This document shows, in pieces, positions 1 through 64,000 of a DNA stretch of 64,000 nucleotides. How positions within the stretch are numbered: the stretch's first letter is position 1; each line of letters starts with the position of its first letter. The stretch spans positions 1 to 64,000 of the forward strand of contig CAIQJP010000087.1 in assembly GCA_903872155.1 (NCBI GenBank). Direction: 5' to 3'. This DNA comes from an uncultured Actinomycetes bacterium (GTDB lineage Bacteria > Actinomycetota > Acidimicrobiia > Acidimicrobiales > Ilumatobacteraceae). The notes beneath the pieces were generated by a model, which saw only the letters and a program-made list of their open reading frames with translations, did no database searches and was not told where the DNA came from. A program made the translations under genes and the position numbers.

Positions 1-61
1 CTCAAAATCAACCGAGCAAGTAGGGTGTCGTTACGTTCCCCTCATTTATTAGGAGCGTGCC

Positions 62-1360
62 ATGTCAGTCACCGTCGTCGTCGGAGCCCAATGGGGCGAT
101 GAAGGCAAAGCCAAGGTCATCGACCTTCTTGCCCGAGAGAATTCGGTTGTCGCTCGCTACCAGGGTGGACATAACGCTGGCCACACTGTTGTTGTTGGTG
201 CCGAGAAGTACGCACTGCAACTCATTCCATCGGGAGTTTTGTACGACCACGTCACGCCAGTCATTGGTAACGGTGTCGTCGTTGACATGCCGACACTCTT
301 CGCCGAAATCGATCGCCTTGAGTCGCGCGGCATTTCGTGTACCAAATTGACTGTCTCAAGTCTGGCCCAACTGATCTTTCCGTGGCATCAATCGTGGGAC
401 GCCATCTCTGAAGGCAACTTGGGTGACAACAAGATTGGGACAACCCTGAAGGGGATTGGACCGGCTTATGCCGACAAGGCTCGTCGAGTGGGTATTCGAG
501 TGGGCGAATGTGTCGACTTGGCGACATTTGCTGTGCTGGTGCGCGAACGCGCAACAGCAGAAAACATCAACATTGTTCATGCGGGTGGCGAAGCTCTTGA
601 CATTGAACAAATCGTTTCGGACTTCGTTGCATACGCAAAGCGCTTACAGCCATACATCGGTGACACTGTCGGTCTGCTGCACGATGCTGTCGATGCTGGT
701 CAAGACATCCTGCTTGAAGGTGCTCAGGCAACCTTTCTCGATCTTGACCATGGCACATACCCATTCGTGACGTCATCAAATCCGACCGCAGGTGGAGCGA
801 GCGTTGGATCAGGTATTGGACCACGACTCCTTGATCGCATCATCGGAATTACGAAGGCCTACACAACACGTGTTGGTTCTGGACCTTTCCCGACCGAAAC
901 CCTTGGTGAGATTGGCGACAAGTTAGTTGACATTGGTCGCGAGTTCGGCACCGTTACTGGCCGTCGACGTCGTACGGGCTGGGTTGACTGCGTGATGTTG
1001 CGTCACGCTGGTCGTATTAATTCACTCACCGAGTTGGCCTTGACGAAACTTGATGTCTTAGACACATTTGATGAGGTCAAAGTATGTACGGGCTATCGCA
1101 TTAATGGCGAACTCATACACGGCTATCCCGATCGCAGTGATGTACTTGGTCAGGTTGTGGCCGATTACATCACCATGCCAGGTTGGAAAAAGGAACTGCG
1201 CAATTGTCGCTCGGTGAAAGATCTACCGGCAGAAGCCCTTGCGTTTATTACTGCAGTCGAACGTGAATCCGGAATTCCGATTCGCATCATTGGTGTCGGT
1301 CCTGAGCGCGATGATGTACTTGATTGGACTTCTGCTTCAATATTTGGAGGTACGGCATGA
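62..1360 (+). CDS. purA: Adenylosuccinate synthetase
   Basis: The product joins IMP and aspartate using GTP, the first committed step from IMP to AMP in the cytoplasm. At 432 residues it has the usual family length. The N-terminal P-loop signature QWGDEGKAK is at residues 10-18 and the GHNAGHT motif follows near residues 36-42. The IMP-binding segment GIGPAYADKARR lies near residue 135. An AGGAG ribosome binding site sits six bases before the ATG. The stop overlaps the purB start in an ATGA junction, so the two AMP-pathway genes are probably translationally coupled. Identification is secure. Confidence 0.97.
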   Translation: MSVTVVVGAQWGDEGKAKVIDLLARENSVVARYQGGHNAGHTVVVGAEKYALQLIPSGVLYDHVTPVIGNGVVVDMPTLFAEIDRLESRGISCTKLTVSSLAQLIFPWHQSWDAISEGNLGDNKIGTTLKGIGPAYADKARRVGIRVGECVDLATFAVLVRERATAENINIVHAGGEALDIEQIVSDFVAYAKRLQPYIGDTVGLLHDAVDAGQDILLEGAQATFLDLDHGTYPFVTSSNPTAGGASVGSGIGPRLLDRIIGITKAYTTRVGSGPFPTETLGEIGDKLVDIGREFGTVTGRRRRTGWVDCVMLRHAGRINSLTELALTKLDVLDTFDEVKVCTGYRINGELIHGYPDRSDVLGQVVADYITMPGWKKELRNCRSVKDLPAEALAFITAVERESGIPIRIIGVGPERDDVLDWTSASIFGGTA

Positions 1361-2667
1361 TCCCTCGTTATTCATTACCCGAGATGGAGTCGGTCTTTTC
1401 AGATGAATCTCGTTTTGGTCGGTGGGTTGAAATTGAATTATTAGCAACTGAAGCTCATAGTGCTTTAGGAGTTGTTCCAGCAGCCGACGCTGCGACTTGT
1501 CGAGCCAATTCTCCTGTTGTCGACTCGCGCTTTATTGAAGATGTCCTTGATCGCGAAAAGATTACCGATCATGACGTTGCAGCGTTCGTTGATATTTTGC
1601 AATCGCGTATTGGTGGCACTGCAGGTGCTTGGATTCACTACGGGCTCACGTCAAGTGACATTGTCGATACAGCCTGGTGCTGGATGTTGCGCGATGCAGC
1701 TGACTTGTTAATTGAAGCCTCGTCAAAACTCCTACGAGTCGTGGTGAGTTTGGCTAAAGCTCATCGCGACACGGTGATGATTGGACGAACACATGGCGTA
1801 CACGCCGAACCAACGACGTTCGGAGCAAAAGTTGCCTTGTGGGCGCTGCAAATTGATCGTGATCGAAGCCGATTGATCGCTGCTCGCGAAAATATCGCAG
1901 TGTGCAAACTGTCTGGCGCAGTCGGAACGTATTCAAATGTTGATCCCAAAGTCGAACAGCATGTTGCTCATGCCTTGGCTTTGAAAGCAGTCCCGGCCAC
2001 ACAGGTGATCTCTCGTGATCGACATGCCGAATACATGTGGGCGTGTGCTGCAGTTGGCAACACCTGTGAAATGATCGCTGTTGAGTTACGTCATCTGCAA
2101 CGAACCGAAGTGCGCGAAGTTGAAGAAGGTTTCAAAGCGGGACAAAAAGGTTCGTCGGCAATGCCTCACAAGCGCAACCCAATCTCGGCCGAAACAATCA
2201 CTGGCCTATCGCGAGTACTTCGGGGAAATCTCCAAGCCGCTATGCAAGATGTGGCATTGTGGCACGAACGCGACATCTCACATAGTTCGGTTGAACGTGT
2301 CGTTCTTCCCGATTCATCATTGATGGCGCATTACGTCATGCATCGCTTACGACGTCTGCTTGAAGGTCTGCAGGTTTCACCTGAGCGAATGAAACACAAT
2401 TTGTATTCAAGTCATGGATTGGTTTTTAGCCAGCCAGTACTTCTCGCTTTAGTTCAATCAGGACTGACTCGTGATGAGGCCTATCGCATTGTTCAAGAAG
2501 CAGCAGCAACATCTTGGGAACGTTCACAAGATTTTCGATCGGTGCTTGAAGCCGATTCGCGTTTGGAACGAGTTGACAAGAAAGTTCTTGACGAAGCTTT
2601 TGACCTAAAGCGTTCGTTGGTGCATATCGGGCAGGTATTTACTGCTCTCGATGCACTTGAAGTTTAA
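1357..2667 (+). CDS. purB: Adenylosuccinate lyase
   Basis: This enzyme removes fumarate from adenylosuccinate and from SAICAR, so it serves both AMP synthesis and step 8 of de novo purine synthesis. The fumarase/aspartase superfamily signature GSSAMPHKRNP is at about residues 264-274, and the catalytic-loop TSSD motif occurs near residue 100. I chose the ATG at 1357 over an in-frame upstream codon at 1324 because the protein then starts MIPRYSLPEM, the usual family N terminus, and a GGAGG lies seven bases upstream. It overlaps purA by four bases. It ends three bases from the convergent gene at 2671. Confidence 0.97.
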   Translation: MIPRYSLPEMESVFSDESRFGRWVEIELLATEAHSALGVVPAADAATCRANSPVVDSRFIEDVLDREKITDHDVAAFVDILQSRIGGTAGAWIHYGLTSSDIVDTAWCWMLRDAADLLIEASSKLLRVVVSLAKAHRDTVMIGRTHGVHAEPTTFGAKVALWALQIDRDRSRLIAARENIAVCKLSGAVGTYSNVDPKVEQHVAHALALKAVPATQVISRDRHAEYMWACAAVGNTCEMIAVELRHLQRTEVREVEEGFKAGQKGSSAMPHKRNPISAETITGLSRVLRGNLQAAMQDVALWHERDISHSSVERVVLPDSSLMAHYVMHRLRRLLEGLQVSPERMKHNLYSSHGLVFSQPVLLALVQSGLTRDEAYRIVQEAAATSWERSQDFRSVLEADSRLERVDKKVLDEAFDLKRSLVHIGQVFTALDALEV

Positions 2668-2670
2668 AAA

Positions 2671-3072
2671 TCAGCGAGTGATTCCAGCTTTTTTCAAGAC
2701 TGCTGGATCAACGCCAATTTCACGCCAAGCGGTGTAGGTGATTCCGTTGCGGTCGCCGTATGAACGAGCGACTTTAACGAATGCTTTTTCTAGCGGTCCG
2801 ATTTGCTGAGCGGTTGTCATTTCCGCAAGTTCCATTGCGAGGTCGAGGCGTTCTTGCGACAACTTCAATTGAGTAATTGCATCTGAATCATCAAATTGAT
2901 TTTCGATAACTGCAAGGCGCTTCTTGATTGAATCCGGTGTGCGCTTACGGCCACGCTTTGGCTTATTGCGTCGCACTGCTTCAAGGTAGTCACGAACTGT
3001 GCGACTCTCTGCTCTTCCAACCGCCAAAGCAGCCTTATGAGACTTTGTCATTGGTGTCTTAGGTGCTGCCAT
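2671..3072 (-). CDS. Conserved actinobacterial protein of unknown function
   Basis: A 133-residue basic, soluble protein with no membrane segment. The N-terminal 50 residues are rich in Lys and Arg (KPKRGRKRTPDS), followed by a predicted helical region and a C terminus reading YTAWREIGVDPAVLKKAGI. That C-terminal pattern looks familiar from uncharacterised actinobacterial proteins, but I know of no assigned function. The start at 3072 (MAAPKTPMTKSH) is preferred because the upstream extension to 3141 does not resemble coding sequence. The basic N terminus could bind nucleic acid, which is only inference. It is divergent from pyrE. Confidence 0.7.
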   Translation of the reverse strand: MAAPKTPMTKSHKAALAVGRAESRTVRDYLEAVRRNKPKRGRKRTPDSIKKRLAVIENQFDDSDAITQLKLSQERLDLAMELAEMTTAQQIGPLEKAFVKVARSYGDRNGITYTAWREIGVDPAVLKKAGITR

Positions 3073-3213
3073 GTATTGCAATATATGACCGCAATTTGAG
3101 CGTTGCCTTGTTTTCCTTCGTAAGAATTCATTACTTAACACTCAAGAAATCGTCGTATTTATTTCTGATACAAGTGAGTCTCACAAAGAGATACACGTCG
3201 GCGATTCGCGCAC

Positions 3214-3219
3214 TACTGT
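3214..3219 (+). promoter_or_regulatory. Putative -10 element of a leaderless pyrE promoter
   Basis: The hexamer TACTGT fits the actinobacterial TAnnnT -10 pattern and ends eight bases before the pyrE ATG. Transcription would then start at or next to the A of the start codon, giving a leaderless mRNA. No ribosome binding site is visible between the hexamer and the ATG, which agrees with this reading. No clear -35 is seen. Confidence 0.4.
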
Positions 3220-3227
3220 AATTACCG

Positions 3228-3809
3228 ATGAGTAATTTTTTAAATGCGCTACCTACTCTTGATCCTGCTCGACACGCATTACGTGAACATGTACTTCGTC
3301 ATTCGTTAAAGACTGGGAACTTCACGTTGAAGTCAGGGGCAAGTAGTTCGTGGTTTCTCGATACAAAGCAAACGGCATGTCGGGCTGATGGCGTGGTGTT
3401 GATGGCAGATGTCGCTTTAGACCTCATTCCTAAAGATGCTGTCGCGATCGGTGGGTTGACGATGGGCGCCGACCCTGTCGCATATGGGATTGCTGCCGTG
3501 GCCGCTACTCGTGGCATTGATCTTCGAAGTTTTAGCGTTCGTAAAGAAGCGAAAGATCATGGTGTGACGGGGCGCATCGCCGGCGCTTTGCAACCTGGTG
3601 ACAAAGTAGTCATCACTGAAGACACTGTGACTCGCGGAACGTCAATCATGGAAGCGGTTGACGCTGTTGTTGCATTTGGCGCGATTCCAGTATTAATCAC
3701 AGTCGTCGTCGATCGTGGCGGAACATGCGGAGCGATGGCCGCCGAGCGCGGAATTCCGTTTGTGCCAATGTTGACGGCACTCGACTTGGGATATGGATAC
3801 GGCACCTGA
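3228..3809 (+). CDS. pyrE: Orotate phosphoribosyltransferase
   Basis: It transfers phosphoribose from PRPP to orotate to make OMP in pyrimidine synthesis. The type I PRTase PRPP-binding motif VVITEDTVTRGTS is at about residues 127-139, with the two acidic residues present. The FTLKSGASSSWFLDTK segment near residues 32-47 is typical of bacterial PyrE. At 193 residues the length is normal. No ribosome binding site precedes the ATG and a -10-like hexamer sits immediately upstream, so the mRNA may be leaderless. Confidence 0.95.
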   Translation: MSNFLNALPTLDPARHALREHVLRHSLKTGNFTLKSGASSSWFLDTKQTACRADGVVLMADVALDLIPKDAVAIGGLTMGADPVAYGIAAVAATRGIDLRSFSVRKEAKDHGVTGRIAGALQPGDKVVITEDTVTRGTSIMEAVDAVVAFGAIPVLITVVVDRGGTCGAMAAERGIPFVPMLTALDLGYGYGT

Positions 3810-3905
3810 CCCGCAACAAGTGCACTTGTGATTGGTGCCTTAAGTCCCTGAGTAATCCGCCGACATGCTCTAAGTATTCGGACCTCGAATAATGACACTT
3901 GGGAC

Positions 3906-4835
3906 ATGATCCGTCATTTGCCAATTCCCCATGACCCGCGACCAATCTTGGTGGGTTTGGATGGGTCCGAAAACTCTGAGAGTGCAATGTGGTGGGCCGT
4001 TGACATTGCAGTTGAGTCCAAACGAAATTTGCGTCTCTTAACGTGCTACTCATTGCCAGCGCTCGTCGGCATGGGGGTTTCGGCAGGATATGTCGGGCCG
4101 ATGTTGTCTTCGGAGGAAATCCGTGCGGCAGATGAACACAATCGAACAGCGCTTGACTTATTGAAGTCGAAAATATTGAAGACACATCCAGAAATAGAGA
4201 TTGAAACCTTTCTCGATCAGGGTTCACCAGTGATGGCCCTATTAAAGGCCTCGGAAGATGCATCGATGATTGTGGTCGGAACCAAAGGTGTCGGATCTGG
4301 ACATGCGCTATTAATGGGATCGGTCAGTTATGCCATTGCTCATCGGGCCGCGTGTCCGGTCGTTTTAGTTCCTGAAAGTGCCAAGCGGACTTCTGCTGGT
4401 CGAGTTGTTGTGGGTATTGATAGTTCGAAAGGTGCACTTGATGCTGCCAATTGGGCTTTGCACTTTGCTGAAGATATGCATCGCGATCTTGAGCTCATTA
4501 CCGCGTGGCATTATCCGTATTCAGCGATGTCCCCAGAGTTTGGTGTGATGTCTGGACCCGATATTGAAGAACTCCGACTTGCGATGTTACGTGATGCTCG
4601 CAAACTTGTGAACCGTGTCAAAAAGCATTTGTCTGAAGATGAAGGCTCGCGAGTTTCAATTAGTGCTGAAGTGATCGAAGGTTCTTCAGCTGACTCATTG
4701 GTTGAATACACAACTCCGCAAGACATCTTGGTCGTCGGATCAAAGAGTCACAGTCTGATTGCTGCAGTGTTGTTGGGTAGTACCGCGGTCGGAGTAGCCC
4801 ATCGCAGTAAGTGCCCCGTTGTCATCGTTCATTAA
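3906..4835 (+). CDS. Universal stress protein, two UspA domains
   Basis: A 309-residue cytoplasmic protein with two tandem UspA folds (about residues 12-155 and 160-309). The first carries the ATP-binding pattern G-x2-G-x9-G-S as GTKGVGSGHALLMGS. The second has GSKSHSLIAAVLLGS, where the second glycine is Ser, so it may bind nucleotide differently. Double-domain proteins of this type are common in actinobacteria and linked to hypoxia and dormancy. The last codons and stop are duplicated just downstream (see the repeat at 4821). Its precise role here is not known. Confidence 0.9.
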   Translation: MIRHLPIPHDPRPILVGLDGSENSESAMWWAVDIAVESKRNLRLLTCYSLPALVGMGVSAGYVGPMLSSEEIRAADEHNRTALDLLKSKILKTHPEIEIETFLDQGSPVMALLKASEDASMIVVGTKGVGSGHALLMGSVSYAIAHRAACPVVLVPESAKRTSAGRVVVGIDSSKGALDAANWALHFAEDMHRDLELITAWHYPYSAMSPEFGVMSGPDIEELRLAMLRDARKLVNRVKKHLSEDEGSRVSISAEVIEGSSADSLVEYTTPQDILVVGSKSHSLIAAVLLGSTAVGVAHRSKCPVVIVH

Positions 4836-4854
4836 AGTGTCATCGTTCATTAAT
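4821..4854 (+). repeat. 18-bp-period tandem duplication across the stop of the stress protein gene
   Basis: TGTCATCGTTCATTAA occurs at 4821-4836 and again at 4839-4854. The first copy encodes the last residues (VIVH) and the TAA stop of the universal stress protein. The second lies in the 3' untranslated region. A looser third match (GTCATAGTCGTTAA) follows. It looks like replication slippage. Confidence 0.8.
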
Positions 4855-4889
4855 GCGTCATAGTCGTTAAAAAGTCATAGCCTGACAAC

Positions 4890-5723
4890 GTGACCATGCA
4901 ACAACTTTTTGCCCTCGAACCTCATGGCGTTGACACATTCGTCGGGGCTGGACGGGAATACCCGTGGGGTGGCTTATATGGCGGTCACATTGTTGCGCAA
5001 GCGTTGTGGGCCGCTGCCGAAACAGTTGAACCCGATATGGAACCTCATTCGTTACGGGCATACTTCATTCGACGTGGCAGTCCTAAAGACACGGTACGTT
5101 ACGAAGTTGATCGCATTCGTAACGGCAAAAGTTTTTGCACGCGTCGTGTTGTAGCGCGTCAAGAAAATGGCGCCATTCTCAACTTGGAAGCAAGTTTTCA
5201 AAAATTTGAAGATGCACCTGATGTGCAACCCATTACCTTCCCAACAGGGGTTCCGCTCCCAGACAAAATGAACAACTCAACTTGGTCTGAATTCTTTGAT
5301 CGACGTTGGATTGAGAAAGTTGATCATCCGCATGACGGACGTGAAGGTGCTGGCCGTGCGATGGCTTGGTTCCGAGTGACCGAAGAGTTGGGCGATCCTG
5401 GCGATCAGCGGGCACAACTATTGCATCGATGTGCGTTTGCTTATCTCAGTGACGATTTGCCAACTGATGCGGTGGTACGAACTCACCCCGAGATTTCATT
5501 ACGTCCTGAGAACCATCGCAACTTTCAAGGTGCCAGTCTTGACCACACGATTTGGTTTCATCGACCGATTCAAAGTGATCGCTGGCATTTGCACGATTTC
5601 ACATGTCATTCATTAGGGAACAATCGTGGTCTTGCACTTGGTCATGTCTTCAGTGAAGACGGTGTTTTAGTCGCAACGGTTGCTCAAGAAGCGCTGATTC
5701 GCGATCTCACACCGTCGACATAA
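4890..5723 (+). CDS. tesB: Acyl-CoA thioesterase II
   Basis: It hydrolyses acyl-CoA to free fatty acid and CoA. The double hot-dog fold is recognisable: the N-terminal half has GGLYGGHIVAQAL (about residues 28-40) and HSLRAYFIRRG, and the C-terminal half has AYLSDDLPTDA and ASLDHTIWFHRP, the regions holding the catalytic Asp and Thr/Gln of the TesB family. At 277 residues it is close to the E. coli protein. The start is GTG at 4890 or ATG at 4896, in frame two codons apart. Its 3' end overlaps the convergent acyltransferase gene by 40 bases. Confidence 0.93.
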   Translation: MTMQQLFALEPHGVDTFVGAGREYPWGGLYGGHIVAQALWAAAETVEPDMEPHSLRAYFIRRGSPKDTVRYEVDRIRNGKSFCTRRVVARQENGAILNLEASFQKFEDAPDVQPITFPTGVPLPDKMNNSTWSEFFDRRWIEKVDHPHDGREGAGRAMAWFRVTEELGDPGDQRAQLLHRCAFAYLSDDLPTDAVVRTHPEISLRPENHRNFQGASLDHTIWFHRPIQSDRWHLHDFTCHSLGNNRGLALGHVFSEDGVLVATVAQEALIRDLTPST

Positions 5724-7834
5724 GGCGTCACTGCGGCGTCAATCAACGGCGTTAAAAACTGAACATATGTAGTGGTGAGGTGATGTGAATCGCGATACAT
5801 CAAAAGGTTGCCGGTAATCACTGGACAAGTGTCAAGCGAACATACCCAATTGCTGATATCGAGATATTGGGCGTTGTTTTCTGCTGCAACATCAATGCTG
5901 GTTTGCTGACGATTCGCCCGAATTCCTTTGTCGCGACTGACCGCACACGAACCAACATTTTTGATCGCTTTTGACAAACAAATTGGTACGTCAGTTCCGG
6001 GGTAGGGAGTATCGGTAATAACAATCGGACTGATACCCATACCTTGCAACTTCGGAATCAACGTTGCGTTACCAGCTTTTACAATCGAGTCGGCGAATGG
6101 TTGGCCAGTTGCTGGATCGGTTAAACGATTTGAGTTAGTCATAAAGACCACACGCACATTTTCAGCGACAAAACGTTCAAGGACTTTTTCTCGCCATGGT
6201 TGACAACCCGGATACGTAGGACCAACCAATGAATTAGCGGTGATCAGATCAATTGTGGTGCAACCCATTTTGGTCAAAATGACTAAACGCCAGTGATGAT
6301 CGAGCGCAATCTGATTGAGAGCAGGAAACCATTGGGCTGCATGGGAGTCGCCATATAGCGCGACGGTGAAATCTGAAGCTGTGTCACCGTATACGCAAAC
6401 CTTGGGTTCAGTATCGATCAAGTTGACGTGGCAACCATTGTCATATATTTCGGGCTTGTCACCAGAGGCACCGCGCAATGACGGTTGCAAGTTCGCCGGA
6501 ACCTCATCGGTCAGCGCTCCGGCTATGACCGCGTCAATGGGAGCCACAGCATTGACGATGGCCGGAGGCGGACCTTCAGGAATTGTGACGAGCGATGTCG
6601 TCGTTTCAATCGGCGCAGTCGTGCTTTCAGCAGATACAACTGCGACTGTTGTTGATGTGGTGGTTGCGATCGCAATGGGCGCCTCAGCAATGACATCAGT
6701 GCTCAATGCCACTGATGATGATCGCAAGACAAAGCCGACTCCGAGACTCATCACAATTAAGGCCCCACCAACTATGAGTGCGAGACGTGGTTTGGCTTGC
6801 AGCGAAACTGAATGGCGTACTGGATTTTCTAAGAAGTGATGCGAGAGTGATGCGGCGATCACTGCTGCGGTAATTGCAATGATGCGTTCACTAACGCGTA
6901 AGTCGCGCCCTGCATGCGATTCGGCGATGATGAGAACTGGCCAGTGCCACAAGTAGATCGAGTATGAACGTGCACCAATCCATTGCAAAGGTTTGATTGA
7001 AAGAATTCGTTGCGGACCCCAATGTGCGTTTTGCCCGGCCATGAGAACGAGCGCAGTTGCGACAACGGGAAGTAGGGCCAACTTGCCAGGGAAGGCCAGT
7101 TTCTCGGTGATTTTGAGTCCGCTGATGATGATGGCGAACAATCCGAGCCAACCAATGACCGCGCGGAAATTGCTGGGGAGTTGTTCAACATATTTCCAGG
7201 ACAAGGCAACTAGTGCACCAATGCCGAGTTCCCATGCACGGGTATGTAAGCCAAAGAATGCCCACGGTTGAGATTGTGTGGTTTGCCAAATACAAAGCGC
7301 GAGTGAAACAACGCTGAGAGTAGAGATCGCAACGATTGCTCGCGTATGGCGGTCACGTGACTTCCAGAGCAACAAAATCAACAGCGCGGGCCAGACAATA
7401 TAAAACTGTTCTTCAACTGACAGTGACCAAAAGTGTTGGAACGGTGACGGCGGTTGTCCAGCTTGCAGATAGTCGGTGCTGCGAATGCCGAACAATATGT
7501 TGGAGAAAAAACCTCCACTGGCAACTGCATCAGTTCCGATGTCGTGTAATCGAAGTGGTTCAAGCCAGATGCGGCTGGCAAGAGCAGTCAAGGCAATGAC
7601 CAATGCAGACGCAGGCAACAATCGACGCGCTCGACGGGCGTAAAAGTTCTTCAGTGAAATTTCACCAACCGACGAATGTTCGCTGATCAGTAACGACGTG
7701 ATCAAGAATCCAGAGACGACGAAAAAGACATCGACACCGATGAATCCGCCAGCGAGCCCAAGAAATTTGGCGTGAAAGAGAACGACGAAGCCGACAGCCA
7801 GTGCCCGAAGGCCTTCGATATCGCGTCTAAACAT
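5684..7834 (-). CDS. Membrane acyltransferase (OafA type) with C-terminal SGNH domain
   Basis: A 716-residue protein of the Acyl_transf_3 family that O-acylates surface polysaccharide or peptidoglycan. Residues 1-340 are a polytopic membrane domain starting FRRDIEGLRALAVG, with SGFLIT and FQHFWSLSVEEQFY, all typical. A Thr/Val/Ala-rich linker follows (about 375-430). The C-terminal extracytoplasmic SGNH domain has GDSHAAQWF and the catalytic-dyad region YRDSHHLT. This SGNH domain resembles the separate lipoprotein at 34141-35184. The ATG lies only four bases after the 3' end of tRNA-Phe, so the message probably derives from the tRNA transcript. Confidence 0.92.
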   Translation of the reverse strand: MFRRDIEGLRALAVGFVVLFHAKFLGLAGGFIGVDVFFVVSGFLITSLLISEHSSVGEISLKNFYARRARRLLPASALVIALTALASRIWLEPLRLHDIGTDAVASGGFFSNILFGIRSTDYLQAGQPPSPFQHFWSLSVEEQFYIVWPALLILLLWKSRDRHTRAIVAISTLSVVSLALCIWQTTQSQPWAFFGLHTRAWELGIGALVALSWKYVEQLPSNFRAVIGWLGLFAIIISGLKITEKLAFPGKLALLPVVATALVLMAGQNAHWGPQRILSIKPLQWIGARSYSIYLWHWPVLIIAESHAGRDLRVSERIIAITAAVIAASLSHHFLENPVRHSVSLQAKPRLALIVGGALIVMSLGVGFVLRSSSVALSTDVIAEAPIAIATTTSTTVAVVSAESTTAPIETTTSLVTIPEGPPPAIVNAVAPIDAVIAGALTDEVPANLQPSLRGASGDKPEIYDNGCHVNLIDTEPKVCVYGDTASDFTVALYGDSHAAQWFPALNQIALDHHWRLVILTKMGCTTIDLITANSLVGPTYPGCQPWREKVLERFVAENVRVVFMTNSNRLTDPATGQPFADSIVKAGNATLIPKLQGMGISPIVITDTPYPGTDVPICLSKAIKNVGSCAVSRDKGIRANRQQTSIDVAAENNAQYLDISNWVCSLDTCPVITGNLLMYRDSHHLTTTYVQFLTPLIDAAVTPYVDGVRSRISAS

Positions 7835-7838
7835 GAAG

Positions 7839-7911
7839 TGGTCGAGACCGGCGTCGATCCGGTGACCTTCCGCTTTTCAGGCGGACGCTCTGCCGACTGA
7901 GCTACTCGACC
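7839..7911 (-). tRNA. tRNA-Phe (GAA)
   Basis: A cloverleaf can be folded by eye: acceptor GGTCGAG pairs perfectly with CTCGACC, anticodon loop CTGAAAA gives GAA, and the T-loop is present with discriminator A. CCA is not encoded. It is the last tRNA in a Glu-Asp-Phe cluster on this strand. The next gene, an acyltransferase, starts four bases beyond its 3' end. Confidence 0.95.
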
Positions 7912-7939
7912 GTGTGCTTGTGGGTTTCCCCACACGCAC

Positions 7940-8016
7940 TGGCGGTCCCGACGGGACTCGAACCCGCGACCTCCGGCTTGACAGGCCGGCGTGAACTCCA
8001 ACTTCACCACGAGACC
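7940..8016 (-). tRNA. tRNA-Asp (GTC)
   Basis: The acceptor stem GGTCTCG/CGGGACC has one T-G wobble. Anticodon loop CTGTCAA gives GTC, the T-arm reads GCGGGTTCGAGTCCCGT, the discriminator is G and CCA is encoded (7940-7942). It is the middle member of the cluster. Confidence 0.95.
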
Positions 8017-8106
8017 AAAACGTTTGCTTTGGTTATTGCAATTTCGGCTATGTACTAGATCTGAACTAGATGCATTACGTACTAGATGTCGGACCGCAAA
8101 ACGGTC

Positions 8107-8182
8107 TGGCACCCCCAACGGGATTCGAACCCGTGCCGCCACCTTGAAAGGGTGGTGTCCTAGGCCACTAGACGATGGGGGC
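8107..8182 (-). tRNA. tRNA-Glu (TTC)
   Basis: The acceptor GCCCCCA pairs with TGGGGGT (one terminal G-T). Anticodon loop CTTTCAA gives TTC, the discriminator is G and CCA is encoded (8107-8109). It is first in the cluster. The 90-base spacer to tRNA-Asp contains three copies of CTAGAT but no recognisable gene. Confidence 0.95.
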
Positions 8183-8268
8183 TTGGGCACTCGTCTCGAT
8201 GAGAGCGTGGCAACTCTAACAGGACTGCCTGCGGTCTCCACCCGAAGAACGGTGACCGACATGGGGTT

Positions 8269-8769
8269 TTACGCAACAGGGTTTTGCATCAGGGCCGAGA
8301 TGGCACTGTCGAGGAGCCACGACAAGAAGTTGTAGAGGGCGAGTTCATCATGGCGCGGGTCGTCCTCGTCGAGGTAGTCGTCGATTTCACCAACATTGAG
8401 CAGAGTTCCTAGAACGAGGCGCACGCTGTTGAGAGCAGCGCAGAATGCATCTAATTGCGCAAAAGTGACGATTTTCAGCTTGTCGTCGCCCAAGAACGCG
8501 TCGACGGTGGCAATCGAGTCCAGTCGACTAGCGACCAACTCGTCGCGCATGAGGCGTTGGTATTCGGTTTCAGCCTCGTCGTTATCGAAATAGGCCGGCG
8601 GGAAAAGTCGAGCCAGCTTTGGGTCACCGACTGGAGCAGTGGTCAACAATTCTCGAACTTCGCCAATCAGCGTGCGGAGCAAGCCGCGTTCGTCGGGACC
8701 CAAATTGATGGCAATTCCCTTTTTGGAAGTTGTGAAGGGTGGTTTGACCCGGGCCACGTCAGACCGCAT
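8269..8769 (-). CDS. DUF2017 family protein
   Basis: An approximately 166-residue soluble, acidic, mostly helical protein. The pattern [17 protein letters not shown] near the N terminus and [11 protein letters not shown] at the C terminus match the DUF2017 family, which is typically encoded directly behind clpS in actinobacteria. Function is unknown; the constant linkage suggests a link to Clp proteolysis. An ATG at 8769 overlaps the clpS 3' end by 11 bases. A GTG shortly downstream is a possible alternative. The longer open frame to 8934 lies inside clpS and is not expected to be translated. Confidence 0.8.
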
Positions 8770-9109
8770 CCTGTTGCATCGTGGCCCACAGACCATGCTC
8801 GTGAAGTCGGTAGACATCCATTTCAGACTTTTCTTTCGAGCCACTGGATACAACTGCTTTGCCCTTTTCATGGACATCGAGCATGAGTTCAGTGGCTTTT
8901 TCAAGGCTGTAGCCAAATAATTTTTGGAAGACAAAAGTGACGTAACTCATCAGGTTGATGGGGTCGTTCCAGACCAAAACAACCCACGGATGCTCAAGAG
9001 ATATTGACTCTTCGACCTCGGGTCGCTCAATAGTTGCGGGTGCCGCGGCGACGAGAGTCACGCCTGCTGTGTTCACTCCTTCATTGTCTCGGTTGGTTGA
9101 GGTATTCAC
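8759..9109 (-). CDS. clpS: ATP-dependent Clp protease adaptor ClpS
   Basis: ClpS delivers N-degron substrates to the ClpA/ClpC unfoldase. The core (about residues 38-110) has [18 protein letters not shown], in which NDP and the following hydrophobic residues form the substrate pocket, then [12 protein letters not shown], both family hallmarks. The 35-residue N-terminal extension is Ala/Glu rich and presumably flexible. The start is a GTG at 9109 preceded by a G-run. A second in-frame GTG about a dozen codons later is possible. It is divergent from ctaB with only about 21 bases between the starts. Confidence 0.9.
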
Positions 9110-9130
9110 ACCCCCATACGATCAAGATTG

Positions 9131-10081
9131 ATGTCTGTTGGTTCGCGCCCCTTGGTTCCGTCTCGCCTGTCTCCAGGTGGGGTCGCCGCTCATGGTGCGC
9201 GCAAAGAACCCACCTCGGTTTTCGGCGGCTATATCGTCCTGATGAAGTTGCGGGTCGTTGAGCTTCTGCTCATCACCACGGTTCCCACCATGGTTTTGGC
9301 CGAAAAGGGTTGGCCCAGTTGGGGCCTCGTGGCTATCACCCTCATCGGTGGCACGTTGGCCGCCGGCGGGGCAAACGCCATCAATATGGTCATCGACCGC
9401 GACATCGACGCCCTCATGGACCGCACCAAAACCCGTCCGCTCGTCACCGGTCTCATTCAGCCTCGAGAGGCCATGATTTTTGCATTAGCCCTGGAAGCGG
9501 TTGCTTTTGCGATCCTTTGGGTCGGAGCCAACCTGCTGGCAGCCTGTTTGGCGCTTTCGGCCACCTTGTTCTACGTCTTCGTGTATTCGTTGTGGCTCAA
9601 GCGGACGAGTCGCCAGAACATCGTGATCGGCGGAGCGGCCGGAGCAGTTCCGGTCTTGGTGGGCTGGGCAGCGGTGCAAAATTCACTGGCCTGGGAGCCA
9701 TTTATCCTGTTCATAGCCATATTTTTGTGGACGCCACCCCATTTTTGGGCGCTGGCCATTCGCCACGCCGACGAATATAAGGCCGCCGGGGTCCCGATGA
9801 TGCCGTCAGTTGCGACCATGAAGCAGACGGTCCGCCAGATGTTCATTTACGCCGTTCTGTTGACCGCTACGACCCTGATTTTGGGCCCCGTGGCCAACCT
9901 TGGGCTGACCTACATGATTTCCGCGGTCGTTTTGGGACTGGGCTTTATCGCGAGCACGATTGATTTGAGTCGAAACCCCACTGCGAGTCGGGCGATGCGA
10001 GTCTTTGGCTTTTCGATTACGTACGTGACGGTCCTTTTCACAGCCATGGCCGTTGATGTGTTCGTCAAGTACGGGATCTGA
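9131..10081 (+). CDS. ctaB: Protoheme IX farnesyltransferase (heme O synthase)
   Basis: It farnesylates heme B to heme O, the precursor of heme A for the aa3/caa3 oxidase encoded downstream. This is a UbiA-type membrane prenyltransferase with about nine membrane segments. The first Asp-rich motif NAINMVIDRDID (near residue 80) and the following DRTKTRP are intact. The second polar loop includes FLWTPPHFWALA and HADEYKAAGVPM. ATG at 9131 is preferred over the in-frame TTG at 9128. TACGAT ends eight bases before the ATG, suggesting a leaderless start. No ctaA (heme A synthase) is in the window. Confidence 0.95.
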   Translation: MSVGSRPLVPSRLSPGGVAAHGARKEPTSVFGGYIVLMKLRVVELLLITTVPTMVLAEKGWPSWGLVAITLIGGTLAAGGANAINMVIDRDIDALMDRTKTRPLVTGLIQPREAMIFALALEAVAFAILWVGANLLAACLALSATLFYVFVYSLWLKRTSRQNIVIGGAAGAVPVLVGWAAVQNSLAWEPFILFIAIFLWTPPHFWALAIRHADEYKAAGVPMMPSVATMKQTVRQMFIYAVLLTATTLILGPVANLGLTYMISAVVLGLGFIASTIDLSRNPTASRAMRVFGFSITYVTVLFTAMAVDVFVKYGI

Positions 10082-10251
10082 ATCGCTGAACAGGTGACGC
10101 AGAATTCACGAACGAACATTTCACTAACGAACTTGGTCAGGGATTTCGGTTCTAGCAGGGTGAAGTGGGTAATGTCGTTAGTTGGAAATAGTTTTGAGAC
10201 CCCCGAGGAACCCCGAACTCCTCTCGTTGCGCGTGAAGCGAGCCATCTCGA

Positions 10252-11871
10252 ATGACATCAATTGAAACCCATCTACCTACTGATGTGTCTGCATCGACGC
10301 CAGCCATTCCGACATGGCTGACTACTGCTGACCACAAAAAAGTCGGACGACTCTTTATCGGTACAAGCTTTGTTGCACTTCTGGCTGGGCTCGTCCTTGC
10401 CATCTTGGTGACCTTCGAGCGCATCAATGCCGACAGTTATCAAATTCTGAGTGACAACTCTGTTCCTCAAGTTTTGGCAGCTGTGCGTTTATTGCTCACT
10501 TTTGGAACAGTCGTTCCACTCTTGCTCGGGCTCTCAATCGCCATTGTTCCGTTGCAGTTGGGTGCACGTTCAAATGCTTTTCCGCGTTTAGCAGCAGCTG
10601 GTTTTTGGACTTGGCTGACTGGTCTCGGTCTTGCGTTGGCTTCGATCATCGGCAACGGTGGTCCAAGTGGTGGAAATTCAGATCTTGTTGATTTGTACTT
10701 GGCCGGTTCAATCGTTCTTGGTCTTGGTGTGTTGATGACTGCAACATCGATCGCGGTCAGTGTGCTCACCACTCGTGCCCCGGGCATGGGAATTTTGCGG
10801 GCACCGCTTTTCACTTGGTCATCACTGGTTGGTTCGTTGGCCTTAATTCTCACGATGCCGGTTTTGATTGGCACCACTGTGTACGTCTATATCGACCATC
10901 GTTACGCCCGCGCTGGCTTTGGTGGCAACACTGGCGTGAATCAGTGGATCGGTTGGGCGTTGTCGCAACCGTTTAGTTATCTCTTGGCAATTCCGGCCCT
11001 TGGCATCGTGCTTGATGTTGTACCGACAATTGGACGGACTCGTTTGGCGCAGCGCTCAGCAGCCTTCGGTGCTGTTGGTGTAGTTGCAGTTGCGGCTCTC
11101 GCAACAGTGACTCAAACAAGCATCACTCTTCCTTGGGATGGCGCGAAGTTCCTCGACAACGCCGGAACAAAGATTGCTGACCTTCTGCCCTTCTTGTTGT
11201 TGAACGTTGTTCCGGTTCTCGGATTGCTCGGCGTTCTTGGTTTGTCACTGTTGACACTGAAGTCAACTAAGCCAGTGATCAGCGCACCATTGACGTTCGT
11301 CTTGATTGGTTTGCTCGGAATTCTTCTTGGAGCTGCCGCACACATCGTTGGACTTGTGCAAGACGCCGGATTAAGTGGTTCGATTTACGAAGCCGGCGTT
11401 TATGTACCGATTACTTTCGGTGCAATCACTATTGCTTTCGGTGGTATCTGCTACTGGGGTCCCAAATTATGGGGACGTTCAATCTCCGACAAGGCCGCAA
11501 TTCCGTTGGCGTTGTTAGCCCTTCTTGCGATCGGACTTGATTCAATTCCGTATTACATCGCCGGGTTCGCTGATCAGCCAACTGGTCTCGTCAATGGCTT
11601 CTCGTACAGCGGTCCGCAAGATTTGTGGAATGCGCTGACGTGTGCAGGATTCGTTGTGATGTTGTTGGCGTCGATCGCATTTGTTGGCCTTGCACTCAAG
11701 AGCTTCACAAGTGGTGCAGTTGCTGGTAACGATCCCTGGGATGGAACAAGCCTTGAATGGGCGACCTCATCGCCACCGCCCGCCGAAAATTTTGCTGGTG
11801 TAATTGTCGTGAACTCGGCAACTCCGTTAGCTGATATCAAGTCCGGTTCATCGAATGGGAAGGTTGCCTGA
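10252..11871 (+). CDS. Cytochrome oxidase subunit I-like protein lacking all metal ligands
   Basis: A 539-residue polytopic membrane protein clearly related to the true subunit I at 14889-16904. Shared landmarks in order are xDHKKxG (residues 27-32), VPLQLGARxxAFPR (99-112), RAPLFTW (183-189), IPALGIVxDVVP (247-258), CYWGPKLW (400-407) and DPWDGTSLEW (494-503). Every redox ligand is gone: the heme a His aligns with Val78, the GHPEVY of the CuB site is SQPFSY (238-243), the HH pair has no counterpart, and HFH becomes Gly382-Val-Tyr384. Only four His occur in the whole protein, none at ligand positions. The frame is intact. Known subunit I proteins need these residues for catalysis, so a structural, assembly or regulatory role is inferred. 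Confidence 0.85.
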   Translation: MTSIETHLPTDVSASTPAIPTWLTTADHKKVGRLFIGTSFVALLAGLVLAILVTFERINADSYQILSDNSVPQVLAAVRLLLTFGTVVPLLLGLSIAIVPLQLGARSNAFPRLAAAGFWTWLTGLGLALASIIGNGGPSGGNSDLVDLYLAGSIVLGLGVLMTATSIAVSVLTTRAPGMGILRAPLFTWSSLVGSLALILTMPVLIGTTVYVYIDHRYARAGFGGNTGVNQWIGWALSQPFSYLLAIPALGIVLDVVPTIGRTRLAQRSAAFGAVGVVAVAALATVTQTSITLPWDGAKFLDNAGTKIADLLPFLLLNVVPVLGLLGVLGLSLLTLKSTKPVISAPLTFVLIGLLGILLGAAAHIVGLVQDAGLSGSIYEAGVYVPITFGAITIAFGGICYWGPKLWGRSISDKAAIPLALLALLAIGLDSIPYYIAGFADQPTGLVNGFSYSGPQDLWNALTCAGFVVMLLASIAFVGLALKSFTSGAVAGNDPWDGTSLEWATSSPPPAENFAGVIVVNSATPLADIKSGSSNGKVA

Positions 11872-12470
11872 TGCTTGCACTACCCCCCGCCTCGCAACCC
11901 GCACCGCGCCGCCAACTTTTTGTTGGCACCGCTGTCGCAGGAGCTGCTGGTCTCATGCTGATTGGCGGAATGATGGCCACCTGGCTGAAGTTCCGTGCTG
12001 ATGCTCCGGTACGGGAATCAATGAAGCGCGGATTCATCAAAGACTGGATGCCTGCCAAGATCGTGGTTCCCGAAGTTGCAGCAAATGTGATGTTGCTCGG
12101 TCTTTTGGTGGTTTGCGTGATGGCTCAGTGGGCTGTGTACTCCGCAAAGCGCAATGACCGTACTCACACGGGTCTTGCACTTGGTGTCACAGCGTTGATG
12201 ACGTTAGCGATTGTCAACGCTCAGATTTTCATCTGGACCCAAATGGGAGTTGGTGCCAAAGACGGCGCTTTCCATTCAATGTTCTACGCAGCAACCGGAA
12301 CGATGACCGTCTTGTTGTTGTCCGGTTTGGTGTACACCGCCGTTGCCGCATTCCGGTATCTCGGTGGTCGCACGAAAGAAGTCGAACTTGTTTCGGCTCA
12401 TGCCCTCTATTGGTACTTCCTCACTGCAGCGTTCTGTGCAGTGTGGTTCGTCATCTACGTGCAGAAGTGA
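11871..12470 (+). CDS. Cytochrome oxidase subunit III-like protein, degenerate
   Basis: A 199-residue protein with five predicted membrane segments (about 17-38, 68-89, 101-122, 137-160, 175-196). It aligns with the true subunit III at 16897-17508: PEVAANVMLLG corresponds to the first Glu-containing helix, SMFYAATGTMTVLLLSG to SSFYTLTGFHGVHVSVG, and HALYWYFLTA to IGLYWHFVDI. The conserved His residues of the latter two motifs are replaced by Thr, Leu and Tyr. Its ATG overlaps the stop of the COX1-like gene by one base (TGATG), so the pair is translationally coupled. I infer that it pairs with the ligand-free subunit I-like protein. Confidence 0.75.
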   Translation: MLALPPASQPAPRRQLFVGTAVAGAAGLMLIGGMMATWLKFRADAPVRESMKRGFIKDWMPAKIVVPEVAANVMLLGLLVVCVMAQWAVYSAKRNDRTHTGLALGVTALMTLAIVNAQIFIWTQMGVGAKDGAFHSMFYAATGTMTVLLLSGLVYTAVAAFRYLGGRTKEVELVSAHALYWYFLTAAFCAVWFVIYVQK

Positions 12471-12483
12471 CGAGGCAGAACTC

Positions 12484-13626
12484 ATGATTACAACAAGCTC
12501 AAAACTCTTCTACGGACTTGGTGCAGTTTCAGTTACTGCGGCCATCGTTTGGACGATCGCTAATGACGGTGGTGCCCTCGGAGCAGTTGCTCTGGTGTTC
12601 ATCGGCATCGCTTCGATCTTCCTTGGTGCGATTGCTTCGTATGTTCGTGACGGTCACGTTTTGTCGACCGATACTGCACAACACGATTCGGCACCAGCCG
12701 CACAGCGTGGACCTGGTCGTAGTTGGTTCCCCTTAGGTACTGCATTGTCGCTTGGCATGGTGGTTGTTGGTCTCGTGACCTCACCGGGAATTTTCAAAGT
12801 TGGCATCGCATTGTTATTGGCGATGCTCGGCGAATGGCTCATTCAAAACTGGAGCGATCGTGCTTCTGCTGACGCTGGTTACAACGAGCGAGTTCGCGGT
12901 TGGGTTGTACATCCTCTTGAAATTCCGATCGGTGGAGCTTTGTTGCTCGGTGCGATTGTGTTGTCGTTCTCACGAATCTTCTTGGCACTATCTGCCGAAG
13001 CCGGCCCGATTGTTTTTGCAATTCTTGGCGCACTTGTTTTGTTCTTTGGTTCGGTTTTGTCGATCCGTCGCGGCGTCAGTCGCGGTGTAGTTGGAGCTTT
13101 GTGTGGAATTGTTCTTGTTGCATTATCTGGAGTCGGAATTGCTACTGCTTTGTCAGGTGAACGCCAAGAATTGACGGTGGCTTCAGCCGAAGATCATTAC
13201 GCAGTTCACCCTTGCGGCGAAGAAGCAGAAGAGTACGACGGAAGCGCTGGTCGTGCAGTGTCTGCCAAGAGCAGTGTTGCAGCAACGGTGACTCTTAAAG
13301 ACGGTGTCTTGTACGCCGAGATGGATGGCTTCTCTGGACCTCTGTCGTCAATTACTTTGCAGCGTTCATTGAATGCCGACATTCTTTTCCAAAATGAAGA
13401 TGCTGGCATGCACCGAATGATTGTGACCTATGGCAAGACCGTTGAAGACCTTGGCGGAGGGGTCAAGAAAGAAACCGTGCTACAAACGTGCACAGCAATG
13501 ATTGGCCAAGGCGGCGCACAACAAATAGTTGTGCGAATTCCAAAGCCTTCGTTTGCTAGCGATGTGCCCTACACGATCACTGCTTCTGGCATTGAAGGTG
13601 CGTCGATTGAGGTGATGGTGCCGTGA
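12484..13626 (+). CDS. CtaF/COX4-like membrane protein fused to a cupredoxin-like domain
   Basis: A 380-residue protein with about seven membrane segments. The first four (residues 8-118) resemble actinobacterial oxidase subunit IV (CtaF), including a SWFP element where CtaF has SWWP and a GEWLIQ end. Three more segments follow (about 147-220). The C-terminal 160 residues are predicted extracytoplasmic and cupredoxin-like: NADILFQNEDAGMHRMIV fits the first copper His region, but the expected Cys-x(n)-His-x(n)-Met loop reads YTITASGIEGASIEVMVP with no Cys, His or ligand Met. ATG at 12484 follows the COX3-like gene by 13 bases. The last base triplet overlaps the coxB GTG. The fusion assignment is from pattern reading and needs structure prediction. 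Confidence 0.6.
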   Translation: MITTSSKLFYGLGAVSVTAAIVWTIANDGGALGAVALVFIGIASIFLGAIASYVRDGHVLSTDTAQHDSAPAAQRGPGRSWFPLGTALSLGMVVVGLVTSPGIFKVGIALLLAMLGEWLIQNWSDRASADAGYNERVRGWVVHPLEIPIGGALLLGAIVLSFSRIFLALSAEAGPIVFAILGALVLFFGSVLSIRRGVSRGVVGALCGIVLVALSGVGIATALSGERQELTVASAEDHYAVHPCGEEAEEYDGSAGRAVSAKSSVAATVTLKDGVLYAEMDGFSGPLSSITLQRSLNADILFQNEDAGMHRMIVTYGKTVEDLGGGVKKETVLQTCTAMIGQGGAQQIVVRIPKPSFASDVPYTITASGIEGASIEVMVP

Positions 13627-14873
13627 AAAAGATGATGAATCAACTTGGAGAGTCGATGAAGACTGCAAGACGTTGGCAGAATGCCTCAAAGGCAGCAATT
13701 GCTGTTTCGGCATTGAGTTTCTTGGCAAGTTGTGCCAAGGATGCACCGCAAGATACTTGGCAGCCTGCCGGACCTAATGCTGAGCGCATTGACAATTTGC
13801 AACGACCAGTTTTCTATGTCGCTGGCATTGTTGGCGTCATCGTCTTTGCTGCAGTGGCGTGGGTGATCTTCCGATATCGCGATCGTGGCCAAGCAATACC
13901 TGAGCAGACTCACGGTAAGCCAGCGCTGGAAATTGTTTTGACAGTCATTCCGGTTTTGATTCTCTTGGGTGTTGCCATTCCAACAGCAGGAACAATCTTC
14001 AAGTTGGCCAAGACCAGCGACACCGAAATGACAATCAATGTCACGGGTCAGCAGTGGTGGTGGGAATACGACTATCCGGCTGCAGGTTCCAATGCCGAAC
14101 AGTACGGAATCACTGCCCCGATCGTTACTTCTGGTCAGCTCGTGATCCCAGAAAACACCAAAGTGTTGTTACGAGTCACCAGTCGCGACGTCATCCACTC
14201 ATATTGGATTCCGAAGTTGAACGGTAAGAAGGACAGCGTTCCTGGCCGCGTGCACCTTTTGCGCATGGAGGGTTCGAAACCTGGTATCTACGCCGGACAG
14301 TGCACCGAATTCTGTGGTTTGTCGCACGCATATATGCGTATGGAAGCAGTCGTGTTGTCACGAGCTGACTACGACAAATGGGTGGCCAATCAACTTGAAC
14401 CGTATAAAGCACCAGAAGCTGGTACTGAAGCCGCAGCTGGCGAAGCATTGTTCATTCAACAATGCAGTCGTTGTCACCAAGTCAACGGCTTGGCCAACCC
14501 TGATGGAAGTTTGATTATCTCGGCTCCTGATCAGTATCTCGTTTCGGGTGCAGCACCTAACTTGACCAACCTGATGACCCGCAACACGTTTGCCGGCGCC
14601 TCATGGGACCTGCTCACACCGGAATGTCGCGACAATGTCTGGAACGCTTCGTCAGCCTATTTCGGTGAGCGCTATCTCGATGGCGTATCGGCTGATTGCT
14701 TAAACCAAAAAGACCTTCGTGAATGGTTGCGTAATGCGCCGGCCAAGAAGCCGATGTATGCCGACCCGACCAAGTTGACGACCACGGGCGGTAAGTACCG
14801 CGGTATGCCGGCACTAGGACTCACTGAAGATCAAATCAACACCATCATCGCTTACTTGCTCGAGCGGAAATAA
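13623..14873 (+). CDS. coxB: Cytochrome c oxidase subunit II with C-terminal cytochrome c domain (caa3 type)
   Basis: It receives electrons at CuA and passes them to subunit I. The N terminus is a lipoprotein-type signal (lipobox LASC, Cys37), followed by two membrane helices. CuA ligands are all present: His192, Cys227, Glu229, Cys231, His235 and Met238 in CTEFCGLSHAYM. A fused cytochrome c domain has CSRCH at 281-285 and a probable axial Met395 (RGMPAL). The heme domain is longer than usual, with extra Cys residues between. GTG at 13623 overlaps the previous stop. ATG at 13656, with GGAG upstream, is a good alternative start. Confidence 0.95.
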   Translation: MKKMMNQLGESMKTARRWQNASKAAIAVSALSFLASCAKDAPQDTWQPAGPNAERIDNLQRPVFYVAGIVGVIVFAAVAWVIFRYRDRGQAIPEQTHGKPALEIVLTVIPVLILLGVAIPTAGTIFKLAKTSDTEMTINVTGQQWWWEYDYPAAGSNAEQYGITAPIVTSGQLVIPENTKVLLRVTSRDVIHSYWIPKLNGKKDSVPGRVHLLRMEGSKPGIYAGQCTEFCGLSHAYMRMEAVVLSRADYDKWVANQLEPYKAPEAGTEAAAGEALFIQQCSRCHQVNGLANPDGSLIISAPDQYLVSGAAPNLTNLMTRNTFAGASWDLLTPECRDNVWNASSAYFGERYLDGVSADCLNQKDLREWLRNAPAKKPMYADPTKLTTTGGKYRGMPALGLTEDQINTIIAYLLERK

Positions 14874-14888
14874 CGGGAGAACACTCAG

Positions 14889-16904
14889 ATGACCATCATC
14901 GAACGTCCCTCCACTGAAGTGGCCATCGCCGGCGGTACACCTGCGGGTGTCAAACCGAGCGAAGCTCTCGGTGTTTTCAAGCGGCCTGCCGCTTCTACAA
15001 GTTGGCGCGACTGGTTAGTCACAGTCGACCACAAGAAGCTCGGCATTATGTATGGAGTTACCGCCTTCTTCTTCTTCATCGTGGGTGGTGTTGAAGCGCT
15101 GCTTATTCGTTTGCAGTTGATTGCTCCTAATGGAAAAGTTCTCAACGCCGATCAGTACAACCAGATGTTCACGATGCATGCCACCACCATGGTGTTCTTG
15201 TTCGTGATGCCGATGGCTGCGGCTTTTGCCAACTATTTTGTGCCATTACAAATTGGCGCACGCGACGTTGCATTCCCACGCATCAACGCGTTTGGTTTTT
15301 GGTGTTTCCTCTTTGGCGGATTGTTCTTGAACTCATCGTGGTTCTTGGGCGGCGGTGCTGATGGTGGATGGTTCATGTATGCACCAAACAGCAGCACGCT
15401 TTTCTCACCAAGTCACGGAATTGACTTTTGGACAGTTGGTTTGCAGATCACAGGTATTGCGTCGTTGACCGGTGCAATTAACCTCATTGTGACGATCCTG
15501 AATATGCGCACCAAGGGTATGAAGATGATGCGCATGCCGATCTTCACCTGGATGGTTCTTGTCACGCAGTTCTTGTTGTTGTTCGCGATTCCCGTGATCA
15601 CGGTCGCACTTTTCCTCTTGACTTTCCAGCGCTCATTCGATGCAACATTCTTTGACGTTGCATCTGGCGCCGACCCACTTTTGTGGCAGCACTTGTTCTG
15701 GATTTTTGGTCACCCTGAGGTGTACATCATGATTTTGCCGTCGTTCGGCATAGTCAGTGAAGTCATCCCAGTGTTCTCGAAGAAGCCATTGTTTGGTTAC
15801 CCGATCGTGGCGATGTCAGGTGCTGCAATCGGATTTGTCGGTTGGGGAGTGTGGGCTCACCACATGTTCGCATCAGGTCTTGGTCCAGTGTCGGTCACCG
15901 TCTTCTCGATGGCCACTATGGCGATTGCAGTGCCGACCGGTGTCAAGATTGTCAACTGGGTCATGACGATGTGGGGCGGAAAGCTCACTTTCACCATTCC
16001 GATGATGTTCGCGATTGCGTTGATTGTTCAGTTCACCATTGGTGGTTTGTCTGGTGTCACGCACGCCGTAGCGCCATCTGATACCCAGCAAACAGATACC
16101 TACTACATCGTTGCCCACTTCCACTACGTCTTGTTCGGTGGCGCAGTATTCGGGTTGTTCTCGGGCTTCTATTACTGGTGGCCCAAGATGTTCCGTCGTC
16201 AACTCAACAACACCATCGGTAAATGGAACTTTTGGTTGATGGTGATCGGAATGAACCTCACCTTCGGACCGATGCACATTCTTGGTCTGCAGGGTCAACC
16301 TCGCCGGATGCAGGTGTGGACCGAAGCTCGCGCTGGTGAAGGTTTCTTCAACCTCGGATTCTGGAACAGGATCGCATCGATTGGTTCGTTCACACTCGGC
16401 ACTGGTGTCTTGTTGTTCTTGGTGAATGTGGTGTACACCCACAAATCCAAGAAAGTTGCGATTGCACCACTCGATCCTTGGGACGCTCGCAGCCTTGAAT
16501 GGATGACCCAAAGTCCTCCACAAGAACACAACTTTGATGTGCTGCCGACCGTAAGTCACTTGGATGAGTTCTTCCATCGCAAGTACGAAACCGATTCGTC
16601 AACTCATGGCGTGACGCAGGCTCATAGTGCTGAAGAGGTTTTGGCCGAACTCAATGCGCACCCTGATGAGCACATTCACATGCCATCACGTTCGTACTGG
16701 CCAATTTTGTTGGCCTTTTCACTACCAGTCATTGGTTACGGTGTCATTTACAACCGTACGTTGATGGCGGTTGGTGCTGGCTTGATTTTGCTCACCATGT
16801 TTGGTTGGGCCATGGAACCATCGACGTCACCCGACGACGATTTCGATCCCCCGGCACCTGGTGAAGGTGGCGGCCACACGAAGGAGCTGTCGCCCCTTGG
16901 CTGA
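14889..16904 (+). CDS. coxA: Cytochrome c oxidase subunit I
   Basis: The catalytic subunit of the aa3/caa3 oxidase, reducing oxygen and pumping protons. All ligands are present: heme a His97 and His412, heme a3 His410, CuB His275, His324 and His325. The cross-linked Tyr279 in GHPEVY is also present, so this is an A-type enzyme. The last ~110 residues add a Glu/His-rich loop and two further membrane segments (PSRSYWPILLAFSLP and following). At 671 residues it is longer than a minimal subunit I because of this tail. It follows coxB by 15 bases with a GGGAGA ribosome binding site. Confidence 0.97.
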   Translation: MTIIERPSTEVAIAGGTPAGVKPSEALGVFKRPAASTSWRDWLVTVDHKKLGIMYGVTAFFFFIVGGVEALLIRLQLIAPNGKVLNADQYNQMFTMHATTMVFLFVMPMAAAFANYFVPLQIGARDVAFPRINAFGFWCFLFGGLFLNSSWFLGGGADGGWFMYAPNSSTLFSPSHGIDFWTVGLQITGIASLTGAINLIVTILNMRTKGMKMMRMPIFTWMVLVTQFLLLFAIPVITVALFLLTFQRSFDATFFDVASGADPLLWQHLFWIFGHPEVYIMILPSFGIVSEVIPVFSKKPLFGYPIVAMSGAAIGFVGWGVWAHHMFASGLGPVSVTVFSMATMAIAVPTGVKIVNWVMTMWGGKLTFTIPMMFAIALIVQFTIGGLSGVTHAVAPSDTQQTDTYYIVAHFHYVLFGGAVFGLFSGFYYWWPKMFRRQLNNTIGKWNFWLMVIGMNLTFGPMHILGLQGQPRRMQVWTEARAGEGFFNLGFWNRIASIGSFTLGTGVLLFLVNVVYTHKSKKVAIAPLDPWDARSLEWMTQSPPQEHNFDVLPTVSHLDEFFHRKYETDSSTHGVTQAHSAEEVLAELNAHPDEHIHMPSRSYWPILLAFSLPVIGYGVIYNRTLMAVGAGLILLTMFGWAMEPSTSPDDDFDPPAPGEGGGHTKELSPLG

Positions 16905-17508
16905 AACAGCAATCTCCCACGATCATGACGCAGGTCATGGTGCTCATTCCTCGACTGGTTTGTCAAACAACAAACTCGGTATGTGGATGTTCCTCGGTTC
17001 AGAATGCTTGCTATTTGGCGGACTGATTTCGACCTACATGTTGTACAAGGGTCGCGTTAACTCTGGTCCGCAACCGAACAACATCTTTGATATTCCCTTC
17101 ACCTCGGTGAGTTCGTTCGTCTTGTTGATGAGTTCATTGACGATGGTGTTGGCTGTGTCTGCGGCTCAACGTAAAGACGAGCGCAACATGAACTTGTGGC
17201 TAATCGTGACGGCGCTTCTTGGAGCAACCTTCGTTGGTGGCCAGGTGTATGAATTCACATCGTTCTACCGCGAAGGTCTGGGCTTCACGACCAGTCTGTT
17301 CGGTTCAAGTTTTTACACCTTGACCGGATTCCACGGTGTTCACGTATCAGTCGGAATCATCATGCTGATGGCCTTGGTTGGCATGAACCGCAATAAGCGG
17401 ATTCCTGGTGACAGGGCCGAAGTTGTCGAATTGATCGGTTTGTACTGGCACTTCGTTGACATCGTCTGGATTATCATTTTCACCCTCGTCTACCTGATTC
17501 CGTCCTGA
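16897..17508 (+). CDS. coxC: Cytochrome c oxidase subunit III
   Basis: A 203-residue subunit III with five membrane segments (SNNKLGMWMFLGSECLLFGG at the first; YTLTGFHGVHVSVG and LYWHFVDIVW later). It has the conserved Glu and His residues that its degenerate paralogue at 11871 lacks. I chose the TTG at 16897, overlapping the coxA stop by eight bases, because AAGGAG is exactly ten bases upstream and no ATG occurs before the conserved core. The N terminus is His/Asp rich (SHDHDAGHGAH). Confidence 0.93.
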   Translation: MAETAISHDHDAGHGAHSSTGLSNNKLGMWMFLGSECLLFGGLISTYMLYKGRVNSGPQPNNIFDIPFTSVSSFVLLMSSLTMVLAVSAAQRKDERNMNLWLIVTALLGATFVGGQVYEFTSFYREGLGFTTSLFGSSFYTLTGFHGVHVSVGIIMLMALVGMNRNKRIPGDRAEVVELIGLYWHFVDIVWIIIFTLVYLIPS

Positions 17509-17518
17509 GGAGCGACCC

Positions 17519-17851
17519 ATGAGTACCGCTACCGAACATGTAGAACACACCGAAGGCCACGAGGCCGAACACCATGGTTTGTCCGACAAGCAATACATCT
17601 ACGTCGCGTTGATTTTGGCTGCCTTGACGGCGATCGAAGTTTCTACGTATTACATCGACTTCGGTCCATTTTTTATGCCGACTTTGTTCATCTTGATGAC
17701 CGTGAAGTTTGTGACCGTGGTGTCGTACTTCATGCACCTCAAGTTTGACAACAAGCTTTTTACATATCTTTTCTATTCAGGATTGATTTTGGCCATCTGC
17801 GTGTATTGCGGATTTTTAGCTACCTTTAAATTCTTCTTGCAGAAGGGCTGA
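17519..17851 (+). CDS. coxD: Cytochrome c oxidase subunit IV, prokaryotic type
   Basis: A 110-residue protein with three membrane segments and a His/Glu-rich N-terminal tail. The central MTVKFVTVVSYFMHLKFD pattern is characteristic of the small COX4_pro subunit of caa3/bo3 oxidases. GAGGAG lies just upstream of the ATG. It is the fourth structural subunit of the operon. Confidence 0.9.
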   Translation: MSTATEHVEHTEGHEAEHHGLSDKQYIYVALILAALTAIEVSTYYIDFGPFFMPTLFILMTVKFVTVVSYFMHLKFDNKLFTYLFYSGLILAICVYCGFLATFKFFLQKG

Positions 17852-17856
17852 CCACC

Positions 17857-18759
17857 ATGGTCGGGGAGATTGCCGCGAATCCCTGGCGATTTCAACCACA
17901 TGTTGAAGTGTGGTTACTCGTAGTTTTTCTGGTTGCGTCCTACATCTACGTGGTGCGAGTGCTTGGTCCTAAAGCAGTACCAGATGGTGAACCAGTTGTC
18001 ACCCGCCGTCAATTGACCTGTTTCATTGCTGGCATATCAATTTTGTGGCTGGCCACTGATTGGCCGATGCACGATATTGCCGAAGAATATTTATATACGG
18101 TGCACATGGTTCAACATATGTGCCTGACCTATTTCATGCCACCACTTGTCATTCTCGCAACACCCGAATGGTTTGTTCGAACACTGGTCGGTGAAGGGCG
18201 CGCATATCGAGCGCTCCGCTTCATGACATTCCCAGTACTGGCAGGTTTGTTATTCAATGTCGGAATCATGGTGAGCCATATACCTGGTGTCGTTAATGCC
18301 TCAGTATCTAATGGTCCATTGCACTACTTCGTTCACGTAGTTCTGGTTTTAACGTCCATTTTGATGTGGCTTCCAGTGTGTGGTCCATTTAAAGAATTCC
18401 AGATCACGCCGATGGCCAAGATGATTTATCTCTTTTTGAATAGCGTAGTGGCCACCGTTCCTGCTGGTTGGCTGACCTTTGCCGAAGGTGTGGTGTACAA
18501 GCACTACAACATTCCCGTACGCGTGTGGGGTCTCTCGGTGAGTAACGACCAACAGATCGCTGGGGCCATTATGAAATTGGGTGGCTCAACATTTCTGTGG
18601 TCAATTATCGCAGTCATGTATTTCAAACATTTTGTGAAGACATTCCAAAAAGAGAATGAAAATGACTATGCCCATAAAGAAGAAGTATTGACGACAGCTG
18701 ATGTTGAACGGGCATTCCAAGCGTCACCTCCGGTGGAAGAACCGAAATCGCATCAATAG
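17857..18759 (+). CDS. ctaG: Cytochrome c oxidase assembly protein, CtaG (caa3) family
   Basis: A 300-residue protein with about seven membrane segments, needed in related bacteria to assemble active caa3 oxidase and thought to act in copper delivery. The motif TDWPMHDIAEEYLYTVHMVQ (about residues 68-87), rich in His and Met, is diagnostic for caa3_CtaG. HYFVHVVLVLTSILMWLP follows. It lies five bases after coxD and ends the oxidase operon. The C-terminal 40 residues are a charged cytoplasmic tail. Confidence 0.92.
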   Translation: MVGEIAANPWRFQPHVEVWLLVVFLVASYIYVVRVLGPKAVPDGEPVVTRRQLTCFIAGISILWLATDWPMHDIAEEYLYTVHMVQHMCLTYFMPPLVILATPEWFVRTLVGEGRAYRALRFMTFPVLAGLLFNVGIMVSHIPGVVNASVSNGPLHYFVHVVLVLTSILMWLPVCGPFKEFQITPMAKMIYLFLNSVVATVPAGWLTFAEGVVYKHYNIPVRVWGLSVSNDQQIAGAIMKLGGSTFLWSIIAVMYFKHFVKTFQKENENDYAHKEEVLTTADVERAFQASPPVEEPKSHQ

Positions 18760-18797
18760 ATCTGGTGACTAATTGATCTCTTGTGGCGTTTTTGACC

Positions 18798-20030
18798 TCA
18801 GTCACTACCTTCAATATCCGCAATAGAAATCGACACTGTGTGAGGCACGGGCGGTAGTCGTTTTGCGCAGATCCAGGTGATCACCACAAAAATAGTTGAT
18901 CCCCAAAGTGCTGCAACGAGATCGCCCCAGAGATATAACAGTCCCGAAAGTAATGTGCCGACAAATCGGCCAGCAGCGTTGGCGGAATAGTAAAAACCTA
19001 CGTCTAGAGCTACGGAGTCCTCGTCCGAAAATGCCAACACGAGATACGAGTGCAGTGATGAGTTCATCGCGAAGGCAATTCCGAACACAATCAGTCCACC
19101 GACAATTGCCCAGTTAACGGCAATGTCCATTGCGACAAGAATCGCGATCGTTGCAGAGACGAAGCCAAGTATCAATGCCCATTGGCGTGCAGCACCTACT
19201 TCGTCAATACGTTTACCACCGCGGGCGAGCAACTTGGGTGCGGTTGATTGAATGATTCCGTATCCGATAACCCACAAAGCAAGAAAACCACCAACACCTC
19301 GTTCTGACCAACCAAGTTCATCTGACAGAAAGACCGGAAGGGCAACAACAAACCAAATATCGCGTGAACCGAAGAGAAAAAACCGAGCAGCTGACAGCCG
19401 ATTGATGGCCGATGATTTTGAGAGAACCGAACGAAGAGGAGCCTTCTTCTTAGATTTACCAATGTCCTCGTTGAGAAAAATGATGAGGGCAATCACAGTG
19501 ATCGCGAGTGCCGCTGACATTGACCAGAGTGCTCCGTCATAACCGATTCCTGATAAGAGTGCTGCTCCGACAAAAAATCCGACACCCTTGAGTGCGTTTT
19601 TTGAGCCCGTCAAGATTGCAACCAATCGAAAAAGTGAGCCGTCGCCCGCAACAGTTTTTACTGCACTCTTTGAACTCATTTTGGTGAGATCTTTTGCTAC
19701 CCCAGAGAGTGCTTGCATCGCCATAACAAAACAGACCGATAGCCACTTTTGCCAATTGGGAGATTCAAACGTGAGTGCTGCCAGGGCGAAGATCTGAAGC
19801 CCTAGTCCTGCCACAAGAGTGCGATTCAGCCCTCGTCGTGACCCCACCCAACCACCAAGCAAGTTCGTGAGAATTCCCATGAATTCATACGCGAGAAAAA
19901 GAAAGGCGATTGAAACGGGGGAATATCCAAGTTCATTGAAATGCAAAAGCACGAGCATTCGAAGTGCACCATCGGTGATGGTGAAAACCCAATAGCCGGC
20001 GGTGACCAAGATGTAGTTGCGGAGATTCAC
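18798..20030 (-). CDS. arsJ: Organoarsenical efflux MFS permease ArsJ
   Basis: A 410-residue, roughly 12-helix major facilitator protein. ArsJ is known to export 1-arseno-3-phosphoglycerate, the unstable product formed when GAPDH uses arsenate. Assignment rests on the N-terminal pattern [21 protein letters not shown] and [18 protein letters not shown], which fit ArsJ, and on the neighbouring GAPDH and ArsR genes. Its ATG overlaps the stop of the GAPDH gene by four bases. It is the last gene of the ars operon and converges on ctaG. Confidence 0.9.
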
Positions 20031-21049
20031 AAGCGTGTTCCCATTGACTGCGCAACTTTGGCGGCCAACTCAGCCATGCGAAATGCATAACCATATTCAT
20101 TGTCGTACCAGATCAATACTTTGACCATCCGCGAGTCAATGACCATGGTCGAGAGAGCATCTACGATTCCTGAACGCGGGTCATTCACAAAGTCGGCTGA
20201 CACAAGTGGACGAGTTTCGTAGCCAAGAATTCCATGTAAGGGTCCGTTGGATGCTGTCTCAAACAGACCATTAATTTGCTCAACAGTGACATCTTCTTTC
20301 ACAATGAAAACTGCATCTGTGAGCGATGCATTCAAGAGTGGAACTCGAACTGCCAGACCGTTCAACTTGCCGGTCAACTCTGGATAAATCAAAGTGATTG
20401 CGGTAGCCGAGCCTGTTGATGTCGGGATTAGAGACTGAAGTGCCGATCGGGCACGACGCAAGTCATTGTGAGGTGCGTCGACTATGACTTGAGTGTTAGT
20501 GACGTCATGAATCGTGGTGATTGACCCGCGCTCAATACCTACTGATTCATGTAAGACCTTCACTACTGGTGCCAAAGAATTTGTGGTACATGAAGCTGCG
20601 GTCACGAGGTGATGAGTGGAGGGATCGTAGAGATGATCGTTGCAGCCCATCACGATGTTGAGAATTCCAGGACTCTTGACCGGACACGCAACAACGACTT
20701 TCTGTGCACCACGGTCGAAGTGGGGTTGAATGGTTTCTGTTGTCTTGAATTTTCCTGAACACTCAAGAATGACGTCAACGCCTAGTCGGTCCCAATCAAT
20801 TGCGGCAGGTGAATCGTGATCGCTAAATGAAACCCGGTTGCCATCAATGACCAGTGTGTCGCCATCAAGATGTACCGAACCGGGATAACGCCCATGAACG
20901 CTGTCAAATTCAAGAAGATGAGCCGCAGTGATCGGCCCACCTTTGACTTCGTTGATATGCACAAGTTGTAGCGACGGGTGGTCACGTAAGGCGCGCACAA
21001 TAAGACGTCCGATGCGTCCAAAGCCATTGATTCCAATACGTGTGATCAT
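20027..21049 (-). CDS. Type I glyceraldehyde-3-phosphate dehydrogenase, arsenate-resistance type
   Basis: A 340-residue GAPDH with NAD-binding INGFGRIGR at residues 7-15 and catalytic Cys154 in [10 protein letters not shown]. In ars operons this enzyme converts glyceraldehyde-3-phosphate plus arsenate to 1-arseno-3-phosphoglycerate for export by ArsJ. Position between the arsR-arsC fusion and arsJ, with four-base overlaps on both sides, argues for that role rather than central glycolysis. The glycolytic GAPDH would be expected elsewhere beside pgk and tpi. Confidence 0.92.
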
Positions 21050-21732
21050 GACTTGTCTCCGTTTTCTAGAACCGTTGCATTAATGACTTGATTGACACGA
21101 ACTTCGAGTTCGGCAACGACTGCATCAAATGCCTTGGGGTTGCCACTCGGAACTGGATCGGGGATTGACCAGTGCCACCAATCAAGAGGTGCATGGAGTT
21201 CTTCATGGACCAGGTCACAGACAGTCACAACTTGGAAGTTGCGCGGGATTTTTCCGAGGGCCGATGGTGCAATGTCGCGAAGTTCAATTCTGTTGCGCTT
21301 GGCTGCAGAAATCGCTTGCCGATGAATATGTGCTGCCGGTTGAGTTCCTGCAGATTTGGCCGGCTGTCCAGTTCGTGCTTGCCAAATCGCGGCAGCTAAT
21401 TGTGAGCGCGCAGAATTATGGGTACAAAGAAAGAACAATGGTTTCCGCGAGGAAATGCGACGGGGACCGATGACGTGCATACTCGCGGGATCTAGCCGTA
21501 CATAACGTCGTCGCGCATCGCCAGATGAAGTCGATCGAAGAATCAGTCCGATATTTTCCAGAGTGTCAAGGTGGTGAGCGAGCAAGTTTGATGGAAGTTG
21601 CAAACGTGATCCGAGATCACGGGGAGAACGATCGCTGACCGACAGTTCGTCAATGATCGCGAGACGGGCAGGTTCTCCTAAAGCTGAATGAATTGCCGCT
21701 CGTCGTAAGAGTTCTTTGGAGTATCCCGCCAT
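21046..21732 (-). CDS. ArsR-type repressor fused to an arsenate reductase/LMW-phosphatase domain
   Basis: A 228-residue fusion. Residues 8-85 form an ArsR winged helix ([14 protein letters not shown], then [19 protein letters not shown]). Residues 98-225 form a low-molecular-weight phosphatase fold with the CX5R loop Cys103-THNSA-Arg109 ([10 protein letters not shown]) and a C-terminal acid motif WSIPDP. Thioredoxin-coupled ArsC enzymes need three cysteines; here only Cys103 and Cys172 exist, and the third position is replaced. A mycothiol-type mechanism or a sensory rather than catalytic domain is therefore possible. It heads the ars operon. Confidence 0.88.
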
Positions 21733-21741
21733 AGAGATTAG

Positions 21742-21755
21742 TCAATCACGGTTGA
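21742..21755 (-). promoter_or_regulatory. Candidate ArsR operator
   Basis: The inverted repeat TCAA-N6-TTGA begins ten bases upstream of the arsR-arsC start and resembles ArsR-family half-sites. A second palindrome, TCAAGGCTTGA, lies at 21772-21782. Both would lie over the promoter of the ars operon, fitting autorepression released by arsenite. This is inference from symmetry and position. Confidence 0.4.
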
Positions 21756-21820
21756 GTGAATTTTCTGGACCTCAAGGCTTGAACTTTAAGTGAATTAATG
21801 CTGAGCTGAAGAGGTGATGC

Positions 21821-22558
21821 TTATTCCCAGCGGAATGTCGAGGCCGCAAGCAGGGGAGTGATGACTGCCCAAATACCTAAAACGATCCATGATGTTCCTG
21901 GACGTTCAGCCTGCCCAACCAGTGCGTCGCGTAGAACATCCGCAAGTGCGCCAGAAGGAAGACATTTGGCTACTGCCGCTACGGGCGCCGGCAGTTTGTC
22001 GAATGGCACGACCATTCCACCAAGTAATAGAAGCAGTAGATACAAGCCGTTCTGCGCAGCAAGATTGACCTCGGCTCGTAAACGTCCAGCTATGAAAAGA
22101 CCAAGGCCAGCAAACGCGATACTTCCAGTTGCGACTGCGCCAATAGCAAGCAACCACTGGGCGTTGTCTGAATTCCAATCAAGTAGCAATGCCACCGGAA
22201 TCAAAATGACGAGTTGCACAATCTGCATCAACAAAACTGTGACGATCTTGGCGGCCAGCCACCGTGGGCGACCAAGTGGTGTCACGCCAAGGCGTTTCAA
22301 AACTTTGTAACTACGCTCAAAGCCAGTTCCAATGCCCAGACTGACCATTGAACTACTCATAATCGCCAAAGCAATAATGCCTGGAGTCAAGAAATCCATG
22401 TGATCGTCAAAGCCAGTGGGCAACACATCGGTGGTTCCGAAGAACACCAGCAACATCACAGGGATGATGAGGGTTAACAGGAGTTGTTCGCCGTTACGCG
22501 CCAGAATCTGTAACTCGGCACGTAGTTGTGCCCGAAATGGACTTGAGGAAACTTTCAT
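21821..22558 (-). CDS. ABC-2 type transporter permease
   Basis: A 245-residue permease with about six membrane segments. The segment LLLTLIIPVMLLVFFGT near residue 28 and the later LLLGGMVVPFDKLP are typical of drug or antibiotic ABC-2 exporters. It begins four bases inside the end of the ATPase gene at 22555, so both form one transporter. The substrate cannot be told from sequence. Confidence 0.88.
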   Translation of the reverse strand: MKVSSSPFRAQLRAELQILARNGEQLLLTLIIPVMLLVFFGTTDVLPTGFDDHMDFLTPGIIALAIMSSSMVSLGIGTGFERSYKVLKRLGVTPLGRPRWLAAKIVTVLLMQIVQLVILIPVALLLDWNSDNAQWLLAIGAVATGSIAFAGLGLFIAGRLRAEVNLAAQNGLYLLLLLLGGMVVPFDKLPAPVAAVAKCLPSGALADVLRDALVGQAERPGTSWIVLGIWAVITPLLAASTFRWE

Positions 22559-23538
22559 GATTCTCCTCCGGTCAACTTCTTAAAGACGTCTTCAAGACTG
22601 GCCATGCCAGTGCGCAGTTCAACCACATCAATGCCACGTTCAGATAGCCAGACAGCAAGCGCAGCGATGAGTCCTTGTGGTGCATCTTCAATGCTGTAAT
22701 CGCACGGTGCGTCTTCAATGAGCCAACCTGCGAGATTGTCGGGCATATCGTCAAGAATGAGTGGGCGCACGGTCCGGAGGCGAACGGTACGTCGAGCCTT
22801 GCGAACATCATCAAGAGTTCCTTCAACTAAGACTTTGCCTTTGTCAAAAATGACGACTCGATCGCAAATCTTTTCAGCCTCATCAAGTTCGTGGGTCGCC
22901 AAAATGACAGTGACTCCTTGGTCGGCGAGGCGACGGATGATGTCACGAATGGTCGAGCGACCGTTGACGTCGACACCACTGGTGGGCTCGTCCAGAAAGA
23001 TGATTCGGGGCTGTGAAGCGAGCGCCAAGGCGAGGGACAGGCGCTGCTTTTCACCACCCGATAGGCGACGCCACGAAGTCTTTTGCCTCTCGGTTAGGCC
23101 GACCAGATCAATGAGTTCTTGGGGGTTGGCGTATTGGGTTTTGCCACTGCCGTACAACCCGCAGTATTGCCGAACGACATCGATCGGGCGAGCACTCGGG
23201 TAAATGCCGCCCTCTTGAAGCATGACGCCCATTTCGTTCGCCAAAGCTCGGTGGTCTTTGGTGGGGTCGAGTCCAAGAACCCTGACATGGCCCGATGATG
23301 CTCGCCGAAGGCCTTCGCATACCTCAATCGTGCTGGTTTTCCCAGCGCCATTTGGACCGAGAACAGCAGTGACCTGTCCCGCGTGGGCCGAAAATGAGAC
23401 AGCGTCAACAGCGACCAGGTCGCCGTACCGCACCGAGAGATGATCGACCACCAAAGTGGGTTCGTCGCGGTTGATTCGAGAGAACGACGGGACGTCTACA
23501 GACACACCTTTGACTTTAGTCGTAGGGGCGGGCAACAC
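22555..23538 (-). CDS. ABC transporter ATP-binding protein (DrrA-like)
   Basis: A 327-residue ATPase with Walker A GPNGAGKT, signature LSGGEKQ, Walker B IIFLDEP and a switch His (ATHELDEAE). A C-terminal ~85-residue extension is typical of the DrrA/natA class that partners ABC-2 permeases. The start is GTG at 23538, or another GTG eleven codons later. It is divergent from serS with only about 24 bases between starts. Probably an exporter; substrate unknown. Confidence 0.92.
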   Translation of the reverse strand: MLPAPTTKVKGVSVDVPSFSRINRDEPTLVVDHLSVRYGDLVAVDAVSFSAHAGQVTAVLGPNGAGKTSTIEVCEGLRRASSGHVRVLGLDPTKDHRALANEMGVMLQEGGIYPSARPIDVVRQYCGLYGSGKTQYANPQELIDLVGLTERQKTSWRRLSGGEKQRLSLALALASQPRIIFLDEPTSGVDVNGRSTIRDIIRRLADQGVTVILATHELDEAEKICDRVVIFDKGKVLVEGTLDDVRKARRTVRLRTVRPLILDDMPDNLAGWLIEDAPCDYSIEDAPQGLIAALAVWLSERGIDVVELRTGMASLEDVFKKLTGGES

Positions 23539-23562
23539 TCGTCGGGATAACCTGAGGATTCT

Positions 23563-24858
23563 GTGATTGATGTCCGTTTACTTCGCAATGATCCGCATGT
23601 GGTGAAGGCTGCTCTCGCTCGACGGGGTAAGCCAGAACTGCTCGTCCAACTTGATACTGCCATCAGTCTTGACGAACAGGTTCGAGATATCACAGCCCGT
23701 CGTGACACGATTCGTGCTCGGGTGAACGAACTATCAAAGTTGGTCGGCACCGCTCGTCGCAATGGTGACAACGATGAAGCAGAAAAACTCCAAGCCGAAA
23801 GTCGTTCACTTGGTGACGATGAAAAGTCGTTGGCCGAATCGTTTGAAACTGCGCAAAGTCAATTGCGTGATGTCATGTTGCGTCTACCAAACTTGCCGCA
23901 CCCAGATGCCCCCGATGGCGCAAGCGATCACGACAATCCATTAGTGATTGGCCCAAATCAAATGCCGGCAAGTTTCACCGAGCATCAGCGAATGCCTCAT
24001 TGGGAAATCGCTGATGAACTTGGCATTCTTGATAACGAACGTGCCGTGAAATTAAGTGGCGCAATGTTCACCATGCAACGCGGCCCTGGCGCGATGTTGT
24101 CGCGAGCCCTCTGTCAGTACGCGCTTGACATGAACGCTGATGCGTTTGAAGAAATTCGTCCGCCATCTTTGGTCACAACTGCAACTCTCACGGCAACCGG
24201 ACAACTCCCAAAGTTTGCCGAAGACGCGTATGCCATCGAACGTGATGACTTGTGGTGTATTCCAACTGCTGAGGCGCCTTTAACTTCGATGTACGCCGGT
24301 GAAGTGTTGGATGAGACACAGTTACCACTTCGACTGATGGCGTATTCATCGTGTTATCGCCGCGAAGCTGGTTCGGCCGGTCGTGATACGCGCGGAATGT
24401 TGCGAGCTCACGAATTTGACAAGGTCGAAATTTTTGCTCTGAGCACACCTGAAACTGCTGACGAGTTGTTGATTGAATTGCGTGATCGTGCCGAGCGATT
24501 GATTGCTGGTTTGGGATTGCCATACCGCATCATTGAAATTTGCACCGGTGACATGGGCCAAAGTCATCACCGTAGTTTTGATATTGAGGTCTATGCACCT
24601 GGTTGCGATAACTGGCTCGAAGTATCTTCGGTGTCGTGGTTCAGTGATTATCAAGGTCGGCGTGCTGACATTCGCTATCGCAAAGCCGGCGAAAAAGGCA
24701 CACATATCGCCAACACACTCAACGGTTCGGCACTCGCCGTTCCTCGTGTATGGGCGGCAATCATGGAGAACTTCCGTCAAGCTGATGGCAGTGTGGTCAT
24801 TCCAGATGTTCTTCGTCCATATATGCGCGGGCTAGAACGAATTAGTCCGAAAAGCTGA
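23563..24858 (+). CDS. serS: Seryl-tRNA synthetase
   Basis: It charges tRNA-Ser. At 431 residues it is a normal class II enzyme: an N-terminal antiparallel coiled-coil arm (about 30-110), motif 2 in SCYRREAGSAGRDTRGMLRAHEFDKVE and motif 3 as LNGSALAVPRVWAAIMEN. The start is GTG with GAGG five bases upstream. It is followed five bases later by pdxH. Confidence 0.97.
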   Translation: MIDVRLLRNDPHVVKAALARRGKPELLVQLDTAISLDEQVRDITARRDTIRARVNELSKLVGTARRNGDNDEAEKLQAESRSLGDDEKSLAESFETAQSQLRDVMLRLPNLPHPDAPDGASDHDNPLVIGPNQMPASFTEHQRMPHWEIADELGILDNERAVKLSGAMFTMQRGPGAMLSRALCQYALDMNADAFEEIRPPSLVTTATLTATGQLPKFAEDAYAIERDDLWCIPTAEAPLTSMYAGEVLDETQLPLRLMAYSSCYRREAGSAGRDTRGMLRAHEFDKVEIFALSTPETADELLIELRDRAERLIAGLGLPYRIIEICTGDMGQSHHRSFDIEVYAPGCDNWLEVSSVSWFSDYQGRRADIRYRKAGEKGTHIANTLNGSALAVPRVWAAIMENFRQADGSVVIPDVLRPYMRGLERISPKS

Positions 24859-24863
24859 TTTCG

Positions 24864-25505
24864 ATGAACCTGCGTGATCGTCGTATCCAATACGAAACCG
24901 CAGGATTAGATCTTGGTGATCTTGATGAGTCACCGATTCAACAATGGCATGCGTGGTACATCGAAGCAGCAGAGGCCGAACTACCTGAACCAAACGCCAT
25001 GGCTATCAGCACAATTGATGCCGAAGGTATGCCGGACTCGCGCATTGTTTTAGTTCGTGGCCTTGATGATGATGGTCTCACTTTTTTTGGGAATTACAAC
25101 AGTGCAAAGGGTCAACAACTCGACGCCAACCCCGTAGCGAGTGCAGTATTCCCTTGGATTGGTTTGCATCGACAAGTGCGAGTACGTGGCACTGTTGAAA
25201 TGTTGCCGCGTCACGAAAGCGACGCCTATTTTGCGTCTCGCCCACGTGACAGCCAATTAGGTGCTTGGGCTTCTCCGCAAAGTGAAGTTATTAATGGTCG
25301 CGAAGTGCTCAACGAGCGTCATGCTGAGTTCGCTGAGAAATTTGCTGGCAAAGAAGTACTACGCCCACCGCATTGGGGTGGTTGGTTGCTCGTGCCTGAA
25401 GTTTTTGAATTTTGGCAGGGGCGCCCGAATCGTTTGCACGATCGTTTTCGTTATCGACGTGATGATGCAACCCAAGATTGGGTCATTGAACGCTTAGCTC
25501 CGTAA
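24864..25505 (+). CDS. pdxH: Pyridoxamine 5'-phosphate oxidase
   Basis: An FMN enzyme that oxidises PNP/PMP to pyridoxal phosphate. The 213-residue sequence has FMN-binding motifs SRIVLVRGLDDDGLTFFGNY and WIGLHRQVRVRGTVE, and the C-terminal signature FWQGRPNRLHDRFRYRR is complete. Linkage to serS has no obvious functional meaning. It ends next to the convergent gene at 25506. Confidence 0.96.
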   Translation: MNLRDRRIQYETAGLDLGDLDESPIQQWHAWYIEAAEAELPEPNAMAISTIDAEGMPDSRIVLVRGLDDDGLTFFGNYNSAKGQQLDANPVASAVFPWIGLHRQVRVRGTVEMLPRHESDAYFASRPRDSQLGAWASPQSEVINGREVLNERHAEFAEKFAGKEVLRPPHWGGWLLVPEVFEFWQGRPNRLHDRFRYRRDDATQDWVIERLAP

Positions 25506-26126
25506 TCACGTCGTGTGCCACGTAGTGACTGCACTAACTAATCCGTTGATGAGGGATTCGGTATGTGGCGGTAAGGCTGGTCCTTCCCAATCCCAAAACA
25601 GGGGAGTCGTGCCGCGGACGCGAGGCGGTAATTCGATTTGCACGCCCGTGCCTGGAGGCAAATTGACGGGATTGCGTGGATGCAAACCTCGAAGTTCTTT
25701 AGGAATCTCATCAATGTCGGTGATGACTTTGTATGCCGGTAAATGCGTACGTAAATGTGACCCGACGTGTTGAGCGAAATTTCGATGTTGGCCGCCCAAC
25801 AACAACGACGAGTAGTAACCCTGACGACCAAATCCATGAATCGTGATCACGGTGTGGACGTGTTCAATGAACCTTGTGAGTCGCGTTGAAGATTCGGGTG
25901 AAACTTCAATAGATGGAATGTGGCGTTCCATGCCCTTGGGTTGATGGACGCCGTAATAACTCGTGCCACTTCGTTCGGCAGCCTGCATAGCGATGATTTC
26001 GGTCATTTCTTCGAGACCTCCGCCGTGATACGCCATAAAGCCGATGCGTTGTTGGGGTGGAAGTTCATGGCCACGCAAGGTAACGACTTCTTCAACCTCT
26101 GGATGCTCAATCAGTTCCTTAAACAT
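25506..26126 (-). CDS. Poly-gamma-glutamate hydrolase-like zinc peptidase (DUF867 type)
   Basis: A 206-residue protein fitting the family of phage-type poly-gamma-glutamate hydrolases: FMAYHGGGLEEMTEIIAMQAA near residues 30-50 supplies a His and Glu of the zinc site, HTVITIHGFG near residue 90 another His, and LLLGGQHRNFAQHVGSHLR follows. No signal peptide is seen, so it may act in the cytoplasm or on phage material. It lies six bases behind ccdA in the same direction, probably in one transcript. The actual substrate is not known. Confidence 0.75.
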   Translation of the reverse strand: MFKELIEHPEVEEVVTLRGHELPPQQRIGFMAYHGGGLEEMTEIIAMQAAERSGTSYYGVHQPKGMERHIPSIEVSPESSTRLTRFIEHVHTVITIHGFGRQGYYSSLLLGGQHRNFAQHVGSHLRTHLPAYKVITDIDEIPKELRGLHPRNPVNLPPGTGVQIELPPRVRGTTPLFWDWEGPALPPHTESLINGLVSAVTTWHTT

Positions 26127-26132
26127 CGGCGA

Positions 26133-26984
26133 TCACGAGTTTTGTGTCACTTCACGTCGTCGAGATACAACGGTATAGGTGAGGGCAAGGCTGACAATGA
26201 CCGCAAAGATAATGGCGAGGACGAGACGGTTGTCGTCAATGTATTGAGCGATTCGTTCTTGCCAATTCAACACACGACCTGTGAGATTGTCATCGTATTT
26301 ATTGCGAATGTCATTGAACCAATACCAAGTGAGATAGAGCCCCGAGAGAATCATGACGATCGCTGAAGCGACTTCAACATATTTCATTCCAGTTCGAAGT
26401 GACTTCAGAAGTCCACCTTGAGCCAATGCAAGCGTGACTGTCAAGGTAGTGATGAGCAATGACATCGCGACACCATATAGAACAACAGCGATGATTCCTT
26501 GGAAGAAACCATCGGTGTCAATTGTGCCTAGAACTGTTGCTGAGAATGGTCCAAGAGTGCAACCGATTGAGGCAATCGCGTACGCCACACCAAAGACATA
26601 CATTGACACAACAGTTTGATCTCGTTTGCCGGTTTCAAGTTTGGGTGTTGAAAATGGGAGTCGATAACCGAACAACATGGCAATACCCAAAATGACTAGT
26701 GCGATGCCAATCAGAAGCGCAACATACTTGGCGTTCTGATTTAACCAATCGGTGAACAGACGACTGATACCACCAACGATCATGAAGACAGTCATGAATC
26801 CAGTTGAAAGCGCCGCACTCACCAAGAGCGCGCGACGAACGGTGGCACGTTGAGTACCAGGTCGGCCACTTACTCCGAGAAAGTACATGAGATAGGTCGG
26901 AAGTAAAACAAACCCGCAAGGATTGACAGCCGCCAGCAATCCACTACCGAAGCTCAGCCAGAGACGATCGGAGCTGGCAATCAC
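26133..26984 (-). CDS. ccdA: CcdA/DsbD-type cytochrome c biogenesis membrane protein
   Basis: It carries reducing equivalents across the membrane to extracytoplasmic thiol proteins. The 283-residue sequence has the two diagnostic Cys helices, AAVNPCGFVLLPTYLMY near residue 20 and ASIGCTLGPFSATVLG near 140, and about seven membrane segments including a C-terminal anchor. It starts with GTG overlapping the stop of the TlpA-like gene (GTGA), and the two form a thiol-redox pair. This could serve heme attachment to coxB cytochrome c and CuA maturation. Confidence 0.9.
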   Translation of the reverse strand: MIASSDRLWLSFGSGLLAAVNPCGFVLLPTYLMYFLGVSGRPGTQRATVRRALLVSAALSTGFMTVFMIVGGISRLFTDWLNQNAKYVALLIGIALVILGIAMLFGYRLPFSTPKLETGKRDQTVVSMYVFGVAYAIASIGCTLGPFSATVLGTIDTDGFFQGIIAVVLYGVAMSLLITTLTVTLALAQGGLLKSLRTGMKYVEVASAIVMILSGLYLTWYWFNDIRNKYDDNLTGRVLNWQERIAQYIDDNRLVLAIIFAVIVSLALTYTVVSRRREVTQNS

Positions 26985-27580
26985 TGCACACCTAATTCTT
27001 TGAGTGCGGCAGTGATGTCATCGGCAGTAAGTTCGCCCGCTATTTGTTTGATGATTGTTCCAGCGGCATTGACGAAGAAAGTCGTAGGAAATGTCGAGAC
27101 GCCGTTTGCTACGACGGATTCGCCATTGGGATCGCGCAGAATTTTGTATGTGACACCGATGTCTTCAACAAACGACGACGCAATTTCTGGCGAATCTTGA
27201 GTGTTGATACCGACAAAATTCACTTGTGTTCCATATTGTGCAAATGCTGCTTGAAGGGCGGGCATCTCACGTTTACACGGTTGGCAATTTGAAAACCAGT
27301 AATTGATCAACGCTGGCTTTCCATCAGTAAACAGAGTTGATGTATTCACCGACCCATCGTTGAGATCTTGAACATCGGCATTTTTTAGTTGCTTTCCAAC
27401 AACAGGCGCATTGGTGCCAATTCCTGGTTCTTGGTACACGCCAGGTTGATCAAGCACGACATCAGTCTTGTTCGAGTCTTGTTGAAGTGATCCGATAATC
27501 ACGATTGCGCAGGCCGACGCAGTGACCGCGGCGATTGCGGCAATAACAAAAGGATTCAGTCGTCGTAGTGAATCCTTCAT
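26981..27580 (-). CDS. Membrane-anchored TlpA/ResA-like thioredoxin
   Basis: A 199-residue thioredoxin-fold protein with an N-terminal membrane anchor (about residues 12-32) placing the domain outside. The active site is WFSNCQPCKREMP (CQPC) and the cis-Pro is in VSTFPTTFFV. Such proteins reduce apocytochrome c or copper-site cysteines using electrons from CcdA, encoded immediately downstream with a four-base overlap. The ATG at 27580 is preferred over a GTG two codons earlier at 27586. Confidence 0.9.
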   Translation of the reverse strand: MKDSLRRLNPFVIAAIAAVTASACAIVIIGSLQQDSNKTDVVLDQPGVYQEPGIGTNAPVVGKQLKNADVQDLNDGSVNTSTLFTDGKPALINYWFSNCQPCKREMPALQAAFAQYGTQVNFVGINTQDSPEIASSFVEDIGVTYKILRDPNGESVVANGVSTFPTTFFVNAAGTIIKQIAGELTADDITAALKELGVQ

Positions 27581-27661
27581 TGCCACAGGTTCAGGTTAGT
27601 TGCCAGCCATCTGATCGGGACTGCGGCAATTCGGGGCTGAAGTTGTAGTGGGTCAGGGATG

Positions 27662-27695
27662 CCCGGCCGCAGTTTGGGGGGATACTGCGGCCGGG
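27662..27695. repeat. Perfect 12-bp inverted repeat between whiB and the TlpA-like gene
   Basis: Arms CCCGGCCGCAGT (27662-27673) and ACTGCGGCCGGG (27684-27695) flank a 10-base G-rich loop. No T-run follows on either strand, so it is not a classical intrinsic terminator, although U-less hairpins do terminate in some actinobacteria. It lies in the ~190-base gap downstream of whiB and otherwise nothing is recognisable there. Confidence 0.6.
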
Positions 27696-27769
27696 ATCTC
27701 CCGGTGCAGTGATGGGGTCGTCAAGCGTTGCCCACCACCGAGATGTACATGGAATTTTGAGCGATGAAA

Positions 27770-28177
27770 TCAGGCGACTCGAATAGCTACCTCGTAACTC
27801 TTCTGTTCACTAACGCTCGTGATACTGCGAATTGTGCGATCTTCGTCAATGACCAAAATCGGCTTGGGCAATACCGAGGGTCGGCCACGCGGTCGTCGGT
27901 CAACAACGATGCGTCCGTTTTCGATGAGCTCACCTCCCCACACACCCCACGGTTCTTCACGTTCAAGCGCACCGTCAAGACATGAGGTAGACATTGCGCA
28001 CCGGGCACAAATTGCCTTGGCGCGCGCGATGTCGATGTTCTCGTCGCTGAAGAAGAGGGGAGTCAATGTGCCGTTGCCATCGGCGCAGCGGGCCGTTTGC
28101 TTCACTGGGGCAAGGGCAACGAACTCTTTAATTTCGACGATTTCAAGGTCGAGGGGGGCTTCCAGGATCATGGTCAT
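27770..28177 (-). CDS. WhiB-family iron-sulfur transcription factor
   Basis: A 135-residue Wbl protein. The four [4Fe-4S] cysteines are Cys31, Cys57, Cys60 and Cys66 (CARCAMSTSC), followed by the G[VI]WGG turn at residues 78-82. A basic tail RRPRGRPSVLP with an AT-hook-like RGRP core is the expected DNA-contact region. An extra ~30 residues follow it. Wbl proteins bind the primary sigma factor and control development, redox or stress genes; which subclass this is cannot be told. It starts ATG-ACC-ATG, and the upstream leader is C-rich on this strand. Confidence 0.93.
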   Translation of the reverse strand: MTMILEAPLDLEIVEIKEFVALAPVKQTARCADGNGTLTPLFFSDENIDIARAKAICARCAMSTSCLDGALEREEPWGVWGGELIENGRIVVDRRPRGRPSVLPKPILVIDEDRTIRSITSVSEQKSYEVAIRVA

Positions 28178-28265
28178 GTTGTTCTCAATTTCTCTGTTTT
28201 GTTGGTGGGCTGGCTGGGTTGGGTGTGATGGTGGGCGGGTTGGATTGGGTCGGGAAAACGAAAAA

Positions 28266-28289
28266 GGCCGCTGGGATTTCCCAGCGGCC
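28266..28289 (-). terminator. Intrinsic terminator
   Basis: An 11-bp perfect stem (GGCCGCTGGGA/TCCCAGCGGCC) with a two-base apparent loop is followed on the minus strand by TTTTTCGTTTTC. That is a textbook Rho-independent terminator for transcription coming from the small gene at 28320-28511. It also separates that gene from whiB. Confidence 0.85.
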
Positions 28290-28319
28290 TCAGTGAGGAT
28301 TCTCGACGTTGGTGGTGAC

Positions 28320-28511
28320 CTACGTGAGTGACTCCCTGAGCCGCTGGGGTGAACGCTTGGTATTCACCGCTGCGAAGCCGGCTGCCATATAGGCAGTTTT
28401 GGCGGCTGCATGCTTCGTACCTGCGTGCTTCACGGCAAACGTGTTAACAGGCGCGAAGGAGAACACTGGCCATGAGATCTTGGCGATCAACGGGGTGCTC
28501 TGGAGAGACAT
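28320..28511 (-). CDS. Small protein of unknown function ahead of an intrinsic terminator
   Basis: A 63-residue open frame (MSLQSTPLIAK...) with a basic, Ala-rich C-terminal half (KHAAAKTAYMAAGFAAV, then RSPQRLRES). Support comes from position: it ends 30 bases before a strong terminator on the same strand, so something is transcribed here. TTGACA lies 34 bases upstream of the ATG, but a matching -10 at normal spacing is not clear. It could instead be a small RNA whose open frame is accidental. No family is recognised. Confidence 0.4.
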   Translation of the reverse strand: MSLQSTPLIAKISWPVFSFAPVNTFAVKHAGTKHAAAKTAYMAAGFAAVNTKRSPQRLRESLT

Positions 28512-28571
28512 AACGCTTCTTAGGCAATCACTTTGAAATGACAATGTCAACTGAATTAAACGAACACGGCT

Positions 28572-28844
28572 TCACGAGGCAGGATTGAGCGACCGTGAAT
28601 AACTCCATAAGGTCAATACTAAAAGGACAATTCCCCCTGCTAGGAGGGCGATTCCGCTAGCTCCGAGGACCGCATTTTGACGGTGGTGAGCCTGGCCAGA
28701 AATTTTTTCATCACCATGCAAAATAATGAAGAATCCCAGCCCCATCAGTCCGAAGATTGCGACCGACACTGAACTCATCAGGCGGAGTCGCTTCATGGTG
28801 ATCACATCGATATCGGATAGGTCGGGGTCGGGAATTGCAGTCAT
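28572..28844 (-). CDS. Small membrane protein of unknown function
   Basis: A 90-residue protein (MTAIPDPDLSDID...) with two membrane segments (about residues 22-43 and 60-83) separated by a polar loop GDEKISGQAHHRQ. The start at 28844 is preferred to 28877 because the acidic N terminus follows naturally. No family is recognised. It lies alone between divergent neighbours. Confidence 0.55.
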   Translation of the reverse strand: MTAIPDPDLSDIDVITMKRLRLMSSVSVAIFGLMGLGFFIILHGDEKISGQAHHRQNAVLGASGIALLAGGIVLLVLTLWSYSRSLNPAS

Positions 28845-28938
28845 ATCTTTCAGAGACTGATCCCCACGAAATCTCACAATTTTTGGATGTATCAGACCGA
28901 TTTGTTCAGAAGTTGTTTGCCTACTAGAGCAATGAACT

Positions 28939-29523
28939 TTGCTCTCCCGAAAGTTGGGCTTGGGAAACTTTCTCTACGTGAATACCACTTTGATCGAGAG
29001 ATTTGATCCCCCGTTGGTTACGCAAACGTCGGTCAAGCAAACAGTGTTCAAGCGACCATTGATCAAACGAATTGATCCCACGGCACTTCCAATCATGGCC
29101 ATGTCAGGTGTTTCATTGATCGGTACTGCATGCACGCCGTTGTTGTTGGGACATCCATTGGCGTTGATGTTGTTGAGTCCTCGAATCATCTTCATGGGAA
29201 TGGCAGCCGGCAAGATGTCGCTCGTTCCCTTTGTTCTTTTGGCTTCTTTGCGCCTGTCAATGACCGATCCATTTCATTTTCTTATTGGACGCCGCCATGG
29301 ACCCAAGCACATGGTGAAGCTTGGTCGAATCGGACGATGGATGGCCAAACCAGGTGCGCACCATAAAACTGTGGCAATAGGACTTCTGGCATTGCGCCCG
29401 ATTGGACGCCATCTGATGTGGGCAGGAGCACAAAGCGTTCGAGTTCGTTGGGTAGTCGCGATCGACATCGTGAGCACCATTGTGTATTGCATCATTGTGC
29501 ATAAAACGGCGTCAACCATTTAG
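28939..29523 (+). CDS. Membrane protein, possibly distant DedA/VTT-type
   Basis: An up to 194-residue protein with hydrophobic segments around 50-75, 80-105 and 170-190. The stretch RLSMTDPFHFLIGRRHG resembles the G-D-x4-Y-x-LGRRxG turn of DedA proteins, but the usual acidic residues are altered and I rate this low. The start is unclear: TTG at 28939 gives the longest form, and GTG at 28978 is an alternative. Function is unknown. Confidence 0.55.
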   Translation: MLSRKLGLGNFLYVNTTLIERFDPPLVTQTSVKQTVFKRPLIKRIDPTALPIMAMSGVSLIGTACTPLLLGHPLALMLLSPRIIFMGMAAGKMSLVPFVLLASLRLSMTDPFHFLIGRRHGPKHMVKLGRIGRWMAKPGAHHKTVAIGLLALRPIGRHLMWAGAQSVRVRWVVAIDIVSTIVYCIIVHKTASTI

Positions 29524-29527
29524 AAAT

Positions 29528-29887
29528 TCAGCCGACAGTCAACCTAAAGATCGCTTCATCCCACAGAGTGCTATGCGAGATTTGCCAAATCGGGGCTGGG
29601 GCAACCTTTAAGGATGCCACTGAATGTTCTAGTGCGCTGTGAACCATTGATTCATCAACCAACTTCTTGATATTGCTGATTGCTAATACCGCGTACGAAC
29701 GAATGAGCAAATTCTCATCTTCGAATAATTGAAAGAGTTGTTGCATCGCATCATCAATGGTTGCCGAACCGCATCCTTCAAGTTGCTCCATCAAAATATC
29801 GGTGACATCGCCACCGAAATCATGAACATTTCTGGGCCACACTTGACCGTCAAGAATATTGCGGACATCCAACATTATGAAGAACAT
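29528..29887 (-). CDS. Hypothetical protein, HEAT-like helical
   Basis: An approximately 119-residue acidic, mostly helical protein. The segment DDAMQQLFQLFEDENLLIRSYAVLAISNI reads like one HEAT/armadillo-type repeat pair, split by short turns. The start is uncertain: ATG at 29887 or 29875, TTG at 29905. It converges on the gene ending at 29523. No family is assigned. Confidence 0.5.
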   Translation of the reverse strand: MFFIMLDVRNILDGQVWPRNVHDFGGDVTDILMEQLEGCGSATIDDAMQQLFQLFEDENLLIRSYAVLAISNIKKLVDESMVHSALEHSVASLKVAPAPIWQISHSTLWDEAIFRLTVG

Positions 29888-29989
29888 TTCTCCATGCGGG
29901 CGCAAAATTCAATCTCGGCGCTTTTGGTCACAGCGTGATTCTAAGTGCTCGGCATCTCACGAATTGTGAACCACAAGTACGGTTTAACC

Positions 29990-30427
29990 ATGAGCGAAAT
30001 CACTTTGCTAGCAAATGCCGCAAGCACACTATTTATGGTTGGGCTCATTTGGTTTGTCCAACGCGTCCATTATCCATTGCTCAGTCATGTGGACGTTGAC
30101 CAACAGATCTCTGTCGGTGCCGAACACCAACGTCGGACAGGTAAAGTAGTGGGGCTACCGATGGCGATTGAAGGTGTGAGTACTTTACTGCTGCTTATTG
30201 ATCGACCCGATCAAGTTGCGTGGGGGTTGCCGTGGATCGGTGCGATTCTCTTGGCCGTTTCGTTGGGGTCAATGGTTTTCTTTTCGGTTCCATTGCATCA
30301 AAAAATGGTGAGTCAACCAAATGCCGAGATTGGCAGAAAACTCGTTGCGACCAATTGGCCTCGAACCATTTCGTGGACACTTCGCGGGGCGGTATGCCTG
30401 GCGATGTGTGCCCAAGTGATGAAATAA
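29990..30427 (+). CDS. Conserved four-helix membrane protein of unknown function
   Basis: A 145-residue protein (MSEITLLANAAS...) with four membrane segments. The motif FMVGLIWFVQRVHYPLLSHV with a following HQRRTGKVVGLPMAIEG recurs in uncharacterised bacterial membrane proteins I have seen, but no function is known to me. The ATG at 29990 is preferred over 29945 because the upstream segment is polar and not conserved-looking. It converges on the ABC exporter gene ending at 30432. Confidence 0.65.
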   Translation: MSEITLLANAASTLFMVGLIWFVQRVHYPLLSHVDVDQQISVGAEHQRRTGKVVGLPMAIEGVSTLLLLIDRPDQVAWGLPWIGAILLAVSLGSMVFFSVPLHQKMVSQPNAEIGRKLVATNWPRTISWTLRGAVCLAMCAQVMK

Positions 30428-30431
30428 AAGC

Positions 30432-32318
30432 TCAGACCAAATCAGTTGCTGGTGCAGTGAATTGCGACTGATACAACCGGTAATACGCGCCATGGGCCGC
30501 AAGTAACGCTTCGTGCGAACCTTGTTCAACGATTGCGCCATTCTCCATCACCAAAATGATGTCAGCATCTTGAATCGTCGAAAGACGATGGGCGATCACA
30601 AAACTTGTACGTTCGTGACGAAGCGCATTCATAGCCTTTTGAATCAGAACTTCGGTACGTGTATCAACCGAACTTGTGGCTTCATCCAAAATCAATATGG
30701 CCGGATCTGCAAGGAAAGCTCGGGCAATCGTTAACAACTGTTTTTCACCAGCGCTCACTGCTCCCGATTCACCAGTCAAAATCGTGTCGTAGCCATCAGG
30801 AAGTGTGTGAACAAACCGGTCGACAAAAGTTGCTTTCGCCGCGGCGCGGATTTGTTCTTCGGAAGCACTTGGATTTCCGTAGGCGATGTTCTCTCGTATC
30901 GTGCCGTTGAAGAGCCACGTGTCTTGAAGAACCATTCCGATTTTCGAACGTAATTCTTGACGAGGCATTTCTGCGATGTTGCGACCGTCTAAAACGATGT
31001 GACCACTATTCAACTCGTAGAACCTCATAATCAAGTTCACAAGAGTTGTCTTACCAGCACCAGTGGGACCAACGATGGCCACGGTTGTCCCAGGTTTAGC
31101 TACAAATGAAAGATCGGTGATCAGTGACTTTTCGGGATCATAAGAGAAAGTCACTTTGTCAAACTCAACTCGACCAATGGTTGGCGAATCATCAATTGTT
31201 CCAATATCGGGTGACTGTTCTTCGGCATCCAGCAATTCAAAGACTCGTTCGGCTGATGCCACACCTGATTGCAAAACATTGGCCATTGAAGCGGCCTGCG
31301 TCATGGGCTGAGTGAATTGGCGTGAGTACTGCACAAAGGCTTGTACATCACCAAGGCTCATAGATCCAGATGCCACCCGCAGTCCACCGACGACAGCGAT
31401 CGCGACGTAATTGAGATTGCCCAAGAACATAGTTGCTGGTTGAATCGCTCCTGACATGAACTGAGCTGAATTGGCAGATTCAAAGAGTTCATCGTTGAGA
31501 ACTTTGAAGCGCTCTTCAACTTCTTGTTGACGTCCGAAGACTTTGACAATTGCATGGCCGGTAAACGCCTCTTCAACTAAGCCGTTGAGTTGACCTGTGT
31601 AACGCCACTGTGAGATGAACTTTGCTCGTGATCGCTTGGCTATTTGCGACATAGTGAACAAACTCAGTGGTATTACTGTGAGCGCAATCAGTGCAAGTAA
31701 GACCGAAACGGTGAACATCATGATGACGACACCGACGATTGTGAGTACTGATAGAACGAGTTGACTCAGCGACTGCTGCAGGCTTTGTGCAATATTGTCA
31801 ATGTCATTGGTGACGCGACTTAAAAGATCACCGCGTGAATGCTTGTCGATGTAACTCAGTGGTAGTCGATGAATCTTGGCTTCAACATCACGCCGCATTT
31901 TGAACATTGTTCGCTGAACAACGCCAGCCAGTAAAAATGACTGTCCATAAGCGAGCACATACGAAAGTAAGTAGACACCAATAGCGAGTTCGAGTGTGCG
32001 GTGTAGGCGACCAAAATCGATACCGGTCGCGCCGTCGCGATGCAGTAAGCCATTGAAAATGATGTCGGTGCCATGACCAAGAATTCGTGGTCCAGAAACG
32101 ATGAGGGCGACGCTGCTGACTGCCATGAGCAAAATCAAAAGGACTAACCAGGTTTCGCGACCCATTCGACGCGCAAGTCGTTTGGCGGTGAGGCCGAAAT
32201 TCTTGGACTTCTCCGCCGGCACACCAACGGTGTTCATACGTCCCGTACGTAACTCAGCAACATTTCCGACGGGTGCTCTATTTTCAGTCTGTGCATTCTT
32301 CGGAGTTTCTGAGCTCAT
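30432..32318 (-). CDS. ABC exporter half-transporter (ABCB/MDR type), catalytic partner
   Basis: A 628-residue protein with an N-terminal six-helix ABC exporter domain (about 60-365) and an ATPase domain. Walker A GPTGAGKT is at about 416-423 and Walker B ILILDEATSSVD has the catalytic Glu. The signature is altered: VSAGEKQ instead of LSGGQ. A ~60-residue polar N-terminal extension precedes the first helix. It overlaps the partner gene at 32315 by four bases. Together they form a heterodimeric multidrug or lipid exporter. Confidence 0.92.
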   Translation of the reverse strand: MSSETPKNAQTENRAPVGNVAELRTGRMNTVGVPAEKSKNFGLTAKRLARRMGRETWLVLLILLMAVSSVALIVSGPRILGHGTDIIFNGLLHRDGATGIDFGRLHRTLELAIGVYLLSYVLAYGQSFLLAGVVQRTMFKMRRDVEAKIHRLPLSYIDKHSRGDLLSRVTNDIDNIAQSLQQSLSQLVLSVLTIVGVVIMMFTVSVLLALIALTVIPLSLFTMSQIAKRSRAKFISQWRYTGQLNGLVEEAFTGHAIVKVFGRQQEVEERFKVLNDELFESANSAQFMSGAIQPATMFLGNLNYVAIAVVGGLRVASGSMSLGDVQAFVQYSRQFTQPMTQAASMANVLQSGVASAERVFELLDAEEQSPDIGTIDDSPTIGRVEFDKVTFSYDPEKSLITDLSFVAKPGTTVAIVGPTGAGKTTLVNLIMRFYELNSGHIVLDGRNIAEMPRQELRSKIGMVLQDTWLFNGTIRENIAYGNPSASEEQIRAAAKATFVDRFVHTLPDGYDTILTGESGAVSAGEKQLLTIARAFLADPAILILDEATSSVDTRTEVLIQKAMNALRHERTSFVIAHRLSTIQDADIILVMENGAIVEQGSHEALLAAHGAYYRLYQSQFTAPATDLV

Positions 32319-34051
32319 GAGTTGTCACCTTCTTGCGTTGCCTGAGAGGCAACGATTTCTTGGTAAGTTGCACACGATTGACTGAGATGTTCGTGGGTGC
32401 CGAGTCCGACTATCTGACCATCTTCAAGGACCATGATTTGATTGGCATGTCGAATGGTCGAAATACGCTGACCAACAATGACAGTGACCGAACTTGCAAC
32501 TTGAGGAACGAGAGCAGCCCGCAAATTCGCATCTGTCACTAAGTCAAGTGCCGAAAATGAGTCGTCAAAAATATAGATATCCGGTTTTCGGATCAGTGCT
32601 CGGGCGATCGCCAAGCGTTGCCGTTGTCCACCCGAAACATTGCTTCCACCTTGAGCGATTGTTGATTCAAGAGCACTAGGCATTTCACGAACAAAAGCTT
32701 CTGCTTGAGAGATCGCCAACGCATTCCACATTTCTTCGTCAGTGGCGTCTGCTTTTCCGTAGCGAAGGTTGCTCGCAATCGATCCAGAGAAAAGGTATGG
32801 CTTCTGCGGCACTAAACCGATTCGAGTCCATAATTCAGCGGGGGCTATTTGACGAATATTCACGTCATTGATAAGTACATCTCCGTCGGTCGAGTCAATC
32901 AACCGAGCGATGAGGTTGACCAAGGTTGTTTTACCTGAGCCTGTACTTCCGATGATCGCAAGAGTTTCTCCAGAAGTGACTTTGAAGGAGATGTTGTGCA
33001 ACACGGGTTGCGCTGCTCCTGGGTAGCGGAATTCAACGTTGCGCATTTCTAGTGATGTGCGGGTTGAAGTAATCCGAGTTGGGGTGTCAGAGATACCGAC
33101 CGAGGACGGAGTGTCTAAGACTTCTTGAATTCGCTCGGCGCTCACTGACGCACGCGGCCAGAGCGCAGCCATGAATGTTGCCATCATGACTGACATCAGA
33201 ATCTGAGAGAGATATGTGAGAAAGGCAACCATGGCACCAAGGTTCATCTTGCCTTCAGAAATTCTGGTCGATCCAAACCAGACGACTGCGACACATGAAA
33301 GATTGACGACAACTGTTGCAGTCGGGAACATCAGGCTCATCAGTCGGCCACCGCGAAGTGCTGTCTCAGTAACTTGGCTATTACCGGCGCGAAAACGTTC
33401 AATCTCTTCTGGTTCACGGACAAATGCTCGGACGACTCGAATCCCTGAAAGCTGTTCACGGAGAACTTCATTGATGCGATCGATGCGTTGTTGCATGAGT
33501 CGGAAGGTGGGAACCATCTTCACAACAACAGTTCCAAGAATCGCCGCAACCAATGGAACAGAGACGACGATGATCCACGACAGAGCGACATCTTGTTTGA
33601 GAGCCAGAATTAAACCACCAATCGCCGTGAAGGGTGCGGCCAACAAAAGAGTGCAGGTCATTAACACCAGCATTTGTACTTGAGTGACATCGTTAGTGAT
33701 ACGCGTGATCAGCGAAGGCGAACCAAAGTGGGCAACTTCACGCGCTGAAAAATTGTTGACTTGATGAAAAAGGTCCAAACGGGCATCGCGACCGAATCCC
33801 ATCGCGGCGCGAGAACCAAAAAACACTGCCGCAACCGACATCACCACTTGGACCAGTGTGACAAGAAGCATCACAAGACCCATGCGCCAGATATAGCCCG
33901 TATCACCACGGGCGATTCCCTTATTGATGATGTCCGCGTTCAGGGTCGGTAGATACAGACCGGCGATTGATTGAATCGCTTGCAAAACCACAACGATGAC
34001 CAACAAGTGTCGGTAGGGAACGAGCTTGTTTTTCAGCAATTTGGTCAACAT
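32315..34051 (-). CDS. ABC exporter half-transporter, partner with degenerate ATPase site
   Basis: A 578-residue half-transporter. Walker A GSTGSGKT is at about 366-373 and the signature VSGGQRQRLAIARAL is intact. Walker B reads IYIFDDSFSALD, with Asp where the catalytic Glu should be. Combined with the altered signature of the partner, this gives one consensus and one degenerate ATP site, as in known heterodimeric exporters of the TmrAB/BmrCD type. A 13-base palindrome sits just upstream of its ATG. Confidence 0.92.
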   Translation of the reverse strand: MLTKLLKNKLVPYRHLLVIVVVLQAIQSIAGLYLPTLNADIINKGIARGDTGYIWRMGLVMLLVTLVQVVMSVAAVFFGSRAAMGFGRDARLDLFHQVNNFSAREVAHFGSPSLITRITNDVTQVQMLVLMTCTLLLAAPFTAIGGLILALKQDVALSWIIVVSVPLVAAILGTVVVKMVPTFRLMQQRIDRINEVLREQLSGIRVVRAFVREPEEIERFRAGNSQVTETALRGGRLMSLMFPTATVVVNLSCVAVVWFGSTRISEGKMNLGAMVAFLTYLSQILMSVMMATFMAALWPRASVSAERIQEVLDTPSSVGISDTPTRITSTRTSLEMRNVEFRYPGAAQPVLHNISFKVTSGETLAIIGSTGSGKTTLVNLIARLIDSTDGDVLINDVNIRQIAPAELWTRIGLVPQKPYLFSGSIASNLRYGKADATDEEMWNALAISQAEAFVREMPSALESTIAQGGSNVSGGQRQRLAIARALIRKPDIYIFDDSFSALDLVTDANLRAALVPQVASSVTVIVGQRISTIRHANQIMVLEDGQIVGLGTHEHLSQSCATYQEIVASQATQEGDNS

Positions 34052-34058
34052 CTCAACC

Positions 34059-34071
34059 TTGTACCGTACAA
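34059..34071. promoter_or_regulatory. Palindromic operator candidate for the ABC exporter operon
   Basis: TTGTAC-C-GTACAA is a perfect 6+6 palindrome centred on one base, starting eight bases upstream of the exporter ATG at 34051. It contains TACGGT on the minus strand, a possible -10. Such a site could bind a TetR, PadR or MarR-type repressor; no such gene is adjacent, the nearest being the TetR gene at 38895. Confidence 0.45.
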
Positions 34072-34140
34072 CTAAATCGGTTCATGCCCCTAGTTGCCGA
34101 GCGCCTCAGGCGCTTCGTGGGTCAGAGGTATCCTTGCCCA

Positions 34141-35184
34141 ATGGCTAAACGACTGATGATCCTCGCCGGATTTCTCGTCGTATCTGCCTGTGGCAGAGCC
34201 ACTTCGGCTTCAGAAGAGACGACTACGACTTCAGTAGTCAGCACCACGACGTCAACATCGACAACATCGACAACGACGTCAACAACTTCGACAACGACCA
34301 CAACGACGCTTGCCCCGATTCAAATCTCGGGAGAGTTCGCCGATGTGGCCATAGCTGCCGCATTAGGACCGCTACCCGAAAATTTCGCCCTTGGTGCAGT
34401 GGCTGCGAGTAAATCGCCCCTGTACGACAACGGCTGTCACGGCTCAACGGCCACAATCGATCCGATTATCTGTGAGTTCGGTGATCTTCAAAGTGACATC
34501 GTCATCGTTTTTACCGGCGATAGTCATGCCGCACAATGGTTTGGCGCTCTTGAAGTTGCCGCCCGTACCAACCACTGGAAATTGGTCTCCATGACCAAGT
34601 CATCGTGTCCAGTGGCTGATGTACCGACCTACCGACGTCGAGATGCGCTTCCTGATGGCGAAGAACTGTTGTATCCCGAGTGCGATGAGTTCCATACTCG
34701 AGCACATGCGGCGATTCGAGAGATGCAGCCCGATTTGGTGATATTCCCCGTTCTGTCGCGCTTTCATTTGGTGAACAACGGAGGTATCGCAGCCTTTAGC
34801 GCTGGACTCGGAAAGTCAATTTCGGCAGTAGCTGGAACAGGAACCAAAGTCTTGATTCTTGGAGAGACCCCTAAGACAAATGGTGAAGATATCCCTAGTT
34901 GCTTGGCGCGTCATAAGAATGACATTTCAAAGTGTGCAAATCCGCGGAGCAAAGCCGAGTTTCCTGAGCACATCAAATATTTTGAGGCTCTTGCGGTAGA
35001 TCATTCAGCAACGTATGTGAATCCAGTTGATTGGTTTTGTACCGCAGATGTCTGCCCAGGCGAAATCGGTGGACGAATCGTTTATCGCGATTACAACCAT
35101 ATTTCAGATCAATTCGCGCGCTACCGTGCTCCTCAGATCGGTGAAGCGATCAAACTGGCATTAGCTGGACCCAACGCAACTTAA
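34141..35184 (+). CDS. Secreted SGNH-hydrolase-like lipoprotein
   Basis: A 347-residue lipoprotein: signal with lipobox VSAC (Cys17), a Thr/Ser-rich linker (about 22-58), then an SGNH domain. GDSHAAQWF supplies the nucleophile Ser, and RDYNHIS near the C terminus supplies the Asp-x-x-His pair. It is closely similar in layout to the C-terminal half of the acyltransferase at 5684-7834, sharing YDNGCH, GDSHAAQWF and a late Cys-x4-Cys (CTADVC here, CSLDTC there). It probably acts on acyl groups of cell-surface polymers. The start at 34141 is chosen for the signal peptide; 34084 is an upstream alternative. Confidence 0.85.
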   Translation: MAKRLMILAGFLVVSACGRATSASEETTTTSVVSTTTSTSTTSTTTSTTSTTTTTTLAPIQISGEFADVAIAAALGPLPENFALGAVAASKSPLYDNGCHGSTATIDPIICEFGDLQSDIVIVFTGDSHAAQWFGALEVAARTNHWKLVSMTKSSCPVADVPTYRRRDALPDGEELLYPECDEFHTRAHAAIREMQPDLVIFPVLSRFHLVNNGGIAAFSAGLGKSISAVAGTGTKVLILGETPKTNGEDIPSCLARHKNDISKCANPRSKAEFPEHIKYFEALAVDHSATYVNPVDWFCTADVCPGEIGGRIVYRDYNHISDQFARYRAPQIGEAIKLALAGPNAT

Positions 35185-35209
35185 GTTTGTCTAGAGAAAG
35201 AGAACCAAC

Positions 35210-35446
35210 ATGAATTTTACGATGTACTCAACAAAGTGGTGTGGCTACTGTCAGCGACTCAAGCGCGACTTACGCGACGTCGGAATTGAATTTGAAGAAG
35301 TCGATATTGAACTCGTCCCCGGTGCTGCCGAACTGGTCGAAAAAGCAAACAACGGCAATCAGACAGTACCTACTGTCATTTTCAGCGATGGAACCGCAAT
35401 GACGAACCCGTCACTCGCGAGTATCCGCGAACATATTGGTCGTTGA
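35210..35446 (+). CDS. Mycoredoxin (glutaredoxin-like, Mrx1 type)
   Basis: A 78-residue thioredoxin-fold protein with CGYC (Cys11, Cys14) and TVPTVIFSDG then TNPS, all close to mycobacterial mycoredoxin-1. Mycoredoxins reduce mycothiol-protein mixed disulfides, so the host probably makes mycothiol, as most actinobacteria do. It follows the SGNH lipoprotein by 25 bases with GAGAAAGAGAACC upstream, and is followed by a strong terminator. Confidence 0.92.
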   Translation: MNFTMYSTKWCGYCQRLKRDLRDVGIEFEEVDIELVPGAAELVEKANNGNQTVPTVIFSDGTAMTNPSLASIREHIGR

Positions 35447-35465
35447 TTAATACGGTGAAGAAAGT

Positions 35466-35515
35466 TTTGCTGGTTGAGAAGGCAGGGGGTCGCCTGCTCA
35501 ACCAGCAAAGTTTTT
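35466..35515. terminator. Bidirectional intrinsic terminator
   Basis: A 13-bp stem TTTGCTGGTTGAG/CTCAACCAGCAAA (35466-35478 and 35497-35509) with an inner AGGC/GCCT pairing, followed by TTTTT on the plus strand. On the minus strand the hairpin is followed by an A/T-rich tract with a short T-run. It terminates mycoredoxin and, from the other side, the large secreted protein gene, whose stop codon lies in the T-run. Confidence 0.85.
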
Positions 35516-38500
35516 AAGCGACTTCAAAACCAGATGAGAAGTATCCGGCTGTGTCAACAAGTATGTGGGCTTTACCGTAGACATAGATACAGATATTTCC
35601 GTCAGCTGACACTGGTGCAATCGCTGCGTTCGGAACCGTTTGACCATTAACGAAGTTCACGTTTGATGATTCGGGGCGAGTACCGCACGGGTATACCGTT
35701 ACATATCCACCGACATCTGACGCTTCTCCGTCGACTGCCGTGATGTTTAGTCCGAGTGTTCCCACTCCAGAGTCGGGTAGTCCCTTATTGCCGAACACTC
35801 TGAGCGTGTAGGCCGTTCCAGTCCCATCAAAACTGCCGATCTTTTGGCTGCCACGGGTGTCAAGTAGACGTTCTGGTTTGGTCAGGGTTGTGAAATTCGT
35901 GAAATAGCCAAAGATGTCAACCAGTAGGTCGCCGCTTCCGTACACGTAGAAGCACAAGTCTCCTTCAGCCGATACCGGTGCGATGACCGCGTTCGGAAGT
36001 GTTTGACCACTCTTGAAGTTGAGGTTTGATGAGTTAGGTATTGCTCCGCATGGGTAAGCCGTGACGTAACCACCAACGTCTGGGGCAATGCCGTTGACGA
36101 CAGTCAGGTTGAAGGCAACGGTTTGTAGACCCGATGAAGGTAGCCCCTTTTGGCCAGCTATGCGCAAACGATAAGCGGCACCAGTTCCGTCAAGAGTGCC
36201 AACTTTCTGTGCACCTCGAGTGTCAAGGAGTCGCTCGGGTTTAGGCAGAGGCGTAAAGCCTGTGACGAAGTAACCAGTGATGTCGGCCAAAATTTTTGCT
36301 TTTCCGAATACGTAGAAACACACCTTGCCATCATCGGAAAGCGGTGAGATAACAGAGTTCGGAACGATTTGACCGGTGACGAAGTTGAGGTTTGACGATT
36401 CGGGTCGAGTGCCACATGGATACACAGTTACGTAGCCACCGACATCGGCAGCCTCTGTGCTGACCACAGTGACGTTCAATGCAACGGCAACAAAACCGTT
36501 ATTCGGAACACCCCGGCGACCAGCTACCTGAAGGCTCAGGGAATCGCCGCTGCCATCAAGTTCGCCAATGGGGTCAAGCGAACGAGTGTCCAGAATTCGT
36601 TCGGGCTTGTCAAGCGGAACGAATCCTTCAGCGTTAATGCTTGGCAGTTGAGTTGTTGTCGGGGCGACAGTTGTTGTTGTGGTTGTTGGCGCGACAGTTG
36701 TTGTCGTCGTTGTGGTTGTTGGCGCAACAGTTGTTGTTGTCGGGGCGACAGTTGTCGTCGTGGTTGTCGGGGCGACAGTTGTTGTTGTGGTTGTTGGCGC
36801 GACAGTTGTTGTTGTCGGGGCGACAGTTGTTGTTGTGGTTGTTGGCGCGACAGTTGTTGTTGTCGGGGCGACAGTTGTTGTTGTGGTTGTTGGCGCAACA
36901 GTTGTTGTTGTCGTCGTTGTGGTTGTTGGCGCAACAGTTGTCGTTGTCGTTGTCGTTGTCGGCGCGGCAGTCGTTGTCGGCGCTTGCGTCGTCGGAGTTG
37001 GTGCCTGCGTCGAGTTATTTGTCGCTGATAGTGGTCCGAAACTTGCGACGTCGTTATACGAACTGTCTTGAATGGCCGCGCTGTCGTTGTTGACACTTGG
37101 GTCGTTATAGGAGACGCTCACCGTATCGCCGCTACCAATTGCACTTGAGAAGACAATTTCAATCGACGATCCATTGACCCTGATTGAAGTTGCTGTTACC
37201 AACCCACCATTAACAAGCACGGTGAATGCACTAGTTGGCGCAGTGATCGGGGACAACGACTCGCTAAACGGAATAGTGATTGTTAAGCCGTCGGTGCTGA
37301 CCGTTGGTGTTCCACTGCTAGTTGGTGCGGTTGAATCTATTGATGCACCTGACAGTGAGCCACTACCAGTTTCGGCGAGAACCGGTTGTGGACTTGATAC
37401 TGCGGATCCACCAGTAACGCCGATTCCGATTTCACCAAATTGGTTGTCACCAAGGCATTGGATTGTTGTATTGAGCATGACGAAACAAATGAATTCTCGT
37501 CCAACACTGAGGGCTCGGACATTAGACATGACCTGTATCGGACTGGTTTTAATCGACCCAGTCGTACCCATTTGATTCCTGCTGTTGTTACCCCAGCACT
37601 TAACATCATTTGTCTTTAGAAGTGCACAAAATGTTTGGAAGTCTCCTGATATTGCTACTGCGTTGTTGATACCTACTGCTTGGGCTGTGGTGTATTTTCG
37701 AACCGACGTACCTACACCAACTGCACCAATATCGTTCAGACCCCAACATTTAATGGAACCGCCATTAACTCCTACATTAAAGAGACCACAAGCACCCGCA
37801 TCTCCAACTGCCAAAGCCTCAATGCCGTTGGTAGATGAACCAGAGGGTTCGGGGTAACCACTGGCGTAGTTATCATCTCGGCCAGTTGCAAATTCGCCGT
37901 TTCGGTTATTGCCTAAACACGCTAATTGACCATTGCTAATGAAGCACATGTCTTGGTTGTTGCCATTGATTTGTTGAACGTTTTCAATTGGTTGTCGCGG
38001 TGTTGTGGGCAACCATGGAGCACCGTAGGTGGTTTGACAGGGAGAACTGTTGGGTAATTGGGATGCGTCGTAGTTGCACTTTTGCACCAGGAATGGATCA
38101 GTACCCCAATCGCTATGCCCTGAATAGTCGCCCCAGCAGTTGACATTTCCGGTGGCAAGCAAAGCACAGACCCCATATGTTCCTCCTGAAATACTGATAG
38201 CACCGGTGAGATCGGAAGTCCATGCACCACTACTTTTCACATAGACCGGATAGGCCGAGAAACTTGCTCCATTGAGCAAACTTGTTTTAATTCCGAGACC
38301 CCCATATGCAGCGAACCCCCAACATTTGACTTTGCCGGTATTCATCAGCGCACACGTATTGTTTTCGAGAGCAAGTACCGACACAGCTCCCGAGAGCGGT
38401 GTCGTCGGATTTTCTTTTGAATCCATCACTGTGACTGGGCGGTTACGTGTCGTCTGTGTTCCGTCGCCAAGGTATCCCCACGTATTGCCACCCCAACACT

Positions 38501-38750
38501 TCACACCACCAGAGATGTCGGCAGTGTTGACAATGACGCAAGCTTGTTGGGTTCCTGCAGAAATGAGCGACTGGGTGGCCTGTTCGGGTGTGCCTGAGGG
38601 AGCGTCACCACTGTCTGCAGACACCATTTTTGGCACGGCGGTGAAAAGTCCGGCGAGAATAAGCAAAACCACGCCGAGGCTAAAGCCGCGTCGAGCTAGC
38701 GATCGCAGCGATGGGGTGGGGTTTGAGGGAGTTGAAGTGGAGTAAGACAC
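35514..38750 (-). CDS. Large secreted protein: RCC1 propeller, Ig-like domain, Thr/Pro linker, three LDTR modules
   Basis: A ~1078-residue exported protein. After a signal segment (about 22-45) come RCC1-type propeller repeats (to about 440), each with a CxL/V...KCWG cysteine pair likely forming a disulfide. Next is an Ig-like domain (STAPTSSGTPTVSTDGLTIT and on), then a ~105-residue low-complexity linker of TTTTTVAP units. Three ~110-residue modules end the protein, each starting PERxLDTR, with NxTVV, GGYVTVYPCG, SSNxNF and a C-terminal GYF. Module function is unknown; carbohydrate or surface binding is a guess. GTG at 38750, with GAAAGG upstream, is preferred over TTG at 38768. Confidence 0.85.
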   Translation of the reverse strand: MSYSTSTPSNPTPSLRSLARRGFSLGVVLLILAGLFTAVPKMVSADSGDAPSGTPEQATQSLISAGTQQACVIVNTADISGGVKCWGGNTWGYLGDGTQTTRNRPVTVMDSKENPTTPLSGAVSVLALENNTCALMNTGKVKCWGFAAYGGLGIKTSLLNGASFSAYPVYVKSSGAWTSDLTGAISISGGTYGVCALLATGNVNCWGDYSGHSDWGTDPFLVQKCNYDASQLPNSSPCQTTYGAPWLPTTPRQPIENVQQINGNNQDMCFISNGQLACLGNNRNGEFATGRDDNYASGYPEPSGSSTNGIEALAVGDAGACGLFNVGVNGGSIKCWGLNDIGAVGVGTSVRKYTTAQAVGINNAVAISGDFQTFCALLKTNDVKCWGNNSRNQMGTTGSIKTSPIQVMSNVRALSVGREFICFVMLNTTIQCLGDNQFGEIGIGVTGGSAVSSPQPVLAETGSGSLSGASIDSTAPTSSGTPTVSTDGLTITIPFSESLSPITAPTSAFTVLVNGGLVTATSIRVNGSSIEIVFSSAIGSGDTVSVSYNDPSVNNDSAAIQDSSYNDVASFGPLSATNNSTQAPTPTTQAPTTTAAPTTTTTTTTVAPTTTTTTTTTVAPTTTTTTVAPTTTTVAPTTTTTTVAPTTTTVAPTTTTTTVAPTTTTTTVAPTTTTVAPTTTTTTTTVAPTTTTTTVAPTTTQLPSINAEGFVPLDKPERILDTRSLDPIGELDGSGDSLSLQVAGRRGVPNNGFVAVALNVTVVSTEAADVGGYVTVYPCGTRPESSNLNFVTGQIVPNSVISPLSDDGKVCFYVFGKAKILADITGYFVTGFTPLPKPERLLDTRGAQKVGTLDGTGAAYRLRIAGQKGLPSSGLQTVAFNLTVVNGIAPDVGGYVTAYPCGAIPNSSNLNFKSGQTLPNAVIAPVSAEGDLCFYVYGSGDLLVDIFGYFTNFTTLTKPERLLDTRGSQKIGSFDGTGTAYTLRVFGNKGLPDSGVGTLGLNITAVDGEASDVGGYVTVYPCGTRPESSNVNFVNGQTVPNAAIAPVSADGNICIYVYGKAHILVDTAGYFSSGFEVA
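36655..36970 (-). repeat. Coding minisatellite for Thr/Val/Ala/Pro linker
   Basis: About 310 bases of nearly perfect tandem repeats built from GTTGTTGTCGGGGCGACA and GTTGTTGTGGTTGTTGGCGC-type units (plus-strand view). The encoded minus-strand product is a run of (T)n-VAP. Unit length varies in multiples of three, so copy number can change without frameshift. Open frames on the plus strand here are artefacts of this repeat. Confidence 0.9.
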
Positions 38751-38778
38751 GATGCGCCTTTCGGTCAATGACGAGAAC

Positions 38779-38839
38779 TATGTAGTAGTTCACTAAGTAG
38801 TCGTATACTACATAATTTGTTGTAATTGACTACATAATT
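38779..38839. promoter_or_regulatory. Cluster of operator-like half-sites between the RCC1 protein and TetR genes
   Basis: TATGTAGTA (38779-38787) and TACTACATA (38806-38814) form a perfect 9-bp inverted repeat with an 18-base spacer. ACTACATAATT occurs at 38807-38817 and again at 38829-38839, a 22-base direct spacing (about two helical turns). The intergenic region serves both divergent genes, so the TetR protein may regulate itself and the large secreted protein. Confidence 0.5.
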
Positions 38840-38894
38840 GACCCAAAAATGGCGTTTCTTATCAGTATTGTTTGAAATGTGTCCTCTATAGATC

Positions 38895-39536
38895 ATGAGT
38901 AGGCTTCAAAATGTGGGGACGAAAACTGGTAAAACTTGGTCCGCTCGGGTGAGTAGGGCCGAGGCGATCGAGCGCTTTTTAGAGGCGACAATCTCGTTGC
39001 TCTCAACAAAACCAATTTCCGATATTTCAGTCCAAGAGATCGCCGATACCGCTGGCCTCAATCACGGCTACGTGTTTCGCTACTTCGGAACTCGTCTCGA
39101 TCTCTTTGAAGCAGTGACTGTTGAAATCGCAAAACGCGCTCGTGCCCAAATTGAGGCCGAGACTGAGAAGCGAAGGACGAAATCAGATGATTTTGTCTCG
39201 ATGGACATGTCCCTCGTGGCTGTCGGGCAAGAACTCACAAAGCTACGTATGCGCGTCGTGATGTATCTCATTTCTTGTGGCGTAGACGCCAACAAGTTCG
39301 GGTACGAATCAAAACAGAACATTTTGCTTTTTGCTGAATACTGCGAATCGCTCGGAATGTCTCGTCGTATGGCCGAAGCAATGGCAGTGCGATCAAGCGC
39401 ACTGATTTTCACCAATAACTTCATGTCTGGTGCTTTTGGGCTGACTGAACAAGACATACAAGACGGATTGACGCTGAGTTTCAATGAAATAGCCAGAGCT
39501 AAAAAAACTCAAAAAGAACTTGGCTGGGACGAATAG
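38895..39536 (+). CDS. TetR-family transcriptional regulator
   Basis: A 213-residue regulator. The N-terminal helix-turn-helix lies at about 25-75 with ISVQEIADTAGLNHGYVFRYFGTRLDLFEAV, the TetR hallmark. The C-terminal ligand domain is all-helical with no recognised ligand. It is divergent from the large secreted RCC1 protein and has half-site repeats upstream, so it may control that gene and itself. It converges on the ssuD-like gene two bases downstream. Confidence 0.92.
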   Translation: MSRLQNVGTKTGKTWSARVSRAEAIERFLEATISLLSTKPISDISVQEIADTAGLNHGYVFRYFGTRLDLFEAVTVEIAKRARAQIEAETEKRRTKSDDFVSMDMSLVAVGQELTKLRMRVVMYLISCGVDANKFGYESKQNILLFAEYCESLGMSRRMAEAMAVRSSALIFTNNFMSGAFGLTEQDIQDGLTLSFNEIARAKKTQKELGWDE

Positions 39537-39538
39537 CC

Positions 39539-40678
39539 CTAACGCCCAGCGGTATTCGGATACGTTCTTCGTTGACCGGTGTTGCGCGAAATCAATACTG
39601 GATTCTCGGCGAGTAACCCCCGCTTGCGTAATTCGGGCATGACGCCTTCACCCACCCAGTAAGCCTCTTCGATATGTGGGTGGCCTGACAGGATGAACTC
39701 GTCGATACCGAGTGAGTGATATTCCTCAATGCGATCAGCCACTTCGGAGTGATTACCCACAAGTGCAGTCGCGGCTCCGCTGCGTACAAGCCCGTAACCA
39801 GCCCACAAGTTTGGTGCAATCACTAGGTTTTCTTTCGAGCCTTTGTGTAGTGAGGCCATACGTTGTTGACCCACAGATGTCGTGCGGGCAAATTGATCTT
39901 GCGACTCGGCCATGCGATTGTCATCGACGAGATCAAGAAATCGTTGCGTTTCTTTCCATGCATCATCGGCATGATCACGGGTGATGGTGTGTAGACGAAT
40001 GCCGAACGTAAGCGTTCGACCTTGATCGGCTGCAAGCTGTCGCATACGTGCAATGCGCGGAGCAATCATCGAAGGTGGTTCGCCCCACATCAAATACACA
40101 TCAACATGCTTTGCCGCAATTTCTTCAGCGGCTGATGATGCGCCACCGAAATACAACTTCGGTTGTGGATCGGGGGCTTGACTCACCGTCGCGCCAGCAA
40201 CCTTGAAATGATCGCCCGCAAAATCAAAGGGCTGACCTGATAGCGCGCCTCGAAGAACTGTCATGAACTCATCAGTGCGGGCGTAACGCTGATCGTGATC
40301 AAGCCAATCACCAAACCGCTGTTGTTCGTCATCGTCTCCGCCCGTCACAACATTAAGTAGTAAGCGCCCGTCAGAGATTCGCTGAAATGTTGCCGCCTTT
40401 TGCGCAGCGAGTGTTGGCGTTAATGCATTGGGTCGAAATGCAACTAAGAATTTGAGTCGTTCAGTTTCGCGAATGAGAGTTGCGGTCATCAACCATGCAT
40501 CTTCACAAGGAGTCCCAGTAGGCGTAAGAACTCCGTCGAACCCAAGTTGGTCGGCGGCCTGTGCAACTTGAGCGATGTACTCAAGAGTGGGTGGACGAAA
40601 ATGTCCATCGGGACCAAAAGGTGTCACTGTTCGACTATCGCCAGACGTGGGAAGAAACCAATGCAGTTTGAGACTCAT
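39539..40678 (-). CDS. ssuD: FMNH2-dependent alkanesulfonate monooxygenase
   Basis: A 379-residue bacterial luciferase-like enzyme that cleaves alkanesulfonates to aldehyde and sulfite, using reduced FMN. KLHWFLPTSGDSRTV at the start, LKFLVAFRPNALTPTLAAQ near 75 and GRLLLNVVTGGDDDEQ near 104 are closely SsuD-like; SGHPHIEEAYWVGE lies near 330. No ssuE reductase or ssuABC transporter is adjacent, so the flavin supplier and sulfonate uptake are elsewhere. It is followed closely upstream by an esterase gene in the same direction. Confidence 0.92.
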   Translation of the reverse strand: MSLKLHWFLPTSGDSRTVTPFGPDGHFRPPTLEYIAQVAQAADQLGFDGVLTPTGTPCEDAWLMTATLIRETERLKFLVAFRPNALTPTLAAQKAATFQRISDGRLLLNVVTGGDDDEQQRFGDWLDHDQRYARTDEFMTVLRGALSGQPFDFAGDHFKVAGATVSQAPDPQPKLYFGGASSAAEEIAAKHVDVYLMWGEPPSMIAPRIARMRQLAADQGRTLTFGIRLHTITRDHADDAWKETQRFLDLVDDNRMAESQDQFARTTSVGQQRMASLHKGSKENLVIAPNLWAGYGLVRSGAATALVGNHSEVADRIEEYHSLGIDEFILSGHPHIEEAYWVGEGVMPELRKRGLLAENPVLISRNTGQRRTYPNTAGR

Positions 40679-40699
40679 GACATTCCTCTGATGAACCGA

Positions 40700-41656
40700 T
40701 TATTGAATATGGCGTTCGAGCCATTCATCCATGTCGCGATTGGCTTGGCGTGACACTGCGGTGAAGTCGCCGAAAGTATCAAAGGCGTGGGGAGCACCCG
40801 GGTAAACATGTAATTCAGTTTTGACGCCAGCATGCCGAAGGCGAACTGCGTAATCAATGTCTTCATCAGAGAATCCATCAAGTGCACCGACTGCAATCAA
40901 AGTAGGTGGAAGCCCAACAAGGTTGGTTGCACGTGAAGCGGCTGCATATGGTTCAACATCTGCAGTTCCCTTTTTTGCACCAAGGTATGCAGTCCATCCA
41001 AAGGTGTTGGCTGAACGCGACCAAATGGGATCAGACCATGTGCTTGAAACTGTGATTTGTCGGTCATCAATCATTGGATAGATCAACAGTTGAAACGCCA
41101 CTGAGTATTCGCCACGATCTCGGGCGAGTAGTGCAAGTCCTGCGGCAAGTCCGGCACCGGCACTTGCGCCACCAATACCGAGACGGTTTGTATCAATGCC
41201 AAGTACGCCTGCTTGTGCAATGACCCAAGCCAAACCCGCGTAGCAATCTTCGAGTGGAGTTGGGTACGGATGCTCTGGGGCTAACCGATAATCAACCGAA
41301 ACTCCAACGATGCCGTATGTGTTGCACCAACTATCGAAACGTGCGTCGTCCATCTTGTTGTCGCCAATGACAAGACCGCCACCATGCATCCAGTACACGC
41401 AGGGCCGACTACCCGTGATGTTCTTTGGTCGATGAACTCGAACAGTGACACCATCGCGGCCAGGTACCGGATAATCAGTTCGCTCAACTGAGTCAGACAA
41501 TGGTGGCGGGGGAGTCGCTCCAAACATGGCTCGAATCTCAACCACCGATTCGTTGGTGAGAGAACCAAGTGCTGCGCCAATGTCGACTGGTGACGCTGCC
41601 AAGAGTGCGGAGATCTCGGGATCGAGGAGCGGGCGAATATCAAGAAGTTGAGCCAT
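40700..41656 (-). CDS. Alpha/beta hydrolase of the hormone-sensitive lipase family
   Basis: A 318-residue esterase/lipase with oxyanion motif HGGG, nucleophile elbow GGASAGAG (GxSxG) and a C-terminal catalytic His in GAPHAFDTF. The Asp is in the region DGFSDEDIDY. The start is taken at ATG 41656 (MAQLLDIRPLLDPEI). A TTG at 41761 would add 35 basic, poorly conserved-looking residues and cannot be excluded. It lies 21 bases before ssuD in the same direction. Confidence 0.88.
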   Translation of the reverse strand: MAQLLDIRPLLDPEISALLAASPVDIGAALGSLTNESVVEIRAMFGATPPPPLSDSVERTDYPVPGRDGVTVRVHRPKNITGSRPCVYWMHGGGLVIGDNKMDDARFDSWCNTYGIVGVSVDYRLAPEHPYPTPLEDCYAGLAWVIAQAGVLGIDTNRLGIGGASAGAGLAAGLALLARDRGEYSVAFQLLIYPMIDDRQITVSSTWSDPIWSRSANTFGWTAYLGAKKGTADVEPYAAASRATNLVGLPPTLIAVGALDGFSDEDIDYAVRLRHAGVKTELHVYPGAPHAFDTFGDFTAVSRQANRDMDEWLERHIQ

Positions 41657-41826
41657 GTTTGATATTGCCACATCGCTCAACGGCAGGTTCACACGAGAAG
41701 GTCGGCCAACTTTTGGTGGCTGACCTCGCAGTATGGGTGACCGTTTTTGGGGTTGGGTCAACTAACCTGTGACTCGGTCGTTTGAGTGTTTGGTATGGAT
41801 TCCATACAGAGTTCTCAAACGCCCCT

Positions 41827-41899
41827 GCGCCTTTAGCTCAGTCGGTAGAGCATCGGACTTTTAATCCGTTGGTCGAGGGTTCGAGCCCCTCAGGGCGCA
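41827..41899 (+). tRNA. tRNA-Lys (TTT)
   Basis: Acceptor GCGCCTT pairs with AGGGCGC (one T-G), the D-arm is GCTC AGTCGGTAGA GC, anticodon loop CTTTTAA gives TTT and the T-arm is GAGGG TTCGAGC CCCTC. The discriminator is A and CCA is not encoded. It is a single tRNA gene with a convergent VOC-family gene ending nine bases downstream. Confidence 0.96.
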
Positions 41900-41907
41900 C
41901 TCATCCG

Positions 41908-42318
41908 TCAGGTCAGATCGGTATAGGGGTTGTACGCAACTTCCCACAGGTGGCCATCGGGATCGGCGAAATATCCGGAGTAACCGCCCCAAAATACGTC
42001 CTGCGGTTGCTTGACGAGTTTGGCCCCAGCAGCGAGAGCCTCGGCCATCACCCGATCGACACCGTCTTTGGTGGGTTCGTTGTGAGCCAGGGTGACCCCG
42101 CGAAAGTCGGTGGTTGCGACGGCGGTATCGACGACGCCAGCATCTTTGGCTAACTCGGACTTCGGGAACAGTTCAAGCCAGGTGCCTTCCATATTGAAGA
42201 AAACCACGCCCTGAGCAGGGTCAAAATTGTGGGTCTTGAGTCCGAGTTCTTCATAGAAAAGGCGTGACCTTTCGAGGTCGCTGACTCCGAGGCAGATGAT
42301 GCTGATTTTGGACTTCAT
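41908..42318 (-). CDS. VOC/glyoxalase-family protein
   Basis: A 136-residue protein with two beta-alpha-beta-beta-beta modules: LGVSDLERSRLFYEELGLK at the start, ADPDGHLWEVAYNP at the end. Metal-binding Glu residues (TWLELFP, LWEVAY) are present, so it may be a lyase or dioxygenase-type enzyme or a small-molecule binding protein. Substrate unknown. It is divergent from the enoyl-CoA hydratase gene. Confidence 0.9.
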   Translation of the reverse strand: MKSKISIICLGVSDLERSRLFYEELGLKTHNFDPAQGVVFFNMEGTWLELFPKSELAKDAGVVDTAVATTDFRGVTLAHNEPTKDGVDRVMAEALAAGAKLVKQPQDVFWGGYSGYFADPDGHLWEVAYNPYTDLT

Positions 42319-42373
42319 TGAAGTCACGGTAGTCAAGGTGGTAGAGCATTGTTGAGAGTGCGAGACTAGAAAT

Positions 42374-43162
42374 ATGAGCGACTATCAAAACATCGTTGTC
42401 ACGCGTGATGGTGCGATTACCACTCTCACATTGAATCGTCCCGACAAACGCAATTCACTATCGCTTGAAACCATGCTGGAAATTACTCGAGCTCTGCAAG
42501 AAATCGGCATCAGTGATGCTGACGGAGTCATCATCGCAGCGAATGGCCCCGTCTTTTCCGCCGGTCACAACTTTGCCGATATGGCTGGAGCCGATAGCGA
42601 CGAGACCCGACATATTTTTGAAATCTGCACCGACATGATGGACACGTTGCAAGCGATCCCTCAGCCAGTCATTGCCAAAGTGCACGCACTTGCCACCGCT
42701 GCAGGATGTCAATTAGTTGCGACATGTGATCTAGCAATTGCGGCCGAGTCAGCAGCCTTTGCGATTCCCGGAGGCAAGGGTGGATTGTTCTGTCACACGC
42801 CGTTGGTGGCAGTGGCCCGCAACTTAAGTCGTAAGCGTGCCTTAGAAATGGCGATGACTGGCGACGCCATTGATGCACAGACTGCCGCCGATTGGGGTCT
42901 CATCAATCGAGCAGTTCCTGACGATGAACTTGATGCTGCTGTTTTTGACTTGATCACTCGCGCAACTCGCGGATCAGTTTTATCCAAGGCGATTGGCAAA
43001 CAAACGTTTTACGATCAAATCAACATGGCGCAAGATCAGGCCTACGACTATGCGATTGATGTCATGGCCGATGCAGCTGCCGCACCAGATGCCCAAGAAG
43101 GAATTGATGCATTTTTGAATAAGCGTTCTGCAGTGTTTACGCAACGACCGAATCGAGACTGA
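42374..43162 (+). CDS. Enoyl-CoA hydratase/isomerase family protein
   Basis: A 262-residue crotonase-fold enzyme. LTLNRPDKRNSLS near residue 20 and GPVFSAGHNFADM near 60 form the CoA-binding and oxyanion segments, and PGGKGGLFCHTPLVAVARNLSRKRALEMAMTG follows. The catalytic Glu positions look replaced (CDLAIAAESAAFAIPGGKGG), so it may not be a standard hydratase. Probably fatty-acid or branched-chain acyl-CoA metabolism. It precedes copZ by one base, perhaps by readthrough only. Confidence 0.85.
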   Translation: MSDYQNIVVTRDGAITTLTLNRPDKRNSLSLETMLEITRALQEIGISDADGVIIAANGPVFSAGHNFADMAGADSDETRHIFEICTDMMDTLQAIPQPVIAKVHALATAAGCQLVATCDLAIAAESAAFAIPGGKGGLFCHTPLVAVARNLSRKRALEMAMTGDAIDAQTAADWGLINRAVPDDELDAAVFDLITRATRGSVLSKAIGKQTFYDQINMAQDQAYDYAIDVMADAAAAPDAQEGIDAFLNKRSAVFTQRPNRD

Positions 43163-43163
43163 G

Positions 43164-43373
43164 ATGACAACGACAACTTTCCTCGTACCAGGTATGACAT
43201 GTGGGCATTGCACAAGTGCAGTGACTGATGAATTATCGAAGATCAATGGAGTAACAAAGGTTGATGTTGATCTCGAAAGCAAAAAGGTGAAAATCGAATC
43301 CGATGTTGCGGTTGACTGGCAAATCATTGTTGACGCCATTGACGAAGCAGGATTTGAAGCCGTTGTCAGTTAA
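43164..43373 (+). CDS. copZ: Copper chaperone CopZ-like heavy-metal-associated protein
   Basis: A 69-residue ferredoxin-like HMA domain with the metal motif MTCGHC near residues 11-16 (PGMTCGHCTSAV). It would bring Cu(I) to the CopA pump encoded next, which overlaps its 3' end by about 11 bases. The start lies one base after the enoyl-CoA hydratase stop. Confidence 0.92.
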   Translation: MTTTTFLVPGMTCGHCTSAVTDELSKINGVTKVDVDLESKKVKIESDVAVDWQIIVDAIDEAGFEAVVS

Positions 43374-45537
43374 CGAGCCTGTTGTCCTAGCGGTTACTGG
43401 CATGACGTGTGCTGCGTGTGCAGCGCGCATTGAAAAGAAACTCAACAAGATTGATGGTGTGAGTGCAACTGTCAATTACGCCACTTCAAAGGCAACAGTT
43501 TCAGGCGTTGGTACCGCAACCGAAGTTGCCACTTTTATCAAAACAATAGAAGACCTCGGTTACGGCGCGGTCGCTCCGAAAATCGAAGATGGTGAATCGA
43601 CGGCAGAGATTGCGACCGAGGCACATCTCATTGACATTCGCCTTCGACTCATTGTGAGCGCCTTTTGTGCTGTGCCCGTGATGTTGATGTCAATGATTCG
43701 ACCGTTGCAATTTGACGGTTGGCAGTGGGTTTCCCTGGTGCTTGCAATCCCGGTTGCTTTTTGGGGAGCTGCTCCGTTTCATCGATCGGCGTGGCGCAAC
43801 GCACGACATGGTGCGACAAGGATGGACACTTTGGTTTCGCTTGGCGTGATTGCGGCGATGTCATGGAGTTTGTGGGCGTTGATATTCGGTAATGCCGGAG
43901 CCATCGGCATGAAGATGAACATGAGTTTGTTTCCTCGTTCTACCTCAATGGGAGACATGGCCCACGATGAGATCTATCTTGAAGTGGCCACAACACTTGT
44001 TGCATTTTTGTTAGCTGGGCGATATTTCGAAATTCGTTCGCGCCGACGAGCAGGTGCGGCACTGCGATCTTTGCTGAATCTTGGTTCAAAAGAAGCAACA
44101 CTGTGGCGTGATGGTGTCGAAACACTCATTCCGATTGGTGCACTGGGAGTGGGCGAAATTTTTGTAGCGCGACCTGGCGAAACCATCGCCACCGACGGGA
44201 TAGTGATTGACGGCCAAAGCGCAGTTGATCGCAGCATGGTGACTGGCGAGAGTATCCCTATTGAAATTTCAGTAGGAGACGCGGTTACTGGTGGCACTCT
44301 TAATGCAAATGGTCGTCTACTTGTTCGTGCCACTCGCATCGGTCGCGACACGGTTCTGTCGCAGATGGCGCGACTCGTTGAAAAAGCGCAAGATGGCAAA
44401 GCACCAATCCAACGACTTGCCGATCGGGTCAGTGCAGTTTTTGTGCCAATTGTGATGAGTCTGTCGCTGGCCACTTTGGTGACATGGCTAGTAGTGACGG
44501 GTGATACGCAACGAGCGTTTCAGGCGGCAGTATCTGTATTAGTTATTGCGTGCCCTTGTGCATTGGGGCTCGCGACACCCGTTGCACTCTTGGTCGGAAC
44601 AAGTCGTGCAGCCCGTGAAGGCATCATCATTAAGGGTGCACATGTTCTTGAGGCGACACGCGGCATCGACACGATTGTGTTTGACAAGACTGGCACCCTG
44701 ACTACCGGGATGATGACCCTGCAACATGTTGACGAAATTGTGCCCGAGTATTTATCGGCCGTCATGGCGGTGGAGATGCAAAGCGAACATCCCATTGCGC
44801 GGGCAGTAGTGAATGGTTTACGTGATCGTGGCGTTGTCTCGACTGCGCTGGTTGAAGAGTTTGTCAATATTCCAGGCGTGGGAGTGTCTGCGTTAGTGAA
44901 CGGCCAGCTCATCATGATTGGTCGATCAACAACTCAGCATGATTCGGTTGTGACAGTTGTTGAAGCAATCGTTGACGGACGTGTAGTCGTTCGCTTTGAT
45001 GTGAGCGATCAAATCAAGCCAACTGCAGCAGCGATAGTTGCCGAATTACGTACGCTTGGCGTGCGGCCCATGATTGTGTCTGGCGATGCAACTGGTCCAG
45101 TGCACGCCGTAGCCAAACAAGTCGGTATTGATGTCAGCGAAACGCGAAGCGATGTATTGCCTGCTGACAAGTTGCGCATAGTCAACGAATTGCAAGCAAG
45201 CGGTGCGAGTGTGGCCATGGTTGGTGATGGAGTAAACGACGCAGCAGCTTTAGTCGCGGCTGATCTCGGAATTGCCATGGGTACTGGAACCGATGCGGCG
45301 ATGGAAGCCGGTGACTTAACAATCGTGAGTGGTGACTTGGCTGTTGTGCCAAAAGCACTTGCGTTAAGTCGGCGGACTCTCAGAATCATTCGGGCCAATT
45401 TGTTTTGGGCATTTGCTTACAACGTCGCTGCTTTACCGTTAGCCATTGCTGGGCTCATGAATCCAGTACTTGCGGGATTAGCAATGGCACTGTCGAGCGC
45501 CTTTGTCGTGGCGAACAGTTTGCGCCTACGTCGCTAA
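43363..45537 (+). CDS. copA: Copper-exporting P1B-type ATPase
   Basis: A ~724-residue Cu(I) pump. There is one N-terminal HMA domain (MTCAACAARIEKKL), eight membrane helices with a CPC motif (ACPCALGLATPVAL), phosphorylation site DKTGTLTTG, SEHPIARA (the HP motif) and GDGVNDAAAL. No ATG exists before the conserved domain: TTG at 43363 inside the end of copZ, with GCAGGA upstream, is the likely start. The protein probably removes excess copper, complementing copper use by the oxidase. It ends one base before the convergent mrp gene. Confidence 0.92.
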   Translation: MSVNEPVVLAVTGMTCAACAARIEKKLNKIDGVSATVNYATSKATVSGVGTATEVATFIKTIEDLGYGAVAPKIEDGESTAEIATEAHLIDIRLRLIVSAFCAVPVMLMSMIRPLQFDGWQWVSLVLAIPVAFWGAAPFHRSAWRNARHGATRMDTLVSLGVIAAMSWSLWALIFGNAGAIGMKMNMSLFPRSTSMGDMAHDEIYLEVATTLVAFLLAGRYFEIRSRRRAGAALRSLLNLGSKEATLWRDGVETLIPIGALGVGEIFVARPGETIATDGIVIDGQSAVDRSMVTGESIPIEISVGDAVTGGTLNANGRLLVRATRIGRDTVLSQMARLVEKAQDGKAPIQRLADRVSAVFVPIVMSLSLATLVTWLVVTGDTQRAFQAAVSVLVIACPCALGLATPVALLVGTSRAAREGIIIKGAHVLEATRGIDTIVFDKTGTLTTGMMTLQHVDEIVPEYLSAVMAVEMQSEHPIARAVVNGLRDRGVVSTALVEEFVNIPGVGVSALVNGQLIMIGRSTTQHDSVVTVVEAIVDGRVVVRFDVSDQIKPTAAAIVAELRTLGVRPMIVSGDATGPVHAVAKQVGIDVSETRSDVLPADKLRIVNELQASGASVAMVGDGVNDAAALVAADLGIAMGTGTDAAMEAGDLTIVSGDLAVVPKALALSRRTLRIIRANLFWAFAYNVAALPLAIAGLMNPVLAGLAMALSSAFVVANSLRLRR

Positions 45538-46725
45538 TTATTTATCGCGCGGGCGAAGTGACACTTCTGACTCGCTAAATGTGCGGGCTGAACAATCGGC
45601 CATCTGCACGGGCGGAACAGTTTCGGTGACGATCAACGTTGCAATCGCTCGGAACGCATCGGCTGCTGGTCCGACGCCGGCGAGTGAAACTGGTTCACCA
45701 ATATCTCCGCCTTCGGCCACTGACGACTCGATAGGCACCTGTCCTAAAAGCGGCGCACCAATTTCATCGGCAAGCGCTTGACCGCCGCCAGTTCCAAATA
45801 ATGGATACGAGGTTCCGTGGTCGCATACAAATGCGCTCATGTTTTCGATGACGCCGGCGATTCGTAAATACGACCGGCGGGCCATGTCTGCGGCACGGAT
45901 GGCAACTTTTTGCGCGCTCACGGCCGGTGTCGTGACGATGATCATGTCGGTACGAGGCAACATGCGCGACAGACCCATTTGCACGTCTCCTGTTCCGGGC
46001 GGCATGTCAATCAGCAAGTAGTCAAGTTCGCCCCAGGCAACATCGTTGAGGAATTGTTCGACGGCTTTGGTGAGCATGAGCCCACGCCACATCAGAGCAG
46101 TACTTTCGTTTTCGACTAGGAAGCCAGTCGAAACCACTTTGAGAAGACCCTTGCCCACGACGCGCTTATTGGGCTGAATCTTTGGTCGATCTGACACGGG
46201 ATCATGTTCGGCCTCAAGGCGCTGATCTAGACCAAGCATGCGGGGCACCGAGAAACCCCAAATGTCAGCATCAAGCACGCCGACCGTGAAACCTTTGGCG
46301 GCGATTGACGCAGCAAGGTTGACAGTGACCGAGCTCTTGCCCACGCCACCTTTGCCCGAAGCAATAGCCAAGATCCGTGTCGTTGCCGGAATCGCCGTGT
46401 CTTTGGCATTTTCTTTGGCGTTCCACCGAGCCTTAGCCATCGTGGCCGAGCGCTCTTCGGCGTTCATCTCGCCCCACTCAATCTTGACGTGCGAGACGCC
46501 TGGGTGAGTGGCGACCCGAGACTCAATATCTTTCTTGATTTGGCCCCGCAATGGGCACCCGCCGATGGTCAGTTTGACGGCTACAACGACCTCGCCACGA
46601 TCGGATACCTCGGCGCAATATGCCATACCGAGTTCAACAATGTCGCTGCCGAGTTCAGGGTCGATAACGGCCCGGAGCAGATTCGTGACCTCTTCAATGG
46701 AGGGAGGGACCCGCATGGTCGACAT
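45538..46725 (-). CDS. mrp: Mrp/NBP35-family iron-sulfur carrier ATPase
   Basis: A 395-residue protein with an N-terminal MIP18/DUF59 domain (about 1-95, PELGSDIVELGM) and a P-loop ATPase domain with SGKGGVGKSS at about 123-132 and DMPPGTGD later. It probably carries iron-sulfur clusters to target proteins. The CxxC of ApbC-type carriers is reduced to one Cys (SAFVCDHGT), as in other actinobacterial versions. The start at 46725 (MSTMRVPP) is preferred to a long upstream extension. It is divergent from the iron-sulfur insertion protein gene, a sensible functional pairing. Confidence 0.9.
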   Translation of the reverse strand: MSTMRVPPSIEEVTNLLRAVIDPELGSDIVELGMAYCAEVSDRGEVVVAVKLTIGGCPLRGQIKKDIESRVATHPGVSHVKIEWGEMNAEERSATMAKARWNAKENAKDTAIPATTRILAIASGKGGVGKSSVTVNLAASIAAKGFTVGVLDADIWGFSVPRMLGLDQRLEAEHDPVSDRPKIQPNKRVVGKGLLKVVSTGFLVENESTALMWRGLMLTKAVEQFLNDVAWGELDYLLIDMPPGTGDVQMGLSRMLPRTDMIIVTTPAVSAQKVAIRAADMARRSYLRIAGVIENMSAFVCDHGTSYPLFGTGGGQALADEIGAPLLGQVPIESSVAEGGDIGEPVSLAGVGPAADAFRAIATLIVTETVPPVQMADCSARTFSESEVSLRPRDK

Positions 46726-46834
46726 GGGTTCATGGTATCGGGATGACAAGTGCTGAGATCGCAGGTATTGTGTGACTACCGGTGAGTGACCATCGGTCGG
46801 GGAGACCCGCAGTACCCATTTCAGGAGAACCATC

Positions 46835-47158
46835 GTGATTACTCTTACCGACACCGCAGCAGTCAAGGTTAAGGAACTTCTTCAGGCCGAAGGTGCCGAT
46901 GACATGGCGTTGCGCGTTGCTGTTCGTCCCGGCGGATGCAGTGGCTTCTCATACGAAATGTTTTTCGACAGCGACATCGCTGAAGATGATCAACAGGCCA
47001 CTTATGGCGAATCAGTCAAAGTGGTTGTTGACCCAGCATCAGCTCAGTTGTTGCTCGGCGCGACTCTTGATTACAAAGATGGTTTGAACCAAGCTGGTTT
47101 CAACATCATCAACCCCAACGCAACCCGCTCATGCGGTTGCGGCCAGTCATTTAGCTGA
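46835..47158 (+). CDS. A-type iron-sulfur cluster carrier (IscA/ErpA/HesB family)
   Basis: A 107-residue HesB-like carrier with the three conserved cysteines: Cys35 in GGCSGFSYEM, and Cys100/Cys102 in SCGCGQSF at the C terminus. GTG at 46835 follows a CAGGAG ribosome binding site at normal distance. It is divergent from mrp across ~110 bases with no further gene; together they suggest cluster delivery. It converges with the lipoprotein gene ten bases downstream. Confidence 0.94.
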   Translation: MITLTDTAAVKVKELLQAEGADDMALRVAVRPGGCSGFSYEMFFDSDIAEDDQQATYGESVKVVVDPASAQLLLGATLDYKDGLNQAGFNIINPNATRSCGCGQSFS

Positions 47159-47168
47159 TTCGCGAACA

Positions 47169-48050
47169 TTACGCGAGCACTTGACGAACTTCGTCTGGGT
47201 GCCAAACCCCTTCGAAGCGATGGGTAATTACGCCTGAATTGTCGGTGATCCAAATCACTGGTTCAAAAGTTAGGTTGAGCGCGTCAATCGTGGGCGTCGT
47301 TGTTGTCGCGGTTTCATCGGTGTACACATCAGCGTGAACAAAAATGACGTCACTGAAATCTTTTGCGAGAGCTACTAGGCCATCAAGAACTGGCGCGCAT
47401 ACTCCGGTCTGGCAATGTGCTGGAGTGCCAACGATGAAAACAACTCGCTTGCCAGTGGCCAATGCATCTGCGAGTGTGACTTCGTGAAACGGACACGGAT
47501 CTGGAACGCGTGTGCAATATGGTTCGACACCGCGGTGGTCGCTGACGGTAGGAGTGTCAAGTTCAGGTAACGAATCTCCAGCATGGACTACCTCGAGATT
47601 TTTAGGATCACGAATTTGGAAAGCTGCGCCATCTGCCGGTCCGCCTTCAACAATGAGCGAGTACATCGCGATGTCTTGAACTTCGGTAATGAAAACCCAA
47701 AATGGGGCCGTACCTTCGCCCAGCCACAGACGTTCGGCAACAAGGCCTTCTTCAACAACCGTGTTGTCGAGATAATTCAAAACTTTGGCGTTGAGAGTTG
47801 CTGGACCTTTCATTAATAATCCGGCGTTGTCGGCGAGCGAAACGGGAAGGCGCACGCTGCCTGGGCCAAGTTGATCGGGAACCCAACGTTGCACGATCGC
47901 CATGTCTTTTGAAATTGGACCATCAAGAGGATTGCCAGATGCCGAACCACCACATGCGCTGACAAGACGAGAAAGTCCGATTGCTGAAACACCGACGGTG
48001 CCAACCTTGAGCAAGTTGCGGCGATTGCCAGTCCAAACATTTAAAGCCAT
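47169..48050 (-). CDS. Exported lipoprotein with thioredoxin-like domain
   Basis: A 293-residue protein. The N terminus NRRNLLKVGT resembles a Tat signal and is followed by a lipobox SAC with Cys33. The C-terminal 110 residues have a thioredoxin-like fold: RVVFIVGTPAHCQTGVCAPVLDGL with a CxxxxC pair (instead of CxxC), then VIFVHADVYTDE and FEPVIWITDNSG. The middle resembles a beta-rich binding domain. A redox or metal-chaperone role outside the cell is possible. It is divergent from the fusion at 48111. Confidence 0.8.
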   Translation of the reverse strand: MALNVWTGNRRNLLKVGTVGVSAIGLSRLVSACGGSASGNPLDGPISKDMAIVQRWVPDQLGPGSVRLPVSLADNAGLLMKGPATLNAKVLNYLDNTVVEEGLVAERLWLGEGTAPFWVFITEVQDIAMYSLIVEGGPADGAAFQIRDPKNLEVVHAGDSLPELDTPTVSDHRGVEPYCTRVPDPCPFHEVTLADALATGKRVVFIVGTPAHCQTGVCAPVLDGLVALAKDFSDVIFVHADVYTDETATTTTPTIDALNLTFEPVIWITDNSGVITHRFEGVWHPDEVRQVLA

Positions 48051-48110
48051 GGTTAGACCGTACTTGTTGCAATGTTGGTGATGGACATCAAGTAAATGTG
48101 ACAATGGAGT

Positions 48111-49643
48111 ATGGCCAAAGTTTCCTTCACGCTCAACGGGACTACGGTTTCGGTTGATTCGCAAGGAACCTTGTTAACCGCATTACGCGATCATCTGCGA
48201 ATTCCCTCAGTAAAAGATGGTTGCGCTCCTCAAGGCCAGTGTGGGTGCTGCACGGTGTGGGTTGATGGCGACCCACGAGTTTCGTGTGTAACGCCAGTTC
48301 AGCGAGTTGATGGACGCGTCGTCACGACAGTCGAAGGTCTAGACGCCGAGGTGCGTGAGGCGTGGGGCGAAGCGATGTGTGCCACTGGTGGAAGTCAATG
48401 CGGCTTTTGCACGCCCGGAATCATTATGCGTTTAGAGGCTGGCAAAGATCTATTGGCGCATATGTGTCGCTGCACCGGTTGGCAAACAATCAACGAGGCA
48501 GTACAAGTCCGCCGTGGCGAAGTCGTGTTACCACATTCTGAGACACGTGATCTTGTGTCTGCACAACAACGAGCCGCAATTGAAGGACGCGCGACACAAG
48601 ACGTGGGTCCACATGTGGCACTAGGTGCGGGTGGGTTTGCGGACGACATTGCACCGGCTAACTCACTCGTCGCCGTTCCATCTATTGCGGGTGAATGGCT
48701 TGTTGGTGAAACAACGGCTGATGCGCGTCGTGCTGCGGCAACTGTGCAAGGTCGAAAATCAAGTGTCGGGCTGACGTACCCCATTAACTTACCTGTGGGC
48801 GCTTCGTCTTTGTTCGCACACACTTTGCAAACAACATGGGTTGAGCCGGCTTATCTTGAGCCCGACGCAGTGTGGTGTGAACCACTTGGTGAACCAGTGG
48901 GACCTTTGTTGAATGGCGGCGCCTTTGGAGGTAAGTCCATGACAAGTGTGCTCGCGCTTGAACTTCAAGAAGTAGCCCAACATTTAGCGAATGAACATCA
49001 ATGTCCGGTGCGAGTCGTGTTGTCGCGAGAAGATGTCGTACGTCGATCACCCAAGCGCCCACCAATGGCATTGGCTGTTCGTCCAGATGGAACCGGTGAA
49101 GTTTGGGTCGCACGCACGTCGGGCCTTGCAGACATCATCGGTCGTTACGCACCTGATTGGCAAGTGTATGAAGTTGATGTTGATGGACCAGCGACATCCG
49201 TTGATGTTCGTGCTGCGGGTTGGGCCGAAATCGCGGTGATGAAATCTTCAGTGAGCCTCGAAACTGAGTGGGGTGATTATGTGGTTTCGCCCGAAGGAGC
49301 ACAGGCCTGGGCACATGTTGACGATTCTGGGATTCATGTACGCGTGAAGTGTGGACAAGTTCTCGATGCAGTCGTGCTTCGCTCTTATTGCATTGGAGCC
49401 GCGCATATGGGTCTCGGTTGGGTGCGCAGTGAGGGTATTGCCGTCAACGAGAGTGGGGAACCTGTTGATTTAACGATTCGTTCGTTTGGTGTGATTCGTG
49501 CAGTAGATACTCCACTCATTGACATTGAAATTGTTGAGGGCGATGGTCCATCAATCAATGGAAGTGATGCGGTGTTTGCTGCGGTCGCTGCTGCTGCATG
49601 GCGTGCCGCTGAATTTCCGTCAACGTGGCCGTGTCAGCGTTAA
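48111..49643 (+). CDS. Miniature fusion: two-[2Fe-2S] subunit joined to a shortened xanthine-dehydrogenase-like domain
   Basis: A 510-residue protein. The plant-type [2Fe-2S] site is Cys38, Cys44, Cys47 and Cys59 (CAPQGQCGCC), and the second helical cluster site is Cys97, Cys100, Cys119 and Cys121. The spacer between the second pairs is only 18 residues, shorter than the ~31 usual in CoxS/XdhC. The remaining ~370 residues contain molybdopterin-family pieces (GGAFGGKSM near 270, CPVRVVLSREDV) but are less than half the normal ~750 residues. A complete Moco site is not visible. Activity and partner are unknown. No coxM-like FAD gene is nearby. Confidence 0.8.
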   Translation: MAKVSFTLNGTTVSVDSQGTLLTALRDHLRIPSVKDGCAPQGQCGCCTVWVDGDPRVSCVTPVQRVDGRVVTTVEGLDAEVREAWGEAMCATGGSQCGFCTPGIIMRLEAGKDLLAHMCRCTGWQTINEAVQVRRGEVVLPHSETRDLVSAQQRAAIEGRATQDVGPHVALGAGGFADDIAPANSLVAVPSIAGEWLVGETTADARRAAATVQGRKSSVGLTYPINLPVGASSLFAHTLQTTWVEPAYLEPDAVWCEPLGEPVGPLLNGGAFGGKSMTSVLALELQEVAQHLANEHQCPVRVVLSREDVVRRSPKRPPMALAVRPDGTGEVWVARTSGLADIIGRYAPDWQVYEVDVDGPATSVDVRAAGWAEIAVMKSSVSLETEWGDYVVSPEGAQAWAHVDDSGIHVRVKCGQVLDAVVLRSYCIGAAHMGLGWVRSEGIAVNESGEPVDLTIRSFGVIRAVDTPLIDIEIVEGDGPSINGSDAVFAAVAAAAWRAAEFPSTWPCQR

Positions 49644-49644
49644 C

Positions 49645-50241
49645 TTAACCCCAAAACTTGGTGGCTGCGAAGAAGAGACTGTTGATCGCAAAAATTGCCG
49701 AGATCATGACCATGTAATTCTTGCGAAACATCTGGTGCATCTCGGTTCGAAGTTCAGCGACCTCAAGTCGCACGTCGGCGATGTCGCCTTTGAGTTCGGT
49801 TCGTACTGATGCAAGGCCGCCATTGAGGTCGGCGATGTCGCCTTTGAGTTCGGCACGGAGGTCGGCGATGTCGCCTTTGAGTTCGGTTCGTAATGATGCA
49901 AGGCCGCCATTGAGTGCAGCGATGTCGCCTTTGAGTTCGGAGCGTAAGTCGGCGATGTCACCTTTGAGTTCGCCTCTCAGTGATGTGATCTCGCCGCGTA
50001 GTGATGCAATGTCGCCTTTGAGTTCTGTGCGCACTCCTCTTATTTCAGTTCTCAGGTCATTATGAACCTCATTGAACTGAATCTTCAGGAGCGCACTATG
50101 AAGCTCGAGGTCGGTTTTTGTCGCGACATCTTCCCAAATGCTGGTTGGTAGAAGTGTCATGAGGGTGTCGGCCTCCTTTCGGCCAAATTTTTCGGTCGCA
50201 GCTAAATACAAGTCTTGTCGTTTGCTCTCGTCGATTGCCAT
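49645..50241 (-). CDS. Coiled-coil protein with C-terminal membrane anchor
   Basis: A 198-residue protein. The N-terminal 45 residues (RQDLYLAATEKFGRKEADTLMTLLP) are a conserved head. Residues ~60-165 form a long coil made of 11-residue repeats such as ELKGDIADLRS repeated with variants. A C-terminal membrane helix (about 172-192) anchors it. It resembles DUF1640/CCDC90-type coils in layout. The start at 50241 (MAIDESKRQDL) is chosen over a long upstream extension. Function unknown. Confidence 0.75.
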   Translation of the reverse strand: MAIDESKRQDLYLAATEKFGRKEADTLMTLLPTSIWEDVATKTDLELHSALLKIQFNEVHNDLRTEIRGVRTELKGDIASLRGEITSLRGELKGDIADLRSELKGDIAALNGGLASLRTELKGDIADLRAELKGDIADLNGGLASVRTELKGDIADVRLEVAELRTEMHQMFRKNYMVMISAIFAINSLFFAATKFWG

Positions 50242-50337
50242 TCTGATGCCTTTCAATTCTTCAGTCAACGAATTGTGGGAACAAGAACCCAAATGGCGGT
50301 GAGTCAACTGGCGATTTTGACAACTAACATTCGTGAC

Positions 50338-50817
50338 ATGGCAAAGACCTCTACACCCAAACCCCTCGGTCCGTATACCCCTGTCGTTCGCGCTGGCGAC
50401 TGGGTCATTGTGTCGGGTCAACTCGGCATCAAAGATGGCGTTTTGGTTCCCGGCGGAGTTGCTGGTCAAACCACACAGGCCGTAAAGAATCTCAAGGAGC
50501 GTTTGAAGGAAGCCGGTGTCAGCATTCACGACATCGCCAAGACCTTGTGTTTCTTGACCGACATGGACACCTTTGCCACGTTCAACGAGGCCTACGTCGC
50601 CGGCTTTGATGGCGCCCGTCCGGCCCGCTCGACCATCGGCGTTGCTGCACTTCCATTTGGTGGAGCGGTTGAAATCGAAGCCTGGGCTTATAAGCCGCTC
50701 GCTCCGGCCAAGAAAGTTGTGGCCAAGAAGGCGCCAGCCAAAAAGGCACCAGCCAAGAAGACAGTGGCTAAAAAAGTCACGGCAAAGAAGTCGGCGCCGC
50801 GCCGCGCCAAGAAGTAG
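50338..50817 (+). CDS. RidA-family protein with histone H1-like Lys/Ala tail
   Basis: Residues 1-118 form the RidA/YjgF fold, which in related proteins hydrolyses reactive enamines and imines; catalytic Arg97 (PARSTIGV) and the VSGQLG and FLTDMDTFATFN segments are present. The last ~38 residues are PAKK/AKK repeats (residues 123-159), typical of histone H1-like or HU tails in actinobacteria. A nucleic acid or DNA-binding function for the tail is inferred; this pairing with RidA is unusual to me. ATG at 50338 is favoured by the fold. Confidence 0.9.
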   Translation: MAKTSTPKPLGPYTPVVRAGDWVIVSGQLGIKDGVLVPGGVAGQTTQAVKNLKERLKEAGVSIHDIAKTLCFLTDMDTFATFNEAYVAGFDGARPARSTIGVAALPFGGAVEIEAWAYKPLAPAKKVVAKKAPAKKAPAKKTVAKKVTAKKSAPRRAKK

Positions 50818-50826
50818 GTTTTGACC

Positions 50827-50982
50827 ATGCCTGGTGCAGTGATTCTCATGCTCGTCCTCCTCGGATTTCCCGTCATCTTCGGTTTGTCAATGGCGGGTGT
50901 CGCAGCGTTGTTTGGTCATGTGCTGTGGAAAGATGGCGAAATTCGTAACGAGGGCAGCGAGCTGCTCGATCTCAACACCTGA
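50827..50982 (+). CDS. Small membrane protein (51 residues)
   Basis: An intact frame of 51 codons plus stop starts nine bases after the ridA stop. The product begins MPGAVILMLVLLGFPVIFG, has one or two short hydrophobic segments and ends in a charged tail, WKDGEIRNEGSELLDLNT. Tight spacing and protein-like composition suggest a real gene; no family is recognised. Confidence 0.55.
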   Translation: MPGAVILMLVLLGFPVIFGLSMAGVAALFGHVLWKDGEIRNEGSELLDLNT

Positions 50983-51020
50983 CTCTGTTGACCACGTCAG
51001 TTGTCGGCACAGGCTGACTC

Positions 51021-52427
51021 ATGGTTGGGATGCACACACCCGACGCCGAAATGGCTCGTCTTGCCAGCAAAGCGCTTTTGTATTCGATTGATCGCATTCG
51101 TATCGACCCACCTCCGTTAGGTGCTCCGCGCCCCTACGAAGAATTGCTTGAAGCAGTTGGGCAAACAATCACCAAAGACGGAATTACTGGTGCTGAAGCA
51201 TTACGACTTTTCACCGAGGTCCTCGCTCCGTCGTCAATTTCGGTGGACCATCCGAAATTCTTGTCGTTTGTTCCGGGTGCGCCGACCGAAGCTTCAATCA
51301 TTTTCGACATGGTTGTTTCAGCCGCGAGTATCTATGCGGGTTCATGGCTCGAAGGTGCGGGCGCTGTCTTCGCAGAAAATCAAGCCTTACGATGGATCGC
51401 CGATCTCGCTGACTTCCCCGCGTCTGCTGGTGGAGTTTTTGTCAGCGGTGGTACGGCTGGGAACATGTCAGCTTTGCTTGCTGGTCGCCACTGGTGGCGT
51501 TCGCGCAATGAAGGTCGCCATGATCACACGCGTGGACTCATCATGGCTTCCAAAGGTGCACATTCGTCAGTTGCTCAAGCGGCGCGCGCGATGGATGCCG
51601 ATGTGTTGTTGGTGTCGGCCGATGAGCGTGGTCGTTTAGTTGGTTCAGCACTTCGCGAAACTGTTGATGCAATGTCACAAGCCGATCGTGATCGCCTATT
51701 TGCCATCGTTGCAACGTGTGGAACAACCAACCTCGGCGTCATTGATGAGTTGTCAGTCGTCGCTGACGTGGCTCACGAACTCAATGTGTGGTTTCACGTT
51801 GATGGTGCTTACGGTGCTGCTGGTTTGTGTGCCCCAAGTGTGCGACATAAATACATCGGTATTGAACGGGCCGACAGTTTTATTGTTGATCCTCACAAAT
51901 GGTTGTTTGGTCCATATGACAGTTGTGCATTGATTTACCGCAATGTTCACGACGGACCACGTGCGCACACTCAACATGCTGAGTATTTAGATGTACTGCA
52001 CAGTGAAGTTGATGAAAGCCAGCCATGGTTAGAAATGAATCCGGCCGATATGGCTCACCATCTCAGCCGCCGGGCAAGGGGACTGCCGCTGTGGTTTAGT
52101 TTGGCGACGCATGGAACTGATGCATATGCCGATGCTGTTGAACGCACTCTCAAGGTGACGAAACAAGGTGCCGAAGAAATTCGTTCACGCCCGTACCTTG
52201 AATTATTGCTTGAACCTGATTTGAGTATTTTGGTTTTCCGCCGTCTTGGTTGGACTCCCGAGGATTATCAACGTTGGAGTGACCAGCAGTTGTACTCTGG
52301 TGAATCGTTCATCGTCCCGAGTTCGTGGAATGGTGAAACTGTTTTGCGTTTTTGCATTGTGAATCCACGGACGCGACGACAGCATCTCATCGAAATTCTT
52401 GATTCATTGGCCCCGGAGGAATCGTGA
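51021..52427 (+). CDS. PLP-dependent group II amino acid decarboxylase
   Basis: A 468-residue decarboxylase of the aromatic-L-amino-acid/glutamate class. FVSGGTAGNMSALLAGR (about 142-158) is the phosphate-binding region, HVDGAYGAAG supplies the Asp to the ring nitrogen, and DPHKWLFGPYD holds the Schiff-base Lys. The substrate cannot be told. It overlaps the next gene by four bases (GTGA). Confidence 0.92.
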   Translation: MVGMHTPDAEMARLASKALLYSIDRIRIDPPPLGAPRPYEELLEAVGQTITKDGITGAEALRLFTEVLAPSSISVDHPKFLSFVPGAPTEASIIFDMVVSAASIYAGSWLEGAGAVFAENQALRWIADLADFPASAGGVFVSGGTAGNMSALLAGRHWWRSRNEGRHDHTRGLIMASKGAHSSVAQAARAMDADVLLVSADERGRLVGSALRETVDAMSQADRDRLFAIVATCGTTNLGVIDELSVVADVAHELNVWFHVDGAYGAAGLCAPSVRHKYIGIERADSFIVDPHKWLFGPYDSCALIYRNVHDGPRAHTQHAEYLDVLHSEVDESQPWLEMNPADMAHHLSRRARGLPLWFSLATHGTDAYADAVERTLKVTKQGAEEIRSRPYLELLLEPDLSILVFRRLGWTPEDYQRWSDQQLYSGESFIVPSSWNGETVLRFCIVNPRTRRQHLIEILDSLAPEES

Positions 52428-53806
52428 GTAATTCAGAGAACTTGGCAGATCTTTTAATAGAAAATGCTTTAGTCGTTGCGACAGTTGATGACGATCGACG
52501 CGAACTTAAAGGTGGATGGGTTGCGATTACCAAAGGATTGGTGAGCGGAGTTGGATCGTCGTTAGATCCAAAGCCTGCAGCGCGAGAAAAACTGGACGCG
52601 ACCGATTGTTTGGTGACCCCAGGTTTAGTGAACACTCACCACCACATGTATCAAAACCTCACTCGTGCGTATCCTCCAATGACCGACAAGCCGTTGTTTG
52701 GTTGGTTGCAGTCGCTCTACCCGTTGTGGCGCGCCATCGATGAAGAGGCCGTGTACGTCAGTGCGTATGTCGGACTTGCCGAATTGGCGCTATCGGGTTG
52801 CACGACGAGCACCGACCATTTGTATTTGCATCCTCACGGAGCCGGCGATTTATTGACTGCAGAAATTCGTGCAGCCCAAGATCTCGGAATGCGTTTTCAT
52901 CCAACGCGTGGATCAATGTCGTTGTCACAAAAAGATGGCGGCTTGCCACCTGATGATGTCGTATCAGACGATGACGAGATTTTGTCAGCTAGTCAATTAG
53001 CTGTTGAACGGCATCACGATCGCGCATTTGGGGCAATGGTGCGCGTTGCGCTCGCTCCTTGTTCTCCTTTTAGCGTGACCGAAGAGTTGATGGTGCGTTC
53101 GGCTGAACTCGCTGAAAAACTAGACGTTCGTTTACATACTCACTTCGCTGAAAATGCTGAAGACGATGATTTCTCGATTGCCACTTTCGGATGTCGACCC
53201 ATGGAATATCTTGAACGCACTGGATGGTGTTCAGATCGCACGTGGGTTGCGCACTGTGTCATGCCTAATCATGACGAAGTTCATCGCTTGGGTGCCGCGG
53301 GCATCGGAGTTGCACATTGTCCGAGTAGCAACATGATTTTGGCATCAGGTATTTCTCCCGTTGTTGATCTACGTGCAGCTGGAGTGAAAGTCGGATTGGG
53401 TGTTGATGGTTCATCTTCGGCCGACTCGGCATCAATGTGGCTTGAAGCGCGCCAAGCGATGTTGCTGGCGAAATTGCGTAACGGTGCGAGTGCCGGGACT
53501 GCACGGATGTCGCTTGAAATTGCCACTCGGGGTGGCGCGGGTTGTTTAGGACGTGAAGGCGAAATTGGTGAGATCAGCATTGGCTCAGTTGGTGACGTTG
53601 CCGTGTGGTCGCTTACTGGACCTTCTTTTGCTGGAGCGATCGCCGATCCGGTTGAAGCATGGTTGCGTTGCGGGCCAGCATCAGCCAAGCACACGGTTGT
53701 TCATGGTCGAGTCGTCGTGCGCGACGGCCAGATAACTCATCCAGCACTTGATGACATGTTGAAGTCGCATCATTCAATAAGTTCGCGTATTCAACAGCTG
53801 TCCTGA
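52424..53806 (+). CDS. 8-oxoguanine deaminase (amidohydrolase)
   Basis: A 460-residue cyclic deaminase of the amidohydrolase fold, TIM barrel with metal ligands in NTHHHMYQN near residue 70. Further His residues are in HTHFAEN and HCVMP, and GVDGSSSAD holds the Asp. GWLQSLYPLWR and LALSGCTTSTDHLYLHP closely match characterised 8-oxoguanine deaminases, which turn 8-oxoguanine into urate. GTG at 52424 overlaps the preceding decarboxylase. Confidence 0.9.
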   Translation: MSNSENLADLLIENALVVATVDDDRRELKGGWVAITKGLVSGVGSSLDPKPAAREKLDATDCLVTPGLVNTHHHMYQNLTRAYPPMTDKPLFGWLQSLYPLWRAIDEEAVYVSAYVGLAELALSGCTTSTDHLYLHPHGAGDLLTAEIRAAQDLGMRFHPTRGSMSLSQKDGGLPPDDVVSDDDEILSASQLAVERHHDRAFGAMVRVALAPCSPFSVTEELMVRSAELAEKLDVRLHTHFAENAEDDDFSIATFGCRPMEYLERTGWCSDRTWVAHCVMPNHDEVHRLGAAGIGVAHCPSSNMILASGISPVVDLRAAGVKVGLGVDGSSSADSASMWLEARQAMLLAKLRNGASAGTARMSLEIATRGGAGCLGREGEIGEISIGSVGDVAVWSLTGPSFAGAIADPVEAWLRCGPASAKHTVVHGRVVVRDGQITHPALDDMLKSHHSISSRIQQLS

Positions 53807-53817
53807 AGTAGCGACGT

Positions 53818-54474
53818 ATGAATCAGCCAGCAGCCGTTTTATGGGACATGGATGGAACCATTGTTGACACCGAGCCGTATTGGTTTGCTGCCGAATTTGA
53901 GATTGTCGAAATGCATGGCGGTCAATGGTCGCATGAACATGCACGTGCATTAGTCGGGTCTGATCTTTTGGATTCTGGTGCATACATGCGTAAGCACGGT
54001 GGTGTTGATCGTGAGCCCGCAGAAATAGTTGAGATGTTGCTCGATCGAGTTGTGGCTCAGTTACGTGTCGAAGTTCCGTGGCGTCCAGGTGCTCGTGAAT
54101 TGTTGGCAGCAGTCAATGAAGCAGGTATTCCCACAGCACTGGTCACGATGTCGTGGAAACGTTTTGCCGATCAAGTGGTTGAGTGTTTGCCGTCGGGCAG
54201 CTTTCGAGCTTCGGTCACGGGCGATGAAGTGTCGCGTGGCAAGCCGCACCCCGAACCGTATTTGTTGGCGGCCGAACGTTTAGGTGTTGACCCACGTGAT
54301 TGCGTTGCGATCGAAGATTCACCAACGGGTGTGCGATCAGCGTTGGCTGCCGGTTGCCGCGTTTTGGGTGTCCCGCATGTCGTCGGAATTCCGAGTGATT
54401 TAGATCAAGGTTCTGGCCAGATTGTCATTGCCGCAAGTCTTGTTGGCAAAACAGTGAACGATCTGGTCTGGTGA
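53818..54474 (+). CDS. HAD-superfamily phosphatase (beta-phosphoglucomutase-like)
   Basis: A 218-residue HAD hydrolase with motif I WDMDGTIVDTE, a helical cap, motif II VTMS, and GKPHPEPYLLAAE then AIEDSPTGV. Substrates of this subgroup are sugar phosphates or nucleotides. It follows the deaminase by 11 bases and converges on the renalase-like gene. Confidence 0.92.
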   Translation: MNQPAAVLWDMDGTIVDTEPYWFAAEFEIVEMHGGQWSHEHARALVGSDLLDSGAYMRKHGGVDREPAEIVEMLLDRVVAQLRVEVPWRPGARELLAAVNEAGIPTALVTMSWKRFADQVVECLPSGSFRASVTGDEVSRGKPHPEPYLLAAERLGVDPRDCVAIEDSPTGVRSALAAGCRVLGVPHVVGIPSDLDQGSGQIVIAASLVGKTVNDLVW

Positions 54475-54488
54475 AGTAGCAGAAAACC

Positions 54489-55460
54489 TCAGTTATTGGC
54501 GACCAGATCGCCAACATATTCAGCGGACTTGTGGCCGGAGAGGACTGCCCCTTCAACTTTTGGTCCAGCAAATGCATCGCCGGCGAATACCAAAGTTCCG
54601 GCGGCAAAGTACGGATCGGGCCAGAGCTTGCGTGGTGTCGCAAAGCGCCACTTCTTGTATTCACTTGCAACAATTTTCGCGTTGCCGAGATATTTCTGGG
54701 CTGCGTGCGTGATGAGGGCCAATCCATCTTCGAGCGAATCGTCCCAATGAGCCGAACTCCACGCGGGGTTGGCATGAAAAGTGATCGCCGGGATATCTGA
54801 AATCCCTTTTGCTTGATTGTCGCCGATCCACGAAAACACATCATCGGGATTTTGTAAGCCACCAGGTGCTGGTACTGCTGATGGACCATCAAGAACAGCA
54901 AGCAATCCAATAGTTCTGTCGTAATCGGTGAGCAATAAATCTTGTGGAAGTTCAACACCAGTTGTGACTGTCAATGAATACGACTGCGGAAGTGGACAAG
55001 TCATCACGACCGCATCGCAATCGATTCGTGAATTGTCGTCGATGACAACAGTCCATTTGGTGGGATCAGCATCACAGGGTTTTACGGCAAAAACCAAAGT
55101 CGACGTTCGTACATCTAAACCTTGAGCAATATGTTTGGTGAGCGCGGCCATTCCGCTATTCACGACATAGCGGGGATGTCCATCATCAGCAACAAATCCT
55201 CGACACCATTCGCGAACTACTCCGTTAGTGATCCAACCATCAACCAACTTTTGAAACTGTTGGTCGCGAACTGTGAAGAATTGTGCACCATGATCAAAGA
55301 CTGCAATGGATCCATCGGGCGTAGAAATGCGCCGAGTTGCCATGCGACCGCCGAGGCCACGACCTTTGTCGAGCACAACAACGTTGTGTCCTTTTTCTTG
55401 CAACGAACGGGCTGCAGTTAAACCACTTAAGCCGGCACCGACGACAACAATGTCATTCAC
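54489..55460 (-). CDS. FAD-dependent renalase-like oxidoreductase
   Basis: A 323-residue flavoprotein. The FAD motif VVGAGLSGLTAA is at the N terminus, then VVLDKGRGLGGRMATRR and FDHGAQFFTVRD, a set shared with renalases (which oxidise dihydropyridine nucleotide isomers). The C-terminal VFAGDAFAGPKVEGAVLSG is the second FAD contact. It starts ATG overlapping the hydrolase stop by four bases. Confidence 0.88.
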   Translation of the reverse strand: MNDIVVVGAGLSGLTAARSLQEKGHNVVVLDKGRGLGGRMATRRISTPDGSIAVFDHGAQFFTVRDQQFQKLVDGWITNGVVREWCRGFVADDGHPRYVVNSGMAALTKHIAQGLDVRTSTLVFAVKPCDADPTKWTVVIDDNSRIDCDAVVMTCPLPQSYSLTVTTGVELPQDLLLTDYDRTIGLLAVLDGPSAVPAPGGLQNPDDVFSWIGDNQAKGISDIPAITFHANPAWSSAHWDDSLEDGLALITHAAQKYLGNAKIVASEYKKWRFATPRKLWPDPYFAAGTLVFAGDAFAGPKVEGAVLSGHKSAEYVGDLVANN

Positions 55461-56323
55461 GAAACAGAGCGTAGGTGACGTTGCGTTGTTATGCCCCTGT
55501 CGTGCTTTGATTTCCAGACTTGTTCGGCTCGTGCTAAGAAGTCGCCGAGAACTCGATTGAAAGTTGTGGCATGTTCAATCATGAGTCCGTGTGCGGCCCC
55601 TGACAACACCGTGAGTTCGGCGGTTGAAATGCGATCGGCGATTTCTTCACTGTCACCACGTGGAGTCAAGACATCTTGGTTACCAACAATGATGGTTGTC
55701 GGCACCTTGATTGAACTCAGTAGGTCGCGCATCGAATCGTCGGCATCAAGAATTGCTTGCACTTGCCCCTTGAAGCCATGTGAAGGTCGCGATGTTGAGA
55801 TTGGTCCGAGCCATGAAACGGCCGGCCATAAGCGACGCAGAGAACGTGGTCCGATCACCCAACGTGCAGCAACTGCAGTCATGGCTCCCATACCTTTTTC
55901 GGTTGCAATATCGCCCCAAGTTTTAATGAGGTCACGTCGCCACTGGTGGTTACTGCACGAGGTGCAAACCAACGAGAGTGAGCGAACTCGCTCGGGATAC
56001 AACACCGCGACGAGTTGAGAAATGACTCCGCCCATTGATGCGCCAACGACATGAGCATTGTCGATTCCGGCATGATCGAGCACGGCAATCGCATCGGCGG
56101 CCATTTGTTCAATCGTGTACGCGCCAAACGGCTTGTCGCTTCGACCGGCACCGCGGTTGTCGTGGGCGATCACCCGGTAGCGCGTGGCAAGCACGAATCG
56201 CTGCATATCCCACATGTGCTTATCTGCACCAAGACCTTGAATCATCAAGACCGGCGGAGCTGATTTGCGGCCAATGATTTCGTAATGAATGCGCGTACCG
56301 TCGCTGGAAATTGCGTACGTCAT
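55457..56323 (-). CDS. Alpha/beta hydrolase
   Basis: A 288-residue alpha/beta hydrolase: oxyanion GLGADKHMWDMQ, GASMGGVISQLV (GxSxG nucleophile elbow), and late Asp and His in GNQDVLTPRGD and GAAHGLMIEHA. It is of the epoxide-hydrolase/esterase type; substrate unknown. ATG at 56323 overlaps the upstream epimerase stop (ATGA). It forms an operon with the neighbouring epimerase and renalase-like genes. Confidence 0.9.
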   Translation of the reverse strand: MTYAISSDGTRIHYEIIGRKSAPPVLMIQGLGADKHMWDMQRFVLATRYRVIAHDNRGAGRSDKPFGAYTIEQMAADAIAVLDHAGIDNAHVVGASMGGVISQLVAVLYPERVRSLSLVCTSCSNHQWRRDLIKTWGDIATEKGMGAMTAVAARWVIGPRSLRRLWPAVSWLGPISTSRPSHGFKGQVQAILDADDSMRDLLSSIKVPTTIIVGNQDVLTPRGDSEEIADRISTAELTVLSGAAHGLMIEHATTFNRVLGDFLARAEQVWKSKHDRGITTQRHLRSVS

Positions 56324-57315
56324 GATGCTTGATCCCATGCAACTTTGGGCGGCACACGAACGACGCCTTCCCAGGTGAAGAGTGAATCAATGACTTCTTG
56401 CGTCGTCATTGAAGGTTCCCAGCCAAGTTCTTGTGCGCAACGAGTGCTGACACCTCGTCGACCGTTGTGTAACACCTCCATCACATGTTCGGGAACTGGT
56501 GCACCAAAGAGATGAGCAATGCGACGGGTAATCGCCCATTCGGGGCCAATGAGTGGAAGCGGAATATGGCGACTCCTCTTCACGACTGAAAATCCACTGA
56601 TTGCACCATCTCCAACAATGTTGATGGGATGACCGATGGTGCGTTGCGCTGCCAAGACAAATGCCTGTGCAGCATCGAGTTCGTGCAGCACGCTGAACAT
56701 CGGTGGCTTCAAGATATTGAACGGCACGAAGGGAAGTCGCAATAGGCGACCAAGTGGACTCGGAACATGAGGGCCGATCACCGGCGCTAAACGTAATGCG
56801 GTGACATCGGCACGCGAATCGGCAAATGCGGCTTGGGCGAATTCTTCGAGCTCAACCAGCATGCGGCCATAGTGCGATGTCGGTTGCGTCGGTGCAGTCT
56901 CATCAGGAAGGTCCATGCGATGTCCGCCGCGCCCATAAACCTCAAGACCCGACCGCAGCACGACGTGTTTGAGTGACTTGCCATCACATGCGGTGCCAAA
57001 AACAGATTGGGCTGCTTCGCGTGTAAAGCGCTCGGCGTGCGAAGGGCTCGTGCGAGCATCTGGTTCCCAGACGGCAAGGTGAATCAAAACATGGGGATCA
57101 AAAGACTTCATGATGTGCGCAGTACGCACCGAATCACCGGCATCAACAAGATGAAATTCGCTGCGATGTAAACGTCGTCGCGGCGGATCGGCATCTATTC
57201 CGACGATCGAACCAACCCAAGATTGTTTTTCAAGTTCGGCCGCGACAAGTGATCCGAGTTGCCCACCCATGCCGGTGACAAGAACTCGTTGACCAGAACG
57301 CGGCGCAGATGCCAT
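56320..57315 (-). CDS. NAD-dependent epimerase/dehydratase-like protein
   Basis: A 331-residue extended-SDR protein. The N-terminal Rossmann motif reads LVTGMGGQLGSLV. The catalytic YxxxK is changed: SHYGRMLVELEE has Tyr but no Lys at the expected position, so enzymatic activity is doubtful. A C-terminal loop includes VCTR-like Cys/Arg features. It is first in a three-gene operon with hydrolase and renalase-like genes. ATG at 57315 follows directly on the Rossmann start. Confidence 0.82.
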   Translation of the reverse strand: MASAPRSGQRVLVTGMGGQLGSLVAAELEKQSWVGSIVGIDADPPRRRLHRSEFHLVDAGDSVRTAHIMKSFDPHVLIHLAVWEPDARTSPSHAERFTREAAQSVFGTACDGKSLKHVVLRSGLEVYGRGGHRMDLPDETAPTQPTSHYGRMLVELEEFAQAAFADSRADVTALRLAPVIGPHVPSPLGRLLRLPFVPFNILKPPMFSVLHELDAAQAFVLAAQRTIGHPINIVGDGAISGFSVVKRSRHIPLPLIGPEWAITRRIAHLFGAPVPEHVMEVLHNGRRGVSTRCAQELGWEPSMTTQEVIDSLFTWEGVVRVPPKVAWDQAS

Positions 57316-57369
57316 ACAACTAACGCTAGTCCTCACGTGACGCTGAGGTCACGATGGGAATGCGACTTG

Positions 57370-57972
57370 TCAGTTTGAATCTTGCTTGAGAGCAGTGTCA
57401 ACGCTGAGTGCCGCGGCAACGACTAATGACAACAACGGTTGCTCAATGGTGGTTTTGATGGAAACGGCATAGTTGTCGGCCGTTGTAAACATTTCCTTCA
57501 AAGCGCCAGCCCAGGTCTTGTCGATGCGAGCAATTTCGTTACCCGATGCATCTTCAATGCGGAAATCCCACGCGAGCCAACTTTCGGCGCGAATCGATCC
57601 GACTTTTTGTCCGTTGACTTCCATTGCAAAATGAATTTTGCCGATCATGTTTTCTTGAACGATGCGACCAATTTCATTGTCATTGGCGTCGGCCACGATG
57701 ATTGTGCTCTTGATGATCTTGCGAGGACGAGTGAGTCGCATGAGCACTTCGCCATTGGTGTCGGCGATTTCAAGTTTGTGCGTCATGTACTGGTCGAGAT
57801 TCGAAACCAGTCGGAGAACTTTTTTGGCTTTGCTTTGACCAACCTGATTGACAGTGGCCAAAACATGACCCTGATCGTTGGAGACCGTGTACTGATTGTT
57901 GATTTCAATCAACTTGGCCTTTTGGCTCACGATCAAAGTGGACGTGTTGAAAACTGCGGCGGCGTTGTTCAT
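57370..57972 (-). CDS. Phospholipid scramblase-related (LOR/tubby-like) protein
   Basis: A 200-residue beta-rich protein. A repeated pattern of short strands (KLEIADTNGEVLMRLTRP, DANDNEIGRIVQENMIGKI, DASGNEIARIDKTWAG) fits the LURP-one/scramblase 12-strand barrel. A C-terminal hydrophobic helix (about 180-195) is present. Molecular role is unknown in bacteria. It is monocistronic with its own short flanks. Confidence 0.8.
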   Translation of the reverse strand: MNNAAAVFNTSTLIVSQKAKLIEINNQYTVSNDQGHVLATVNQVGQSKAKKVLRLVSNLDQYMTHKLEIADTNGEVLMRLTRPRKIIKSTIIVADANDNEIGRIVQENMIGKIHFAMEVNGQKVGSIRAESWLAWDFRIEDASGNEIARIDKTWAGALKEMFTTADNYAVSIKTTIEQPLLSLVVAAALSVDTALKQDSN

Positions 57973-58029
57973 TTTTGTAACTTAGTATGACAAAACATCC
58001 TGTGGCGACCTGAGGTCACCATTTGCCGG

Positions 58030-58545
58030 CTAGCGCAAAAGGTGGGCCCGCAAAATGAGTTCGCGAGCAGACGGATCAAGTTGGTGACCAGCGAGTTTCT
58101 CGCCAATAGCAATGGCCTCAATGGGATCTTCGATCATTCCCTGCCAACGAACGAAGGCCGCCATGGCACCCATGATGATGTCGCCGACCTCTTCGCCGTG
58201 GACAATCACCTTGACGTTGTTGGTGAGCAACTTCTTGAGTTCTTTGAAGAGCCCACGAGCCCATTCGTCAATTTTCTCGTTATTTTCGTTGTTATACGGG
58301 CGGTGCTGGTAATTGACGTTCAGCTCGTCGTAGTTATGCAGGTTGTGGGGGGCCGGAATGATGCTGATCAGGCAACCGAAATGGTTTTCCCTGATCCAGA
58401 TGATCTCTTCTTGGCGGCGGACTCGGCGATGGTTATCGCCATAGCCACCGGGGCGTTCACATACGGCTAATCGGTCTTTGAGAATCCAAGTGAAGTTTCT
58501 GGGGGTAATTCCCAGAGCCCACTTTCCACGTAACTTAGGCGGCAC
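58030..58545 (-). CDS. Conserved actinobacterial protein, phosphatase-fold-like
   Basis: A 171-residue protein. RLAVCERPGGYGDNHRRVRRQEEIIWIRE (about 26-54) resembles the N terminus of dual-specificity phosphatase-like proteins, and VKVIVHGEEVGDIIMGAMAAFVRW lies where the catalytic VHCx5R loop would be. There Cys is Gly and Arg is missing, so it would be catalytically inactive. This comparison is inference. GTG at 58545 begins nine bases after tilS, so it is in the tilS transcript. Confidence 0.6.
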   Translation of the reverse strand: MPPKLRGKWALGITPRNFTWILKDRLAVCERPGGYGDNHRRVRRQEEIIWIRENHFGCLISIIPAPHNLHNYDELNVNYQHRPYNNENNEKIDEWARGLFKELKKLLTNNVKVIVHGEEVGDIIMGAMAAFVRWQGMIEDPIEAIAIGEKLAGHQLDPSARELILRAHLLR

Positions 58546-58554
58546 GCCGTCACA

Positions 58555-59481
58555 CTAGTCCTGAGCAGGGGTGGGGGTGATCGAGATTCGCTGATTTGTT
58601 CGACTAATTCTGATTCCGCCCGGTAATTCGCACGCAATGACCTCGCCACGGGCCACGGCGAGCACCCGCTCGACCGATGCGGCATCAGGGGGATGGTTGC
58701 CCGAGAGCCAGCGGCGAATAGCCCGACGAGCCAGGGCCACGGGAGCGCTAGCGAGTGCTTTGGCGTCTGTTGGATCGATCTCGGCGGCCAACTCGTCGAG
58801 GAAGTTCGCATCATCGGCCATCAATGCGGCTTGACGACTCAAAATCGGTGTGAGATCGCGGTGGGCGGCTTCGTTGAGCACCGGCAAAATCTGCTGGCGA
58901 ATGCGATTTCGCAGCAGTGAATGGTCGTTGTTTGAGGGGTCCGACACCGGGACCCAGCCCAGAAGATCACACACGGCTTCAGTTTCGGCCCGACGAATGG
59001 CGAGCAATGGATGCCCTACCTGATGGCTCGGACCTCCAGTGGGTCGGATTCCGGCCAGCCCATCGACGCCGGCGCCACGCAAAATGTTTAAGAGAACAGT
59101 TTCGGCCTGGTCATCGGCAGTGTGGCCCGTCAAAACATCGTCAGGAAGGGCCTCATAGCGTGCCTGACGGGCTCGGGCCTCAAGATTGGGACCTTGCCCG
59201 ACGTTGACAGTCACAGCTCGAAATTGAGCGCCCAGAGACTTGGCTGCTGTACGAACTATGTCGGCCTCAGATGCCGACTCGGGGCGTAACCCGTGATCGA
59301 CATGGATGGCCGTCACGTTGAGTTGGGCAGCGACCGCCAGCGCTAAGAGGGCCAATGAATCAGCACCTCCCGAGACTGCACAAGTAACGACCGACCCGGC
59401 AACGGGAAAAGTTGTACGAGAGAGAAGATCAATGATGAGTGGCGTGTGTTGCCACGTCGCCTGAATTCCCGAATCGGGAAT
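58555..59481 (-). CDS. tilS: tRNA(Ile)-lysidine synthetase, with an apparent ATT start
   Basis: TilS modifies the CAU-anticodon tRNA-Ile with lysidine using ATP. The PP-loop VSGGADSLALL lies near residues 37-47 of this reading, followed by IHVDHGLRPES and LTGHTADDQAETVLLNILRG; the C-terminal half is shorter than in E. coli. In this frame no ATG, GTG or TTG occurs between the upstream TGA (59485-59487) and the PP-loop. The best candidate is ATT at 59481, with GAGGG seven bases upstream, giving a 308-residue protein. Starting at TTG 59355 would delete the PP-loop. Confidence 0.8.
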   Translation of the reverse strand: MPDSGIQATWQHTPLIIDLLSRTTFPVAGSVVTCAVSGGADSLALLALAVAAQLNVTAIHVDHGLRPESASEADIVRTAAKSLGAQFRAVTVNVGQGPNLEARARQARYEALPDDVLTGHTADDQAETVLLNILRGAGVDGLAGIRPTGGPSHQVGHPLLAIRRAETEAVCDLLGWVPVSDPSNNDHSLLRNRIRQQILPVLNEAAHRDLTPILSRQAALMADDANFLDELAAEIDPTDAKALASAPVALARRAIRRWLSGNHPPDAASVERVLAVARGEVIACELPGGIRISRTNQRISITPTPAQD

Positions 59482-59484
59482 GGC

Positions 59485-59640
59485 TCAGCCCTCGTCGTGG
59501 CCGCGGCGTTGGCGCTTACCCGGGAAACGGGATGCCGACACCTGCTTGACATAGCCAGCACCGACGCCAGCCACGGTCAAGATTCCTACGATCGTGAGAA
59601 CTACGCCGATCCACCAGTGCCAAACGTTTGCTGCGAGCAT
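59485..59640 (-). CDS. Small membrane protein (51 residues) upstream of tilS
   Basis: An intact 51-codon frame starting MLAANVWHWWIGVVLTIVGI, with one membrane helix (about 8-30) and a basic C-terminal tail SRFPGKRQRRGHDEG. Its stop is three bases from the inferred tilS start, suggesting coupled translation. Unknown function; the hydrophobic-helix-plus-basic-tail layout is protein-like and not an accidental frame. Confidence 0.6.
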   Translation of the reverse strand: MLAANVWHWWIGVVLTIVGILTVAGVGAGYVKQVSASRFPGKRQRRGHDEG

Positions 59641-59677
59641 GACTTCATGGTAGCGACTTTGCAGGGCGACCTGCTAG

Positions 59678-59917
59678 TTACTCGGCCTCAAGATCGAGAT
59701 TGAAACAACCCAAAAGTCGGTCACGGAGTTCGTCGGGGACAGGTTCTTCTTGAGCGCGGGCTCGGATATTGAGTTTGAGCGAATACTCGAACTCAACGCG
59801 GCCCTGGCAATCGGGGCAATCACCAAGGTGAAGCGCAATATCGTTTTTCAACACCTCGTCGAGCATCTCGTCGAGATAGGCGTACAACTGGCGAATGGTT
59901 TCGTTGCAATCAGCCAT
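59678..59917 (-). CDS. Zinc-binding anti-sigma factor, RsrA/mycothiol-system type
   Basis: A 79-residue zinc anti-sigma factor: Cys4, His30-x3-Cys34-x2-Cys37 (HLGDCPDC) form the redox zinc site. Under disulfide stress the zinc is released and the partner sigma factor is freed. It sits 29 bases behind the sigma factor gene in the same transcript, the standard sigR-rsrA layout. Confidence 0.9.
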   Translation of the reverse strand: MADCNETIRQLYAYLDEMLDEVLKNDIALHLGDCPDCQGRVEFEYSLKLNIRARAQEEPVPDELRDRLLGCFNLDLEAE

Positions 59918-59946
59918 GATGGTTCCTTGTTTCTAGTGACATATTT

Positions 59947-60534
59947 TCACGCAACATCAATGAGTCCTCGCTCTTGAGCAAAAACGACTAACGATTTTTG
60001 TAATGCTTTACGACCTCGATGGAGCCGTGACATCACGGTTCCGAGTGGAACCTCGAGCATGTCGGCGATCTCTTGATATGAGAAGTCTTGAATGTCGGCG
60101 AGCAAAACAGGCATGAGATAAATCTCGGGCAAATTCTCAAGCGCAGTTTTTACTTCGTCATCGGTAAACAAATCGAATACTGCATCTTCAGCACTTTGAC
60201 TTTTGATCCTGTCAGCCAGCTGAGGAACATGGCGATACAGATACAAATCTTCGAGTTCGCCGAGATCACTTTCTTGCGGTCGAGCCTTTTTCGCGTGATA
60301 ACTGTTGATGAAAGTATTGGTCAGAATACGAAAGAGCCAGGCTCGCAGATTTGTTCCTTCGTCAAATGATTCGTACGAACGAAATGCCTTGAGCATGGTT
60401 TCTTGCACTAAATCTTCAGCATCTGAACGATTTCGCGTCATACGTGTTGCTGCACCAAGTAGTTGCGGTGCAAACGGCATGGCATCATCGGCAAACGATT
60501 TCTTGTCAGCCACGGTGGTCTGTTTCTTCATCAT
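59947..60534 (-). CDS. sigR: ECF sigma factor, SigR/SigH-like
   Basis: A 195-residue sigma-70 ECF factor. Region 2 has [33 protein letters not shown], and region 4 has [33 protein letters not shown]. The next gene is an RsrA-type anti-sigma, pointing to control of thiol and oxidative stress genes such as the mycoredoxin at 35210. ATG at 60534 lies inside the end of the DUF2256 gene (29-base overlap). A longer frame to 60672 is rejected. Confidence 0.93.
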
Positions 60535-60697
60535 GATTGGAATTAAGAACGTTTGCCTTGCCCGAACGACAGGTGTCGCTACACCAACGGACTTGGTCCC
60601 AGTCGCGCTCCCACTTTTTTCGCCACTCAAAGGGGCGGTTACAGGCCACACAGACTTTAGGCGGGTGACCATTTTTGGCTTTGGCGATTCGAGTCAC
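60506..60697 (-). CDS. DUF2256 zinc-binding protein
   Basis: A 63-residue protein with [28 protein letters not shown], a four-cysteine zinc knuckle matching the DUF2256 family. Function unknown. GTG at 60697 overlaps the marR stop (GTGA), and its 3' end overlaps the sigR start by 29 bases, so all are in one transcript: marR, DUF2256, sigR, rsrA. Confidence 0.85.
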
Positions 60698-61215
60698 TCT
60701 GACGAATCACTTGGCTGATTGAGTTGAGCAACGAATTGGTCGAGCGAACCAACAAAGCGATCCAGGTACGCCGACAGTTCGCCAAATTCATCTTGATCGA
60801 ACGTCGACATGATGTGAATGAGAAGTTCTTGGCGTCGTACTGCGGCATCGGCGTGTCGCTTACGTCCTGATTCGGTGGCCGATACAAAGACCACACGCTT
60901 GTCGTCGGTGCTACTGCAACGTGTTGCCAGACCAAATTTTTCGAGTCGCTGAATGGCACGAGTGGCAGTTGATGGATCAACGCGCAATGCATCAGCTAAA
61001 TCGCCCATACGCCAACCAGTTTGTTGAACTAACAAATCGAGAGTGTCCATTTGACCGAACTCAAGGGCATCTTCGCCGACGCCAAAAAAGTATTCAATAA
61101 GTTTGCCCATCGACGCACCACGGCGAAGCTCGCGCCATGCTCGTCCGACGCGCAAGGCAGTGTCGCGCTGCTCGGGACTGAGGTGGTCAAGTTTGTTGGA
61201 ACTTGTGGACGTCAT
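60694..61215 (-). CDS. MarR-family transcriptional regulator
   Basis: A 173-residue winged-helix regulator. The DNA-binding region includes [31 protein letters not shown], then [22 protein letters not shown], the MarR wing. ATG at 61215 is divergent from the hydrolase at 61237 with 21 bases between the starts. It may regulate that gene and the sigR transcript. Ligand unknown. Confidence 0.92.
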
Positions 61216-61223
61216 TACGAATG

Positions 61224-61230
61224 TAGGGTA
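61224..61230. promoter_or_regulatory. Symmetric -10 element serving two divergent leaderless genes
   Basis: TAGGGTA reads TAGGGT on the plus strand and TACCCT on the minus strand; both fit TAnnnT. The plus hexamer ends seven bases before the hydrolase ATG (61237), the minus hexamer ends nine bases before the marR ATG (61215). There is no space for leaders or ribosome binding sites, so both messages would be leaderless or nearly so. Such symmetric elements are known to fire in both directions. Confidence 0.45.
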
Positions 61231-61236
61231 CAAGCA

Positions 61237-61902
61237 ATGGAGACGCCTCTTCACGCCCTTGGGGTCATCGCCTCGCAAAGCGTCATGATTACTTCATCTT
61301 TACGCCATGTTGAGTTGTTCACGATGCGCGGTTTAGTGACAATCATGTGGCATCAAGTGCCGGCTGGGGTGTCGGTGACGCCCACGGCAATTGTCGCGTG
61401 TGGTGGAGCGATGGGTGGGCTACTCGGACCCGCTGATGGTTTGTATCAAGAGTTAGGCGACAGTTGGGCGGCTCGTGGCGTTCCGGTTTTACGGGTGTCG
61501 TATCGCCGACCAAATGATTTAGATATGTGTTCACTTGATGTGGCGGCCGCGGTTCAGTTGGTCGCCGACGCTGGAGCACAACGAGTTGTCGTGATGGGGC
61601 ATTCGTTCGGTGGTGCAGTTGCTGTTCGTGTTGGAGTGGTGATGGATGAGGTTGCAGGCGTTGTTACATTTGCGACGCAGTCGGCTGGTTGTGAAGTAGC
61701 GGCCGGTCTACGTGGTCGACCGCTGTTGTTGTTCCATGGTGAATTGGATGAGATTTTGCCGATGCAATCAAGCGAAATTGTCGCGGCCATGGCCGGTGCT
61801 GGTGAAGTCGTGGTGTGTGAAGGTGACGGACACCTTTTGTCAAACAGCGGTGCCGAAATGTTGATGCGACTTGAAGAATGGTTGCCGCAAGTTCTGGGTT
61901 AA
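61237..61902 (+). CDS. Small alpha/beta hydrolase (dienelactone-hydrolase-like)
   Basis: An approximately 221-residue hydrolase with nucleophile motif GHSFGGAVA (about residues 117-125), late Asp in FHGELDEILP and His in EGDGHLLSN. It lacks a signal peptide. ATG at 61237 or 61285 (MITSSLRHVEL) are the possible starts. It is divergent from the marR gene and may be controlled by it. The stop overlaps the convergent secreted-protein stop at a TTAA. Confidence 0.85.
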   Translation: METPLHALGVIASQSVMITSSLRHVELFTMRGLVTIMWHQVPAGVSVTPTAIVACGGAMGGLLGPADGLYQELGDSWAARGVPVLRVSYRRPNDLDMCSLDVAAAVQLVADAGAQRVVVMGHSFGGAVAVRVGVVMDEVAGVVTFATQSAGCEVAAGLRGRPLLLFHGELDEILPMQSSEIVAAMAGAGEVVVCEGDGHLLSNSGAEMLMRLEEWLPQVLG

Positions 61903-63554
61903 CGACCCCAGCCGTTCTTTGTCCACGAGGTGCGGGTTTGATGGAAAAAACGAAGTCCGCCGAATTGCCCAACTGAAGTAACGAGAGGTAAGCCATCAGA
62001 GCCAATAGTTATTGCAGTATCGAGACCCGTCGTATTTGCCAACCATTGTGAAGTTGAAGCGGTGCAGGAGATGTTGGTACAGCGGTCAACGTAGTTGAAG
62101 TGGTTGGTGCTATCGACATAAGCAATGAGCGGTAATCCGTCAAGCCCGATAGTGATTGATGCCGAATCTCCGACATCATCTGAGTTTCGCAAGTTCGTTG
62201 CTGACGTTGACGATGTACAGGCTGTGTTTGCACAATGAATCGTCCACAAATCGCCGGCACGAATGTCGTAGAAGGCGATGATTGGGAGTCCATCAACACC
62301 AATTGCGATTGAAGTGGCGTCAATATCAACGCCAGTTGGTCCGAGTCTTGTTAACGCGGCCGAAGAACATTCGGCATTATTGCAATGAGCAACTTTGAGT
62401 GTTTCATTTGTTTGGTCAAAGTAACTGACGACGGGCAGTCCATCGGTGCCGATGGTTAGTGAGGTTGCTTTGCCGACAAAACCACTTGAGTCAACGGTAT
62501 AAGTAGTGCGGTTTTGACAGTTGGACTTTGTACATCGAGTAAATTTGAGATCTCCATTAGTGACGTCGTAATAACTGATGTCTGCGTAATCAGTTGATGA
62601 AATATTGAGGGAAGGATATTGGCCGACATCATCAAGGTTGCCGTCAATTCGAGCAAAGTCCGAAATGCTGCAGGCTGAGTTAAAACACTGGACCCAATAG
62701 AGATCTCCTGACATCGCCTCGTACATTGCTACTACTGGGTAGCCAGTCGCTCCAAGTGTCGCTGACAGCATGCTTCCTCGATCACCACCAGATCCAATAG
62801 TTTGATTCGACGAGGACGAACATAAAACATCGGAACATTTTGTATAGATCAAATCGTGGGTGTCTACTTTGTAATGGAAACTAAATGGCATCCCATCGAC
62901 TCCGATGGATACTGAATTTGCGTAACCAGAAGTGGATGTTGAGGCAATGTCAGATCTCGACCAGATTTGGCGACCGAAAGTTGGGGCGGCCATCGCTGTA
63001 TCAACAAGGAGATTTGTCTGTGCTTGTGTGTAGTAGCGATCGTCGTGATTGTGGTCGGTGTAATAACCAGCAACGTCGACAATCAGATGAGCACTGCCAT
63101 ATACATAGAGACAAATTGATCCGTTGGACGACGTTGTTACATTGAGGGCATTGGCAATATCGACGCCAGTTTCAAAGTTCAGTGATGACGCATTCGGGAC
63201 GGCGTCGTCTTCAGATGTGCAAGGAAAAGCTGTTACAAATCCGTAGTCGCCATTTTTTTGATTGCCGGTAGCAGTGACATTGATGGCCACTGCAGACGCA
63301 TCAGTGGGCACCACTTGCTGCGTGGTGCCGCCAGCAGAAATTGTCCCTTCAACAACCAGGCGAAGAGTGTCGTTCACAACTTTGCTGCCACTACGTGTGT
63401 CAAGAACGCGCACCGGACTAATCGGGACGTAAATAGCTCGCTCACCAGACGAAACTGTCGCCCGAACAATGCCGAGTGTGCCGCCGCCGAGAGTGACAGC
63501 GCAGGCCGCCCCGATCGCTGCCCAACGTGTCCGAAGAGAATGTAAACCCGCCAC
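61899..63554 (-). CDS. Secreted protein with an LDTR module and Cys-paired beta repeats
   Basis: A 551-residue exported protein. The signal peptide (about 1-32) is followed by one LDTR module (VRVLDTRSG, then INVTATG, FVTAFPC, ASSLNFETG, LYVYGSAHLIVDVAGYY), the same module found three times at the C terminus of 35514-38750. The rest (about 185-545) is six or seven ~50-residue repeats, each with IGxDGLPxxxYxD and a CxxxxC pair (KCSDVLC, QCFNSAC, RCTKSNC, HCNNAEC, HCANTAC, RCTNISC), probably a disulfide-stabilised propeller. Function unknown. Confidence 0.82.
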   Translation of the reverse strand: MAGLHSLRTRWAAIGAACAVTLGGGTLGIVRATVSSGERAIYVPISPVRVLDTRSGSKVVNDTLRLVVEGTISAGGTTQQVVPTDASAVAINVTATGNQKNGDYGFVTAFPCTSEDDAVPNASSLNFETGVDIANALNVTTSSNGSICLYVYGSAHLIVDVAGYYTDHNHDDRYYTQAQTNLLVDTAMAAPTFGRQIWSRSDIASTSTSGYANSVSIGVDGMPFSFHYKVDTHDLIYTKCSDVLCSSSSNQTIGSGGDRGSMLSATLGATGYPVVAMYEAMSGDLYWVQCFNSACSISDFARIDGNLDDVGQYPSLNISSTDYADISYYDVTNGDLKFTRCTKSNCQNRTTYTVDSSGFVGKATSLTIGTDGLPVVSYFDQTNETLKVAHCNNAECSSAALTRLGPTGVDIDATSIAIGVDGLPIIAFYDIRAGDLWTIHCANTACTSSTSATNLRNSDDVGDSASITIGLDGLPLIAYVDSTNHFNYVDRCTNISCTASTSQWLANTTGLDTAITIGSDGLPLVTSVGQFGGLRFFHQTRTSWTKNGWGR

Positions 63555-63641
63555 AGGAACTCCTTAGAAAAATGAATTGCCATCACAATATGGAATTAGC
63601 CAGAAATCGTGGGGGATAGTTCTCAGTTGTCTGTCAAGAAT

Positions 63642-63938
63642 TCAGCCGGTTGTGCTGGGGGTCTGACTGGCTCTGAAGTATTCCCACTCTTCGATGCGTG
63701 TTCCGTCGGGGAGGTTGCAATAACCAACTTGACCCGCAGTTTCGTCAACCATTTCTAAAGTGCCGCCCTGATCGATGCAATATTGCGAGGCCGGATTTCC
63801 GATTTGAGCACCGCCGGGCGCTGCTGGCGCATCGGTAGTTAGCGGCGCATCGGTCGTAGTGGGGGCATCGTCGCCACCACAGGCGGCGAGTGATGCCACC
63901 GCCATCATGAATCCCAGAATCAAAGTTCTCTTACGCAT
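63642..63938 (-). CDS. DUF333 family lipoprotein
   Basis: A 98-residue lipoprotein with lipobox LAAC (Cys20), a Thr/Ala/Pro-rich linker and a DUF333 domain: NPASQYCIDQGG, GYCNLPDGTRIEEWEYFR. The domain is common in periplasmic small proteins of unknown role. GAGG lies eight bases before the ATG. Confidence 0.9.
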   Translation of the reverse strand: MRKRTLILGFMMAVASLAACGGDDAPTTTDAPLTTDAPAAPGGAQIGNPASQYCIDQGGTLEMVDETAGQVGYCNLPDGTRIEEWEYFRASQTPSTTG

Positions 63939-64000
63939 GTCGTTACCTCAATGTCATCTCGATGGCGTACCGTGATGAGGGTAATTCATTCCTTGCTCTG

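Follow-up and report, generated by a model that had tools for sequence, protein, structure and literature searches.

Among soluble proteins, kinases included, pseudoenzymes are a familiar phenomenon. In the A-type aa3 and caa3 oxidases, subunit I (CtaD/CoxA) has a 12-helix fold and carries the ligands of heme a, heme a3, and CuB along with the residues of the D- and K-channels. Among retained respiratory proteins that have lost such residues, an Acetobacter "deranged" COX1-like protein has been described in which the cofactor residues are reportedly all lost; its gene is clustered with ctaB, and a structural role was proposed by the authors (PMC10715153). The deranged bc1 complex of acidophilic Acetobacteraceae (PMC10715153) is likewise a respiratory complex retained after ligand loss, but it is complex III, and the accessible part of that account mentions no working paralogue alongside it. 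The locus analyzed here harbors three genes, gI, gIII, and gIV, termed ghosts, which adjoin a working twin. Compared by description, the Acetobacter COX1-like protein is a single protein of Alphaproteobacteria (PMC10715153), whereas the ghosts comprise three proteins, are found order-wide, are coupled to a caa3 oxidase, and include intermediates. The sequence-only reading knew of no description of such a set; for the three genes this held within the partial coverage of the literature searched, whereas for a single protein the Acetobacter case is a precedent. What is unusual is for a putative multi-subunit respiratory complex to have a cofactor-free core paralogue, to remain under purifying selection, and to occur alongside its working twin throughout the order.

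Organization of the ghost genes and the adjoining caa3 operon

The window, i.e., the whole stretch of 64,000 nucleotides analyzed from an uncultured member of the Ilumatobacteraceae (order Acidimicrobiales), contains the following features.

9128..10081 (start not refined), + strand: ctaB, heme O synthase, the upstream neighbour (PF01040, 221.5 bits)
10252..11871, + strand: gI, ligand-free subunit I-like protein of 539 aa with a predicted 12-helix oxidase fold (PF00115, ligand table, AlphaFold2)
11871..12470, + strand: gIII, subunit III-like protein of 199 aa (PF00510, 27.6 bits against a cut-off of 23.8; PDB COX3 chains, best E 5.5e-06)
12484..13626, + strand: gIV, 380 aa, with a subunit IV-like N-terminus, then helices and a C-terminal cupredoxin-fold domain (PF12270, AlphaFold2, alignments)
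13276..13623, + strand: cupredoxin-fold domain within gIV (residues 265-380 approximately), lacking a Cys-His-Met copper motif (VIA-align, sequence)
13623..14873, + strand: coxB, subunit II with a fused cytochrome c domain (PF00116 and PF00034)
14889..16904, + strand: coxA, functional subunit I with the six ligand histidines present and a subunit IV-like C-terminal stretch (PF00115, 514.5 bits)
16912..17508, + strand: coxC, functional subunit III (PF00510, 77.9 bits)
17519..17851, + strand: small COX4_pro-type subunit (PF03626, 45.8 bits)
17857..18759, + strand: ctaG (Caa3_CtaG), copper assembly factor (PF09678, 142.5 bits)

The three ghost genes were found to be intact and closely packed between ctaB and coxB, in the same direction as the real oxidase genes, in agreement with the earlier reading. 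The gap between ctaB and the cluster is 170 bases, gI and gIII overlap by 1 base, and gIV and coxB overlap by 4 bases. The start of gIV was taken as the ATG at 12484; the mechanical ORF call was a TTG at 12343. By Pfam, gI is a COX1 protein (119 bits vs. a cut-off of 34.8) and gIII a COX3 protein, whereas the subfamily models gave scores below their cut-offs, i.e., 192.9 vs. 670.75 bits for gI with the NCBIfam equivalog CtaD_CoxA (TIGR02891) and 43.6 vs. 190 bits for gIII with aa3_CtaE_Actin. Residues 5-121 of gIV matched Cyt_c_ox_IV (PF12270) below the cut-off (21.6 vs. 26.9 bits), and the PF12270 match in coxA was also slightly under it (26.6 bits). The genome contains two COX1 and two COX3 matches only.

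Loss of ligand and channel residues in gI

Alignment of gI with the window's own CoxA showed that the six histidines ligating heme a, heme a3, and CuB are replaced by V, Q, Q, T, V, and V, and no histidine was present anywhere in the four ligand-bearing helix stretches of the gI sequence. Profile alignment to mycobacterial CtaD agreed on the ligand loss, and misalignment was ruled out by the MAFFT alignments, the PDB-chain profile alignment, and the structure match; the absence of heme and CuB ligands in gI persisted under proper alignment. The equivalents of D91, N98, E242, and K319, including the D-channel Asp and the K-channel Lys, are also replaced. Owing to the loss of these two residues and of Glu242, gI is not expected to pump protons, and the loss of ligands and channels together ruled out a second functional oxidase. 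In contrast to these losses, gI shares with CtaD/CoxA the cytoplasmic motifs DHKK, VPLQxGAR, RAPGM, WxPKxxGR, and DPWxxxxLEW, as well as the gene neighbours.

Subunits III and IV of ordinary oxidases have no redox ligands. Ligand loss is hence informative only for subunit I and the cupredoxin domain, and of the loss originally claimed for three subunits, the parts concerning the six histidines of subunit I and the cupredoxin were retained, while those concerning III and IV were not.

The AlphaFold2 model of gI (pLDDT 84, pTM 0.87) predicts that the oxidase fold is kept intact. It matched CtaD 6adq_F with a Z score of 40.5 over 472 aligned residues, and CtaD chains of actinobacterial III2-IV2 supercomplexes were among its best solved matches (ranks 1-3 in one comparison and rank 1 in another), the top CtaD match and Rhodobacter subunit I differing by no more than 1 Z unit.

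The cupredoxin domain of gIV

The AlphaFold2 model of gIV (pLDDT 75.6) assigned helices to the residue 4-235 region and strands to the 265-378 region, and the predicted cupredoxin domain aligned with 4hcf_B (VIA-align, Z 10.9, 94 residues, rmsd 2.1). The domain is Cupredoxin_1-like, i.e., of the blue copper type, by both sequence and structure matches. An origin from subunit II, of which the domain had at first seemed reminiscent, was rejected accordingly. No C-x-x-H..M motif was found in the window gIV sequence, the His, Cys, His, and Met ligands of blue copper thus being absent, and a Cys-His-Met copper motif is present in gIV of basal relatives. Basal ghost gIV proteins matched an accessory membrane cupredoxin of other Actinomycetota by up to 112 bits. 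This protein, usually encoded after ctaG, likewise consists of helices and a cupredoxin domain; unlike gIV, it is the product of a separate gene without the subunit IV-like part, and unlike the window gIV, it has the Cys-His-Met motif (13 of the 13 listed). Ghost gI and gIII of the window kind were absent from the accessory-cupredoxin loci of other Actinomycetota.

Selection and distribution across the order

A search of Acidimicrobiales genomes showed that the set is not confined to one genome, and the loci read from different members of the order have a conserved gene order. Among 168 genomes of the order, gIV was found together with an orthologous coxA in 105 and an orthologous coxA without gIV in none; these hand-compiled lists used cut-offs chosen by eye, of at least 590 bits for coxA and at least 95 bits for gIV. 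The gI and gIII genes were adjacent at all 80 loci of named genomes. The distance from gIV to coxB was about 5 kb at two loci (L083 and L147), and in one genome (G083) gI and gIII are open, gIV is broken after residue 144, and coxB through ctaG are gone from the locus.

The dN/dS values of the ghosts were low (0.05-0.13 for the closest pair), indicating purifying selection; for the least saturated pair, dN/dS was 0.046 for gI and 0.054 for coxA. Across the family, mean distances were 0.859 (gI), 0.758 (gIII), and 1.164 (gIV) for the ghosts and 0.318 (coxA), 0.281 (coxC), and 0.524 (coxB) for the oxidase, the ghosts diverging about three times faster than coxA; the ghosts are therefore less constrained than their catalytic twins. 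In the window's group, 61% of the coxA-conserved positions were kept in the cytoplasmic loops vs. 11% in the outer loops. The low dN/dS, the co-occurrence, the adjacency, and the predicted fold together give good support to the proposal that the set is non-catalytic, maintained by selection, and linked to the oxidase, and they suggest that a ligand-free copy so kept has a job of its own. Rate covariation gave its highest ghost values for gIV-ctaB (0.479) and gI-gIV (0.431), but the positive control pairs coxA-coxC (-0.012) and coxA-coxB (0.069) failed.

Intermediate ghosts and origin

In a ligand table of 88 ghosts, from which most of L001-L032 and L085-L094 were omitted as near copies or repeats and two L136 coxA fragments were set aside, each ghost had at most one CuB histidine out of three, and both heme a histidines were kept in 20. 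Of these 20 heme-a-type ghosts, eight retained E242 and two D91; K319 was not among the commonest letters listed (top 5-6) for either heme-a-type or other ghosts. The gIV end could be read at 77 loci; of the other 11, nine have gIV interrupted by the locus end, L066 lacks the gene, and L071 has a truncated one. In 16 of the 77, the type-1 copper motif accompanies the heme a pair, in 55 neither is present, and four have just the pair and two just the motif. Both sites are missing in the window's ghost set and in the tabulated members of its family.

In the phylogenetic tree, a single branch (SH-aLRT support 100%) separated 71 ghosts from functional coxA of the order and outgroups; the tree was midpoint-rooted, came from a quick search that left out 17 ghosts, and has long branches. 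The window ghosts share a common ancestry with the ghosts keeping the heme a pair and the type-1 copper motif. A stepwise origin is conceivable, though less likely than not, in which a duplicate of the oxidase would first have become an O2-inert relay from type-1 copper to bis-His heme a, having lost CuB and usually heme a3. In most lineages it would later have turned into a cofactor-free scaffold coupled to the working oxidase. If so, the order would preserve, in fossil form, the steps by which a respiratory enzyme became a pseudoenzyme complex. The intermediates make the order of loss and the ancestral function testable.

Possible role of the ghost proteins

It is likely, though unproven, that the ghosts assemble or stabilize the oxidase; the sequence-only reading had considered assembly, regulatory, or structural roles in the oxidase or a supercomplex plausible. 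The three proteins presumably bind one another, and gI, gIII, and gIV would form a membrane complex with the A-type (I-III-IV) architecture and no redox centre in the window's family. Binding to the oxidase, or to factors involved in its assembly, is also presumed, with the retained cytoplasmic face as the probable working surface. We give an even chance to the complex serving the caa3 oxidase, whose genes follow directly downstream, as a cofactor-free scaffold, most likely used in the maturation of CoxA and CoxB with heme A from CtaB/CtaA and copper from CtaG/Sco, or alternatively an accessory module that would stay bound to the oxidase. Consistent with this are the purifying selection, the co-occurrence with coxA, the position between ctaB and coxB, the gI-gIII adjacency, the kept cytoplasmic loops, the predicted fold, the lost channel residues of gI, and the clustering of the Acetobacter COX1-like gene with ctaB as reported in PMC10715153. 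On the other side, ghost evolution outpaces that of the oxidase beyond the closest pair, no known assembly factor looks replaced, rate covariation, given its failed controls, singled out no partner, open gI and gIII persist in G083 without a local coxB-ctaG, and about 5 kb lie between gIV and coxB at L083 and L147.

Constraint and co-occurrence with the oxidase also speak for a permanent structural part, namely, a pseudo-oxidase protomer pairing with CoxABC or within a bc-aa3 supercomplex, a cofactor-free copy standing in for a catalytic one. The match to supercomplex CtaD chains fits it, but such likeness is expected from ancestry and is uninformative on partners, and the least kept face is the outer one, the docking side for cytochrome c and subunit II in ordinary oxidases; this alternative is rather unlikely. 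Electron transfer to heme a from type-1 copper, with no reduction of O2 and with the window's family as a late derivative perhaps using other cofactor residues, is suggested by the 20 ghosts with both heme a histidines and by the 16 loci with both sites against 55 with neither. It has a low probability, as both sites are absent from the ghosts of the window and of its tabulated relatives, and the joint loss amounts to few events (three heme a changes, four copper changes, and three independent pairs) and is not significant. Equally improbable is the reuse of the oxidase scaffold for a function outside oxidase assembly, for instance as a channel, a sensor, or a transporter of lipids or small molecules; voids may be expected at the former heme places, and the outer loops have diverged freely in proteins evolving faster than coxA, but the operon position and the co-occurrence with the oxidase speak against it. 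That the ghosts are what is left of a second oxidase operon in decay, as the broken gIV and missing coxB-ctaG of G083 might indicate, is scarcely credible and was rejected owing to the low dN/dS and open frames, together with the gene order conserved across the order's loci.

Should the ghost complex prove to be a scaffold for assembly, this would touch on the open question of how heme A and copper are inserted into subunit I. No known assembly factor seems to be replaced by it, since SURF1, Sco-type, and CtaA-like matches were all found in the window's genome. Substitution for SURF1 is unlikely, as a SURF1 match is present in this genome, as a fragment at a contig edge, and in 62 of 118 genomes of the order, many of them ghost bearers.

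Locus Organization and Ligand Loss

On the + strand of the window, ctaB is followed by three ghost genes, resembling oxidase subunits I, III and IV (gI, gIII and gIV), and then by coxB, coxA, coxC, a small COX4-type gene and ctaG. The ghost genes are located as follows:

10252-11871, + strand: gI, COX1 match (119 bits)
11871-12470, + strand: gIII, COX3 match (27.6 bits)
12484-13626, + strand: gIV, Cyt_c_ox_IV match (21.6 bits, under the cut-off of that family)

The overlap is one base between gI and gIII and four bases between gIV and coxB. The whole source genome (97% complete) harbors only two COX1 and two COX3 matches, along with a CtaA-like gene, a Sco-type gene and, at the edge of a contig, a SURF1 fragment. 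The window coxB (13623-14873) carries a fused cytochrome c, which places the functional oxidase in the caa3 kind, and coxA (14889-16904) shows a C-terminal subunit IV-like extension, just under the Pfam cut-off, besides the separate COX4-type gene.

Alignment of gI with the window's own coxA revealed Val at both heme a His positions and at the heme a3 His position, and Gln, Gln and Thr at the three CuB His positions. The D-channel Asp, Glu242 and the K-channel Lys were all found to be substituted (residue names follow bovine numbering). The same ligand loss was observed in a profile alignment of 48 members of the window's family with mycobacterial CtaD. A function of the window gI as an oxidase or proton pump is excluded. 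The AlphaFold2 model of gI predicted an intact fold (pLDDT 84, pTM 0.87), with 6adq_F as the best solved match (Z 40.5, rmsd 2.7, 472 residues, 22% identity). The gIV model comprised helices within residues 4-235 followed by a C-terminal beta domain (pLDDT 75.6), which matched cupredoxins (4hcf_B, Z 10.9, 94 residues); the sequence of this domain contains no Cys-His-Met copper motif.

Retention was assessed for 218 positions whose residue is conserved in 90% or more of 76 functional coxA, with helix borders set by hand and topology taken from established COX1 structures. The 38 ghosts closest to the window gI (37 family members plus L140) retained 61% of these positions in cytoplasmic loops and 11% in outer loops, with 31% in the inner and 24% in the outer membrane halves. 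The same inside-to-outside slope was seen in the ghosts keeping both heme a His (20) and in an intermediate group (27). The outer side of an ordinary oxidase is the location of CuA, cytochrome c and the heme propionates. The ghosts surrendered this side and retained the cytoplasmic one.

Coupling to the Working Oxidase Across Acidimicrobiales

Among 168 genomes of the order with at least 90% completeness, gIV (at least 95 bits) and the orthologous coxA (at least 590 bits) occurred together in 105 and were both absent in 54; gIV was found without this coxA in nine, and this coxA without gIV in none (Fisher p 5.5e-35, with genomes counted as independent and kinship ignored). Six of the nine genomes with unpaired gIV were read (L135-L140): the contig stops within coxB or early coxA in five, and the coxA of L136 is broken across two frames. 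The contig of G229 (L120) likewise stops in coxA, and in G602 a piece of coxA with 70% identity lies at the edge of a contig. G083, also one of the nine, is a real exception. At its ghost locus (L071:8919-10148), coxB to ctaG are missing, with an ABC transporter pair in their place; gIV is broken off after residue 144, and gI and gIII remain open. This genome (99% complete, 6% contamination; no SURF1 match) may be a natural case of an oxidase loss that has started to erode the ghost set, and a chimeric contig is also possible.

A scan of named genomes, mostly MAGs and many of them Ilumatobacteraceae, confirmed 134 loci, of which 80 were kept. gI and gIII were adjacent in all 80 (one ORF call starts gIII before gI), gIV was also seen in 77, and the order ctaB-gI-gIII-gIV-coxB-coxA holds as far as the listed ORFs reach. 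Spacing varies, the ctaB-gI gap being 3.6 kb in L046 and the gIV-coxB gap about 5 kb in L083 and L147. The isolate Ilumatobacter nonamiensis YM16-303 (L190) carries ctaB-gI-gIII-gIV-coxB and the start of coxA up to the contig end; hence, the cluster is no artefact of binning. Public MAG records under the titles "Bifidobacterium breve" and "Ferrithrix thermotolerans" (L224, L245, L247, L248, L251 and L195) also contain the Ilumatobacteraceae-type cluster, and these titles look wrong. Outside the order, no match spanning gIV profile positions 1-230 was present among the matches listed for 198 genomes of the class and 296 of the phylum, both samples also covering some genomes of the order itself.

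Selection and Rates

The relic reading of the ghost set was excluded by selection. In the least saturated comparison, with L248 (gI 94% identical; most other pairs lie near or past synonymous saturation), Nei-Gojobori dN/dS was 0.046 for gI, 0.083 for gIII and 0.126 for gIV, and 0.054, 0.046, 0.036 and 0.028 for coxA, coxB, ctaB and coxC, respectively. Over 44 family loci and the window, mean protein distances were 0.859 (gI), 0.758 (gIII) and 1.164 (gIV), as against 0.318 (coxA), 0.281 (coxC), 0.524 (coxB) and 0.388 (ctaB). The ghosts thus diverge faster than the oxidase over the family: they are constrained, yet less so than their catalytic twins. Rate covariation across the genes was also tried, and its positive controls failed.

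Series of Cofactor States

The ligands of 88 ghost subunits I of the order were compared with those of 93 COX1 defined by having all six His; the remaining two of the 183 rows are fragments of one split coxA. No CuB His was kept in 82 of the 88 ghosts and one in six. Both heme a His were present in 20; the heme a3 His persists as well in seven of them, and in 16 of the 20 the gIV C-terminal cupredoxin has a Cys-x-x-His..Met motif (in L054 "CDFHPNM", the His upstream of it lying in "YHN"). Among the 77 loci with a readable gIV end, the heme a pair and the copper motif were both present in 16 and both absent in 55; four had the heme a pair only (L068, L135, L138 and L139) and two the copper motif only (L136 and L137). 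The cupredoxin is wholly lost in many lineages with neither site, and the window's family retains the domain without the motif. gIV proteins that lack the cupredoxin often terminate in a tail rich in His/Asp/Glu (L058, L075, L084, L126, L138 and others) that could bind metal. SURF1 was matched in some bearers of heme a-type ghosts (G066 and G073), with no match in others (G068, G088 and G097).

In a tree of 113 rows, a branch whose SH-aLRT support is 100% separated all 71 included ghosts from functional coxA, both those of the order and those of other classes. On this tree, three changes are needed for heme a loss and four for loss of the copper site; joint loss is represented by only three independent pairs and is not statistically significant.

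Likely Origin of the gIV Cupredoxin and Proposed Role

A ghost gI or gIII of the order's kind was absent from 20 loci that were picked for a gIV-type match among other orders of the class and other classes of the phylum. In 17, a separate membrane cupredoxin after ctaG closes the run coxB-coxA-coxC-cox4-ctaG (one of these contigs begins at cox4). It comes after cox4 in L104, is found alone in L107, and in L112 forms part of a fusion with a CcoN-like protein, encoded upstream of coxB. All 13 non-order membrane cupredoxins printed carry the Cys-His-Met motif, and basal ghost gIV matched such proteins with up to 112 bits. Most simply, the gIV C-terminal half would thus be this accessory cupredoxin, relocated and joined to a part resembling subunit IV.

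The simplest account would be a cofactor-free oxidase-like complex serving the adjacent oxidase, either as a scaffold for its maturation or as a lasting accessory; the location of gI, after ctaB and ahead of coxB, would suit handover during maturation. A ligand-free COX1 is not new as an idea: a deranged COX1-like protein in a cluster with ctaB is reported from Acetobacter (PMC10715153). As far as our literature searches go, the three-gene set, the link of this set to a functional caa3 oxidase throughout the order, the ghost relatives in which heme a His and a type-1 copper motif survive, and the likely origin of the fused cupredoxin are new.

An Apparent CcoN-like Ghost-Cupredoxin Pairing

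The fusion in L112 (7090-9219; G109, of another order of the class) is a 709-aa protein immediately upstream of coxB, consisting of a ligand-poor COX1-type part, nearest to CcoN (94.6 bits), and a membrane cupredoxin with the copper motif. It is apparently an independent ghost-cupredoxin pairing out of the cbb3 branch. Relatives of its CcoN-like part were found in 50 of 149 class genomes searched (among them loci L155-L164 and L165-L181), and the 17 such loci read gave no match to caa3 genes. In a weak cross-family alignment, none of 10 CcoN-like rows, L112 included, has His at the H61, H290 and H376 columns, and the H240 column is a gap. Four of the six CcoN-like tails printed contain C-x-x-C-H, reminiscent of CcoO.
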